Assembly: GCA_021234155.1 (NCBI GenBank)
Contig: JAJEKV010000039.1
Coordinates: forward strand, 3,288,001-3,352,000
Reading direction: 5' to 3'
Length of the DNA: 64,000 nt
Source: Isoetes taiwanensis
Taxonomy: Eukaryota; Streptophyta; Lycopodiopsida; Isoetales; Isoetaceae
Of this stretch, positions 1 to 64,000 are shown piece by piece; positions within the stretch are counted from its first letter, which is position 1, and every line of letters starts with the position of its first letter. A model generated the notes under the pieces. That model was not told the origin of the DNA and searched no databases. It was given only the letters and a program-made list of their open reading frames with translations. Made by a program: the position numbers and the translations under genes.

Positions 1-60
1 AGATTGACCCGGAAGATGGATGAAGGCTGCTCCAGCCCGACATAGGCGCAGACAAGGGCC

Positions 61-1219
61 ATGAAACAAATGGAGGAACAGATTGAGAGCAATAGAACCT
101 GGATTGCAGGACTGGCAGCAGAGATACAATCCTCAGCATCCCACGTACTCAAAAGACAGTTGGCAGCGGAAAGGCAACGGATTGCAGAGATGGGGACCCG
201 CATGCAGCAGTTAGAAGACGGGCTTCGCTTGGCATACTTTGAGAGGCAACAGGATAAGCAGGGCCTTGCTGACTTGCGAGCTCGCATGGATTCCCTCCTC
301 ACCACTATAGAGACTATGGTACGGGACAAGCAGGGTGTTGAGCAGGAGGCAGTGGCAACTATCTCACGCCTCAAGTCAGAAGCTGAAGGGTCTGCCACCA
401 TAATACGCAACGTCCGAGCCGCCTTCGAAGCCAGCTAGGCAGAGCTAAGAACCCTACAGAGTAGGGCTGAGACACAGGCACAGGAGATACAGGAGCTCCG
501 AGCAACCATTACCCAGCAAGGCAGGGGCCTCCATGCCGAGGTCCATGAACAATTACGGCAGTGCACGAGTGAGTTGGCCAAGCAGCAGAGATTTCAACGG
601 GAGCTAGGCTCCCGACTCCAGGCAGCAAAGGCCGCAACCCGGGGCCAGACAAGCACACATGTTCCACAGCCCACCAGCCGCCAAACAGGCAGACAGACAC
701 CACCTGCTCCATCTCGCACACCACACTGCCCTTGCTGTGAACAGCCCACATGCTCCAGACAACAGGCACCACCTGCTGGGACAGCCAATGTTGCCCCGCA
801 ACTCAGTGAGCAGCAGGAGCAGGGCCGCGGCGTCATAATGTGGTGGTACGTGGACTCCCCGAGGAGGCAGGAGAGGATCTCACCAAGCGCATCCAGGATC
901 AGATCCTATCTCGCATGGCATTTCAGAATGCAGTGCACATTGTTCGAGCAAGTCGCCTTGGGGCTCAACGCACAGATCGCCCGCGCGTTGTCGCCTTCAC
1001 GGTGGCAGACATGCGAGTGCGGGAGACAATTCTGCACAGAGTAGGCAATTGAAGGGGACTACTCTGTATGTCGACCAGGATCTTACTCCGATGCAACAGG
1101 AGTCCCGCCGGCAGCAGCTGGCTCAAGTCAGGGACGTCCGTCGCCGAGGGGTGCTGCAGGCCTGGTCCGAGGCAAGCTTCGCATTTTTAGGTCGGCGCCT
1201 GCTGAGGTCACCGACGTAA
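61..1219 (+). pseudogene. LINE ORF1 (coiled coil + RRM-like + C-terminal domain), broken
   Basis: This would encode the RNA-binding chaperone of the LINE. From 61 to about 620 the reading frame is a long heptad-rich region (many E, Q, R, L), interrupted by a TAG at 436-438. A Ser/Thr/Pro/Gln-rich stretch containing a Cys cluster (CPCCEQPTC) follows at 690-770. From 840, in another frame, the sequence reads VVRGLPEEAGEDL and DRPRVVAFT, which resembles the RRM-like core of L1-type ORF1 proteins. After one more frameshift near 1050, a basic C-terminal part (LYVDQDLTPMQQESRRQQL) runs to a TAA at 1217-1219. Coiled coil, RRM and CTD in this order is the layout of L1-type ORF1p. The domain names are inferred from motif shape, not from a search. 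Confidence 0.65.
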
Positions 1220-1385
1220 TGCATCAAGCTGCTGCCACTCCTGCTACTGCCACTAGTACCCCTACTGCACCTCCTACTCCCACTGCTTCAACTGCTGCTC
1301 AGGCGTCGCACACTGCTCCCCTGCAACCGGAACAGATCATCGAGCGTCTACATCGAATGCCAACAAATAGGAACTGTGCCTTCGG

Positions 1386-4356
1386 ATGGTATCTTGGAAC
1401 TATCGGGACTTCCCTTGGCAGAAAGGGGAGAGTCTCAACTCTATTGCACCAGATATGGATCTCATTTTCCTCATGGAAACATGGGAACGTGCAGGGCACA
1501 GACTGCCGAACCTCCCGGGCTATCTGCATTTCTTGGTATTCAATGAGTGCACAGGCAAGCGAGGGCATGGCGGGGTTGCCTGCTACTATCGTGCAACCTT
1601 GGGGCATTCAGTCTCGCTGCACAAAATAGACAGGTACAATCGATACTTGTGGGTGCGCGTGCAGCATGACAGTGGCAGCATTCTCTTCATAGCAGCATGC
1701 TACTTTCCACATGCCGAAAGCAGCTTTTATAACACTCATTCGGATGTGGATAGATTAGAGCCCTATGTCGATCTATATGATGACATACAGCAGCACAAAC
1801 AGTTGGGTAAGGTTATGTTGCTTGGCGACTATAATGCACGCACAAGAGTCGAGCAGGTCCCAAATTTTGAGCCCCTGGCAGAGGACGTCTTGCAGTTGAA
1901 CCCCGCAGAGGTGGCTTGGTCAAGGGTGTCAGACGACAACCATGTTTCATGCTATGGCATGCAGTTGTTGTTGCTGGGTAGTATCTTTGACCTGGTTATT
2001 CGTAATGGGCTGGCACAATGGTCATCTTCTAGCTGCTGCACTTGTAGATAGGAGAACCAAGGGGGCGGCTCCAGTGTGGTGGATTATCTGCTAGTTGAGT
2101 CTGCATCTGGTTACCCATTTTTCCATTGGAACAGACACTCGGGACGAGGAAGTAGACTCGGACCACCAGCCACTGTTTGTGCATCTTCATTGGCAAGCTC
2201 CCTGTGCATCTACTGCCTCAACACCCCAGGTGCCCCAGCTGTGCCTGGACTACCGCCGTGCAGGGACCTATGCCCAGCTGCTTGAGCATGACCTAGCAGG
2301 ACCATTGCAACTCCCCACACTTCAACAGCAATCTGCTGAGCTGACTCACCTACTTCTGACAGCTACTGAGAGATGCTTTAAGAGAGGCCGCTCACGGCGG
2401 ACCTTGGGCGCTATCACATTCCCCCGCAACAGGTGGTTCGATGATGAGTGTCAGGAGCTCAAGCGCACACTCTTGCAAGTCACTGATCCCACCTCCCAGC
2501 CACAGGCCATCAGTTAATACCGCTCCTTCCTCAAGAACAAGAAAGCCAGATACCTCGCAGAGCATCAACAACAGATGTTTGGTCTCCTGGATCAGCACCC
2601 CAAGACATTCTGGAGAAGGGTCTTGAGCAAGACTGCACAGCCCACAAGGAACATCACCTCGGAGCAATGGGTACAGTACTTGCAATAGCTTTACGACCCG
2701 CTCGGGGGCCGGACACCAGTCCCTCCACAGATAGGCATAGCTCTGGTCATCAGAGAGGGGGATGTCATCATGAGCCTACAACGTCTAGCTAATGCGAAGG
2801 CAACAGATTTAGATGGCATGCAGGCGGAACTTCTGAAATGGACTGGGCCTCCACTGGTGCCTGTTCTCACGACGTTATTCAACAAAGCATTGCAATATAA
2901 GGCTTCCCTTCACAGTGGACCACTAGTAAAGTTGTGCCCATATACAAGGCAGGGGACCCTCAATGCCCGGCCAATTATCGTACTATTATGGTCAGCTCTC
3001 TCTTTGCAAAACTGTTGGCTGGCATCCTTGAGCAGCGGCTGACAATATGGGCAGAGGAGGCAGAGGTGCAAGCTCTCACACAGGCAGGTTTTCGGCCCAG
3101 GCACTCCACCATTGATCATATCTTAACTCTGCGTACATTGATTGAGGATAGCAGGAATCACCGACAAAACCTGTACTATTGTTTCGTGGATTTCGCAAAA
3201 GCTTTTGACACAGTGCCCCGGGACAGGTTATGGGACAGACTGCGGCAGCTGGGGACTCCCCTTGACTTGCAGAATGCAGTGTATAGGCTATATGAGGCAT
3301 GCTCATGCCGTATCACATCGTCAGGACAGCCGGTAATCAGTAGTATTGGAATGCGTCAAGGTTGCCCCCTCTCCCCCACACTCTTTGGCTTGTACATTGA
3401 CCAGCTGGAAGATTGGCTCTCTGAGCATGAAGGTGCGGGCACCCATCTTATGCATCACACAATCCGGCAACTCATATATGCTGACGATGTCAACCTCCTG
3501 GCCTATACTCCAGAGGACATACAACGTCACCTGGATGCTCTTGACACTTTTTGCCAATTCACCGGCATGCGGGTTAACTTGGCCAAAACTAGGGTGCTGC
3601 TAGTTTCATCATCCCGTCAGCCAAGGCTTCCCTCATTCACTTACCAGGGACAGGATGTAGAGGTGGCTCCGACCTACAAGTACTTGGGGATCGAGTTCTC
3701 TACTACCACCCATTGGGATGCTGCCATCAGGTTGCGGGTCACTGCAGGTTGGAAAGCACTATATGCCATGCAGAACAACAGCCACAAGGTAGAGTTGTAT
3801 GCCTGGGACCACCAGTCACACTTATTTCGTCCTTTTATATGGGGCAGAAGTGTGGGGTCCGGTGATATCCCTCAACACCTGGAATGACCTCGAGCAAGTG
3901 CAGAAAGCCTTCTTGGCACGAGCCCTTGGGGTAAGGTCCACAGTTCCATACCAGATCCTACTCCAGAAGACAGGTTTTCTACCCCTTCAATGGGCTGCAT
4001 TGGAACGCCATATCATTTACTTCCAGAAGATGGTCGTTATGAGTGATATACGTTTGTCCAACCTTGTTTTGGCCATGGCGATGGGTCCCCAACGCCTAAA
4101 AGCCTGCTGGAAGGACAAGCAAGCTCAGTGGTTCTCACGCTGGGGTGTACAGGCAAACAGATGCGTACATGTCAGGACAAAGAAAGATCACAAGGCACTT
4201 AAGTTGTACCTAGATGCTACTTTCCTTCGCAAGCTCTGAGATGCAGATGCTCTGACGCACGTTAAGCTGGCACACTATCAGCAGCAAGTTAATCCCAGGC
4301 TCACGAGAGGCCCACACCAGTACTTGTACACCCAGTTGCCCATGAAGAAGCGCTAA
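1386..4356 (+). pseudogene. LINE ORF2: endonuclease-reverse transcriptase, broken
   Basis: The N-terminal part is an APE-type endonuclease: VSWNYRDF at the start, LMETW, then RGHGGVACYYR, LLGDYNART near 1820-1850 and SDHQPL near 2158-2176. The reverse transcriptase begins near 2770 (ANAKATDLDGMQAELLKW), continues with PIYKAGDPQCPANYR (2937 on), GFRPRHST, FVDFAKAFDTVPR and GMRQGCPLSPTLFGLYIDQL, and contains the catalytic box YADDVN at about 3477-3494. A C-terminal region follows to TAA at 4354-4356. At least three stops and three frame changes interrupt it. It copies its own RNA at a nicked target in living relatives; this copy cannot. The family looks unlike the usual plant L1 clade because of the ORF1 type and the non-poly(A) tail. 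Confidence 0.92.
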
Positions 4357-4360
4357 AAAT

Positions 4361-4384
4361 CTATTCTATTCTATTCTATTCTAT
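4361..4384 (+). repeat. (TTCTA)n tail of the LINE
   Basis: About five tandem TTCTA pentamers directly follow the ORF2 stop. They mark the 3' end of the element and probably arose by repeated template slippage at insertion. Confidence 0.85.
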
Positions 4385-6837
4385 AATTTACCTTTCCTTA
4401 TGTTATGCTTGCTCAGACATCATTAAGTTAGCACTTTTGAAAGATCTTCAGTGCAAAAAATAGCTTGACATTCTTTTTTCTTTCATCTTGCTCCTTGCCA
4501 CTTCTGTTAAGCCTTTTAGAGACTGATGATCAAATACCCATAACCTTTTAGATGATTGCATATATCTATCAAAAGGTATTTACCTATGGTGCTTACTGAG
4601 TCATCTATTCAAAAAATGTCAGACATGCAGCACAAAGATTGCAGGTTGCATTTCGTTTCTAGATCCAACTTAATTTGTATTTTCCAACTGCATGCATTTC
4701 ATATTTAGGCTTTAGGAACAATAGTTATCAAGCGGCGTCCATTTGCTATTTGTTTTATGTAGCAATATGCATGGTGGTTTTTTATTTTTGTAAAGCTTGG
4801 ATGTTCTGCGATGACAGGCTTCAACAACACCTGATGCAAAACTGCTACAAATCTGGCTCTCTTCCAAATCAGGCTTACCTCCTCCAAATTCGACCATGGT
4901 CTCTTTTACCACTTCAGCTCCTATATGGAAGCAAATTGGGTCCTTCTTTTTCTCAAATTTCCACAGCTCTGATACCAGTCAACTATAGCAAAGCAAAGGT
5001 TTGATGAAGTCTGTCAAATTGCAGGTCATCAATGTTTTGACTTCGAACTTTTTCAAGAACTTTTTATATGGCATAACTGTATAATCTCGCATTCTACTTT
5101 CCTGGCAATAGGAAGCATTTGGTTCTTAAGCCAAATAGTTTATTTGGCTATCACTATTTGGCTATAGTAAGCTTATTGTCTGAGCTGGATATTCAATGAT
5201 GAATAAATGCCAAGTAAATTGATAATTGTTGTTATGTGCTGATATTGCCCAGATAATGTTCCACGGTGATAAGTTTAATAAGTAAAATTTGATCTCCAAC
5301 CCATGGAAAGTTTTTAGCTGATTTTGTCTACTCTAATTCACTATATTATCTAATGCTTAGCAGATCTGTTATATCTATATTCAAGGTAAATATTTGTGAT
5401 GATTATGATCTATAATTGACATATAACTAGCCACTTGAATCTTATGTTTGCTTTGCAAGCCAATGTTTAAATTACTACACACTCAAGGCTTGGACATTTT
5501 GGAATTGGTATAATTTCTTAAACTGATATAATTTCTTAGTCTTATTGTTTCTTATCCATTTTCATTTATCATTGTTGGCATGAGATCTTGCCACGCTAAT
5601 TTAGTAGCACATGTTTGAACCACCTGCCTCTACATGGTATATTCAAAGCTGAGGAAGTTCTACCTAATTTGGATGTAATTCTTTGTTCTAGGTGCTCAAT
5701 CTTTCCTTTGATAGAATTCATGCCAAAGCAATCCTATTTTTCATATTATGAGCGCTACGAATGTGTTAGAGATGGCTGCATATGATTGTTGTTGGTGACA
5801 AGCTATATGAATGGTTCAATTCCACCAGCCTAATGTAATATAACATCATAATCAAATGTGTACCTTTTATTTTAGGTTCAGACTAGAGAGGTTTTGTGAA
5901 CTATTCAACTTTTATGTCCTAATTATCTGTTCTTACCTGACATCCAGATTGTAACATGAACATAATAAGACTTTATGAGAGGTATATCCTAAAAAATATA
6001 TTATCATTCAAGATGTTTATTATAGAAAAGGAGAAAACTGTACTTGCATAGAAAGGTATTTGATGAATGAGGTCAATTCCAAAATCCAACATTCAACTTC
6101 AGAAAATGGTAGGTGAGATTGCATCAACCTATCTGCATTGATTTTGTGGGAGACATTAACAGTTTATGTATAGTAGAACTTGTTGTTGTAGAGAGGTGCC
6201 AAGCATATGCCTGAGAACATTAGGCACATGTGTGCCACTTCTAATCGTAAGGGATTGTGGCACTCACCTCATTGTGCGTGCTTTGTGCATACTACAGATT
6301 AGTGGAAGATATAATGGGCATTGAGTTTTCATATTTTGCATTCTTTTGGTGCCTAAGAATGCAGAACTCATGTTCCAATTTGAGCAAATGCAGCTTCTGA
6401 ATCAACTATGAATGACAATCAATGAGTCCTAAGGCTAGACAATGCAATTAGTTGGTGCTCTTTGCCAAATACAATATTTAGTCACGAACAACTATATCAT
6501 GTTGGAACTATATACATGAAGAGGCTATATGAAGACACTACCCACAAACATTTTACTAGGATACAACAAGCACTAGGCATAATATGCACAAAACATTTAC
6601 ATTCGGTATTGCGAGATAGATGCGGTGTCAATGGAACCCCTCCAACAACAAATGTAATATAACAAGCTTTTATGTTGGAACTAATATATCTTTGGCATGA
6701 GTCCCATAAGAGTCTCGAAATGTACCAACTCTATAGGATTAGTCTTAATTTGAAGGCTATACATTTACTAGTTAGTATTAAATATATTTAATTAAATTAA
6801 ATTAAACTAATGACTAAAGTATAATCAATTCTCGACT
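4385..6837. other. A+T-rich spacer, no gene seen
   Basis: About 2.45 kb of A+T-rich sequence with frequent stops in all frames. The only recognisable item is a possible retrotransposon primer-binding site at 4966-4977. No exon-like stretch with splice signals was found. Confidence 0.5.
4966..4977 (-). other. Possible Ty1/copia primer-binding site
   Basis: Read on the minus strand this is TGGTATCAGAGC, the 12-mer complementary to the 3' end of initiator tRNA-Met that serves as primer-binding site in many plant LTR retrotransposons. Downstream on the same strand (4912 to 4712) an open frame of 66 codons could be a gag start. No matching LTR or reverse transcriptase was seen nearby, so at most this is a remnant. 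Confidence 0.35.
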
Positions 6838-8931
6838 CGGTAGTCGAGTATTACCTCTCCGGGTTTGCCATTCTCAAGCTTCACCGATAGTATTCAACGG
6901 AGGTCTCGACGCGGTTTTATTCATAACTTCTGGCTCGGGTGTCAGATTCGGGTGTTTTTTAGTGCGTTGGAAAGCTAGAGATGTGAGCTTTCCATTGGCG
7001 TATAATTCATACAGTTTTATTGTGTCTATCTGGGCCGGATTTGGAGTTTACAGATTTCGGCTACCATGGCAAACCCTAGTTCGCCAGCTTCGGAAACACG
7101 TTCGTCAGCCAAGAAAGTGGTAGGTGGTGCTTCTGCTTCTTCTTTTGCACATGATATGAATTCTCCTTTGCCGCTTCCTAATTTACCCAATAATTCTCGC
7201 CTCAATCCTCTTGCTTTTGACCCTTCTCTTCTTGATATGAGTACAAGCTTGCAGCACTTTCCCCCTCTTTCTAAATCTGTAGCTTTGTCTACTTCTCAAG
7301 TAGAGACCACTGTAAATACTTCTACTATTGCTTCTGCTTCTTGTTTGTCTACTTTTGCTGGGGGTGTGTCTGCTCCTTCTGCTCCCTGGGGTTCTTCTGA
7401 TGCTGTGGCTAGGATGCCTTCTACACGATTTAGCGATTGGATCAAACGTGATTTGACATCCAGTGTGCAATCTGCTCGTGTATCTGCTGCATTAAGTATT
7501 ATGGTACAGAATAATAAGAAAGAATTGAGCTCGTATCTAAATGAGTTATAAGCACAAGATGATCGTATGGATGTTCAGTTGCCTCCTGAAGGTGTATTCT
7601 ATGAGACACAGCAGTGTTCAAATGCTTTCACACAGGCTGGCCTACTGGTTGTCGAAATTGATAATGCTCATTTGCAGTGTGTTCAAAACCTTGTGTCTCA
7701 TGCAGTTGTTTGCAATTTCACTGGACAGTTTTTGGATCTTAGGAGAGTTGGATTCTGGCTAAAACATCACCTTCAGAGACTGGGTTTTCCTCACTATGTG
7801 TCTCTAAAAGTTGTGGATAAAGATAATAATTTCTTCCTGGTCATGTTTGACTCTTCACTTGCAGTTGACAGGCTTGTGGAGTGTGGTGTTGATCCTCTTT
7901 GGGGACATTATCTTCTATATCAGGTGTATTCTCCTGGATTAAGTAAGTCTGGTGCATTGCGCATGCCTTGTTGGCTTGCCTTAGAGGATTTTCCACTAGA
8001 GCTGCAAGTGTCTGATTTTATGATGGCTATTGCCAATGGATTGGGTAAGCATCTTGCCCATTCTATTGTTAATGGTCCTCGAATTTGTGTATCTCTTCCT
8101 ACTTGTGTCTCTATTCCCCAGTCAGTAGTGGTCAAAAGTGGCCCACTTTTTTTCAAGTACAAACTACGTCTGCTTAATGGACCTGAGCTTGCCAAGATGT
8201 TTCCCAATGTTGACGCTTTCGCTACTTATAGATCTAGGCATACTTTTGTCTCTACCTCCCCAATGGCTCCTATCCCCTGTCACATAGCAGCCACTTCACT
8301 CGAGTGTCGTGTTGTATCATCTTCTTCCCCATATGCCTCTGCACTAGTTAATCCACCAGTATTACCAGCTCGTGTGCTTTCTTCTCTAGTTATTTCTGCA
8401 CCATCGCCTTCTTTGAGTGCATCTCCATCTCAGTCTATATCAGTAGACCCTCTTAATGAGGATCAACACTCTCGTCTTCTGGACATTGCTCACAAGCAAG
8501 AATTATTGAAAGAAGGATGATCTACTCCATGCTTGAAGAAGCTTGCACGTCGCAAAAATAGCTCGGCTCCTCAATCTGCGTTAGTTCACTCTGTAGCGCC
8601 AGTATCTGCTACGATTGTTACAGTGGATGTCCCTGATTCAGTGGCATTGGGACACCAGGGAGCAGATTAAGTTGCTGTTAATGATTCTATGGATGTGGAA
8701 GTTCGACCTGGTTAAAGTAACTTTTCTATAAATATGATTATATATTATTCTTCTCTTTGTAGGAGAGGAAAATAGTGTGAACTGCATTATACTGTCATGC
8801 TTAGATGGGTGGCCCTGCTCAGTTGGATCTGATTGTCCACTGGGTTTTTTATTCCTGTCTCTGCATTGTATTATGTATTATGATGGAGTGTTATTAATAA
8901 AGTTTGACGTCTTTCAAAAAAAAAAAAAAAA
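6838..8931 (+). mobile_element. Non-autonomous LINE derivative with ORF1 only and poly(A) tail
   Basis: A DUF4283-like ORF1 is followed directly by a 3' UTR and an A-tract at 8916-8931. No endonuclease or reverse transcriptase lies between them. The last bases before the tail (ATTAATAAA then TTT, then CTTTCAAAA) resemble the end of the LINE fragment at 34.5 kb (ATTAATAAAC then CCTTCAAAAA), which suggests the same family. The 5' boundary is approximate: sequence from about 6838 has the higher G+C of a 5' UTR. It appears to be an internally deleted copy that was mobilised in trans. Confidence 0.6.
7066..8715 (+). pseudogene. LINE ORF1 with DUF4283-like domain, interrupted by stops
   Basis: One frame runs from ATG 7066 to TAA 8713-8715 but is cut by TAA at 7549, TGA at 8518 and TAA at 8668. 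The first 160 codons are Ser/Pro/Ala-rich and low in complexity. Codons from about 7650 to 8240 look like the plant DUF4283 domain of LINE and gag-like ORF1 proteins: GQFLDLRRVGFWLKHHLQRLG, then a beta-rich stretch and RMPCWLALEDFPLEL, where a Trp in the W-x-x-L/I-x-x-L/F-P pattern is characteristic. A Ser/Pro-rich tail follows. No CCHC zinc knuckle is visible. The function would be RNA binding in a retrotransposon particle. Assignment is by motif recognition. Confidence 0.6.
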
Positions 8932-8934
8932 TGC

Positions 8935-10017
8935 CTATGCCCTTTTTTCTTATCCTAATAAGCATGAATACCTTATGCGGCCATTCTATACCTGACATCG
9001 AGACCGCGAGCAAAGCAAAGGAAGATGTTGCAATAAAAATCGAAGCACAACTGGGTCAGATATCAAGCGGAGTGCTAGCGACGACGGATTCATGGAGGAG
9101 TTGCACTGCCTAGCTATATGGCTTACGGAAGTGGCTCCTGCCTTATTTTGCGCCAACAGCTTGCAACTCAAGATTGACCCTTCCTTTTTCCTTATCCAAA
9201 AAAGATTTGCAGTAGCCGAGTGTGACCCATCCGATATACTATTGCAATATGAGATTGGAAGCAGAAGCCTTTGTTAAAGGAGTTTATCCTTGGAGCTGAG
9301 ATTCGAAGCCAAATCCTTCAGATTCCTTGAATCAATAGTGTGAATTTTGTAAGATTCGAAACCAAATCCTTCAAATTCCTTGAATTGGCTTGGTATAAGT
9401 TTTGTATTCTGAAGACTTGGATCTTTACTGTGCCTATTTGCATATTGCATAGATGTGTAATTATACCTCTTTATTTGTATGGTTTGGTAATGACTATGTG
9501 ATACTAGACATGACTTTGACATGCAGAATGTAGCATCTTGCGTCATTATTCTTGAGCGGCCCATCTTCAGAGGGATGGCGTGGCCTTGTAACTCCGTGTT
9601 TGTGGCCGGATGGCTATACAAATGAGTCCAAGGGAAAAGCACCCTTGCGATAAGTCCTGTACATACAGAGGTGCGACAGAGGTGGTTAACAGAAAGATCA
9701 ACGGCTTTTGTTGATGGATTGCTTGGTTCAGAAACTTCAATTAAAAAATCCAGAGCCGTAAAAAAGCAGCAGAGTTGTGGTTATGACGTTTGTTACTTGA
9801 AGATATCTTCCACCATCTGTAAAATATCTGTAAGAACTCACATCTTCCACAACCCGAAACTCTCAGTCCGCAGCGATCAACAACCTGCATGCGAACTCTG
9901 AACTCTCAGACTAGAGCATATTCGATCCAATAGTTTAGCAACTATTGCAGGTTCAGTATCTTTTTTTTTTTTTCATATCTCCGATCTTCGAATTGGCATA
10001 TTCCTCACGCATTTTAG
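8935..10017. other. Spacer with a short direct duplication
   Basis: No gene seen. A motif (GATTCGAA, A or G, CCAAATCCTTC) followed by a C-AATTCCTTGAAT-like run occurs at about 9300-9330 and again at 9353-9385, a diverged direct repeat with a period near 53-55 bases. A T-tract lies at 9961-9975. Confidence 0.45.
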
Positions 10018-10428
10018 ACTAAGCAAAAATCTCGACCTCTCACTTAGCATATTCCACGAATATACCTTAATTCTCACCCCATGCCTAGGGATTGCCCTTC
10101 GGGCGACCAAAAAAAAATGCATTGCTATGGAGGTCTTTGCAACGGGCAAGGTCTAAGACAAGGACACCAGTATATTGGTATTGTCTAGCGATTACAACCA
10201 GGAATCCTCCTTCTGGACTAAGCAAAAATCTCGACCTTTCACTTAGGACATAGCACGAATATACCTCAATCCTCACCTCCATGCCTAAAGATAAGTGCCC
10301 TTCGGGCAACCCAACCCCCAAAAAAAAGCACTGGTAGGAAGGTCTTTACAAGGAACAAGGTCTGGAACAAGGACACCAATATATTGATATTGCCCAGTGA
10401 TTACAACCGGGAATCCTCCTCCTGGATA
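10018..10428 (+). repeat. Two-copy tandem duplication, about 200-bp unit
   Basis: ACTAAGCAAAAATCTCGACC begins at about 10018 and again at about 10218. Both copies then run through a C-rich stretch, a small TGCCCTTCGGGC hairpin, an A-tract, GGTCTTT(G/A)CAA, GGACACCA(G/A)TATATTG and GATTACAACC(A/G)GGAATCCTCC. The copies differ by scattered substitutions and small indels. No coding potential is evident. Confidence 0.8.
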
Positions 10429-11230
10429 CTAGTAGATTATTACGCTCCTCCAGAATCTTGCGCTACTCAAATTGTCCCAGCAACTGTTACAGGTGCTCCC
10501 AAGGGCATAGCCGGAATCGAGCCCTTGACGGACGTCCATGAGCATGGGGGTACTGTTGGTCGCGATTGCCGGGCAGTTGTGATCTAATGGGCCGTGTTGA
10601 CTGTAATCAGTCTACGGTGACGGGATGCGGGGTAAATAATATTAATGGCTAGCGGCGGGTAATGGTTCGCTAGGGGGCACTAATATTGTTAAATATTAGT
10701 GCGGTAAGAGTTAGCAGGATCTGTCGGGGCAGTAGACCTGAATGGTTGCATGGTTAACGTTAGTATATTACATATTAATGTGTGGCATAGGCACTAGGGG
10801 TCAATGACATTAATATGTAAGTTTAAATGTTAGCTATGGTTTTAATGTTAATATTAAAAGTACACGTGGCGTTAATTGGTTCCATGGGTTAAGCCTGTTA
10901 TGAAATCGAAGGAGCAGGATCGTGGAACAGGTCCGGGCTGCCAGATCTCGAACAGGAAATGTAGTGCATGAATTGGGATCGAACAAGGGCCTGATCTGGC
11001 CGGATTCAAGCATGCAAAACTATCTGTGAACTCAGAGATGAGTTCTATAAAGCCCAGAGATGGATTTCGGGCAGGAGATATGAACCGGGTTCTTGGGTTG
11101 GGAAACCGTTTCTGCCAAAACCATTTGCTATAGGATTTGTAGATCAGGCTATAGGATCGGAATTGGATTCTGATTCTGATAGTAGGGCTTGAGGGCAGTC
11201 TACTACTGCCAATAGCCGGATCAAGACAGA
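10429..11230. other. Non-coding sequence, probably old repeat
   Basis: A G+C-richer stretch with TAATATTA-type words repeated between 10630 and 10860. No convincing ORF or splice structure. Confidence 0.35.
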
Positions 11231-11760
11231 CCCATAAGGTCTGATCGCAGCCAAAGGGCTTGATAAAGCCGAATCTGCTGGAATTGGTTCTTGTTTGATC
11301 CAAGGGTTTGACCCATAGGGTCGAAATTGCAGCCTAAGGCTGTGCTGGTGATCCTAAGGCAGATTGATACTGCTAAGGATCGATCTGGGTGAGAAACCAG
11401 TTGGAGCCGATCCGAGGGGATTCTCTGAAAGAATCTGGATTGCTCTTGAAAGCTGGGCCTGGAGTTCGGATCTAGAATCCGAGTTTAATAGTGTGGGCCA
11501 GGGCAGTGTGATTCTACCAGGAGCCGGGACCAACACTAGACCCATAAGGTCGGATTGCAGCCAGGGGCTGTGTGAATGATCACAGAGCAGTTTGATACTG
11601 CCCAGAGTCGATCAGAGTGAAGCATCTGGTAGGAGCTGACTCTGGGGGATTCTCTAAAGGGATCCGGGCTTGCGGGAGTATTCTCTTAGTAGCAAGCCGA
11701 TAAGACTAGCGCGGGGGATCCAGGATCCAAGGTGTGGATGGTAGCTAGTCGGCGTCAACA
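11231..11760 (+). repeat. Degenerate tandem repeat, about 229-bp unit
   Basis: Units starting with GACCCATA(A/G)GGTC occur at about 11309 and 11538; a partial copy starts at about 11231. Each full unit contains AATTGCAGCC or GATTGCAGCC, TTGATACTGC, CGATC(T/A)G(G/A)GTGA, GGGGATTCTCT and an AATCTGG or ATCCGGG motif. The copies are clearly homologous but diverged. The family was not recognised. Confidence 0.7.
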
Positions 11761-11989
11761 CGCGGGCAGGGATTGTTTCTAAGGAAAAATGTTTGTCGTG
11801 TAACAGCAACCCTACGACCATGATGATGATTGTGATTTTCTTGCTTATATACCTAACACATATTTTTGCTCTAAGTGTGGGATATTAAACATATGTAAAC
11901 CAGTTTCTTCATTGGTTAAATCTGCTACAAATGCGAGCAAAGCTTTTGCCATTTTGACCACGCAGAGAGGAAAAATACTTACCAATTGG

Positions 11990-12376
11990 GCAGATGCCTT
12001 ATTTTTTTTCACCTATTAAGGACGCCGAGTGTACAGAGGAGGATCAATTGTGTAACTGTAAGGAGGAGCTCTGCAAGGTGAGGGCAGCCCGCCTGCAAAA
12101 GAAATGGGCAGTGTACAGGGGAGACACAACAATTATTCTAGACCAATGGCCTTCCAATCCTTGGATTGACTATGTCTAGATAATTTTGGAAGCACAAAAT
12201 TACCACTAGCATTAGCATTATCTTCTTCTTGGTAGTCTTTTAATATTTGGTTATTGTGTTTGGTGATGGGGTCTAGTCCCCAGGTTTTAGATGGGCTGTT
12301 GCCCTTGCATGTGCCGTCCCATAGCCCGTTGGGTTCCCGTGGACGTAAAAATTCATCTTATCTTATCTTATCTTAT
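11990..12376 (+). mobile_element. 3' end of a pentamer-tailed retroelement (LINE or SINE)
   Basis: The segment ends at 12354-12376 in about four to five tandem ATCTT/TCTTA pentamers after a G+C-rich 3' region (GGGGTCTAGTCCCCAGG and GGGTTCCCGTGGACGTAAAA). Upstream an open frame from 11994 to 12179 is Cys- and Lys-rich but was not recognised. A tandem pentamer tail on a G+C-rich body is typical of non-LTR or SINE insertions. The tail unit differs from that of the 1-4.4 kb LINE. Confidence 0.45.
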
Positions 12377-13216
12377 TTGTTAAAAAAAGTACACAAATTC
12401 CACATATTTCATAGGTGAGCAAACTAGAGCTTGGCCTTGGTGATGGTGATCTTAATTACCTCTGCGCCACCTCATTGTGTCAATCCCATAACTTTAGCCA
12501 ATCGTTTTATTGTAGGATTTAACATGGAAACATTGAGTCCATCCATGCTCACGCTGAGGTTTGCAACAATGTTATACTTCATCTCACACACCCCTTAAAA
12601 AACAGTTTGATGCTCCAACAAGCCAATATAACAAAAACACTATCAACCATAAAGATTTGAATCTACAAAGAAGTGTAGAACATGAATCCACCAATGATGA
12701 AGCACCATATTAAATAGAGATAAGAAACAAAGAACTTTCTTAAGGTCATGCCCCCCTTTGCCTTACCATGATTTTTATGGCGATTTAGAGTTAAGGTAGC
12801 AACATGTCACCAACATAACATATCAAACATCTGCCTAAGTATGATGTTTTGGTAAATATGGCAAATATATTATTTCTGCGAATTTGATTGAAAATTTGCT
12901 TTCACATATATATCTTAGTTGTTTTTGAAACAAGTTGTAGATTTCTAACTCCATCCATAAGATTTTACTATTATTGGAGGGATTTTATTCTCATCTATGA
13001 GTGTTGTGAAGATTACCATTTTGGCAAATTTAGCGAAAATGAAAGTCATCCCACGTTGCAACCTAGAGCTTTAGCCTAGTTTGGTATCGGATCCAAGAGA
13101 TTTCGGAAATTCAGAGGTTTTTGAGGACTTTTTTTTTTCTGAACCTGTTTAAATGAATGTTAATTGTTGTGGTTCCCAGTTCTATACACATAGACGCTAC
13201 GGATTTAGCTTCCAAG
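12377..13216. other. Spacer / upstream region of the SET gene
   Basis: A+T-rich and non-coding as far as can be seen. It should contain the promoter of the plus-strand gene starting at 13217. An in-frame upstream ATG lies at 13157, but the ATG at 13217 gives a clean signal peptide. Confidence 0.4.
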
Positions 13217-16200
13217 ATGGGTAATCAGCAGCAGCTGCTACTGCTAGCATGTTTCATCTTCTTCTTCCTCGTGCCAGTCATTGCATCAGATCCTACTTGT
13301 TCCTTTCCGGTAATGCCCTTTCCTTCCTGTTTCTCTGGAGTTAAGTAGATTTTCCGATTGAATTTTATTTGTTTTCTTGTTTCAGCAATTCTCATATAAT
13401 GACAAGCTCACGGAAGAATGGATTGCAAAAAGATCCCAATCCCCAAGACAAACAATGCCTATAAATTGGTCCAGATTTGGCAAGCCCAGGCCTTCATCCA
13501 ACTACTCGGATGCCCACATATCACTGGCAATAGAAGAGGCAAGCTTAGCTTAAGTTTTAAGCTCGCATTTTCACAAGTATGTTCAAAATGAGCACACTGT
13601 TTTGGATCCTTCTATTTTGCTGAGAATTATGGTAGTTTCTTGTAGTTTTTAAAGTGGTTACCGGATACACAAGTAGAAAATGGTGCTTTCGGAAGGAAAT
13701 TTGCAATGCTACCTGAGGGCATAACCAATGGGGTTGGAAATGGTCTCAGCCCCACACTCAAGTCGATTGCTCTCTCTGATTTGAAGGCTGGCGACATGCT
13801 TTTGCAGCTACCTGTAAGTGCATTGTGATGCCATTGTTGAATAAGTGCTTACATGCGAGCTGTTAATTTCAGAACATCTAAATTGTTGGAATTTGAACAT
13901 GGCAAAATCTAGAGACTTACCTTTTATATGAGACCCCAAATATCATGACACGGATACTATTGTTTGCACTCCAAGACTGGTGCCTGATAGCTCTGTTCAA
14001 GTATAGAACAATACTTCCTTGTCCAAGCCGTATATGTCATTCGGTCCCATAAATCCAGGTAATTGGCAAACCTAGGAAAACGAAAACAAAATGAAATATC
14101 ACCCTCTTGCATTAAAAGTTTTTTCCTCTTGTAAAGGGGAAAAATCTTCATTCAGCAAATGGCAATTGCTAGTGGAACAAAACTTCTCCTTCTGTAATCC
14201 TATATAAGAAATGGTTCAAAAGGAACTGCTCAGTCATCGATTGCAGTTAAGCAGTCTTCATTGTAATAGTTATATATTGAGATTGATATCATGGTAAGAA
14301 GCTCTTTTATGTGGTGACTGAGTTTTATTATGTGGAACAGTTGGCAGCTTGCCTCTCTGACAGTTTAGACAGTGAAGATCCTATCACATTGAAGCATGGG
14401 CCTTGGGAGTTACGTTTAGCAACAAAACTTCTAAGGGAGAGGTATACTGATTAGGTAACCTTTTCCAGATATGTAATATCGGATTATTTCTTATTGGATT
14501 TTATTATCTCATTGTGGTACATCAGGTCAAAAGGTCTGGCATCAGTGTGGGCACCTTATATTAAGTTAATGCCAGAGTCCATTCCACTTCCTATGTTCTT
14601 CAACCAACTGGTAGGTAGGCCTGGAGGATCAACATGTTAGAGATAATTTGTTTCGTTAAAATTTTTAATCAGTTTCTATTGTTTGAATGTTTTATCTTCT
14701 CAGGAGTTGAATAATATACAAGATGAATTTGCAAAGGATGAAGTGCAATCCATGAGAAAATTTGCTGTCTCTGCATTTCAATCATTGGAGAAAAATGAGA
14801 CAGCCGGAGCAAAGTTTTCTAGATTTGGTAATGCTAGATTTACTCATTAAATTTTAGACACATAGGAACTCAAGGTAGTATTGCTACTTATCATGGGAAC
14901 CAAGAAAAGAGAACACTGCTGATTTTCGAGCTCCTTTTGCAAAGCTAATGAAATATGGGAACTGCATTGCCAAGAAAAGCGGCCAGTTGCGGCGATAAAG
15001 CAATGCCATACTTCCAACAAAATGAATTGGCTATTTCAATGCCCATTCCTGTTGCAACTCTTTTGCTTAATATAACCTACCAAAATGGGCAGAGGCGGCC
15101 ATTTGGGTAGTTATCTTTAGATGGTCAAAGGATGACAAAGAACCAATAACGATAGATATTCTGTGTTGTTCCTCGATGGCCTTGTAGCTTATTCATGCTT
15201 GAGAACAAATGACTATTGGATCATATTAGAGGGCATCCATGCACAATTTATTCTACACCTGATAGCTTAGTTAATGCTTAACGGCTGGAAAATGGAGGCT
15301 CAGACGCATTTCATCTTCCCTAGAAAAGTGGCCATTCCAATTTCTCTTGTAAACAGGTTTTAAGTGGTAAAACTATCATCAGCATTAGGCATTTTTAGTC
15401 ATGGTGATAGAGACATACACATATAAAGCTTGCAGAGAATGTGAAAGGCTTTTCATGCTATCCTTTATGCTATACATCCTCCATTATACTCTTGTTGGGT
15501 CTCTGATGTTATGTTGTAAATTTATTTTGTGCAGTTTGGGCGTTATCCATTGTCTTTAGCTCAACTTGCAGGTTTGACTGGAATGATGGGACTTCTACCT
15601 CTCAGAAGCATGTGCTTGTCCCATTCTTTGGTATGAGTAAAGGAACCAGAATGGAAGGTAATCTACCAACTTACTACTAGTAGTATTTGTATGAATTTTG
15701 GAGTTACCAATATCAAAGTGTTTAATTTGGTAAGGAAATTCTAATGCAAACATGAAAGGGCATATTCAATTCTGACCCGTTTCTAGTAGAAGCCTTGTAT
15801 CGTTACTAACTAGTTTTATCTGAAAAATTTGTGATTTTAGTGGTTCTAGACGTGCCAAATGCATCACTTAGACTGTTCGTAGAAAGTGAAGTTGGCAAGG
15901 GGACAAATATATTTGTCAATCCCAGGGGAAGTACAGAAAGAGATACATTCCTTTTTCAGGGTGGGTTTCATCACAAGAAAGAAAGCCCGTGTTATGAAGT
16001 ACTGATAATTTTATAAACCTGGTCTTACGCAGCTTCTACTTTTGCAAACCAAACCAGCGATAGAGCAAGGCTTTTTCGGAACACTCAGGTACTGGTTATT
16101 AATTTGAGTATTTCAAATGTTTTTCCTGTCTGAAACGCAAGTTATATAGTTGGATGGTTATCTGGTTCAATTTTCTTCATTGGAGGAGTCAGCTTATGAA

Positions 16201-19200
16201 TCCTTCTAAAAAGTTCCAATTCCTGGAGTTGCACCTTTGACATATTTCTCTTCCTTTCAGTGTGTCTTTATTGTCTATAAACTTTTCTATTATGTGTTTG
16301 TAATGCATGCATTTTGACTACCTCGACTCCAACTAAACTGCTCAGGCCTAATAAAACTTTTCTATCCAAAAATTGTCATTTAATCAAGCTTCTAAATAAC
16401 CACAAAGGTCTTCAAAATAATGTGTGGTGTTACCTGATTAAGTAAGCCTTTTAAGGCTATAGAAATGCATAGTTTTCTAGTAGGATGCACAGTCCTTCAA
16501 GAAACAGAGATATGGAGGTATGTTGAACCTCAGATATTGTAGTTTATCAGTATATATCTTTTATGTGATTCCAATATATGGAACTTCTTTGCAGGATTTA
16601 GCAAATTGGTATTTTTCTAGCTATGGAGGAGTGAATAACAATAGGCATCTCACTTTGCAAATAGCATCAGATGCAGTCAGTACGATTGCTGCTAGAATGG
16701 ATTCAGAATCTTCTCAAGATATGGGAGATTTTTCTATTGGAACTAATGGATATGTTGATCCATGCATGATCTGTATTCTTGCAACTTTATCATATGCTAG
16801 GGAGTTAATGATTCTTTACAATAATAACACCTCAAATCAGATAACTCCCTTGGATTTTGTTAGCAAAGATGGTACTATGTGGGAAAGAATCTTAAAATCT
16901 ATAGGAGAGCAAAGCCTGTCAATCAATCTTCTCTTGTTGAAGGGCCATTTAGACTTCTCTCAAGCCTTTGATTTTGCGTCATCGGTTATTCAAGCACGGA
17001 TATTTTTTCTGCTCAAATCTTACTCAACAGATTTAAAAGAAGATCTTCTCTTGTTGAAAGCAGCAGATTGGGAAGGCTTTAGCAGTGATGATGGGAGCCA
17101 GTTGTGCCCAACCTGTCGATGGCAAAATGAGGTGCAAAGTTATAATGACAACCTTGCAGTACAGTATCGAGCTTCAAGAAAAGCTCTGATGCATGCTGTT
17201 TCTGCCCAACTTAGTAATAGGAGAGGGGAGCGTGGTAACTCGACTGGGATGGGCGTTGTTGATACAGAGACTGAATCTGGGGTGGAAGCAATTCGAGAGG
17301 TATGGTTTCTTTCCCAAGTCATACTTGGTTATAAGGTCCAATTATTTATCTTATAGGCTAATGTTTATTTTTAGTTTGTAAATTGGGGGAAAAACAATGG
17401 TTTGGATATTTCAAATAAATTGGAAATTGCAAACTTTGTGGTGGATGAAGACCATGATCATGATGTTTCTCATGGAAACGGAAGCCTAGTACGTGGTGTA
17501 CTTGTCATAGAGGACATAGAAGAAGGTGAAATTCTTTGCACGCTATCGGTGAGTTTTATCTGGCTTTATTTGTTATCTTCTCATATTTGATTTGAGAAAA
17601 TGATTGCGAAGCTTTTATGTTATCTTCGTAGATGCATGCGGGACTATTTGATAAAAATGAAGCAAGTAACAATATAGCAGACAGTTGGGACATGGCTGCG
17701 GCTCGGTTGCTTCAGGAGAGGTACATACAGTTCAGTAGTTCTTTACCGCTTCTGGTTGGTCTGACTCCAGGTTAGTTTTGATGTCCAGAGCTCTTGGGAA
17801 TCTGTCCAGGTGGGCTTCTTATATTAAAGTACTTCCCCGTGATGTTCCAACCCCAATAAGTATGGATGTGGAGGTCAGTGTATAGACCTTACGTTGCTTG
17901 GCATGTAATGTCTTGCTATCTCTTAATTTTGTGCACTGGGGCATACACAGGAACTTGAAGAAGTTCAGTGGTGGCCAGTGATTAGGGAGACTATACAAGC
18001 ACGGAAGGCTATCAAAGAAAGTTTTATTATGTTTGAAAGAGCGAATCTTGCATGGGCAGAAATTCAGGAATATCGTGAGCAAAGTCATTTGAGGAATTTA
18101 GCATTTTATTATTTCAATATTTTATAGAAATATTGTTTTTTCTTGCAGAATGGGCTGCAGTTATTGTCCATAGCAGGGCTTTCACACTTCCAGTTTTTGG
18201 GGATGACAAATACTCTCATTATGTTCTCATGCCATACATGGATATGATCAATCACCATTACATATACCAGGTAATGCGTGTTTATATATAATAAAAAATA
18301 GCTATCGGATGTGACTGGCCATTTTCTTCTTTGTGTCCTCTTGTTGCATCAATAGGCAGATTGGATTTCAAGACCCATAATAGATGGGAAACTTGAAATA
18401 GTCGCAAAAAAGGATCTACGGAAAGGTGAGCAGTTGTTTGCAACATTTGGACCAAGGTCAAACGACAACCTGTTCGTCTACTATGGTAAGGATACATGAA
18501 TAATAATATGTAAATTGTGTTTGTGATGGTCATTGTTAACTGATAATAACCGAACAGGCTTTATTCTAAAAGATAACCCATTTGACCAAGCCCGACTTTT
18601 CAGGTCTTTTGAGGTGTTCCCTGCAATCCATATGCAACTTTTAATTTTTTAGTGTGCCTTTGTAAATGGTTGCCTCACGCCTATAACATTTCAGGATTCC
18701 CTTATTTGGTTTGGTAAGCTGTGGAATACGAAGTGCAAGATGTGTTCTCAACAGCCTGTTGCTTTTGAGGTCTGCAATAGGCAGTTCTTGGGGTCCATTT
18801 CCTCAAAGGCTCAGGTTGTTCTTGAAGGAGATGGCATTGAGCAAAGCAAGGAGTGGTGGGATCTCGTGAACAAGTGGGCCGATTATGGTTATCAGTACTT
18901 ACCATATACGCCTGGCCCCAACCTTTATTCATTTGGTGTTATGGATCCAACTTTAGTCAGTGCATATGCTGCTGCTTCTTCTGTCATTGATTTCGAACTG
19001 GGAAATCTTACACAAAATGCCAGCTGTCCCAGAGGTCTCTGCTCAGAAAAATCTGGTCACCTCAAGAAGTTTTTTATCTGCATGGAAGACTTGAGGAATC
19101 TAGTAGGAAGGCCCTTATCCAGTGAACATCCATGCTGGCCTCATATGATTTCGGCTTTGATGCTAGAAGATAAAGCTTCATCAAACCAATTTATTGCTAG

Positions 19201-19390
19201 GATTTCAATAGGATTAAGATGTTTGGAAATTATATCTACATTTCCTACTTCAATATATCAGGACAAAATATTACTAGGAAATAAAGCTGAGATGGCTAAT
19301 AAGCATGTCCTCTTGGCGAGGAAATATAGATTAATGAAAAAGATGTTTTTAAGGACTCCAGTAGAACAGTTAATAAATTCCAATCGTTAA
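13217..19390 (+). CDS. Secretory-pathway protein with two tandem SET / Rubisco-LSMT-like modules, 18 exons
   Basis: Exons: 13217-13309, 13386-13538, 13646-13813, 14341-14441, 14526-14610, 14704-14827, 15535-15657, 15841-15960, 16033-16088, 16595-17299, 17375-17548, 17632-17720, 17789-17873, 17951-18074, 18149-18270, 18356-18485, 18558-18613, 18695-19390; frame is continuous for about 1067 codons. The N-terminus is a signal peptide (MGNQQQ, hydrophobic core, cleavage near VIAS). Module 1 (exons 3-10) and module 2 (exons 11-18) each have a SET N-part, an insert, a SET C-part and a Rubisco-LSMT substrate-binding-like C-domain. Module 2 keeps the SET motifs: WASYIKVLP, MPYMDMINHH, GEQLFATFGPRSND and VYYGF. 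In module 1 the counterparts read VPFFGMSKGT and FVNPRGSTERDTFLFQ, so the Asn-His pair and the Tyr are gone. SET enzymes of this class methylate lysines using S-adenosylmethionine; the substrate here is unknown. All introns are GT-AG except intron 2. Confidence 0.85.
13539..13540 (+). other. GC donor of intron 2 (GC-AG intron)
   Basis: Exon 2 ends ATAGAAGAG and the intron begins GCAAGC. Joining it to the acceptor TTGTAG at 13641-13645 keeps the frame and gives AIEE-FLKWLP, which fits the start of the LSMT-type domain. No GT donor nearby keeps the frame. Confidence 0.6.
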
Positions 19391-19482
19391 TTCTTCGAAG
19401 AATTCTATTCATGCAGTCTTCTTCTTTCCCTTCTGATGTAACAGTTATTTTGGAAGGGGTTATTAAAGCGACATAATATGCT

Positions 19483-19488
19483 AATAAA
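19483..19488 (+). terminator. Polyadenylation signal of the SET gene
   Basis: AATAAA lies 93 bases after the stop codon, in an A+T-rich context. It is the nearest canonical signal. Confidence 0.5.
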
Positions 19489-19490
19489 TA

Positions 19491-20640
19491 AACATGATGA
19501 CTGCATCGAGTTTATCTATATTTTTAAGAGATGGGCTACAGCATCGAGTTAGAATTTAGAAATTCCGTAAGTTCTACTCACAGGTGGAACTTTGACCAGA
19601 TCCAATGCAATAGATAGGACGTGTGGTCGGTCCCCTTATATTTAATGGAAGTTCTGCCCAAATAACGTCCAAACACGTAGAAAAGACCCAGTCAAGAGTG
19701 CAAACAAGTAGGATATGATTGGTCTAGGGCCACAAAAATGGCCCACTAACATGGTAATGCAATCGATCTCCTTAATACAATGTTAGAATACTGTCCTTTA
19801 ATGAATCACAGATTGCATAAGGCCAAAACTGCAGTCAAAACACGTATGTATGTGCTGGTTCAACATGGTCATATACAGGGAAGTCGTATGTATGTGCTTT
19901 GTTAAGACTGACTTAAAGATAAGATAAGACAAGACAATGGCTTTGTTAGGACTGGTCTGTGCTACTTAAGGACTGTTTCTTGCATCCTCAAGCAGTACCA
20001 ATTACGACTCGAGCCGCACCCGCTTCAAATGCAGGGCCGCTCTCTTCAGGGGATGATCAGAACGATGAGGCATCGATCTTCATCATCGCTCTGATCCTCC
20101 TTTGCAGATAGCAGAATCTGCAAAATGCATTTCAACTAATCAGCATTTTGTTTTTTAGTTAACTTTAAAGATGTTCTGTCATAGTTCCTTCCATTTCATT
20201 GAAATGTCTGTTTTTTCAGGTTGCTTAGATGTAATATGCATATGTAGTATCAGGCATGTAACGCTTTTTGTTCATTTGAAAGACTATATTTTTGCAATTT
20301 CCCTACAAAATGCTATGTAGCAGACACGCAACCTTTTGCTGCTGTAGTTGTTTCTATTGCATTGAAGTTTTGCTTTTGCAGATGAAATACCTGGGAGATA
20401 TGTGAAAGAAATTACAGAACGCCTTCCCGTATCGATTCGTATGGAACCCTTCCATTTCGTTTGGGCTTTTTGCATGCTATGTTCTTGACTGAGGGGAGTT
20501 TATAAATTGCAGCATAACAGGGCTTTCTCAAATCCGATACGGGCGCAGAAGCTGCAGGATTTGGGCGCGCTGACTTTGTCAATTGCAAGTCGACGCCTTG
20601 CCCTTTCCCTTTCGATTTTGCTACGTCAATATATTGAACA
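19491..20640. other. Spacer, no gene seen
   Basis: A+T-rich sequence; a short GATAA-rich run (AAGATAAGATAAGAC) is present at about 19917-19933. No supported gene. Confidence 0.4.
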
Positions 20641-20650
20641 GGTAATTCTG

Positions 20651-20750
20651 TAATTCTTGTCGACAGAAAATTTCGGGGCGAAAGCCCTCGCGAGCGGCGG
20701 CAGCCGCGAGCCTGGGCGCGCGCCCCGAAATTTTCTGCCGGCAAGAATTT
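20651..20750. repeat. G+C-rich foldback element, 30-bp arms
   Basis: The left arm 20651-20680 and right arm 20721-20750 are reverse complements with about three or four mismatches (cores GAAAATTTCGGGGCG and CGCCCCGAAATTTTC). The loop also folds (CTCGCGAGCGGC against GCCGCGAG). A smaller stem of the TTTTTTGCCGG / CCGGCACCAAAAAA type follows at about 20794-20825. This looks like a MITE or foldback transposon end. Confidence 0.75.
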
Positions 20751-20927
20751 CTGGACGAAATAAACACTGGCTTGATACTCCGGCTTTCTAAATTTTTTGC
20801 CGGCGACATTCCGGCACCAAAAAATCAACAAGGCATCCACAGAAAGTTTCATGTTTTAAAAACAAGGCCAAAAAGCCGAAATACCAAGGCGACGTTTATT
20901 TCGTTTTAATAATTGTGCTATGTTTTT

Positions 20928-21007
20928 ATTGTTGCCATGTGCTATTGTGTTTCTTGTTTCTATTGTTGCCATGTGCTATTGTGTTTCTTGTTTCTATTGT
21001 TGCCATG
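20928..21007 (+). repeat. 34-bp tandem repeat, about 2.3 copies
   Basis: GTTGCCATGTGCTATTGTG starts at 20931 and again at 20965; GTTGCCATGT starts a third time at 20999. The two full units are identical. Confidence 0.9.
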
Positions 21008-21059
21008 TCTGCACATTTGTCTGCATGTTGTCCACCACATCCTCGGGCCTACTAGGTAA

Positions 21060-21290
21060 GGTTATCGGTCTGGTTGAGGCCAATAACCAAAAATGCGTGA
21101 ACGAGGCTATTATTTGGCACGTAAGGGCCTCGGCCTTACATGCCAAATATCTGGCCGAAGACGTGGAGCTGATGTCACGCATTTTTGGTTATCGGCCGAG
21201 GCGAAGACCGATAACCACCTTATCGGTCTTATATTGGTGGAATAGTACTGATAACTAGTTATCAGCCTACACCAATATATAATGATAACC
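21060..21290. repeat. Nested hairpin (foldback) element
   Basis: Outer arms 21060-21100 and 21175-21216 pair over about 40 bases (cores AATAACCAAAAATGCGTGA and TCACGCATTTTTGGTTAT). Inner arms 21111-21129 and 21132-21149 pair with only a few loop bases (TATTTGGCA...TGCCAAATA). A second stem follows: ATATTGGTG 21231-21239 with CACCAATAT 21270-21278, enclosing the perfect palindrome CTGATAACTAGTTATCAG at 21248-21265. The whole begins GGTTATC and ends GATAACC. A MITE/foldback transposon is most likely; a hairpin RNA locus is an alternative. Confidence 0.8.
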
Positions 21291-22640
21291 AATACCCTTT
21301 ACACTAGAGAGTCCGATAAGGCGTTTGAATGGCCTAGAGGAGGCTCATTTCCGCTCACCAGCGGAATGGCCTCCCCCAACCCATTACTGTTTTTATGATG
21401 GCCCTCATAATGCCCTTATGGAGTGTGCTACATTGTTGGTATGTCATGGGGAGAAGTGTTTCCTAGAGCACATCAGAGCTGCCTACTTCTTCCTCGACCT
21501 ATACTCGGATCGCCAAACTGTATTGGCCATAGATCTTGTTTATCTTAAAATGATTCTTACGCTGCTACAATTGCGCGAGCAAACTAGTGGCTCAGAGTAA
21601 TGTCCATTTACTTGCAGACTTGAACCTGGGTACATTAGTGCATTTTGTTTGCTTTGTATTGTATAAGATGTTGAAGGGTTATGAACAACAAGAAATGCAT
21701 ATTCTAGATCTTTCATATAAATATACAATTTGCTTTACTGATTTGTTACTTTCGCCATGCTAATAATATCTTCGAATTGAAATTAGAACAAACACATAAG
21801 ATGCATTAACTACCAAGGGTAGCAAAACAACTGAGCATAATATGACATGGGATTCTCTTCTCTTCTTGCCTCATCACCTCCGGCTCCAACAAGAAAAAGG
21901 GAGAAATAACAAGGTGCTATTAAATGGAGCGTTGCCATTTGCATGACCTAGTGAATTTGTGAGAATATTGGGTAAACAAAGGAAAATACAATGTGTGGAG
22001 GTGAAGTGGTTTGAACAAAACAACAGAAGTGTGCCATGTTATTACTTGAGATAAGATCTAGCACTTTGGCACAAACATGTAAGAAAAACATTGAACAAGA
22101 GACAACAAATCTAAACATGGTTGTTTGCTTCATGGGTATGATGCAACACTTCCCCAAGGTGGATATGAGGGATTGTCCCTTATTCCAAAAATGATTATCA
22201 AAATGTCATGGTCCTGCACATGGGCTATGCCTTTTGTTTAAGCTAATATGTCTATCATGTGGTGACCATTAAGCAAGAAATTAATCGCTTCTAAGCCATT
22301 CGTGCATAACATTTTGGAGTCACTTACCCATGGAAGAATGACACCTCTTTTCCAATTACAAGATATATGGTATTTTAGTCGAGATGCAACAATACGCGTG
22401 GAATAAAGAGAAGGCCGAGAAAATATCCACCAAAGAGAACCATATCATGTTTAACAAATAACATTTCTTTTTCATTGAAGAATGAAGTAAAAAACAGTAT
22501 TTTCGTCATTTGGTGTGTAGAACTTAAAAGACATGAGAGCCCATTTTTAGTGTGATGAGAATGAAGCTCAATGAATATGTATCTAAGAATGACATATGTC
22601 CTAAGGAATGCGGTATGACGTAAATTTACTAACTGATTAA
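21291..22640. other. Spacer, one unassigned ORF
   Basis: An open frame at 21325-21600 (91 codons, plus) reads like ordinary protein (CATLLVCHGEKCFLEHI, AAYFFLDLYSDRQ) but was not recognised and has no clear splice partners. The rest is A+T-rich and shows no gene. Confidence 0.35.
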
Positions 22641-22647
22641 CTAATAA

Positions 22648-22682
22648 CTAACCAACCAACCAACCAACCAACCAACCAACTA
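22648..22682 (+). repeat. (CCAA)n microsatellite
   Basis: About eight tandem CCAA/AACC units, with related AACT(A/G)ACT words on both sides. Confidence 0.9.
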
Positions 22683-23104
22683 ACTAAAAGACCAATCTTT
22701 GTATGGTTTAGATTTAACATCATTTGATAAATAACTTGTCTTCAGAATATTACAATTGAGCAACAATGCTTTCTATGCCAAATTTTGAGGGCAAGAAGGT
22801 ACACTTGGCTCTGGAGCATCAAATGATGTTAATTAGACTGCTATATGTAAACCTCAATCCTTTTGGCACAAAATTTATATCATCCACATCATAGCCTTTA
22901 GAAATATTTCTATGCAGCAATGGAATGAGCAAGCGATTAACTATGTTCCCATTTCTGTGTTGATTTTAAGGTTCCCGCCCAGTGTTACTCTTGAGTTTCC
23001 TGCCTACTATTAAAATTTGGATTTTTCGCCAAATGTTATGGGCTTCCCACGCAGTACAAATTTTGGAGTTAAGTCTGTTCTTTTTCTTCTTAAATGGGAA
23101 CGTC

Positions 23105-23290
23105 TTTATCTGGCGCTTGGCGCCTGGAGGCCAGGCAAGTTTTATTGTTTATCTCTTTTTTCTTTCTCTAGCGCCTGGCAGCCAATGCGAGTTCTTGACG
23201 CCTAGCATCGAGTGAGCTCCTGGTGCCGGACACCAATACGAACTCTTGGCACCTCAACTAGAGCCTGAAGGTGCGAGCTCCTAGCTTCTT
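23105..23290 (+). repeat. Degenerate GGCGCCTGG-type repeat
   Basis: Words such as GGCGCCTGGAGGCCAGGC, GCGCCTGGCAGCCAATGCGA and GGTGCCGGACACCAATACGA recur with GAGTTCTTG or GAACTCTTGG and GAGCTCC. They form a short array of diverged units of about 55 bases with internal dyads. Confidence 0.5.
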
Positions 23291-23592
23291 TGTTGCCTTC
23301 TATGAGTTCGATGGGTTCTGGTTTGGCAAGCGTTTGATAGATTTACCTTGGTGAAGCAGCCAACTAAAAGAACTCAAAGCTCTTCAGCTCTCTGCAAATT
23401 GAGGTAAGAAAATCACCTCTTTGCTTCATTTGTTCAGAAGTTCTTTGCTATATTGGATGACATGGATGCTTTCAGGCTTGAAAGTGAGAAATGGGTATTG
23501 TCAAATCGATTCATTTTGCGAAAAGTTCCTGTGTAATACTCTTGGAATGCTTTTGATTATCTGCTTATGAGAAATGAGGGGAAGCCAAAGGT

Positions 23593-23767
23593 GAATAGTA
23601 GACCCTTCTCTACCACATCCGCGCTTAGCATGACAAGGTGGAAAAAAGAAAAAAAAAGGGAGGATTTTTTACTCAATTGTTTTTTTGAAAAAAATATATA
23701 CTTTTTTTTTTCCTATTTTGCCTTGTCGCGCTAAGCGCGAGATGTGGTAGAGAAGGGTCTACTATTC
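23593..23767. mobile_element. MITE-like element, 175 bp, terminal inverted repeats of about 46 bp
   Basis: The left arm 23593-23638 and right arm 23721-23767 are near-perfect reverse complements (GAATAGTAGACCCTTCTCTA at the outer end, GACAAGG at the inner end). The centre is A/T-homopolymeric. Size and structure fit a miniature inverted-repeat transposon. No certain target-site duplication was identified. Confidence 0.8.
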
Positions 23768-24230
23768 TTATCATATAACATCCAATTAGAGTCTGTATAT
23801 TGATCTGAATGGTCAAAGTCTTAGTTTTTTACAATATGAATTTGTATTTTTGCATTAACCCTCGTGCGTAGCACGAGATGTGACAGAGAATGGGTTGCTA
23901 TTCTTGCCATGTGGCATCCAATCTGTACGACTAAAATTCTAATTCTTGCATTAACCCTCATGCTTAGCATAAGATATGGCAAAGAAGAGTATGCTATCCT
24001 TGCCATGCCACCTCCAATTGGACATAGTATATTGATATGAAAAGTCAGAATCTTAGTTTTTTTACAACTAAAATTTGTATTTTTGCATCAACTCTCATGC
24101 TAAGCGCGTGATGTGGTAGAGAAGGATATCTATTCTTGCAATGTGACCTCAAATTAGACCTAGTATATTGGTCTGAAAGGTTAGAATCTTAAATTTTCTA
24201 CATCTAAAGTTCATGTAAATAGACCATTTT
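23768..24230 (+). repeat. Tandem array derived from the MITE arm, about three to four units
   Basis: Three further units repeat the order TTTTTGCATTAAC or TTTTGCATCAAC, CTC(G/A)TGC, AGCACGAGATGTG or AAGCGCGTGATGTGG, AGAGAA, CTATTCTTGCCATGTG, CCAATT/AAATTAGA, TATATTGATCTGAA and AGTCTTAGTTTTTTAC. They resemble the right MITE arm plus flank, so an arm with flanking DNA appears to have been amplified. Units are diverged. Confidence 0.65.
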
Positions 24231-27200
24231 TGTACTATGCACCTACGGAAATTTTGAATCCGTATTTTATGTTCATATTTTAATGTTTTGACCAATCTTA
24301 AACCAATTTTTTTGTAAATTGAAGTCTTAAAATCCTATTTTTTGCTCCAAAGAACCACAAAATCAAGTGTGAAAGACGCATTTTTATGCCATTTTCAAAA
24401 AAATGAAATGTGGAATAATTTCAAATTAACGGCATCGTGGTTTTAAGACGTTGGGGATATATGGCTATTGCGTAGGTGAGGTTTAGAAGTCGGGTGTTTC
24501 CTATGTTTACCACCTTCTAGCAGTAAAGGATGTGACATTCCAAAGCAGCATGATGAAGATGCAAGAATCATGTCTTTTATAAAAGAATTGGATACATAAC
24601 TGTGGACTTGACTCTAGGAGCTCGAGTGAGAAAGGATTTCTGTTCTGGACGTGTTCCAAATCTTCCCAAGGTGGCAATTGATGCCCTTATACTTCAACCC
24701 CATACAAGAGAACTGGTTCTACCAAAATTATAAACAAGTGTCCCTAGAGGGACCAGTCCTAAAGCTCCACTTAGTGAGAGTTAAACTGCATGGCATAGAG
24801 AGCTCTTCAACCTACCGTTACTCGTTATTGGATAAAGGTGCCTAACTATGTAGTGTTAGTGAACTCCACTTCAAGATATTTGTATGTTTGCACCACTTCT
24901 ATATTTTGATAGTGGTAAGTGAAATGAGACTATTTATGCCGCCTAAAAGATGATATCAAAAGAATATTGGCCCGCACTTCAATGGCATGACAATGCATCC
25001 AGATGTTGCTGCCTAGAATGTAGCTAACAGATCTATATCATTTACATGTGATGAGCAAGTCGGGCCCCTCTCCTCCTGAGCAAGCCAGTCCTCGAGCTGA
25101 TCAATCTACTCGAAGATTTGAGCATTTTCATATGTCATCTAAAATAATAGTTAGAATATCAATTGAAAACACAATTAGACATCCGAGCAGGCATTGTTGT
25201 AGTATCGAATGAGTATAGATGAGAAGGAGTTCACCAAAAATGACAAAAGTTACAGAAGCAATGTGCCCAAGATACCAAGGCATTGCCCATTGGAAATGAT
25301 CTTCGCCCTGAAGGTCTACATCGAGTACATATGGAAATGGAACTTATCTTCGAAACTTATTAAGTAAAAAAAATAAACCAATCCATTGTCATTGAAAATG
25401 ACCTCATTCCTAAAGAGGTAGTTATCAAGTTAACCAAATGAAATTAAAACAATGTTCAAACATAAACCAGCCCTGTGTGCATTATTTAAGCCAAGAATCA
25501 AGTGGCTCTACTACTGCAAGCGCAAACATATGGTTCGACACTAACCTTTAGCACTATCTCTTAAAGGCTATGATCCCAAACTCGTGTGCCATTTGAATTC
25601 TTCATATACATGAAATATCTCTAGCTAAGTATAGCAAATGTGATTTCTCCCAATAATGGACATTGTAAATTTATGCCAGATTATTTAGTCAAATTGCCAT
25701 TTTGTTCTAAGAATTGGATATTTTCCTTGGAATTGTGCCCTTTAGAGATATATTCATGGAGACTAAAATGTCATACAAGAAAGAGCACATCAAGCCCATT
25801 ACTACTTAAAATTAAAAAAAAAAAACCACTCGAAAGAGTTTTTGAGGGAGAAAACATAACTGTAATAGGTCGTCGAGAAATTGTACATTTATCTTATCAA
25901 TATGATGATGCAAGATTTATTTCATCCCCCTTGTCGAGAACCTCCATGATAATAAAGGATAATAATGTCATTACTGCAGCTTCTGAAAGAGCAAATAGTT
26001 GTTGATTAGGTGTAATCAAGTCGGCATATCGTGCTCGAATAGCCGCAAATGCAGGGTAAATCTGAAGAGATTGGCATTCATTTGCAATGGCTTCCATCTA
26101 TAACCTCCTCTCACGCTCCTCACGGCCCCATCTGCCTGTTTCGATTCTAAGAACATGTGCACAATATGAATAGAAGTAATTTCTATGCCCTTTCATGGAC
26201 AAATGTGGTAAACAGGTATTAGTTCAGACCACAGACGAGTGCAAAAAAATTAATCTAGCTTTTGTAGTATGTTGTTTTGACCTTCCAAAGCAGTGGCATC
26301 CTAAAGCTTACTAAGGTTGAGATAAATGACAAAGATGTTGAGATTGCTCAGGTAGTAATCCTTTATCTGTTTGAAACATTGCACAATAAAAATTTGTTTC
26401 CCACAATAACTAGATAAATAAATAAGGTGATAATGCACTGTGGGTTGCCCTTACAGCTATTTTATAGATGGAATATCGATTAAACCACATTTTCTCGAAC
26501 ACCTTCTCCTTCCGCGATATTCGTCAATTCTTTTAGGTCGATGAGATCATGAAAGTCTTTCTCTTTTGTTAACACATGCAAATCATTCCGTGGTTCGATT
26601 TTCAAAGATGGCAGCAACCTTAGGTTTGAGATTACTTAAAGGAGCAACATAAGCGTAACCATCCTGGGCCGTCCAAATGGTACATCCAACGACATAAAAT
26701 GAAATGTGCCACCGATCCACCTGTCAACCCGCCTCCTAAGTGTTTGCCCTCCGGACAACCCAAAAATAGAAGATACGCTTTTGAATTTCATCTGGAATTG
26801 CCTAAAAAGTAAATTGGAGTTGTGAAACATAGAAGTTAAGATTATTAAGTGAACACAAGTGCATGTTATGTTAACATGAGATGCACCACCCCTCTTCTCC
26901 AACACACGAAAACTTCGCATTATGGAACTCCCTCAAGAGCACTAGCTGAGGGATGCTCCAAGTCAAGGCTAAAAAGTTAAGTTGGCTAGCTCAAGTGCAT
27001 CCCCTTTTCAAAGTCTAGGCAATTCATAAAAGTTAGAATTGCTCGCAACAAAGACAATTGTGCATCAACATGTTCAATAAAGAAAGCGGGACTTCTTCTA
27101 TATTTGAATGGTCCCTGTCCCTGCCTCTGCAATCTAAGTGATGCGCAAATTCAGGTTCTTGACGTAAGACAATGAAGCACCCATACAAAATAGAACATAC

Positions 27201-27475
27201 ATTAGAAAAGGCTACCAGGGTAAACCAAGACATATCCACATAAAGAGCATTTTCTTCCAGTGACATCTACACCAGTCCTAAAGTGGCATTTATAAGATTT
27301 TAAATTAGGCAACAACGTCCAATTGTATTCACCAACTAGGAAGGTTCTCTCATTTACTCATCGGAATTAAATTAAACAATTTTTTTTTTTAAATGACTAA
27401 TGCTGCAAGGACATCTTCTCCATATGCAAGCTTGCCTATTTCCAAATCAATTGGTTATCTCAAAGTTTCTTCCCT
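24231..27475. other. Spacer, no recognised gene
   Basis: A+T-rich. One minus-strand frame (25897-26097) looks protein-like and is listed separately. A TTTGCCCTCCGGACAACC hairpin-like word occurs at 26743-26760. No other supported feature. Confidence 0.4.
25897..26097 (-). CDS. Unassigned exon-like ORF, 66 codons
   Basis: The frame has protein-like composition: MEAIANECQSLQ, then YPAFAAIRARYADL, then LSEAAVMTLLSFIIMEVLDK. No family was recognised. No partner exons were found, and it may be a stranded exon or a gene relic. The predicted peptide would be largely helical. Confidence 0.2.
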   Translation of the reverse strand: MEAIANECQSLQIYPAFAAIRARYADLITPNQQLFALSEAAVMTLLSFIIMEVLDKGDEINLASSY

Positions 27476-30400
27476 TCATTTATCACAGTTTCCTACAAAA
27501 TTCATAGTTTCTTGATTACATATAGAGAAACGTAGTAGTTTTAATTTTTTCGAATATTCTTCATCCACATCCATGATGGCATTGACAAATATATCAGCCA
27601 TGTTTGCCACAACCATGTTTGACACCTAAAGTAATAAAGAAATAAGACAGGTCAAAAAGTATGAAGAGGACTTAACGAATGTGCTATTTTCATAAAGAAT
27701 ACCTTCAAAAGCTTTAGAACATGGCCCATCATCTGCAAACAGGAATGCAAAGATCACTATCACATATACTTTGCAAAACTCAACCAAATTAGAACCTATA
27801 GTATATCCCATAGGGGTATACAAAATGTCTGCTATGCTACGCTAGCACACATTTATAGGCAAAGGGTTACAAGGACTTCCATGGGCCACAACGCCTAATG
27901 CTTATGAGCTATTGTTTAGTTTCATAAAAAAAATGGGGAGGGGGAGATACAATCATGATACTTATGTAGCAAAAGAAAAAAACGCTGGTTGTCCATGTCA
28001 ATGCAATAAAGACTACCTTCTCAAGTGAAGCAAAGAGATCTCTTCGTGTTGATTCGTATAACAAAAAGCGGCTATACGTGTACATGAGCTGTATGCCACA
28101 TAAAACCAGTATTATATTAAAAACCATTAGCATTTGAGATTCTAATGTTGAAGTACCTGAATGGTCAAATCTGCATCTCTGATATTCTCAAGGAAAATAG
28201 CAGAGAGTTTTGACACCTGCATGATTATTTAACATATGAAGATACATTCTGACATCCATTGATTTCTTTGCTCCAGCCCAACATTAACAAGTATTGCCTT
28301 GTTGCCATGATATGAGAAAGTAACTTACCAAACCAACTTGTGATACAATTGTAGCTGTATTGCGGGAGCATATATCTCCAACAAATATGCAAATCTGAAT
28401 GATATACTTAAGCGTCAACTAGGGTATGCTGTTTGCTTTATCTTGAGACTGATTTTATACATCTAGTGTTTTCCATACCTCAAGAGTTAAATCGGATCCT
28501 ACACCATCATGCTGCAACCTATTGGAGAGGAACTGGAGCAGGTTTGATTTTTTATACAAATAATCAAAGTTGTCTTCAAGGCAACTTGTTAAATTGTTTA
28601 ATGTCCCCATGACCTCCACCTATATTACCAATAATATCAGCATGGTATACCTATGTTTTAAGGCAAAAAACAAAACAATGCTCACCTGTATGCTCTCATT
28701 TGCTTCTAGAAGTATATTGACAAGGTCTACAATAAAGCTGCAAAAAAGACAAAACATCAAGATGATGTAAGGCAAGAATAACAGTTCTATGAAGAAGGCA
28801 CTCAGTTTATACCATGCTAAAAGCATCTTCCCTTCTTTTACACGACTAAGATTTCGCAACACCTATAGGTGCATGCCATACTAGTCAGTATTGCTTAACA
28901 TTACATGAGGCATCTTCTGGAAGGGGCATGTTTGATTTAATACGTCCTGAAATAAAACTATTGGCTGAAGCTCTCTTACTGTGTTAAATTTATTAATTCT
29001 TTATGGTGCAAGAGAGCTGTGAGAAGTTTGCCATTTTCCATTCTTTGGAGTGATCGTGATGCAAAAAGACGAGTCAGTGCAAGAGAGTTGTAGGTTTTCC
29101 ATCTTCCATTCTTTGGAGAGAGAGAAGAAGTTGTAGGTTTGGAGTGATAGTGATACAAAGAGAAGAGGCAGTTTCAATTGTTGATTATTGTTGAAAGCCA
29201 TCGTGTACAAGAGCTACACTATGTTCTCCATTTGAAATGGAATGTGTGTAATAAAAATGCGTAATAAAAATGCGCACAATAAGCGTATATACCTTAAAAA
29301 TAAGAAGTTCCGAAAGGCTTTTTGCACGTGAAAGCAGCTTCTCAACTATGAATGGCTTACAATATGACTGAAATATGCACAAACTATATATTACAAGACG
29401 AGAAAGGTTACATGATTACTGTATAATATTATATAAATAGAAGATCAACCCTGTGCTTGCAACGTTTCACCATTTAGTAAGGTATAAGTTGAAAACCTCG
29501 GCAATTGATGGAGCTGAAGTTAAGTTGATAATCAATGCTATCATTTCCTCGGGGGAATCCTTTGTAGGCCCTGCAAATACAATCTATTTCCGATTTGCAT
29601 CAAGGCATAAGCTCTGTTTTGAAGTTTATATATAATTTGTAAACATAAATTGCAAGCTCCTCAATATTCTACAATATATGCTTGATTCCTGAAACTTTTT
29701 AGTATATAGTTTCCCAATGACACTAGCATATTTCTCTCCTTTAAATTTTGATATTTTCTAATATGCTGGAAGAAAGACTTCTAGAACTCTTAAACCTGAG
29801 ATAAAGTCTGCATAATCTTTGCCTCTTCAAAGCATGCCCGCAATGCATTGTCACATGATATGTTGTAGAGAACTCCTGAAGCCTATACAGAAGACTCTTC
29901 ATTATGAAGGCTTGCACAGAAGAGTGATTATCTAGCATTTCTCACCAGGCGCTTGTATTTCTGCTGACTTAACAAACCATCTAGAATTGGCAACAGTGCA
30001 CAATCAACCTATTAAAAGAAGAAATTATTTGAGTCTTAAAGGAATAAGGATAAAAATTTGTCGTCCTTCAACATTCAAAGATGGTTTACCATTTCACTTC
30101 TTAAGGAGGGATCAAATGATAAATTCCAAAGTAATCCCAGAGCTGTAATGAGTAACAACTGTAGACCATGCAAAAACATTAGCATTTGTGATTATTCATA
30201 AAGCCAACTTAGAAGAGAAATGTATAACACCTCATTGCGGGTTGGAAAGATGCGAGATACTTTCCAGATAATACCAACTTCCTTCATTGCATCTTTGTTC
30301 TCTTTATAAACACTAAGTTTCTTAAGGAAGGTAAGAACTCTGCAGATCAACGTTCCCAAGATGATCAGCCTTATCTCTGGCAAATCTATAAGAAAATCGA

Positions 30401-33400
30401 CATAATTGACTTACAGAACATGAAGCCGGGCATTTTGAAAATCAAGGACCCCACAAAGATGTTCCTAATTGAAATATAACAAAAAATATTATTTATCATA
30501 GAAACTAGCTGCCAACATTAGTTCAAAGCTGCTCAATCAGATTAAGATAATACCACAAGGAAACATTTTTTCATCTTCTCTTCAATATGAACATCTTGGG
30601 CCAGATTAAACAGCAGTCTAATTGTGATATAGAGTATCCTTTCCTGAAAAGACAGCATAAAGTTAATAGACAGAATAATGTCTTTAAACAATATTGCCAT
30701 GTAATGTTACCCGTTCAGCATCATGGATCAAGGACTCTTTTAGATTTGCTTCTGTGGAGGAACATAGGAATCTGCAGCTGGCACTTTTCTGAACAATCCG
30801 TAGGATCCATGAAGACCAGTTACAATATATCATAGAGCAGCAACGACTCAAGAAAGAATATTAAAATAAAATTCACATAAAACACGCCTCTATATTGCCA
30901 TATCAATATTGCTTATATATTATCATATGTTTCTACCTACAATATGCATTCAATAAACAAATATAAATTTCCATTCTGTCCATATGCATATAATATTTAT
31001 TATTGATGGGTCATCTGACACAAAGGAATTTTATTGCTAGAAATTATCATCTGAGTCTCCACTTCAAATCATTTTATAATAAGACATTATACAAATCAAA
31101 ACTCAATCAGATAAAACTACCTTAATTCCGTAAAACCTTTCTCCCCCCCAGAATTTCAAAAGTTCTATTAGTAGGAAACACAACCTGAACTTCTATCCTT
31201 TGAGCTTCCAATGCCAAAATCTGCAATGTCGACCTTCCAATGTTTTGGCTTAAAAGCACCTAAAATATATAAACAAAGAACTATAGAGCTAGTGCTTATA
31301 ATCTGCTAAAATAGGCTTTAAAAAGCAAGACTCCTCATTATCTTTCCTATTGTGTCTAGCACTTTTAAAGCCACGAGGTTATTCCTGGATGACAATGAGT
31401 TGCTTATTGGTCTCATAAACTTGCGGGTCTTGGTAAATGTTAGCCCTTACTTTCTAGATTCCTCTAAAAACATTTCATGGCAAATGTATGCAGCTAAGCA
31501 ACGAGAAATAAATTTGCGTTGCCCTTCATGACAAACAAAAAAAGGTTTCACTTATGCTTGCGTGTTTAAATGTTGAAAATATGTCAAGGCTAATATCTAG
31601 AATATCAATCTCGCAAGAATATACCTGATGAAAATTACGGAAGAACGAAAAGACGAAAAAAACTGACACAATATTGAGACGGAGCAGGTAACATTTTCGA
31701 CCCTCCTCCTTCAACACTCGTGCCAATGCACACTACACTCGAAGTTGTCAGAGAAAGGTGCTGATGGAGACACATGCAAATATTTTCTACCACAATAATC
31801 AATTACCATTGCACTATCATGGGATGCAATAGCCGCTAAACAATCCAAGTTCTTTGACAACTCCAAAATCGTATTCGTAGCAATGATCTGTAGATGTTCA
31901 AAACTTCATCATGAGAGTAAGAGAAAATCACCTATAAAAACAAATAAGATTACTTTATCCTCCATATCATCGTATAGGCTTGCCAAGCAAAGCTCCAGGT
32001 CCTGCATCTCTTGATCCGTAGCATTCTGTTGGATTCTTATCCAACTTCCTCTATCTGTACTTTGGCTAAGTGCTACTGTCATATTTTGGTGTCCTACGAA
32101 CGATGACATGCTTTTTGTTAATTCCCTGCAATGGTGAAAATGTGAACTTGAGTCATTAGCTTATGTTTGCATAGTTAGCATTAAAAATTTGTCATTTTAT
32201 ATTGGCTTGGTTTTGTGTTGAATGGATATATCCGCTGATACTAAGTGAAGATGGACAGAAAGAACAGCGACAGGATTACAGGGATTCCAATTACTTTTGA
32301 AAGTTTTCTTATAATGCAGCAAAAGATTGCATGTAATATAGCATTTGTAGAAGAAGACAAATATACCTAAGGTGGGATACAAACTTGATTCCACAAAAAA
32401 AAATGCATAGATAAGGTTTGCCATCATATTACCTGGTCTTGTTCAAAAAGCAATTTGAGGCATTAGGACTCATCCTAATCAGGTCTAAATCATAGACGGT
32501 TATTTCTGAAGTAAATTGATGGAAATGAAAAACTAATCGAAACTGAGAACGGGGGTTGAACCTGATACAACCAAACTCTTACTCAACTATTTACAAAGTA
32601 TAAATAAGAAAATACTTTCCCTTATTTCTCTGATTGAGGCAAGCAAATGAGATGTATTAGATCTCCTGCATGCGCCTAACTCCAAGCCCATCTAGATCCA
32701 GTTCTCTGATACGAAGATCTCTGTACACCATGACAACATGTCACCAAGCCCAAAAGTGATAAGCTCCAGCTGTTACCGATCCTCTCGGTCCATCCACAAC
32801 CCATCTCACCAACTAACTTTTCTTTTCGGCTACCACAGTTGCCCAAAACATATTGCATTTTGGTAAGTTTTAAACATATAGGAGGATTTTGGTAATTATC
32901 AAAACTTGTAAGGGCATTTTGGTCATTTCCCTTAAAACTAATGTGAAAAGCAAGAAAAACATATTTAAGAAATGTTTGTATCCACTTTGATCAACTCGAG
33001 AAGGGAAAAAAAATGGAAAAAATGTTAAAGGAAAAGAAATAAAAAAAAGTGCTATCTAAATTGAACTTGGAATTCTCTAGCTCCTTATCTAAGAAACAAC
33101 TCCTAACTCGAACCAGTCATCCAGAAGCAAAATTGCAGATATTTGAAAAAAAATCAATAATTTCATTGGTTCTACAGATCACATACATCATTCACGATGG
33201 AACGTGTGATTGAAGGTGTAGGAGATGCTCCCCTAATAAAAACTTTCTTAATGTATAAGTTTGACAAACCTGTTTTTGCATAATCAATCGACAATTGATA
33301 TGTGTGAGAGTAGGTATGAGAATCTCTACTTCTTCATGATAGAAATTAATGTACAAAACAGCATAAGAAACAAATGAGGAGTCAGCCATTACTCTATTAA

Positions 33401-34935
33401 CACAATGAAGTTACTTTACCAAACAAGATGGTTTAGTAAGCGTGCCTATTATAAAGATTGATATGCAAGGGAACATCCTTCATAGACACCCATGAGAAGC
33501 ATATTGAGAACACTATGCCTCATAACATCTCTATTCAACGCATTCCAATTTCCTGTACTAAACAAAGTGATTGAAAATTGCACAATGTTACGGTGGGCTT
33601 TAGCAGATGGCGTCTCAATTGAAGCATGGTATGAAGTTGGTCGCCTCTTGTCATGGCCGACGTTGGCAAGCGAAATTTTTACTCACATTGGGATGTAAAT
33701 GTATGGGAGAAGGTGGTAGGGAACTTGCCTCTCATAGTAGAAGTCGGTGTCATGCCATGAGGTTGTCACGAGGATATTCACAAAGACAAGTACTTTGTCC
33801 GCTCTATATACCACCTTCTCTTAGCTCCACATCCCCTCCTATTGCCAAATGGATGGCCATTACAGATCCCAGAACCTATGCGGGCTCGCACATGGCACTG
33901 GTCTTGGGATAAGTTGCTCCATCCTAAAGTTTATGTACTTTGGTGACAAGTCTTATATAGATGTTTGCGTCTAAACACCTTGAGGCATCACTATGATCCC
34001 TGGAACTCTGTCGTATGTCCGCTTTGCCTTTCAGATGTCGAAACACTTGAGCATCGCCTCTTTTCTTGTCCAGAAGTTCAACCAGTATAGTCCTGGTTTT
34101 AAGCATTATTTAACAGTATACTGGATTGCCAGTCTGTTCTCCTAGCCTCCTACCCAAGTGCATGGCCCCCAGATAAACGGAAGGCATTTCATCTCGGGTC
34201 TGGTTGGTTACTATGGTCAATCTGGGAGCATCGTAGGCTGCGCATTTTCCAAGGCATTTATTCACCTGTTTGTAGAGTTATTGCTCTAGCCCAGGCTAAG
34301 ATACTGATGGTTTATGACTTTTCTTTCCTCAAGGAGGAAGTGAGAGACCATACTTGGATTCAATATCTCCAAATTAATTCTTGTCATTAGTCTCCGATGC
34401 TGGAGTTAGTACATAATGCTTCAGGCTCGTGCTTCGGGAGCGTTGTTTTGTGCTTGCACAGCTAGATGAGATATGTACATCTTGTAATGTTCACCTACGA
34501 TTAATAAACTTGTTTTTCGTCCTTCAAAAACAAAATGCACCCAATCTAATTTGTTGAACCATTCATTCTTATTTTCTTTTGGCATATAAAATGCCATATG
34601 CCAGAAGGATCTACTAAAGATTAAGACCAGATAGAGGAGTTTTACGAAAATGAGAATGGCTAATACTACAGAAAACACCAGATCACAGCTTAATATTTTT
34701 TTATTAAGGTCATGTTCTTCAGCATCGAGATTCTTTTAATACAACAATAAAAATAAGTGAATCACATATCCGACTTTCAGAATTTGAACAATGGTTCTAG
34801 ATTGCGTACCTTTCAATCTCTGTTGTGTGATAAATAAAATATTACGGTGCTCCAAGCATCTCAGATCTGATGGGATATTTTGCCCTCTTCCAAATGGACG
34901 GTGAAAAGGTGGCGGGCAATCTTGGTCATTGATAT
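27476..34935 (-). CDS. KAP: Kinesin-2-associated protein KAP (KIFAP3/FLA3-like), at least 23 exons, 5' end not found
   Basis: Minus-strand exons in transcript order: 34810-34935 and 33270-33391 (tentative N-terminal part, RLKG-VMADSSF), then 31954-32125, 31807-31887, 31625-31732, 31185-31259, 30711-30788, 30557-30643, 30415-30464, 30231-30339, 30090-30158, 29946-30008, 29796-29882, 29497-29559, 29293-29367, 28813-28862, 28686-28737, 28479-28619, 28329-28394, 28157-28216, 28017-28088, 27703-27732, 27476-27625. Family motifs appear in the right order: LASLYDDMEDK, ALARVLKEEG, LFNLAQD, FLKKLSVYKENKDAM, LLWNLSFDPSLRSEM, GVLYNISCDNALRACF, TLNNLTS and DVDEEYSKKL near the C-terminus. It is an armadillo-repeat protein that joins the kinesin-2 heterodimer to cargo for intraflagellar transport. 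One short exon may be missing between 33270 and 32125, because the phases do not match there. The tail after DEEYSKKL is short compared with animal KAP3. Confidence 0.85.
28990..29180. repeat. Local duplication inside a KAP intron
   Basis: GTGCAAGAGAG(C/T)TGT, then TTCCATTCTTTGGAG and GGAGTGAT(C/A)GTGAT(G/A)CAAA recur within 190 bases of the intron between exons 28813-28862 and 29293-29367. The copies are shuffled and imperfect. Confidence 0.5.
33590..34528 (+). mobile_element. 5'-truncated LINE fragment with zf-RVT-like C-terminus, inside a KAP intron
   Basis: Plus-strand frames with stops and shifts encode a reverse-transcriptase zinc-binding (zf-RVT-like) tail: WDKLLHPKVYVLW (followed by TGA), VLYRCLRLNTLRHHYDPWNS and VCPLCLSDVETLEHRLFSCPE, with the Cys-x2-Cys...His...Cys spacing of that domain. 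A tail follows to TAG at 34388. The 3' UTR ends ATTAATAAAC...CCTTCAAAAA, like the LINE derivative at 8.9 kb. The host gene runs on the minus strand, so the insertion is antisense and lies between two tentative KAP exons. Confidence 0.75.
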
Positions 34936-35210
34936 CTAGGAAGTTGAATCAAATTAATTAGCAAAGATGCGCAACAAAAATTTTGAGCCTTAAGCACAAT
35001 GTGAAGCTATCAGATGCAATAAAACTAACATTAAATGCACCTATCACATTTTATATAACAAACAACAAATGCATCTCACTTCAATTATATATTTTAAAAA
35101 TGTGGCATGCCTTGTGTCATATATTGCTACTCACTTTTATGTCTCCTGTATTACAAACTTATGACATATGTCAAATGTCATGCTTGGCATGCAATTAGTC
35201 TCACTTGTCA

Positions 35211-35465
35211 TAGAAGTGTTGCTATAGTTGTGTCACGTGTCATGCAACACTAGTAGCTACTTTTTTATGTCTTGTTGTCATTGTCAGGTGTCATATACTA
35301 CTAGAAGTGTTGCTATATATCATGGTTGTGCCATGTGTCATTGTCATGTGTCATATACTCCTAGAAGTGTTGCTATATATCATGGTTGTATCATGTATTA
35401 TATAATACTAGAAGTGTCATTATGGTTGTGTCACGTGTCATATAACACTAGAAGTGTTGTCCTCT
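35211..35465 (+). repeat. Minisatellite, 60-bp and shorter related units
   Basis: Lines 35281-35340 and 35341-35400 are almost identical 60-bp units (GTGTCATATACT, CTAGAAGTGTTGCTATATAT, CATGGTTGT). Shorter variants with TAATACTAGAAGTGTCAT and TAACACTAGAAGTGTTGT follow, and diverged ones precede. Apparent Cys/His-rich ORFs here are products of the repeat. Confidence 0.85.
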
Positions 35466-38080
35466 CCTCTTTTATTTTAACTATTAGTAGGTAGGCTAAG
35501 TTTCCTTATTTGCTCTACGTGAATGTTCCAAATTTACGAGTCTGAAAGCTATTAACATTGATAAACATCTATTGAAACTCATTTCCAAAAACGAATTCTA
35601 TTTCCCTAATTCTATGCAAGAATAAGAGAGAAGTATCTTATGGCTCATTCCCTTTTCATCGACTGCAGCTATACAACTATGTTTCACTAGACTTAGATAT
35701 TAGAAGTTGTCATGTCTATGCTGATACAGTTAGTGCAGTACCCAGTTCAATCATAAAACCCGATAGCTATTTTTTGTTTCTCATTGTATCTTATCTTATG
35801 GCACATCCATTTTTCATGTGCTACAAGAGACAAGAGGCATTTTCAAATAAAGCATCTATGCTTAGATATTAGATGTTGCCATGATACGAACTTTAGCTCA
35901 ATGCTCATACAAATATAAGTATTGAATTTTTGTAAGTATTGAACTTTTGAAGCTAATTGCAAGTCTAACTAGTCCATTTCGAGATCCCCACAACTTGCAC
36001 TTTACTTGAACCTTTCAAGTTAGTCCTAGTATGCTAGTCCATTCATAGAATTTTTGTAACTTGCCCCTCCCCTCTTTTTCTTCTTAGCACAAGAGCCCTA
36101 TCTTGATTGTCACCTTATCTGAAAGCCTAGGCTATCTACGTGTCCTAAAATTTAATGTGGACGTTCACCTGGTGCTTAGATCTTGATCCAGGGAAAGGGA
36201 CGATTGAGGAAAATAGTGAACCATACCTGTTGGGGAACGTCGCCCTAACCCCAAAATGCTTTTCCATACTGTGCAACTTGAACTTGCCAAATTCACCTAG
36301 CCATATTTATCTCCGTGTTTTCCTTGCTACGGCTTTGACCATGAATTTTCATTGCCACTGATTTACATGCGTATGCATAGTACTGGGGTAGGTTAATGGG
36401 CTTTCCAAATAATCTTTATGTAGATCTTCCTTGTGTTTGAATGTTAGCCTTAGCTATAAACAGTCTCATATTAATATTTCGTGCTCATTCTGTTCAAACC
36501 AAAAATGGATAAGTTGAATAGTGGGAAGGAGCTAGTCAATACATTGTTGGCCAATTTGAGCCTTGAAAGTGACAGTGCATGGTGCACGGTAGAAACACTC
36601 CAAATAAGCAAAGGGAATTTTTACTAATGACAGACAGCCTGATTCTTAAAGCAACAATTTTTTTCCAATGTAAATTGGTGCAAGAATCCTTTGATCATAG
36701 ATAGGTATGTGTTTCCATAAATGCCTTTCATTTTATGCTCTGATACTGCTCTTTATAATAGAAAGTGGCTCTGGCAAACTGACATTTGTAGAGCCCTTCA
36801 GCATCAAATGAGCTCATTTGTCTTCGTTGCTTTAAAAGCACCAACTTGTGTTGCTTCTTTACTCTCTGCAACAGCTATCAATCATGAGTGACACATGTTC
36901 TAACTTACTACATTAAATCCATAGGTCTGGCTTGGAACATGTTTGAGTTTGAGCATTTTGCGCTGAAGATAACATGTTATAGCCCTTGTAACAATACATA
37001 TGATGATAGATCAGCTTATAGTACCTCATTTATTGTGGCAATCTATGCTCCTTTTAGATCTCATTATGAGTATTTCTGTATTTTATATTTCCTTTTGGAA
37101 ATTTATGGCCTTCCAACCGACGTTGCAGTCCTTGGATAACGACTTCAGGGTTTCTCACAAATGTGTTATGAGGCTCTTAATGTTATCTTTTCATGCCGGT
37201 CCCTTTTCTTTTCAAATTCGGCATGGCTTTTATGCATCGGGATAATCTGAGAGCAATGTTTTTTGGCCCCTTGCCCATTTCCCGCCTTAGCTTAACAAAA
37301 GCCAACTAGCTTTTTAAGCCGTCTTCATAACCCTATTTTGAGTTCTTCGTGAATAGGCCTTTTTGTCATAACTTCAAAATTATCATGAATTATGGCACGT
37401 GGAAACCTACTGGTCGCATAGTTACATGCATGGGTTCAAATCCTTGTGCTTTCATTTATTTTGAACATTCAACTCACCTCGTTGTCACCAATATATGCTC
37501 CACTATATTTGATTTGTTTACCTCAGATTTCCCTTCAATTCATTCATATCTCATAAATCCTCATGCCCTTTTCTTACATTATTCATGTGAATTTTAGTTG
37601 TATTGGTATATCTTTTAAAAACAATGCTCTATAAAGCTAATGCTCTGCATTGCTTTCACACTTTTATGACCTCAATACCTTTTGTTATCATATTATGTAA
37701 TTCAATTCCATTCCAAAAGCATAATAAAACTATCTCTAATGGATGTGACTCCATTTTCCATTTTGCATGTGAATTCAAGCTTAAAATTGCCCAAGCCTCT
37801 TGCTGCACCTTTTTGCTAGGCCTTTTTTTGGGGGGCAAGGATATAGGTTGCATTTGCTCAAAATACATATCTTGTTGAACAAGACCAACTAAGGACAATA
37901 TTGCAAGATAACAGAAAGTAACAACTTATATCCACTACAACCAACAGATGGTGTCAATTAACATGCAAACTAACTTCAAATTAGCAAATTAGACAATAAT
38001 GTCAACTATATGCAAATTTTAGCATTAAAACTATTATCTTAGAAGCTACATCATGGTACAAATGGATCTGAGATGGTAGT
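35466..38080. other. Spacer, no gene seen
   Basis: A+T-rich with only short frames. No exon chain or recognised motif. Confidence 0.4.
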
Positions 38081-38082
38081 AA

Positions 38083-38142
38083 TCATGACACATTGTTTGC
38101 AACAATTGTATATCATGACACATTGTTTGCAACAATTGTATT
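38083..38142 (+). repeat. 30-bp tandem duplication
   Basis: ATCATGACACATTGTTTGCA and the following ACAATTGTAT occur twice in direct succession. Confidence 0.85.
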
Positions 38143-38954
38143 CAGTCACATTTTGCTGAGGTGATTGTTAAGAATGCTGCAATACTAGAGCTTGCAGCAT
38201 TCTAGAGCTTTCAAGTCAAGTGCAATACTAGAGCTTTCAAGTTAAGTTCTACATAGTACTTTTTATTCTCTTCTACAGTTCAACATAGTATCTTAGGATA
38301 TAAGTTACGAGATTGAGCATGCAAAACCATGTATGAATCGCTGACAAGTAGAATATGTTCTAATATGGTGGCATATCAAAATATGGGATGTCCTTGCATC
38401 CCATTTGTAACCAAATTGCCATCAGACCATCAACCATCATGTGGAGAAGATTTTCTTACACCACATAGGAGTTCTACGACCTATAATTAAGTACGATCAG
38501 CATATTAGGCAAGCTCTGATTCCATAAACATAAAATTTACTATGAAGAAGTGACAAAGATTCATTATGTAAGCTGTTCGTGAAAGTTAGATTAAACAGCT
38601 GCAGTAAGGCCCCTAAAAAAAGAGATCGGAGAATTGAACCCCAGGCCCCAGAATTTTTTTCCTCCGTCTAGGAAGTCAATAAATTTCCCTTCAAAAAGTG
38701 GCTTGTTTAAAATAGAACTTTCAAGTTCTAGATCGACCTATACAAGCATTAAGTCTCCAACAAGATTCTTGTAATGATTTCATGAAATACTTTGACACCA
38801 CAAAATTTAAATATCAAACTGTAATGCCCAAGTTATGAGAGATCAAACAGAATATTAGAGACACAGAGAGTATGCAATCTTATTTCTGGATAATCCTTGA
38901 GCTGGAAACACAGCCACTAAACCAATAGCACAGCCTAATATCATTTATGATCTT

Positions 38955-39152
38955 AATTTATTGAAACAAGTCTAACTTCCATAAGCAGCAAGCAACTTGC
39001 CTTCCTGAAGATGATCGTTAATCGACTGAATCCCTTTTTATTTGTTTATCATAATTCATTGAAACAAACCTGACTTCCATAAGCAGCAAACAACTTGACT
39101 TCCTGAAGATGCTCGTGAATCGACTGAATCCTTTTTTATTTGTTTATCATAG
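38955..39152 (+). repeat. 98-bp tandem duplication
   Basis: TTGAAACAA begins at 38961 and again at 39059, followed in both copies by ACTTCCATAAGCAGCAA, CAACTTG, CTTCCTGAAGATG, AATCGACTGAATCC and TTTATTTGTTTATCATA. About seven differences separate the copies. Confidence 0.9.
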
Positions 39153-40197
39153 AACTCCAACTAATTCATAAGAACTGTTTCTTATCTGCCAGAATTCATC
39201 ACATATGATCTAAGGTGCATTTTTCTCGTGACACTCAGAACACCCCAAGAATTCAGCCCAACTCACCAAATCAGGCTCTATTGATATTTTATTAAGAAAA
39301 TCCTCGACTTCATCTATTTACCATGCATGCTCTGCTTAAAAGTGAAAGCATGCATCTGCAATGATCTGCTAGTGGTCTAAAGAGTCTTGTAACATAGAAT
39401 CAAAACAATGATAACCTTCATCAATTAAACCTCTACAACAATGAATTCTTACTTCTTACTCTTAAGTTCTCGTAAACTTTCAGCAATAGCAGGTCGCTCC
39501 ATGCTCAAGTTCTGCAAAAAAGCAATTTGCATCGTCATAACTCCGAACGAGACAAGCTAAAGTTGCATGTAAATAATCTTTAGACATCTCCTTCACAAAG
39601 CATTGATGTTCTCATTGCATTGTTGGACTGTATGGCTGAGAGGACGTTTCTCTCGACCGTTTCTGTACTATTGAGTGACAGCTTATCCTCTCTGCCCACT
39701 AGAAACCAGCATCTCTGTCTCATCTACATAAATCTGTACCATTGCTCGTAGTAACAGTGTGTGCAAGCATATCACCATATCCGGGACTGTATGTAGTTGT
39801 ACTATGCACTTGTACTGGGCCCTCAATTTCTGTTGTTTTCATCATATATCATGGTTATTTAAAAGCAGGAATTTTTAAAAGCTGCTAGTATATGCGGTTT
39901 CTTTTCTTACTAGAATTTCAATTTAAGTCATGTGATGGTTTCAATGGCCAGTTTTACCAAGTAAGAACAACCAATGTGCTAAACTATGTAATGACAGGAA
40001 AACACAAGAGGTTCGAACCAGCAATTGAACTAAAATTCTCTGAAAATTTTTTGAGTAGCTTCTGCTTGACAGGTTCGTACACACCCAATTAGTTAGTCAA
40101 GTTCAATTGCCTCCAGGAGTAGGATGTAAGGCCCCTCTGAACCCCTGATAGAATAGCACTCCCCTTTGCCATCTATGATCCTTTACTTCCTGCAAAT

Positions 40198-40312
40198 TTC
40201 TGAAGGGCATAAATAACTTCATTCAGGGTCCTCCTTCTCTGTGCCTCCTTCAAAGTTCTGAAGGGCATAAAGAACTTCACTTAGGGTCCTCCTTCTCTGT
40301 GCCTACTTCCCT
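40198..40312 (+). repeat. 58-bp tandem duplication
   Basis: TTCTGAAGGGCATAAA starts at 40198 and 40256; both continue with AACTTCA, AGGGTCCTCCTTCTCTGTGC and CT(C/A)CTT. Only a few bases differ. Confidence 0.9.
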
Positions 40313-41129
40313 TGCGTTTATGCTTAAACATTCGAGCAAAATATGATGCATTTGCAAACCTGCTTGTCATAAGCACCAAATATTCATGCGGATGAGGATG
40401 TTCTTAGCAGTCCTAACAATTGTTTGCTTTGTTTCATAAGTTATCAAAAATATTATGATTTCTTCATACAGTCATGCCTTTGATACAAAGTAAAATAGAG
40501 TTTTTAATGGAAATTTATAACCTGTAAATAAACAAAAATGCACTTACGATAGAGCTAAGGTTTCCATTTAATAAAGACCCTTACGAGATAATCATTCCAC
40601 CCGATTGAGATGCCTGCAAAAACCTACCTATGCGTAACGCAATATCGTCTATAAGCATAATAAGAAATCCTCAAACAAGTATCTTAAAAATAAAAGTTAC
40701 AATAAGAAAGAACTAGATAGTTAGGCATTACCCACCAAACAAAATACGAAGAAAGTTAGCAGACAAGACTGCAGCAGGTTACGGCAGGCTGAGGGTCCAC
40801 TACAGGACTTTCTTAAAGTTGGAAGCGACGAGACTTTCTTGAAAGGACACAAGCAACTAATTTTCAACGTCATTCAGCTAAATCACGCTAAGCCTAAACC
40901 GAAAAAATAATTTCAAACAAACAAATTCAATAATGCCAAATGGATAGTTAACTGTTCCAAAGAGGAATTGTCAATTCTATTGCATCCGTACTCGTTGAGA
41001 AGCTTAGTCAACAGTTTGGAGGATCCCTATGCAGAGGTATCCTATTATACTGCGCATATGCACAGCCCTAAACATGACAAATATATTCTGATGCAATTGC
41101 CTGGAATTGGGAAATTGCCAGACTATAAT

Positions 41130-41215
41130 ACTCCATCTAGCCACTAGTTTAGAGGATGCCTATGTCTAGCCACTAGTTTAGAGGATGCCTATGCAGAGGT
41201 ACCCTATTATACTGA
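41130..41215 (+). repeat. Short tandem duplication
   Basis: TAGCCACTAGTTTAGAGGAT followed by GCCTATG occurs twice within 60 bases; AGAGGTA(C/T)CCTATTATACTG also occurs here and at about 41033. Confidence 0.75.
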
Positions 41216-41785
41216 GTATAATCACAGACCCTATAATCCAAGAAAAGATAGGAGGCTTACAAAGCAATATGCAGACACATAGCCTCAAGAACGAACCAAG
41301 AATTCATCTTGCGCCAGCACATATACGTTCTTTACCAGTTTGCAACATTATGTGCTGATAATAATTGATAGAGATAAACCTAGGAAGGAAATGGCAGGCT
41401 GAAGAAGCGATGAGTGGCCACATTAGAGGTACAAAATGCTGCATTTTCATATAAAATGCTGCATTTTCATTAGAGGTACAAAATGCGGATAAGCCAAACT
41501 AACCAAGGCTAGCACCAGAGAAATTATCACTCAGGCCCTGTTCATCAAATAAAACTTTTAATCATACCGTGCAGAGGTTTTTACTAAAGAATGCATTGCA
41601 CATGCCTTTGCAGCTACAACTGACGCCACCACATCTAAACATCAACTTGCACAGATTACAGAGCAAACTCTGGCAAATAGACATATTGGTCCATATCAAA
41701 GTGAGAACCCGAAATGCAAATCGCAAACTCACGTCTCAAATGCCAGGACGTCATTATTCTCTGATGCCGGGAACTATAATCTTGT

Positions 41786-42190
41786 CTTGAATATGATCTT
41801 AATTAAGGCTGGGTAAAGCTACGATAAATACGAGCTAGAAAAACCCTGATTTACCTTAGTGGAGCATCTTCTGACCTAACCATAGACGACGATCCATACC
41901 TTTGTGGAGCATCTTCTGATCTAACCTAGGCGACGGTCCAAAACGGCCATTGAATTTTGCAAACAGTCTATTCTAGTTAGATCATGATCAAATGGCTTAA
42001 GCCGCATCCAACTCAAATTATCATGTGATATCTTGAATATGAACTTAATTAAGGATGAAAGAGCTACGATAAATGAAGCTAACAAAACCCTGATTTATTT
42101 TTGTGGAGCATCATAAGGCGTCGATCCATACCTTTGTGGAGCATCTTCTGCTCTAACCTAGGCGAGAACGGCCATCGAATTTTGAAGGAC
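41786..42190 (+). repeat. Direct duplication with period of about 245 bp upstream of the GDSL gene
   Basis: TTGAATATGA(T/A)CTTAATTAAGG, AGCTACGATAAAT, AAAACCCTGATTTA, GTGGAGCATC, CGATCCATACCTTTGTGGAG and CTAACCTAGGCGA occur at 41786-41935 and again at 42031-42165. GTGGAGCATCTTCTG(A/C) is itself repeated within each copy. It may include part of the GDSL promoter. Confidence 0.75.
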
Positions 42191-42444
42191 CGCTTAACCC
42201 ATAAGTTAACCACTCAGATTTTCTTGACACGTGGTCAGGCATTTATATCTAGCTAGCACTGGCATAAGCTTCTTACATGATGCACCTATTCCCATCCTAA
42301 TCGCTTTGTTTTTTTTTTTTAAACAAAAAACCAGAACTTGTTGAATTGAACCATAGAACTTGAATGTAAATGTAAAAAAGCAAGAACACTAGACGCCGAA
42401 AAGCAAGAACAACAGTCTCTGGCTTCCAACAACATGCTTCATGA

Positions 42445-43960
42445 ATGAAACAATCAATCTTCTCGGCAATTTGGGCGGAGTTTCTTGTTGGGTTTTGCTG
42501 TCGGGTCCACTTAATGCACAAGATGCAAATGGTGGTAGTTTTTTATATGATGTTGTTGATGTTGTTAATGCTTCAAAGCCAAGCATTGGCAAGGATGAAA
42601 TGCCCTCAAGGACTCATGGGCTTCGGAGATTCTTTAACTGATACAGGAAACTACCCAATCTTATATGCTCATTCACCCAACAACTTCCCTCCAAATGTCT
42701 ATCTCAATTCAATTTCTGGACGTTCTGCTAACGGACTTACCATCCTTGATTATTTGAGTTTGTTTCTTCTCTACTTTGATGTTCTTCACTTTACTTTACT
42801 TTACTTTACTTTATGGTTTTGCTTATTGCTCTTTATATGATCCACAGGCCTAGGTTTCAGGTTTGGTTTGTCCAACCCAAGTTATAATAAAAGCGAATCA
42901 AACAAAGCAGACTATTCTTATGGAGCTAATTTCGCTGTTGCTTCTTCCACTGCTGAAGATGCAAACATCTCAGTGCCTTACTACTTCTCAGTTCAAGTTG
43001 ACCAATTTCTTCACTTTGTGAGAGAAGGGTATTTCTCGCCTCAACTAGTAGAGAATAGTCTTGTGTACATTTTCATAGGTATGAATGACATCTCGCAAAA
43101 TGTGGGAAACTATAATAGTAATCGTGGAGGAGCTTATGTCTACCATCGTGCCAAAAAAACCGACGCCATCATCAGAGGCACTCATGTGAGTATCATAGTA
43201 TTGTGTATGATACTTATGATGATGATATGATATGATATGATATGGTAATTGTGATAATGATGGCGAAACCTTTTCAGCTTTATTCTATGTAATCACTCTT
43301 TGATGCTTTTATAGAGGATGCATGAAGTAGGAGCACGAAATTTTTTTGTGCTTGGTCTCCCTGCAATGGGATGCCAATTTATGCTTGAGGGAATATCTGG
43401 CACAGGGTTTCCTTCAGACTATGACTCTCACAATTGTTTCAAGCCCCACAACAAAGTGGCAAGAACTTACAACTTAGTACTTCGAGAGAAGATGGCGAGA
43501 GCCCAAGAGGAGCTAGCAAATTCTACGTTCATTTATGCCGACTTGTATCGCCTGCATAGGGATGTACTGAAAGGTCCCATTTATTTTGGTGAGGCTTCAA
43601 ATTACCTTGTCTAGACAATTAAGGCTACCTTAATAACTTAGTGGAATTACCTTGTCTAGACAATTAAGGCTACCTTAATAACTTAGTGGGAGTTTGGCAG
43701 GATTCACCGAGGACGGTGCTAAGTCACCATGTTGTGGAGGACATGGGGTTGGGACATATGGGCATCCTGTGCCATTATGCACGCACTCCCTTGTATGCTC
43801 AAGTCCTAATTCATTCATTAGTTGGGATGGCCTCCATTTTACGAATGCGTTCAATCGTCAAGTTTCCATGTCTTTCCTCACTGGTGGTTACATTGAACCA
43901 ATTATTCAGGGTGGCTTCAATTGCAGCTTAGACTTCAGTAGGTTCTATTCATATGCCTAA
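42445..43960 (+). CDS. GDSL-type esterase/lipase, secreted, 4 exons
   Basis: Exons 42445-42757, 42848-43185, 43315-43588 and 43701-43960 join in frame (394 codons from ATG 42445). An internal ATG at 42523 gives a better signal peptide (MQMVVVFYMMLL, cleavage after QALA), so the mature start is uncertain. All catalytic blocks of the plant GDSL family are present: GFGDSLTDTGN (Ser), SYGANFAVASS (Gly), FIGMNDIS (Asn) and SWDGLHFTNA (Asp/His). GARNFFVLGLPAMGC and DGAKSPCCGG are also typical. The enzyme would hydrolyse an ester substrate outside the cell, often cutin, lipid or cell-wall acyl groups; the real substrate cannot be told. Introns are all GT-AG and short (90, 129 and 112 bases). Length is normal for the family. 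Confidence 0.88.
43601..43690 (+). repeat. 45-bp tandem duplication filling intron 3 of the GDSL gene
   Basis: The unit ATTACCTTGTCTAGACAATT plus 25 further bases occurs twice, at 43601-43645 and 43646-43690, differing only in the last base. It makes up 90 of the 112 intron bases and ends ten bases before the acceptor AG. Confidence 0.95.
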
Positions 43961-44360
43961 ATTTGCAGTGGCCAATTTTACTTTGGTGGTTATCTTCTTA
44001 ATAGAAGGATCTAACAATATCTTTAGTGGCAAAAAATAGCTCTTATGCATATACACGAACATATAGTTAAACATGGGATCCTATGTGCTTCAACTAGTTG
44101 GCTTGTATTAAATAAGGTGTCATTTCTTTTCTTCAACTAAATCGTACAATATGCATAAGGTTAATCCACCTTGGAAAGTGCATCTATTCCTTCTTTTCTT
44201 TGGTGGAGTCGAAAGGCAAAGCAAAACATCACCAAAGATCTAGGAAACCCCTCTCTTTTTTGTACCAATTTTACATATGGTAATCTCAATGTAGAGGTCC
44301 CAAGTATAGAAGAATAGACTTTAGAGGTCCCAAGGCTGCACTTTATTTGTAGACTGCAGA
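43961..44360. other. Convergent 3' flanks of the GDSL and aspartate kinase genes
   Basis: About 400 bases between two converging genes. A+T-rich; no clear AATAAA was found. A short repeat GAGGTCCCAAG occurs at about 44295 and 44331. Confidence 0.4.
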
Positions 44361-47300
44361 TCAGATAACTCTTGTTGATACCTTTTCGTCATTCACCTTA
44401 ATGGTGGAGCCCTTCCCAAAGAAGGCTGCATGCAAGGGTTCTACAACACGTTTTGCCTAATTATCATTGACAACAAATGAGATATTTACCTGCATTAATA
44501 ATTGCTAGGAATTAGATGTGTGACATGTACAACAAACATGCAACCAGAAAAATGACATTTACTGTGGTACAACAGATGTTAGAACACAAAGTGACTTACT
44601 TTTGAAGCACCTTGAGAAATCATTTGAACATTGACACCACATGCCTCAAATACATTGAAAACTTGATCAATCAAGTCTCACAAGTCAGTACATAACATTA
44701 CACTGGAGAAGCAGCTGTATTACAATTTCATGGATGATATTAACAAGATTACCTTTTCCAAAATAAGTGACGAAAATTGAACATTCCCAATGAGTGATAT
44801 TATTGATCGCCCCTGCAACAACTTTACAACTGCAATTTTCTCGAGCTCCTCCACCACCCTATCTAGTTCCTATGTCATAAGGAAAATGATCTGGGTCTCA
44901 TACATGTTGGAATTAATTCATATATTTAAGCATAATTGTCTGAAAAAGGCCTTCGTACTTGTTTTATTAGTTCCCGACTCCAGATCTTGATTGGATCAAG
45001 AGTCAAAGAGATGCTGACTTCGCTTGTTGCAACAACGTCTACAGATATCCCTAATCCTTCGAATATGGAGAAGACCTACCAATGTCAAAACAAGTTCAAG
45101 TTATGTTTTACACTGTCATAATGATTTGTGGTGAAGCTCTGAATACCTTTGCCAGAAAACCATATTGACCTAGCATTCTTGTGCTAACAATGTCCAGCAT
45201 TGTAACATTTTGTTTGATAACAATGCTCGTCAGCAATGCCTGCACCATACATGGTCAGTTCAGTAGTCACATGCAGAATTGTCAAACTTCTGCCAGCACT
45301 AAAACCTTGCTCAGGTCGCGTGATTTTGTAATCAAAGTGCCCGGTGCATGTGGATTATAGGAGTTTTTAACTCGAACTGGAACATCAGATTCTCTTGCAG
45401 GCCTCATTGATTGAGGATGCAAAACCTGAATGGTAAAAGAATAGGCATGAGAAGATGTTTCATGCAGATATCATAAACAAATTATTTGCAGAATTAAATA
45501 ACAAAACCTGAGCACCAAAATAGGCCAGCTCTTGAGCCTCCTCAAATGTAAGGTATGGCACCGGAAGGGCGCCAGGGTAAATATTTGGATCACATGTCAA
45601 GACACCATCAACATCCTTCCAGACCTAGGCATAGCAAAGCAATTATGGTATGGTTCTCCAGAGCCGTGGCTGTCAAACATTAAATTCCCAAAGCCAACAC
45701 TTAAAACCTGTATTTCTCTTAAGCCTAGTGCTTTTCCTATAATAGTAGCCGTTAGATCACTTCCACCTCTGCCCAATGTTGTTGTTGCACCTGTCTTCTG
45801 GCCCTGATTTTAGGTACACATATACATCGAGTAAATAATACACAGAGAGAAATAGCGCGTGAAAAGGGAAGCAGATGGATGCATACCTTTCCCAGAAAAC
45901 CTGTGATGATAGGCATAGCTGGATCTTGTTGCCAATCAAAATGCAACCTCTTTGCTACAGCCGGATATGTTGCCTCAAGCACTTCAGCATTTGTAAATTC
46001 ATCTGTTGTGATTATTCCTATGTCAAATGCATCATACTGAATCATATAGTGTGAGTAACTTATACTGAATCATATAAGCTCAAATGCATAAATACTACAC
46101 CAGTTTCTGATCATCATAGTCAAGCAGGCCCTCATGACAGATATTTTGACAGCCCTAGCAATGCTAATTTGAACATATGTCTGCCGCTGGTTATATGCAC
46201 TGGAATGGATCTGCTTAAATATGCTCACAGACATGACACCATTCTGTATTGCCACCGACAACAACCAATAATATCACATGAAACCAACCTGTCTGGCCTT
46301 TATTCCAATCCTGTTTAAATAAGCAGCAAATATCCTCGTAGACAGCCTTTCACCAAAAGAGGCAAGGTAGTCTCTTGTGCGACAGGTTAGTTCCTTCATC
46401 AGAGCAATCCCAGTAAGCAGTTGCTCCAATTCCTCCAATAAATCTATATAGTGCAAAAACAAATATGAACAAGAACCAAGTTTTTCCAAATATTCAAGCC
46501 AAATGAATTTTGTACCTGAAACGACGTGATGGTCCAATCCAAGGTCAGTCACTGTCCTATATAGCACATGGAAGCTCACCAGTCAAAGGAGAGGCCAAAC
46601 AACGAAAAAAGGGGAACGTTTATTTATTTATTTTTTGTTTATTTTTTTTTTTTGGACGGGGGTTGTTGGGGAGGGATTCAACTTTCCGGGACTTAAGGAC
46701 CACAGCAACAAAAGTAAGAAGACAAAAATGAGATAATCAATAAAACATTAGGAACATAACGGCACTTGTTTCTACGCAAATAACGGCAAGCATGCATATG
46801 CAGTGAATCAAGCGGATTTTATTCATTTGGCTGCCCTAATAGAGAGTATGGACCAGTAATTCCTACATATAATTTTTGTACCAGTACAGTAGAGTCCTGA
46901 TACGAATCTCACTCCTTTGTAAGAGGCAGCACGGAATCTATGATGCACTTCTGCAGCCTTGCTATCACAGTATGGCAGAAATCCTCCAATTTAAAGAATG
47001 ATCCTTGCTGTACAGAACTGTCTGTCTAATATAAGATACTATATATATAGCAGATTTAAGCAGAAATGTTCCAAAGCGGTGCTGGATGCAAGTTACATAA
47101 TAGCAGGGATAATTAAAAACATAAGCATCCAATAACCAATAGCAAGCTATAAGACAGTTACTTGAAAATAGCACAGACGCCATAAGGTAATCATGATAAT
47201 GAAGGAGTAGCTTGATTTTGTAAAATAAAGATAAAATTTTGTAGTACAACATGACACGTGACATCTTGTTCAAGAAGCCACATGACATCTTGTTTTTATA

Positions 47301-48692
47301 TAAGTACTACGTTATCAGCATACAGGAACTGCATCGCCAACCCTGCTATTGCTCTGATCAATTGCTATTTAAACCAATGCTGCCCAGCTCTCAACATTTC
47401 ATTATACAATGGCAATGTCAAACTGTCAGTAGCTAGATTAGCCTAAAAATCTTCAGTAAGGATTTTATAGTCATTAGGTGGTCAATAATTGAGCAAAGCT
47501 CTTTTCAGATTCAAGACAGATAGCCTGTCAAGGCAATTGATATAAAAGAAGAAGAAATAAGGCATCTCTATGGAGGAGATACTAGCTGCTAGAAGCCAGA
47601 AGTGCAAAATGGAGTTATACTAGCAATAGAACCGCAACAAATTAAAAATGACCAGTATTTTGGACTACTTGCACCCCTTTGGGAGTTGCTTGTAACAAGA
47701 TGCTCAATTGCAGTGCGTTTGTAGTTCTCTAAATGTTCTAAATTTGCTTTCAAGTGCATACCTGTAGTGAAGATCTTTGATAAATGTAAGCTCCTCAATA
47801 GAAGAACACCGGTTAGCTCCACAACTAATTGCCTTTTCACCGGTCTGTAAGGAAAAGAGAACAACAATATGCAATTTTCAACAGAAAGAAAATTGAAGAA
47901 AGCTGCTGAGAGTCCATGACAGATGCATCACATACTTAGAAATAGTTAAATAAGGAAACTTAGTCTATTTAGAACATGGAGTTATATCAAATCTTTTCTC
48001 TCTCTTAAAAAACTGTTTGTGATTGTGTTTTGCTGGTTATTGTATTCATTTTCACTTTTAAGATCCTTTACCCTTGCATTGTATATGAAATGCTATTGGC
48101 TTCCTTTTGTCGTTTTTATCATCATTAATGAGCCAATGAAACTATTTGAGTCTGTGAACTCTGCATATCAGTATGTTTCTTGAGCCTGGCTCTCCTCGAT
48201 GAATCTTCAAACCTGATTAGTTGTGGAAATAATGTGGCTTCACAGTTCAGAGAATTATCCTGTCATTTGTTCAATCCTTCAACTTCTATAATAGTTAATA
48301 GAAAATGATTAGCGAACCTGGAGGAGATGATTGGTGGTCTTCCCCATTGCAGATAGAACAATGATAGGCCTTTCAAACGGAAAGCTTTGGATGAGCTTCG
48401 CGACCTCGTCCATCCTTGCTGCAGAAGCTACAGAAGAACCTCCAAATTTCATTACACAGGTGAAATCGTTAGCAACAACTCCGTCATGCTTTTCGACCAC
48501 CATCTCCCTTAGACCATCCTTGCAAGTAATCAAAAGGTTCCCTTGTGCCCTGGTTAAGCTCTTCGAGAAGGAAGATTTTGCAGCAAAAGAAGCGAAATTG
48601 AAACTGAAATTAGGACAAAAACTCTTTTGCTGCAGTGATGGAAGGAAGGCCACTGCATTGCTGGAACAAGCCTGGGTACAAAAGATCTCCAT
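44361..48692 (-). CDS. AK: Aspartate kinase, plastid-targeted monofunctional type, 13 exons, 3' end damaged
   Basis: Exons in transcript order: 48318-48692, 47762-47844, 46516-46556, 46289-46443, 45887-46036, 45708-45803, 45508-45624, 45306-45425, 45147-45239, 44959-45075, 44753-44869, 44600-44662, 44361-44489, 551 codons if intact. The enzyme phosphorylates aspartate, the first step to lysine, threonine, methionine and isoleucine in plastids. Exon 1 has a Ser/Phe-rich transit peptide, then [10 protein letters not shown] with the catalytic Lys. [28 protein letters not shown] (nucleotide binding) and [13 protein letters not shown] follow, then two ACT domains (VLDIVS-type, and [12 protein letters not shown]). 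Two lesions: the acceptor before exon 12 reads CAA where CAG is expected, and codon 11 of exon 13 is TAG (44457-44459), removing the last 32 codons. Exons 1-11 are intact. It may be a recent pseudogene or encode a shortened enzyme. Confidence 0.85.
44457..44459 (-). other. In-frame TAG in the last aspartate kinase exon
   Basis: After [10 protein letters not shown] the frame reads TAG, then continues [18 protein letters not shown] to a normal TGA at 44361-44363. Homologous family positions carry a Glu/Ser-type codon here, so a single substitution would explain it. Confidence 0.75.
44663..44664 (-). other. Lost splice acceptor before aspartate kinase exon 12
   Basis: The conserved exon should start GTTTTCAATG (VFNVFEACG). 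On the minus strand the two bases before it are AA (GATCAA) rather than AG. The next AG is one base further on and would shift the frame. Confidence 0.55.
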
Positions 48693-48730
48693 CGTTTTTT
48701 CCTTGCCTTTCTGGCGACCAAAAACGACGG

Positions 48731-48740
48731 CTTTTTATAA
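48731..48740 (-). promoter_or_regulatory. Possible TATA box of the aspartate kinase gene
   Basis: Minus-strand TTATAAAAAG lies about 40 bases upstream of the start codon. That would give a very short leader, so it is only a candidate. Confidence 0.25.
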
Positions 48741-48744
48741 TCAA

Positions 48745-50394
48745 GGTCTAAAGGGGCTGCTGCTACAGATAGAAGTAATGGAGGTCTAAAGGGGCTGCTG
48801 ACACTGCTGCAAGGCTAATGCCAATTCACTTAATGGGGAGATCCACCAGAGTGTAAACTCTGTCATCAGATGGAGCTATTTTACCAACATTTGGTTGAAT
48901 GCAAATTTGTTGGGTTGCCGGAAGGGCAAACCCTAGGGGTGTGGGTGAGGAATTGGCATATTCCATAAAATATGCCTATCATACGCTTGCTATTTGCTCC
49001 GGATGCAAGTCAGACGAGTGAGATTGGCCTTGGAGCTATGCAACTCGTCAGACGGTCACGATTGCTTACATGAATGACCTCTTGCTTCAAATTCAAGTGG
49101 GAAGGTGTATGACGCTACCGCAAATTCCTCGGGTGAAAGCAGCACGCCGACGAAGTGTGGAGGCACCGCTAACACCCCTGCAATTTCAAGCAAGAGGTCA
49201 TTCTTGAAACGGAAATTAAAGGTAAAGCAATTTAAGGGTGAAATCGGCCGAATGGAAGATGAATCTAAGAAGGTAAAAATGCAAGAATGCATGTGAAAAC
49301 TCGAAAAGCTCCGCGAAGGAAGAACGCAGAGTAAAATTTTAGTCGGCATTTGCTTTAAAAATTTGCGAGGCCACCAATTTAAGAGGGTATAATATTTAAC
49401 AAGAAATTGAAGTAAAGCTTGTAACTGAAATTGTAGTATTCTCAAAACGTGAAGATGAAATCTCCATATTCACATGCAAAATTTATAACTGTTTTTTAAG
49501 ACTCCGCTTATGTACAAAAGTATGAGTGATGAGAGAGGGATCCAGCACATCATCGATTCATTTATGCCATCCTCATCACCTTCACTTCTTTCACTGTCAC
49601 TCGAGGAAGTGCTTGGGTTGTCTTCCTCATTACTATCAACAGATGGTGAAGCATTGCCACCACCACTCCCTTCTTCATCCTCTTCCTCGTAATTACAAGC
49701 CTTTTTAAGCAAATTGATAGTCCTCTGGCGTAGACGATTGTCAGATTTCAATTTAAAATTATAGCACAATATAGTCACGTCATTAAGGTTCAGCTCATCT
49801 CTACAACATTGGCTACTAACTGGTAGCTGGTATGGTGCTATGTTTGAGATCAGACAAACGCAAAGAGCTTTGGGGAAACTGGTTTTAAGTTAGTACAAAA
49901 GATCTCCTCTTTAACTCCAAAAAGATAAATATATACTCAAATTTCCAGGCCTAGATATAGCTACTTTAAGGATCGAACGTGATCGGTGGTATGAGCAATC
50001 AAGACAATGCTTAGCTTGATCATAATCCCCGCAAGGTATATATAGAGCAAGAGCTTCTAGAAAAGCTAAACACATTATTACCTTGTGGATTATAAAATGA
50101 AGCTACGGCGTCCTCAAATGAACCTGCCTTCGTGATTTATATGTTAGAAATTTCCAAATGGACTACGTGGGTACTCAACCCGACGGCAAGAACGCTTCAA
50201 AAAATCATCAGAAATGTACTGATGCCCATAATTATTTGCAATTCCTCATCAGTTAGTTGAAGAGCTCTATCTAAGCAACAGAGAAACTGAAAACAAATGC
50301 AAATGCATGTGTCATAGCTCTCAAGACTTTCCCACTGTTTAAATTCAATGTTGGGATGCCAGTATTGCAGTGGAAAAGAATAGAATAAAGAATA
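48745..50394. other. Spacer with small duplication, no recognised gene
   Basis: GGTCTAAAGGGGCTGCTG occurs at 48745 and 48783 (38-base period). GGTTGCCGGAAGGGCAAACC at 48913-48932 is hairpin-forming. Minus-strand 49470-49778 contains an acidic Ser/Glu/Asp stretch of low complexity and is not called as a gene. Confidence 0.4.
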
Positions 50395-51600
50395 TGTAAC
50401 AAAATAATGGGGTTCGTGGGATTTGATATGGATATAAAAGATAACAATTCCCGAAACCATAGTCCATATATCCCTAAAACAATTGAATGGGTTGTTATAA
50501 AAAAAAATAGATCTAAGATAAAAATAATCACATTAGCTCACTGGGTATATTGGTTAAAGTAGTCTTATTAGGACATTGAGTTATTTTGGTAGAGGTTCGA
50601 GACTATGTATTTCATATTCTAATATCTTAGGCAAAGCCGTATAGAGATTCGATATTCTCTCAAAACCTTAGACGAAATCGTATTTCAAATTCATAGATGC
50701 CTCCAATAAAAAATGACTATAAGTGAAACTAGAGGTGCTCACAGTCCCCAATATACGATCTGGGTCATATGATCGAATTTAATCCGATCACCGCGTGGTA
50801 GTCGTGGTGCACCTCGTTTAGAATATATAGCAAAATAACAGGGATTCTAGGAATTTGATATGGATATAAAAGATAACAATTCAAACCATAGTCCATATAT
50901 CCTTAAAACAATTGAATGGGTTGTTATAAAAAAAAAAAAAAAATAGGAAATAAAAAAGAATCACATTAGCTTATTGGGTATATTGGTTAAAGTAGTCTTA
51001 TTAGGACATTGAGTTATTTTGGTAGAGGTTCGAGCCCTCGTATTTCATATTCTAATATCTTAAACAAAGCCGTATAGAGATTCGATATTCTCTCAAAACC
51101 TTAGGGCTTAAATCAGATTTCAAATTTCAAAATCATAGGTGCCTCCAATCATAAATGACTATAAGCTTAAACGAGAGGTACTCTCCGCGGTCCCACATAA
51201 CGATCCGGGTCATAGGATCGACGACCGAATTCGATTTAATCGCGGTAGTCCATGGTGCACCTCGCTTAGAATATGTAGCAAAAATAATGGGGGTTCCTAG
51301 ACGATTTGATATGGATATAAAAGATAACAATTCCTAAAACTCCCTAAAATAATTGAATGGGTTGTTATAAAAAAAAAAAAAATAGCTTTAAGATAAAAAA
51401 ATAATCACATTAGCTCATTGGGTATATTGGTTAAAGTAGTCTTATTAGGATATTGAGTTATTTTGGTAGAGGTTCGAGCCCCCCGATTTCATTTTCTAAT
51501 ATGTTAGGCAAAGCCGTGATAGAGATTCGGATGCCTCAAAGCCTTAGGCTAAATCGATTTCAAATTTCAAATAGGTTCCTCCAATCATATGTATTGCATA
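50395..51600 (+). repeat. Head-to-tail array of tRNA-derived, A-tailed SINE-like units
   Basis: Three pol III-like heads are followed by conserved bodies. Box A-like TAGCTCACTGG, TAGCTTATTGG and TAGCTCATTGG start at 50534, 50967 and 51411; box B-like GGTTCGAG starts at 50594, 51027 and 51471. The spacing is 60 bases in every copy. Units have a period of about 430-445 bases and end GAATGGGTTGTTATA followed by an A-tract (about 50501, 50931 and 51370). The array begins with a tail only (50395-50510) and ends with a partial third unit. Bodies share TTGATATGGATATAAAAGAT, GCAAAGCCGT, TAGAGATTCG and a GGTGCACCTCG motif. They are not functional tRNA genes. Confidence 0.75.
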
Positions 51601-54600
51601 GTTCGTTAACTTTGATTTCTAGTAATCACATGGCGACCGGAATTCACAAATAAACTAGATATAGCTTCTTTGTTAAGGTATCTGGTGATCTACTTAGAAA
51701 GATGAATGCATCTCCCGAAAGCATTCAATTTAGTCTTTGAATATGTATAGTCGCCATTTGTCGACCTCGTCCCCATCTCCCGGGGCCTCCTCCCGCCCCC
51801 AAAAGCTGTTAAAAGTCCTCTTGCCAAGCCAAATCTTATACGCTGCATAAATTTGATGGATACTCTAGATATGTTCGAGCTTCATGACATGCCATATGAG
51901 CGTAGTTTTGCTTGTCAAACCCCAATTACTTGAAAAAATGGTGACGCACGTTAACCTGTAATACTATATTATTATATGACTTGAAATGATGTCGTGAAAC
52001 CGTAAAAAGTGTATATACTTTGAGGAATATGGTCATTGACACTACGTAAGATACCAAGCCAGAATTTGGCATGCTATATTCAATATAGTAATTGTTGACT
52101 ACTTCCATTGCACATTAGTACAAAATGCACCATATCTTTAGAACTCTACACCACCTCGGGATATGCAAAACCATGATGGAAAAATACTTACAATAATTTC
52201 AAATACTCTTTTTGGGAAAAATATGTGCACGCCTGTGGATATAAATGGTCTAGCAAAATGGATACAAATATACATGCTCCAATATGAAACCATGTTACAT
52301 TTTGGTTGAGAACAAGGTACAAAGTTCCCTAAACAACATTATGCAACCAAGTAAGCAAATCATTTTACATAAGTTCATAACCGCATGTGAGTATCATGTT
52401 GTGAATTAGATAAAATAGAGTTACTAGTTAATACTAGTATGCTTTAATTCAAGAGCTACTTTAAGAGTTGAAATAAGTATATGATAAAATCAATACCATA
52501 AACAAGTGTAATAGACAATTATTAACAAGCATAGTAAATAACCATGTGCAAAACCATCACACACTTGCAAAATCCAACATAGCTTTTGAACTAGCTATAA
52601 AAACTTGGGTGCATTAAAATCGTGTTAGGGAAACATATATGACAACAATAACTAGTATGTGAAATCATCCTAAAGTATAACTAGTAAACGTGTGCGTTGT
52701 TAAGCTAATGTCCCGACATGTGTTTTGCTCGGCCTTTTAACGTCCATATGTGCAACTTCGACCGCAAAGACATAAGCTTGCAAAATGTACATGGTTTTCT
52801 CTTATAGTTATTTTTGTTGTTGAAATTGTTTAATAACAGTGTTATCAATATGTAGCATAATAACAGGGGGTTACTTTTGTATTTTTGTACATTTTTTCCT
52901 ATGGTTTTGCTAAGATTTGATCGGGCCAGATTTTTGAAAGACGACACTAATCATTACTTCTAGAGTGCGATACGCTCACATTAATCTTTATGACATTTTT
53001 AATGGTTACACCTATGATTTTTGAGGATATCTCCAATGAAGCATGCAAGGCTCGATGAAGGATACTTTAGGGTTAATCAAGAAGGATACTTTGGGGTAGC
53101 GTTAATCGAGAAGAGTAGTAAAGGAATGAAAATGCATTACTTTGACTTCGCCAGGCGAGTTCTTTTGGCATTCGGCCTCCGAGATCTTGCATCTATGCGA
53201 TGGCGATCCAAGTCCGGACTGCACACATCTATCTAGTCATTCAAGTCTCGACCAAACACATTCAAGCTCTCATGTTACAAAGTGGATTTGCTATTCTAGA
53301 ACCATCGATGCAGTCTTTGCTCAAAATGATTGCTTGAAGCGGTCGAAGCGTAGAAACGTAATCCTGCACCAACATGGGTCGCTATTCGTTTGTGTCAAGT
53401 TTGTGCCAAAGGAGACACCCCCCGAGCTTTGAGGTGTGCACATCGACAGTACATCTTTTTGCTATTTGAAGGCATGCTCAACTTCTGATTTTGCCTTTTA
53501 TGCAAGGATAAATCGTGAGCAAGTTATGTAAGTGGCTTAAAGTTTAATTTGTAGGCGTGTTTATCGGTCGAGAGAGCTTACATCCTTGCTAAGGCAGAAT
53601 TTGGGTGAGTATAGCTTCTTATTTCTAGTATTATTCATTTAGTTTCTAAGTTTATCCAAAGTGATGGATATAACGGATCACATCGTCTTTATATTGTAGG
53701 AAGTATGGGAGGAAAACTTGAGTGCAAGCAGTTAAGCCTTCAAGTTCTTGAAATTGCCTTTGAAGTTCACACATGTGGCTGCAGTTATGCAATCGCCACG
53801 AACTATGAAGCTTGATTGTGTTACCGCAATATTCACGGGTTTTCTCGAAATCGCGATCAGCCATTGACCTCTGGAATGCATTTGTTCCATCTTTTAATAA
53901 CCTCTTCACCGTCATGGAGCCACATTGATGGGTAGGGAGAATGATCGCTTCTTGAAGCAAATAGCTTTCCATCTTTTGCAAAAGCTTGCGGTTTTTAATG
54001 AATGAATCTATCCATGAGAAAAGGCGCTTGTCAGCCCGTGATTCTTGTCCGAGTAAGCATTGCCTTCCAAAGTACAAAGTTTTCATAGGATAATGACTAA
54101 ATATTCATGTTTTTTTTCATGCGATGTTCTTCTATCACTTCCGCGGACAAAGAAGATTATGCGTTATGCAACAATCTCCATGCTCATGCTTCCCTCACGA
54201 GAAAGCTCTCTTCCGAATCTTGAGCAACAGATGATAGTAGTTAAAAATGCATTACGATTAGCGTACAAGAATTTCTCAGTCTTGTTCAATTGCATTATCG
54301 ATGTCCAAAAACTTGATGCATTACAACAATTAGCAAAAGCGTAGAGATGCCACAAAAACTAAACTCATAGGTTGCACAATTGTTATTGGTAGCTGTTATG
54401 GTATGGATACACGGGTAATTTATGTCTTGATTATGGCGGGTCATGCCGAGCAATGGATAGATTATCTTAATGAGGTGAGCGTGAATGCGGTAGAGTCGCG
54501 AGGTCCGCAGAAAAAACCGACACACTTGAAGGAATTTCACCGGCTCATTTAATTTCAGTGGCTCATTTAATGGAGGTTGAAATTATTTTGCAAATGATTC

Positions 54601-57600
54601 ACTTGGTGTGCGAGATGAAATATGTCTTTCCTTGACCACCTTCCGAGAGATGCGTGAAAGAAGGGGCTGTAGGAGGGGGAAAGTTCTATGAACTTCCTAT
54701 TCGCATCATAGATGTTGCGTCTAACAATAAAAGTTGCATTGTAGAAGATGTGTATCCAGAGAAAGAACCATTTTCAATAGATGAAAGCATGGGCTATGCG
54801 GCTGTGCCTATCTGGAGTGATATAGCAAGTATATATGAATTCATTGAAGAAGCTGGAGAAGCCTTGAAATATAGGAGAAAATTCAAGATGGAAGAGGTGA
54901 AAATTGATGATCTAAAATCTCATGTCAGGAAGAAATTTTGCCTAAGGAACTTGACTTTGACAAGAATTTTAAGGCCCGGACGAGTCAGAAGTCCGCTTGC
55001 ATGCGGTTGCTAAGGCATGCTTCCCACCTGCAAAAGTATCTGTAAGACCGCCACTTTGCATATCTTATGAGTTGCGTTTGCCTCAAGGCACAAAGGGTGT
55101 GGCTAACTTAAACTGGGACTTTAGTATGTCGACCTATAAATAAGGCATGCAAAAATCAATGGTACGGAAATATATTGTATTGGGAGAAGTAATGAAATGC
55201 TTTATTACAACCCTTTCTCATTTCCATGGTCGCAAATTGTCGAATTTTTATCCTTCCGATTCTAATAATGGTTTTGTTAGTGTACCGCCGCATTTCATAT
55301 GCTTTGCTTTTGTATCTTTTGTGTGTAGTGGCTTGCTTGAGTCCGATTACTGTGGCATGAGGTTGCCGAGGGAGGCTATGTAATCAATTTCTTTAAAAAA
55401 GGTATGATAAATATTTTAAATCGATAGCTGTTTAGCCAAAAGAATTTATGTAACAATTCAACCTATCGACTAAATGCTATCCTTTGTGGAGGAATTCCAC
55501 AAAAGTCGAGGTCCAGGCTTGCCATGTAAGCTAAATTACTTTCAAAAGTATGCATGTAAGTCTCTACATTTCAGCTATTTAATTAGTTGCGGTGGAAAAA
55601 TGAGATGTTATATTATCATGTTGCTATGTTTGGTTGTGAAGGAGGTTGCTAGTTGGGAGAGCTTTTCTAAGAACTTGCCTACTGGGACTAGGTTGCATAT
55701 TTATTATATTCTTGACAAGAATAAGCATTTGATAATAAGAAATTGTAACATGGGTTACCATTTGTCTATTATCTATCATTGTATTATGTCACACTTAATA
55801 TTAGGGCTTGGATTCTTTAGTGCCCTTCCATCCATCATTAGAGTATTAGGTAATGTCTATATCGACACCCCTACACCATCCTTAAGGCCCAGAAGGCTAA
55901 AAATTTTTGTTAACACAAACCATTAACACAAAACTACTATTAACATTATTAACACAAACCATTGCATTTGACACATTTAAATTAAAATCCCCCTTAAACC
56001 CCCTTTGGTTTGGGTGCATATTCACACGGGGGGTTACGTAGGGCAGCGAGAGCCCCAAAAAATTTACAATACATCAACAAAAGATAGGTATAGATATGCA
56101 AAACATAAATTTCATCCTAGTTCATTGACATACTTTTGTTTATGATGGAACTCTAAATATGCATCTCCACATGATGCACACCAAACTTTCTTGAATGGTT
56201 CCATGATATCTTCGCTTCTTCTACAGATAAAATCTAGCCGATGTAAAAGTGAAATGCATATCGAGTCATTGATTCGAGCGGTCCATGATGTCTCGCGACT
56301 ACTCGATTCGATGAGACTACTTTCGAAGGCGGGCTCGTATAATGGAACCGACTATCGCTTTAAAACAAAACCATTTGTAGACACTAAAATGCCAATTTGT
56401 CAATGGACAATGTCGTTTGCCATATGATAAAAGAGACAAATAATTGGAGATTACTCAAAGCACTACCTTAACCAATAGGTAAATACATGTTCTCTATCCT
56501 CCACCTACGTACCTTTCTCATAGCACATCCTTGTAAGCAGCGTTCACTTGGGTGGACTTCGAGAAAAGGAAGTCATCAATTAAATTTGGATGAGGTGCTC
56601 CATTTAACAATCGTGTCGATTGCAAAATATTTTTCGAACCCTTTACAATGAGCTTTTCAATTTCCACGCTTGCTTACCCTATGCACATGAGAAATTATTT
56701 CCGTTCCATTGATACCCTAACCAAGAGCACACATGACAAAAGTAACCACCTGGGGGGCGTGCTAATTCTTGTCACATTGGTGAGCAAAGACATCACCGGG
56801 ACCAAAATATGTGTGCGGATATTTCCATTAATTTTGCTTAGGCGAGAACCTACTTTACGCTAGACTACAATTCTTCGACTTATTTTTGCATACAATGAAG
56901 CAAAATCATCTTACGGTATTCACTTTTAAAATGGCCCTTCCCCTATGGAATCTATGAATGGAATGTCATAAATTAATACCATTGAGAGCATTATTTGCAG
57001 ATTGTATGCAAATAAACTAAAAAAAAAAATGCATGAGATTATCGCTATTAAAGACAAAGTTGTAATTTTTGATATGGTCATTTATTTAGCTTTGAAAGGT
57101 CAAATCATAAACATTACATATCAATCTTGTATTAGCACATTATTTGCCTTGAGATCTCTATAATTAAATCCATGTCGTGCATATGTAGAAAACATATGTT
57201 TGTATGATTTTCAAATTAAGTTTGGCCTTATAAAGTGCGTACCGTTGGGTTCCAACATGAAAGATGGTTTTTTATTATTTTTTTTGGGTTGCCCTAGGGG
57301 CAAACCCTCGTTTTGGGCATATCGGTATATGCGGATATGCCTAGCATATCTTTGGTGGCTACTCAAAGCAGCTCTTGCGTAAACTCTCGGTCATCGGCCC
57401 CATTCCTTAGCGCGTGGATGTGGAGGGCATTGCCTTAACAAAACAATCGATTGCCTTGATGGATTAACCTGCCGAAACAAAAACTGACCGGACGATCCGT
57501 TCTTAAAGCACGTGGGCGTGATATGCTATGCCCGGCAATGGCGGCGGGGGATATCAGGATGTGGAGCTCTCTCTGTTACAAGCGGCGAAGATTGTATTGG

Positions 57601-58119
57601 AAAATTGGTCCGCACGAATCGGCTATGTGATGAGGATCAAGTTACCAACATTTGCACTCTTCTAGATTTGCCGATTAGTGGCCCCAATTCCGCGCAAATA
57701 TAAATCCGAGATGTGGAGCAAAGCGGCGAGGGCATTTATGGCTATTGCATTATCGGAGGTGTGCTAGGTTACGTAGTAATTTTAGGATTTTTTGGTATGG
57801 TGGTATTATGATACATATGGCCTTTTGGTGATGGTAAGTTCTGGGTGAGAAGATCTGAGACTTGCGAGGTTAGGCGGATGAATAATTGAAGGATCCGCTC
57901 CATGGTGAAGATATCTAAACCATAGGCCACATGGTATGCTATTTTCACTCTCACCGCCATGTTAATACCATGTCCTCTGCCTCATGAAGCACTGTCTAAG
58001 ATTACCCTTTGACATAAACTCAAACAAAGAAGATATGTTCCCCTGTTTGCACACATGCCCGAGTAAGAAACATAGGTTTTATATAATTTAAAACTACAAC
58101 AACATCATATTTTCTAGAG
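51601..58119. other. Long decayed region, no recognised gene
   Basis: A+T-rich with scattered frames of 60-150 codons on both strands (for example 53652-54086 minus, 54654-55013 plus, 55474-55926 plus). None shows a family motif, and splice-linked chains were not found. A GGGTTGCCCTAGGGGCAAAC hairpin word lies at 57286 onward. TAACACAAACCATT is repeated at 55911-55970. Confidence 0.35.
54654..55013 (+). CDS. Unassigned ORF, 119 codons
   Basis: Acidic, protein-like composition (FYELPIRIIDVASNNKSC, EEAGEALKYRRKFKMEEV). No domain recognised and no exon partners found. It may be a relic of an old gene. Confidence 0.2.
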   Translation: MKEGAVGGGKFYELPIRIIDVASNNKSCIVEDVYPEKEPFSIDESMGYAAVPIWSDIASIYEFIEEAGEALKYRRKFKMEEVKIDDLKSHVRKKFCLRNLTLTRILRPGRVRSPLACGC

Positions 58120-58332
58120 TCAAGAAAAGACCAAGTTTTGTTTGCTAGTATAAAATTCTAAAATTTGGAACTTGCCTTTTAAATCCGCGAGAAGCCTTTT
58201 GAAATCAACAATATGTTTGTGATGAATTCTCTCCAAAATTCCAACCTCTTCAAGGAAAACCTTGGAAGAAATTCTAACATCTTTTCTTTCATGTTTCAGA
58301 CCATGGCTTTGCCTTTTTAGGATATACCACAT
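58120..58332 (-). pseudogene. Receptor-like kinase N-lobe fragment, inverted
   Basis: The minus-strand frame reads VFLEEVGILERIHHKHIVDF followed by ILEFY, matching the alpha-C helix / beta-4 / beta-5 region of plant receptor-like kinases (E-V-x2-L-x-x-I-H-H-K/R-H/N-I/L-V). The Gly-rich loop and catalytic Lys are not evident. It abuts, head to head, a kinase C-lobe on the other strand. Confidence 0.6.
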
Positions 58333-58347
58333 AGGCAGTGCGAAACC

Positions 58348-58890
58348 TCTTTGTCCCTGGATGTCAAGGCTGAGAATGTTTTGCTAGATCACGGGATGTC
58401 TGACCAAGGTTTTGTTTTGGCATATCAAAAAGCAGGGGTGGCACTGGGGATACAACATTGAGAACCACGGATGTAAAGTTGCCTTGGAGGATCAAGAGGA
58501 TACATGGATCCTTCATTAAGTGTGGATTATACCCTTTCTACCAAGAATGATGTATACGGTTTGGAGTTTTAGTATTAGAGATTATTTACGGCGAGGGCCA
58601 TGAGGATCTACCGACAGTTCTGCGGTTTCTTCTTAGTCTCGCCCATAGCTCGATGTTGAAGAAATATTGCTGGTTAATTGGGTGAGGAGAAAATTTGAGG
58701 AGGAAAAAAGTGAGAATTAAAGCTTTTGCTTGATCACGCCTTGCAAAACTATTATGATGAGAATGAGTTTATGACATTGTTTCACCTTGGCTTAGATGTA
58801 CTCGTGATAAAGTAGAAGATAGACCTAACATGGCTTTGGTAAAAAAGAGCATGGATGACAAGTTATTCATGAATGCTTTTACTCGATGCT
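58348..58890 (+). pseudogene. Receptor-like kinase C-lobe fragment, frameshifted
   Basis: Plus-strand pieces in kinase order: SLDVKAENVLLD (catalytic loop, with the HRD motif lost), RGYMDPSLSVDYTLSTKNDV (activation and P+1 loop through DVY, 58495-58560), LDHALQNYYDENEF and LFHLGL (58728-58796), then an R-P-N/x-M-type end (58818-58850). Frames change between pieces and stops occur. The DFG motif is not readable. This is a dead plant receptor-like kinase copy. Confidence 0.7.
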
Positions 58891-60101
58891 TATCCATAAG
58901 TCATAATAAGTCAAAGGGACTCGCTACACCTTCTACACCACCATTGAAGTCTACATAAAGTTAGGTTCTAGATGGGTTATTGTTCATCTTTTGTTCAGTC
59001 ATTGATTTGCGAGAATCTTATCTCCGATTGTGCGGATAAGGGCCATGAATTTCTTCTATGAAACCCCAATGAAAGTTCCAATGGTGAAGGATGTTTGAAG
59101 CAACAACATTAAATCGATATTTTTGAGGTTGTAAATCGGCATGATTTTTTTGACAAAGTCTAGCTTATATTCGCATCTTATATTCATAGATCTAGCTCCT
59201 TTTCGAGGGAGGAGAACATGTTTTTACGTGTTCAAATCCTTGTGTCTATCATTGCGAAGTTGGTTCGGGTTAGCCATGGTTTGTAAAAAGTCATGTTGGG
59301 GCTACCTAAATTGAGCGGTGTTTGCGATCACAAAGAAAAAAAAAAATTTTGATTGGAAATGCTCTCAATGTAATTCAAAAGGCATTTTTATCTTGCTTGA
59401 TGTTGTTCATGCGATCCGACTCTTGACAATGTCTTGGGTCATGCAACCATTCAAGTATCATCCTTTTGAATACATTCTAACAAAGAAATTTGTCGTTTGT
59501 CAATGGAGCCATCAGGATCACATGTTGCGAAGGCGTGATCGAGGTCCCTTGATAAGTGCTATTGGAACAATGCGAAGTCACTTGTGGGATGGAAGGTGCT
59601 CTTGTTGGATGTGCAAGGTAACAATTTTGATACATGATCATTCATGGGATATATAGCTCATGGGATATATAGGCTGTATAATTTGATGGATTGCATAGTG
59701 TCAATTGCTCCATGATTTATCTTAGCATCGATGCCCGTTTAGGTCACCCTTTATTAAGTGACTCTGCGGGATGTTGGGAATAATGTTGGACATAATATGC
59801 AATAGGTATGGCTCTTATGTCTTCTTGCCACCTTTCTTCTCTACTATTTCTTCTCTACTAAGTGGGACTACCACGGTCCATACATCACTAAAGCCATCGC
59901 ACATCAAGTTGGTTGGTTATTTATCGGGTGCATCAAATTGTGGGGCAACCATCACCATACCAACATCCGGGATATACGAAGAAGCATCATGGATACTTTC
60001 GAAAATCTGACGTGACACTCATGAATAAGATCTTGAAAACTTCAAAAGGCAACAATTGCATGAAGTGTCATCCATATGCAAGTCAATTTTGCATGTAATG
60101 G
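58891..60101. other. No gene seen
   Basis: Short frames only, none recognised. A+T-rich. Confidence 0.35.
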
Positions 60102-60285
60102 CGTTTTCCTTCGTTTTCAGCGAATAGAAGGAAAACGAGGTTCTAGAAATACGGAGGCGGTTAGCAGTTAGCAGTTAGTTAGGTCTTTCCTCTTTTCCCT
60201 ATTTATGTGCTTTCTCGGCCTCTTCTCTCTCATCAGCTCTCGTGGTACATCTCCTTTCCTCTGATTCATTCTCCCTACGGTTTGG
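60102..60285 (+). repeat. Long direct repeat, copy 1
   Basis: Matches 62425-62609; the block from about 60174 to 60285 is essentially identical (TTAGTTAGGTCTTTCCTCTT, CTATTTATGTGCTTTCTCGG, ATTCTCCCTACGGTTTGG). The first half is diverged. CTATTTATG resembles a TATA-type promoter, so it could be part of a retroelement LTR or 5' region. Confidence 0.85.
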
Positions 60286-60415
60286 TGTTGTCTATCTTCC
60301 TTATTTTTTTCCGGTTGTCTATCTTCCTTACTTTTTCCGGTCTGATGCCTGCATCTCCCTCTTTTCCTATTGCGGCCAGTTGCCTATCTTCCTTACTTTC
60401 TTTGCGGTTTGTGGC
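60286..60415 (+). repeat. 27-35-bp tandem repeat, three units
   Basis: GTTGTCTATCTTCCTTA, GTTGTCTATCTTCCTTACTT and GTTGCCTATCTTCCTTACTT each precede a TTT(T/C)CCGG or CTTTGCGG motif. Confidence 0.8.
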
Positions 60416-61724
60416 CCATCACGTTGCTTGGTATCCAGGCCATGCCGGAGTGTCTATGCTTCCTGGTGCCTCTACTTCTGCAGAAATGCCCAGAGATTTT
60501 AAAAAGATTGTTGCAAGGAATAAGTTGATTTTCACTGCATTGGAGTCCAATATTTGTTCCCTTGGCCAAAATTAAAAAATGGGAGAATAATTTGCGATTC
60601 TTGGTGGCTTTAGAGCCAACAAACAAGCTATCATCAATAAAGGTATTTTGTTTGATTTCTAAAAGAATGAATCTAATTCGATTACAGACTGGGAAGGGGC
60701 AAAATTTGTAGAGTTCTATGAGACGGAGGATATAAATGGTATCTATTGAACGCTTTGTAATATGGCGATATGAGAGGGCTATGGCTTGCCACGTGGAATG
60801 GCTCTCGCAAGCGAGAGTTTAAAGAAGATAAAGATACGGGTCTTTATGTTTTGGCATTTGTTTTTCCCCTGTTGTGATTTGCCCTTTTATCGGCGTGGTG
60901 AACAAGTTTGTTCTTTCAAATAGATCCAAAATATAATTCAGCCAAACACTGCTTTATCTTGTATGCAAGGAACCTTGCTCCTTTTTGTTTGATCTCACAA
61001 GGCATTCGGCAAAATATATCAGACATAGATCCTAGTTTTCTTTTTGCGCTGAACCTTGCAAGAAGCAGGTTGGGTTTTCATGGCTTGTTCCTCTTGATAA
61101 TTTTTTCTGTTTATTCTTGTTGCTACTTTGTGGTTGCTTTTGTGTTTCTTGCAGGGTTGTAATATTCTCGGTCTTTGGCTGGGGATGGTTTGGTGTTTCA
61201 GAATCATTGGCTAGGAGCCCAGCCATATCCGGGGTTTGTGCTAAATGAAAACCTCTGTTTGCCTTGTTTTCTTCTGTTATTTACCTTGTTCTTCGGTTAA
61301 CTGGTGGACTTCTCAGTCTGGGTATTTCGGATTTACTGCCTTGGGACTCCAGATTCAGACCAAAAGCATGACTATGGGTCTTGGAAAGGCATAAATATTT
61401 CTGCTGTCAGTGCTTCTCACATTCGTCACTGTTAACATCCTTCGTTTCTCTTTGTCAAGTAGTTTTAGAGGGAAAGGTAATCGAATTAGCTCCTGCTTTT
61501 TAAGCCAATTTTTTCATTACACAGGATTCTTTTTCCAGTAGCACCATGATGCTCTTGATGAGAAATATTATTGGTAAAGTCAGCATATATTCCTCTGTTT
61601 TTTCTTTCCTCATGCTGGTTTTTAGCTTCGTACCCTTTGCCCTTCCACCTGGACGACCCCCCTTGGTTTACTGTTTCCTCCCCAGATACTTACCTAGGGC
61701 TTCTTGGTTCTTTTATTTCGGATT

Positions 61725-61800
61725 TGCAGACCTGTGCAAAGATCTTCAGACCTGTGCAAGACCTATTTCAAACCGAATCTTCAGACCTGTGCAAATCCAA
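61725..61800 (+). repeat. CAGACCTGTGCAA repeat, three copies
   Basis: The 13-mer occurs at about 61727, 61749 and 61783 with CTTCAGACCTGTGCAA in two of them. Confidence 0.85.
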
Positions 61801-61824
61801 AGCTTTGTGGGCCGGATCAAGACC

Positions 61825-61950
61825 TATTTTTCTGTTTCATATTTTTCATTCGTAGCTTTTCTTGGTTATTGCTTTAACTGACCCTAATGCATTTCTTTTG
61901 GATATTTTTCATTCGTAAGTTTTCTTGGTTGTTGGGTTAACTAGCCCTAA
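61825..61950 (+). repeat. Tandem duplication of about 67 bp
   Basis: ATATTTTTCATTCGTA(G/A)(C/G)TTTTCTTGGTT, TTAACT(G/A)(A/G)CCCTAA and GTATTTCT or GCATTTCT occur twice in direct succession. Confidence 0.8.
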
Positions 61951-62390
61951 CGTATTTCTGGCCTTCGTAATTTAAGACTTATTGAATTCATATGTTATGT
62001 TAATTTGAAGGTATGTTAAAAGATTCAATGAACCCTAACCATATTTTGCCTTCATATGGTTACAAAGCATGAACGGACATTTAAATCAATGCAAGTGAAC
62101 TAATGGGTTGTGGTCATTATTTTGCAAGTGCTTTTATGGACCGTTATAATTTTATAATGGGTTTATCTTATAACGGGGTTACTGTTGGTAGTATAATGTT
62201 CATAGAGTTCTCTTGGCATTCTCTGTTTGCTTCTTTAAATCAAAGGCATTTAAAACACGATAACCTTCTTAGTTGAAGAGCAGAGCTTATTATTTATACA
62301 CTCACTTACTTTAACTTTCACCATATACTATATATCTCGCATACATCTCATTCACACACTCTTATTACTTCTGCCTCTTTTTCAGCATTC

Positions 62391-63201
62391 TTGTCCATGC
62401 ATACCGTAGTATTTCTAGAAATGACGTTTTCCTTCGTTTCAACGAATAGAAGGAAAGCGAGGTTCTAGGAAATCTGGGGAAATGATACCGATTAGCGATT
62501 AGTTAGGTCTTTCCTCTTTTCCCTATTTATGTGCTTTCTCGGCCTCTTCTCTCTCATCAGCTCTCGTGGTACATCTCCTTTCCTCTGATTCATTCTCCCT
62601 ACGGTTTGGCCCACCCCCCCCACCCTTCCCCTAAATGTATAACTTGTTGATAAAACTAACGGGTTGAAGGCCTAGTGCACGGTGGAGGCAGTGCACGGTT
62701 TGAGGTCGAGTGCACGGTTGGGGCCTTTTGTGCCTTTGGTTGAGGCGGGTGTGCCTAGTGGAAAGCTTGGTGCCTAGTTGGAAGCCTTGGTGGCTGGATG
62801 GCCTTGGTGGCCTTTGGTTTGTCTTTTTGTGTATGCAGGGGTTTTAGCGTGGTTTGTTTGGAGGAGGGCTTGGGATTCGGAACACAAGATGAAGACCAAT
62901 GGAAGACAATTCAAACATGTTTAAATGGTCGTTGGCAATTTCTTTCTTTGTAATGTATTTTCACCCAATAAGGCTAGTCAGCATGAGGGTACAAGATCTA
63001 TTATGTTTTTGGACCTAGCATCGGTTAGTGATTCCATTATTGTCAGGGTTTTTCCTCGAAAACCCGAAAGGGCGAGGTTTTTTAATCCCGGCCATAATGG
63101 TTTCACTAGCTTGCTATCGGTATGTACTTGTTTTTAGGTTATCAAGGAGATGCCCATGAGCAGCATATTGCTTGTCCATGCATACCGTAGTATTTCTAGA
63201 A
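62391..63201 (+). repeat. 30-bp direct repeat pair at both ends of this interval
   Basis: TTGTCCATGCATACCGTAGT plus ATTTCTAGAA occurs at 62391-62420 and 63172-63201. The interval between includes the second long repeat and a G+T-rich stretch of GCACGGT and CTTGGTGCCTAG words (62660-62830). Confidence 0.7.
62425..62609 (+). repeat. Long direct repeat, copy 2
   Basis: Second copy of the 60102-60285 repeat, 2.32 kb downstream in the same orientation. Confidence 0.85.
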
Positions 63202-63304
63202 GTGAAATTCTATTCCTTGTTAGTGGTATTTTAGCTTTAAAATGCAAACACTTTTAGGCTAGGAAAACAAATCCCTATAATTATACCATTCACATGGCTC
63301 GATA

Positions 63305-63410
63305 TTAAACAAAGAAGATCCAACATGAAACAATCAAACCGAAAATGCACTCTTGGTTTAAACAAAGAAGATCTAACACGAAACAATCAAACCGAAAATG
63401 CACTCTTGGG
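63305..63410 (+). repeat. About 52-bp tandem duplication
   Basis: AAACAAAGAAGATC(C/T)AACA(T/C)GAAACAATCAAA and CCGAAAATGCACTCTTGG occur twice in succession, with few differences. Confidence 0.9.
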
Positions 63411-63677
63411 TCACCAGAGGGCAACCCTCCATGCGCAACACCTTGTTTTTTATTGAAAGGTTCCATATATGTGGTTCCAACATTGTTCGTGACTAAATAT
63501 ATAAGTCCTCCTCCTTTAATATCTTTCAAAAATCAATGCATCCTCTATAGCACGCCAATATTTGCATACATTAATAAGGATTTGTTTTATATCGGTCCGG
63601 ATCCTTTAGCTTCAACCCATCATCGTCCACGACTCTCAATCACCCTTTGCTTGAGTTCAATGATATGCCGATATTGT

Positions 63678-63706
63678 AATAGAATAGAATAGAATAGAAT
63701 AGAATA
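63678..63706 (+). repeat. (AATAG)n microsatellite
   Basis: About five to six tandem AATAG units. The complement is the TTCTA-type pentamer of the LINE tail at 4361, but flanking sequence does not match that LINE. Confidence 0.85.
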
Positions 63707-64000
63707 AAGAGTACACATAAAGTTGCTCCTAAGCCGGGTTGGAATTAGTGATCATTATTTCCATGAGCACTGCTTGATTTGAACAATGACACCGTTACCA
63801 CTTTGTCTTGCGTCATGCCATAAGTAAATCCTCGAGGGTGAAATCATCCATAAAGAACAAGGTCTTTGCGCCGGAGGGTTGCCCTCCATGGCCATACCAT
63901 AGGGTGAAGTGGCTTAAATCATAGTTCAAAGTCATGTTTTGACAATCAATTTAAATTGCTACTTCAAAACAATAGAGTACTTGATACCATGTCTTTATAG

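Follow-up and report, generated by a model that had tools for sequence, protein, structure and literature searches.

A tandem duplication within a SETD3/LSMT-class gene of the quillwort Isoetes taiwanensis

A gene of Isoetes taiwanensis (a quillwort, and hence a lycophyte, not a bryophyte) encodes two SETD3/LSMT-class modules in tandem, and, judged from the sequence, the positions of the introns within the modules establish that a gene body already carrying these introns was duplicated in tandem. The gene lies on the plus strand at positions 13217-19390 of the window, by which we mean the whole stretch of 64,000 nucleotides that was analysed (3288001-3352000 of the contig labelled C1044; the genome assembly that was scanned has 1,658,258,908 bases in 1110 contigs). 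Rebuilt from the exon list of the original prediction and from splice sites, the gene has 18 exons and an open CDS of 3204 nt (1067 amino acids), and its introns are all GT-AG except intron 2, which is GC-AG (GC at 13539). All 16 exon lengths in the original prediction were recovered, the last one with the stop codon included, and the predicted gene end at 19390 is retained; the predicted start at 13646 has to be moved upstream, because exons 1 (13217-13309) and 2 (13386-13538) precede it. Exon 1 provides the start codon and a signal-peptide-like hydrophobic stretch (residues 1-31), and exon 2 provides an N-terminal extension (residues 32-82) followed by the GC-AG intron.

Module 1 (residues 83-576) starts with seven exons, each placed by the gene model and the module alignment and paired in order with exons 11 to 17 of module 2: exon 3 (13646-13813, 168 nt), exon 4 (14341-14441, 101 nt), exon 5 (14526-14610, 85 nt, encoding WAPYIKLMP), exon 6 (14704-14827, 124 nt), exon 7 (15535-15657, 123 nt), exon 8 (15841-15960, 120 nt) and exon 9 (16033-16088, 56 nt, encoding DRARLFRNTQ). 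It ends in exon 10 (16595-17299, 705 nt), which holds the C-terminal part of the module and a linker of probably about 26 residues. Intron 10 (17300-17374) is the sole DNA that separates the coding sequences of the two modules. Module 2 (residues 577-1067) comprises exon 11 (17375-17548, 174 nt), placed by the gene model, exon 12 (17632-17720, 89 nt), exon 13 (17789-17873, 85 nt, encoding WASYIKVLP), exon 14 (17951-18074, 124 nt) and exon 17 (18558-18613, 56 nt, encoding DQARLFRSFE), placed in addition by the module alignment, exon 15 (18149-18270, 122 nt) and exon 16 (18356-18485, 130 nt), placed by the gene model and the alignment to SETD3, and the C-terminal exon 18 (18695-19390, 696 nt including the stop), for which all three sources are available.

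A significant self-alignment of the two halves had been set beforehand as a test of the duplication, and it was found. BLASTP of module 1 against module 2 gives E = 4e-20 with 25.5% identity over 239 columns of the SET region (E = 1e-19 without composition correction), and phmmer gives E = 1e-21. It is also evident that the introns coincide. In a module alignment built without reference to introns, six of the seven internal introns (introns 1, 2, 3, 4, 6 and 7) fall on the identical aligned base and in the same phase, the phases being 0,2,0,1,1,1,0 in module 1 and 0,2,0,1,0,1,0 in module 2, and if seven introns were placed at random in 780 nt, at least six would coincide with p = 1.6e-13. The remaining intron 5 (exon 7/8 versus exon 15/16) adjoins an alignment gap and is 10 nt off as aligned, in phase 1 versus phase 0.

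Homology of eight exon pairs, as originally proposed, holds for the exons of the SET region; for exons 10 and 18 it depends on position, length and insignificant alignments. Sequence similarity is clear in the pairs 5/13 and 9/17 (0 of 1000 shuffles reach the score in each), weaker in 3/11, 4/12, 7/15 and 8/16 (31, 10, 14 and 33 of 1000 shuffles, respectively) and not significant in 6/14 taken by itself (139 of 1000). Exons 10 and 18 match in length and place, and their sequence similarity is not above that of shuffled sequences (the score is reached by 493 of 2000 shuffles in one run and by 237 of 1000 in that of the exon pairs). Each of them aligns, insignificantly, to the C-terminal domain of SETD3, and structure predictions of the two exons as single sequences (mean pLDDT 36.2 and 37.6) were too poor for a fold search. 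The C-terminal domain would probably also have been within the duplicated unit.

Domain class, catalytic positions and the N-terminus

The Pfam SET profile (PF00856) matches module 2 with 24.7 bits (cut-off 22.4, E = 3.2e-5), and it gives no match in module 1 up to E = 1. Two other Pfam matches of module 1 are far below the cut-off (E = 0.13 and 0.15) and were taken as chance, and module 1 was assigned no Pfam or NCBIfam name. In a search of solved structures, SETD3 is matched by module 2 at 4e-13, by module 1 at 0.001 and by a joint profile of both modules at 2e-20; the joint profile also matches pTAC14 (1e-9), LSMT (2e-7) and SETD6 (1.5e-5). The gene had been called LSMT-like, which is correct at the level of the SETD3/LSMT class, and the closest solved relative is SETD3, not LSMT. 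As described in the available text of PMC8537074, proteins of the SETD3 class combine a SET core, into which a helical part is inserted, with a C-terminal domain that binds the substrate. The Rubisco LSMT substrate-binding domain (PF09273) was not detected in either half of the window gene, and none of the 7 matches listed by a genome scan is in the window. Two loci elsewhere, C1029:19168168 and C1047:1320228, show equal PF09273 matches (59.7 bits each) and are perhaps recent duplicates of an LSMT-like gene.

Residues were mapped to SETD3 by the alignments of module 2 and of the joint profile, with the numbering counted on the 6wk2 row. Module 2 keeps the AdoMet-binding Asn-His (Asn768-His769 in exon 15, aligned to N278-H279 of SETD3) and Tyr-Gly-Phe, and it has Phe805 (exon 16) at the position of Y313 and Phe745 (exon 15) at residue 256, where the wild-type rows carry Asn. 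Module 1 has Lys277-Gly278 (exon 7) in place of Asn-His, Pro310 (exon 8) in place of the Tyr and Gln322-Ala323-Ser324 in place of Tyr-Gly-Phe. SETD3 carrying N278A is nearly without activity in the measurements given in PMC6400499. From these substitutions module 1 looks like a degenerate, non-catalytic pseudo-SET, and module 2 may be a cofactor-binding module with a lysine-type pocket and an impaired centre.

Module 2 might instead be an active protein lysine methyltransferase with module 1 merely as its regulator, a reading that we consider possible but unlikely. It would agree with the retained Asn-His, with a SET match above the cut-off and with Phe745, as a Phe in contact with the lysine may also occupy the SETD3 N256 position in LSMT and SETD6 (PMC8537074, in the part available). 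Phe805 speaks against full activity, as the corresponding Y313F change in SETD3 lowers kcat for actin about 36-fold (PMC6400499, likewise in part). The predicted location of the protein bears on the same question. A 17-residue hydropathy peak of 3.06 lies at residue 7, and the N-terminus, whether considered for plastid targeting or for a signal peptide, is hydrophobic and signal-peptide-like as judged by hydropathy alone, which suggests entry into the secretory pathway. To our knowledge, a SET enzyme in that pathway would be out of the ordinary, which is a further point against an active module 2. N-glycosylation sequons number 12 versus 7.5 expected, an excess that is not convincing (261 of 5000 shuffles reach 12). 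We prefer to regard module 2 as a module that binds its cofactor and transfers methyl groups weakly or not at all.

Related loci of the genome and the origin of the two modules

To see how common such coincidence is, eight other loci of the genome served as a control; they were modelled by spliced alignment against module 2, and introns with both flanks supported were counted. At the stringent setting (intron cost 20), at which L011 and L015 yielded no intron, none of the 11 control introns coincides with module 2. At a looser setting (intron cost 12) one of 21 coincides, in a weak stretch of L013, and this one is gone at cost 20; with module 1 as the query, none of 6 introns coincides at cost 12 and none of 3 at cost 20. 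The intron counts are not all independent (L009 resembles L008, and L013 resembles L010), some long introns may be spurious, and the control set leaves out, among others, C1047:1320228, C908:5031948, C1041:8127152, C1034:13244755 and C1018:5003520. Each control locus has one module, as judged from the stretches that were fetched. Within the control loci the shared intron pattern is peculiar to the window gene. Because the introns coincide in the two modules and such coincidence is rare in the related loci, the original proposal, that a SET gene body rich in introns was duplicated in tandem and fused in frame, is well supported.

A fusion of two different SETD paralogues that had diverged previously, in place of the duplication of one gene, is improbable, although some of the sequence comparisons could be read in its favour. 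The identity between the modules is just 25.5%, and in a tree of six partly fragmentary SET segments the support for uniting modules 1 and 2 is 49. Measured from module 2, the tree distances are 1.78 to L012, a short fragment, 2.97 to L008 and 3.29 to both L010 and module 1. In the same tree, however, module 1 is closer to module 2 (3.29) than to the four other sequences (4.00-4.74), and six exact intron coincidences, as opposed to none among the 11 control introns at the stringent setting, are what would be expected from one duplicated gene body. Duplication of a single gene thus remains the preferred origin.

Spliced alignments of L008, L009, L010, L012, L013 and L014 show Tyr at the position of SETD3 Tyr313, and L015 shows Cys in an uncertain reading. 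L011 (C1045), also one of the eight control loci, was rejected as a paralogue; it is a decayed fragment of exons 14-17 of the window gene, similar to CDS positions 2131-2459 with a score of 162 versus 39-49 in five shuffles. Among prokaryote genome contigs, profile A1 gave 332 pattern matches and no relatives.

Continuity of the transcript and copies of the gene

A single transcript across both modules is likely, given the short intron 10 (75 bases) and the lack of any Met codon in exon 11. The reading frame stays open through exon 10 as far as the splice donor and continues into exon 11 in phase 0; beyond the joint, the first Met is residue 635, where exon 12 begins. Copies of the gene elsewhere in the genome bear on parts of the model. 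At C1103:946336-947331 there is a contiguous intronless copy of exons 1-9, in which 7 of the 8 junctions are as modelled, none of them with more than 2 mismatches in 24 nt (junction 1/2 with 0 of 24); these include the junctions of exons 4 to 8 and junction 8/9. At junction 2/3, matched with 0 of 24 mismatches, the copy joins 13538, the modelled 3' end of exon 2, to 13677; this skips the first 31 nt of exon 3 as modelled and breaks the reading frame. Window positions 13675-13676 are therefore an alternative, frame-breaking acceptor for exon 3 used in this copy. The match to the gene stops precisely where exon 9 ends; what follows in the copy is foreign sequence, and the joint is not covered. 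A second spliced fragment on C1103 contains parts of exons 4-6 and a few bases of exon 3. Two direct repeats, each about 630 bases long and 96% alike, enclose both spliced pieces (L016/L017, C1103:945403-951330), and the repeats and pieces together are probably an LTR-type element carrying processed pieces of the window gene.

Intron-bearing copies were also found. Those on C1032 and C310 have exons 10 and 11 in gene order, which speaks against a local assembly error at the joint, and that on C24 has parts of both exons. All three copies (L004, L006 and L007, on C1032, C310 and C24, respectively) end at window positions 18159-18161, and two of them begin at 15635-15639; the third reaches the edge of the sequence retrieved for it before its start. 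L004 has a 263-base direct repeat, 98.9% alike, on both sides of the copy, and related repeats flank L006 and L007. These three copies probably descend from a single capture event, at the DNA level, by a mobile element that later spread. No intact second gene was found among the matches listed, which are the best candidates of the genome search. The window itself holds remains of a LINE-type retroelement at 1386-3887 (Exo_endo_phos, 6e-8; RVT_1, 3e-33) and, at 7567-8520, an open frame with a DUF4283 match below threshold (22.2 bits, cut-off 27.2) that is possibly retroelement-derived.

The presence of several partial copies raises the possibility that the window locus itself is decaying or non-functional, which we consider very unlikely. 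No constraint is detectable in the gene-copy differences, where the ratios of nonsynonymous to synonymous changes (8:4 versus 72:27; P = 0.74, Fisher's test) show no excess of synonymous change in a comparison without power. Unconstrained DNA, however, would not have kept 1067 open codons and intact splice sites through a divergence to 25.5% identity; among the 99 differences private to the copies, 5 touch a stop codon, and the spliced copy on C1103 implies that exons 1-9 are transcribed. Least probable of all is that the modules are two adjacent tandem genes with separate transcripts merged by the model, for although the spliced copy on C1103 stops exactly where module 1 passes into exon 10, this reading is opposed by the short distance between the modules, by the open exon 10 with its phase-0 join and by the Met-less exon 11.

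We thus favour, with moderate confidence, one gene and one protein: a duplicated SETD3/LSMT-class gene in which module 1 is a pseudo-SET and module 2 a weak or non-transferring binder, with a secretory location. An ancestral gene of this class, its SET-region introns already present, would have been duplicated head to tail, and the copies would have been fused in frame via the linker and the short phase-0 intron, with continuity of the transcript across the joint. Substitutions at Asn-His, Tyr and Tyr-Gly-Phe would afterwards have turned module 1 into a pseudo-SET scaffold, and module 2 may bind AdoMet and protein with methyl transfer weak or absent. In such a product, module 1 would recognise the substrate or partner, module 2 would provide the cofactor site, and the whole would most likely act as a binding protein or as a slow lysine methyltransferase. 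The two-module architecture is directly visible in the gene model; the biochemistry and location are what we would expect from the sequence. By analogy with pseudokinase-kinase tandems, the protein might even be a pseudo-SET/SET tandem of the secretory pathway in which the pseudoenzyme module 1 regulates or addresses module 2, which is a rather doubtful proposal. If true, proteins would be methylated, or bound under the control of AdoMet, either in the ER lumen or in the extracellular space of the plant.

Comparison with known SET proteins

SETD3, an actin-histidine N-methyltransferase, is the best solved-structure match of the joint profile and shares the Asn-His with module 2. It differs in having one module and in its residues Tyr313 and Asn256, both of which correspond to Phe in module 2; we know of no secretory signal in SETD3. 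Rubisco LSMT (PF00856 and PF09273; plant class VII/SETD) is a plastid enzyme that is similar at the level of the class and may have Phe at the SETD3 Asn256 position, and it differs in having one module and in carrying PF09273. The plant SET-class protein pTAC14/PAP7, a subunit of the plastid RNA polymerase with a solved structure, likewise has one module.

Two SET domains in one protein of the plant lineage are mentioned in one passage of a survey of 506 plant-lineage SET proteins, for a Chlamydomonas class IV-C Su(var) protein; it resembles the window gene in this respect but has SRA and PreSET domains and is not of the SETD/LSMT class (PMC5725981). In the available text of that survey, SETD proteins with the Rubisco LSMT domain form class V. 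Among the matches listed in the literature searched, partly available as text, no SETD/LSMT protein with tandem SET modules was seen, which agrees with the original prediction that the architecture was not that of a recognised family. Proteins of this class have one module each, and the window gene has two in one open model that probably yields a single protein. A domain survey would count one SET for the two modules, because module 1 scores no Pfam SET. Should module 1 be a regulatory pseudo-SET, the gene would make it possible to examine how an inactive SET module influences an active one. The gene is also a clean case in which intron positions betray an internal gene duplication after the protein has diverged to about 25% identity, and it is an unusual but understandable two-module variant of the known SETD/LSMT class.
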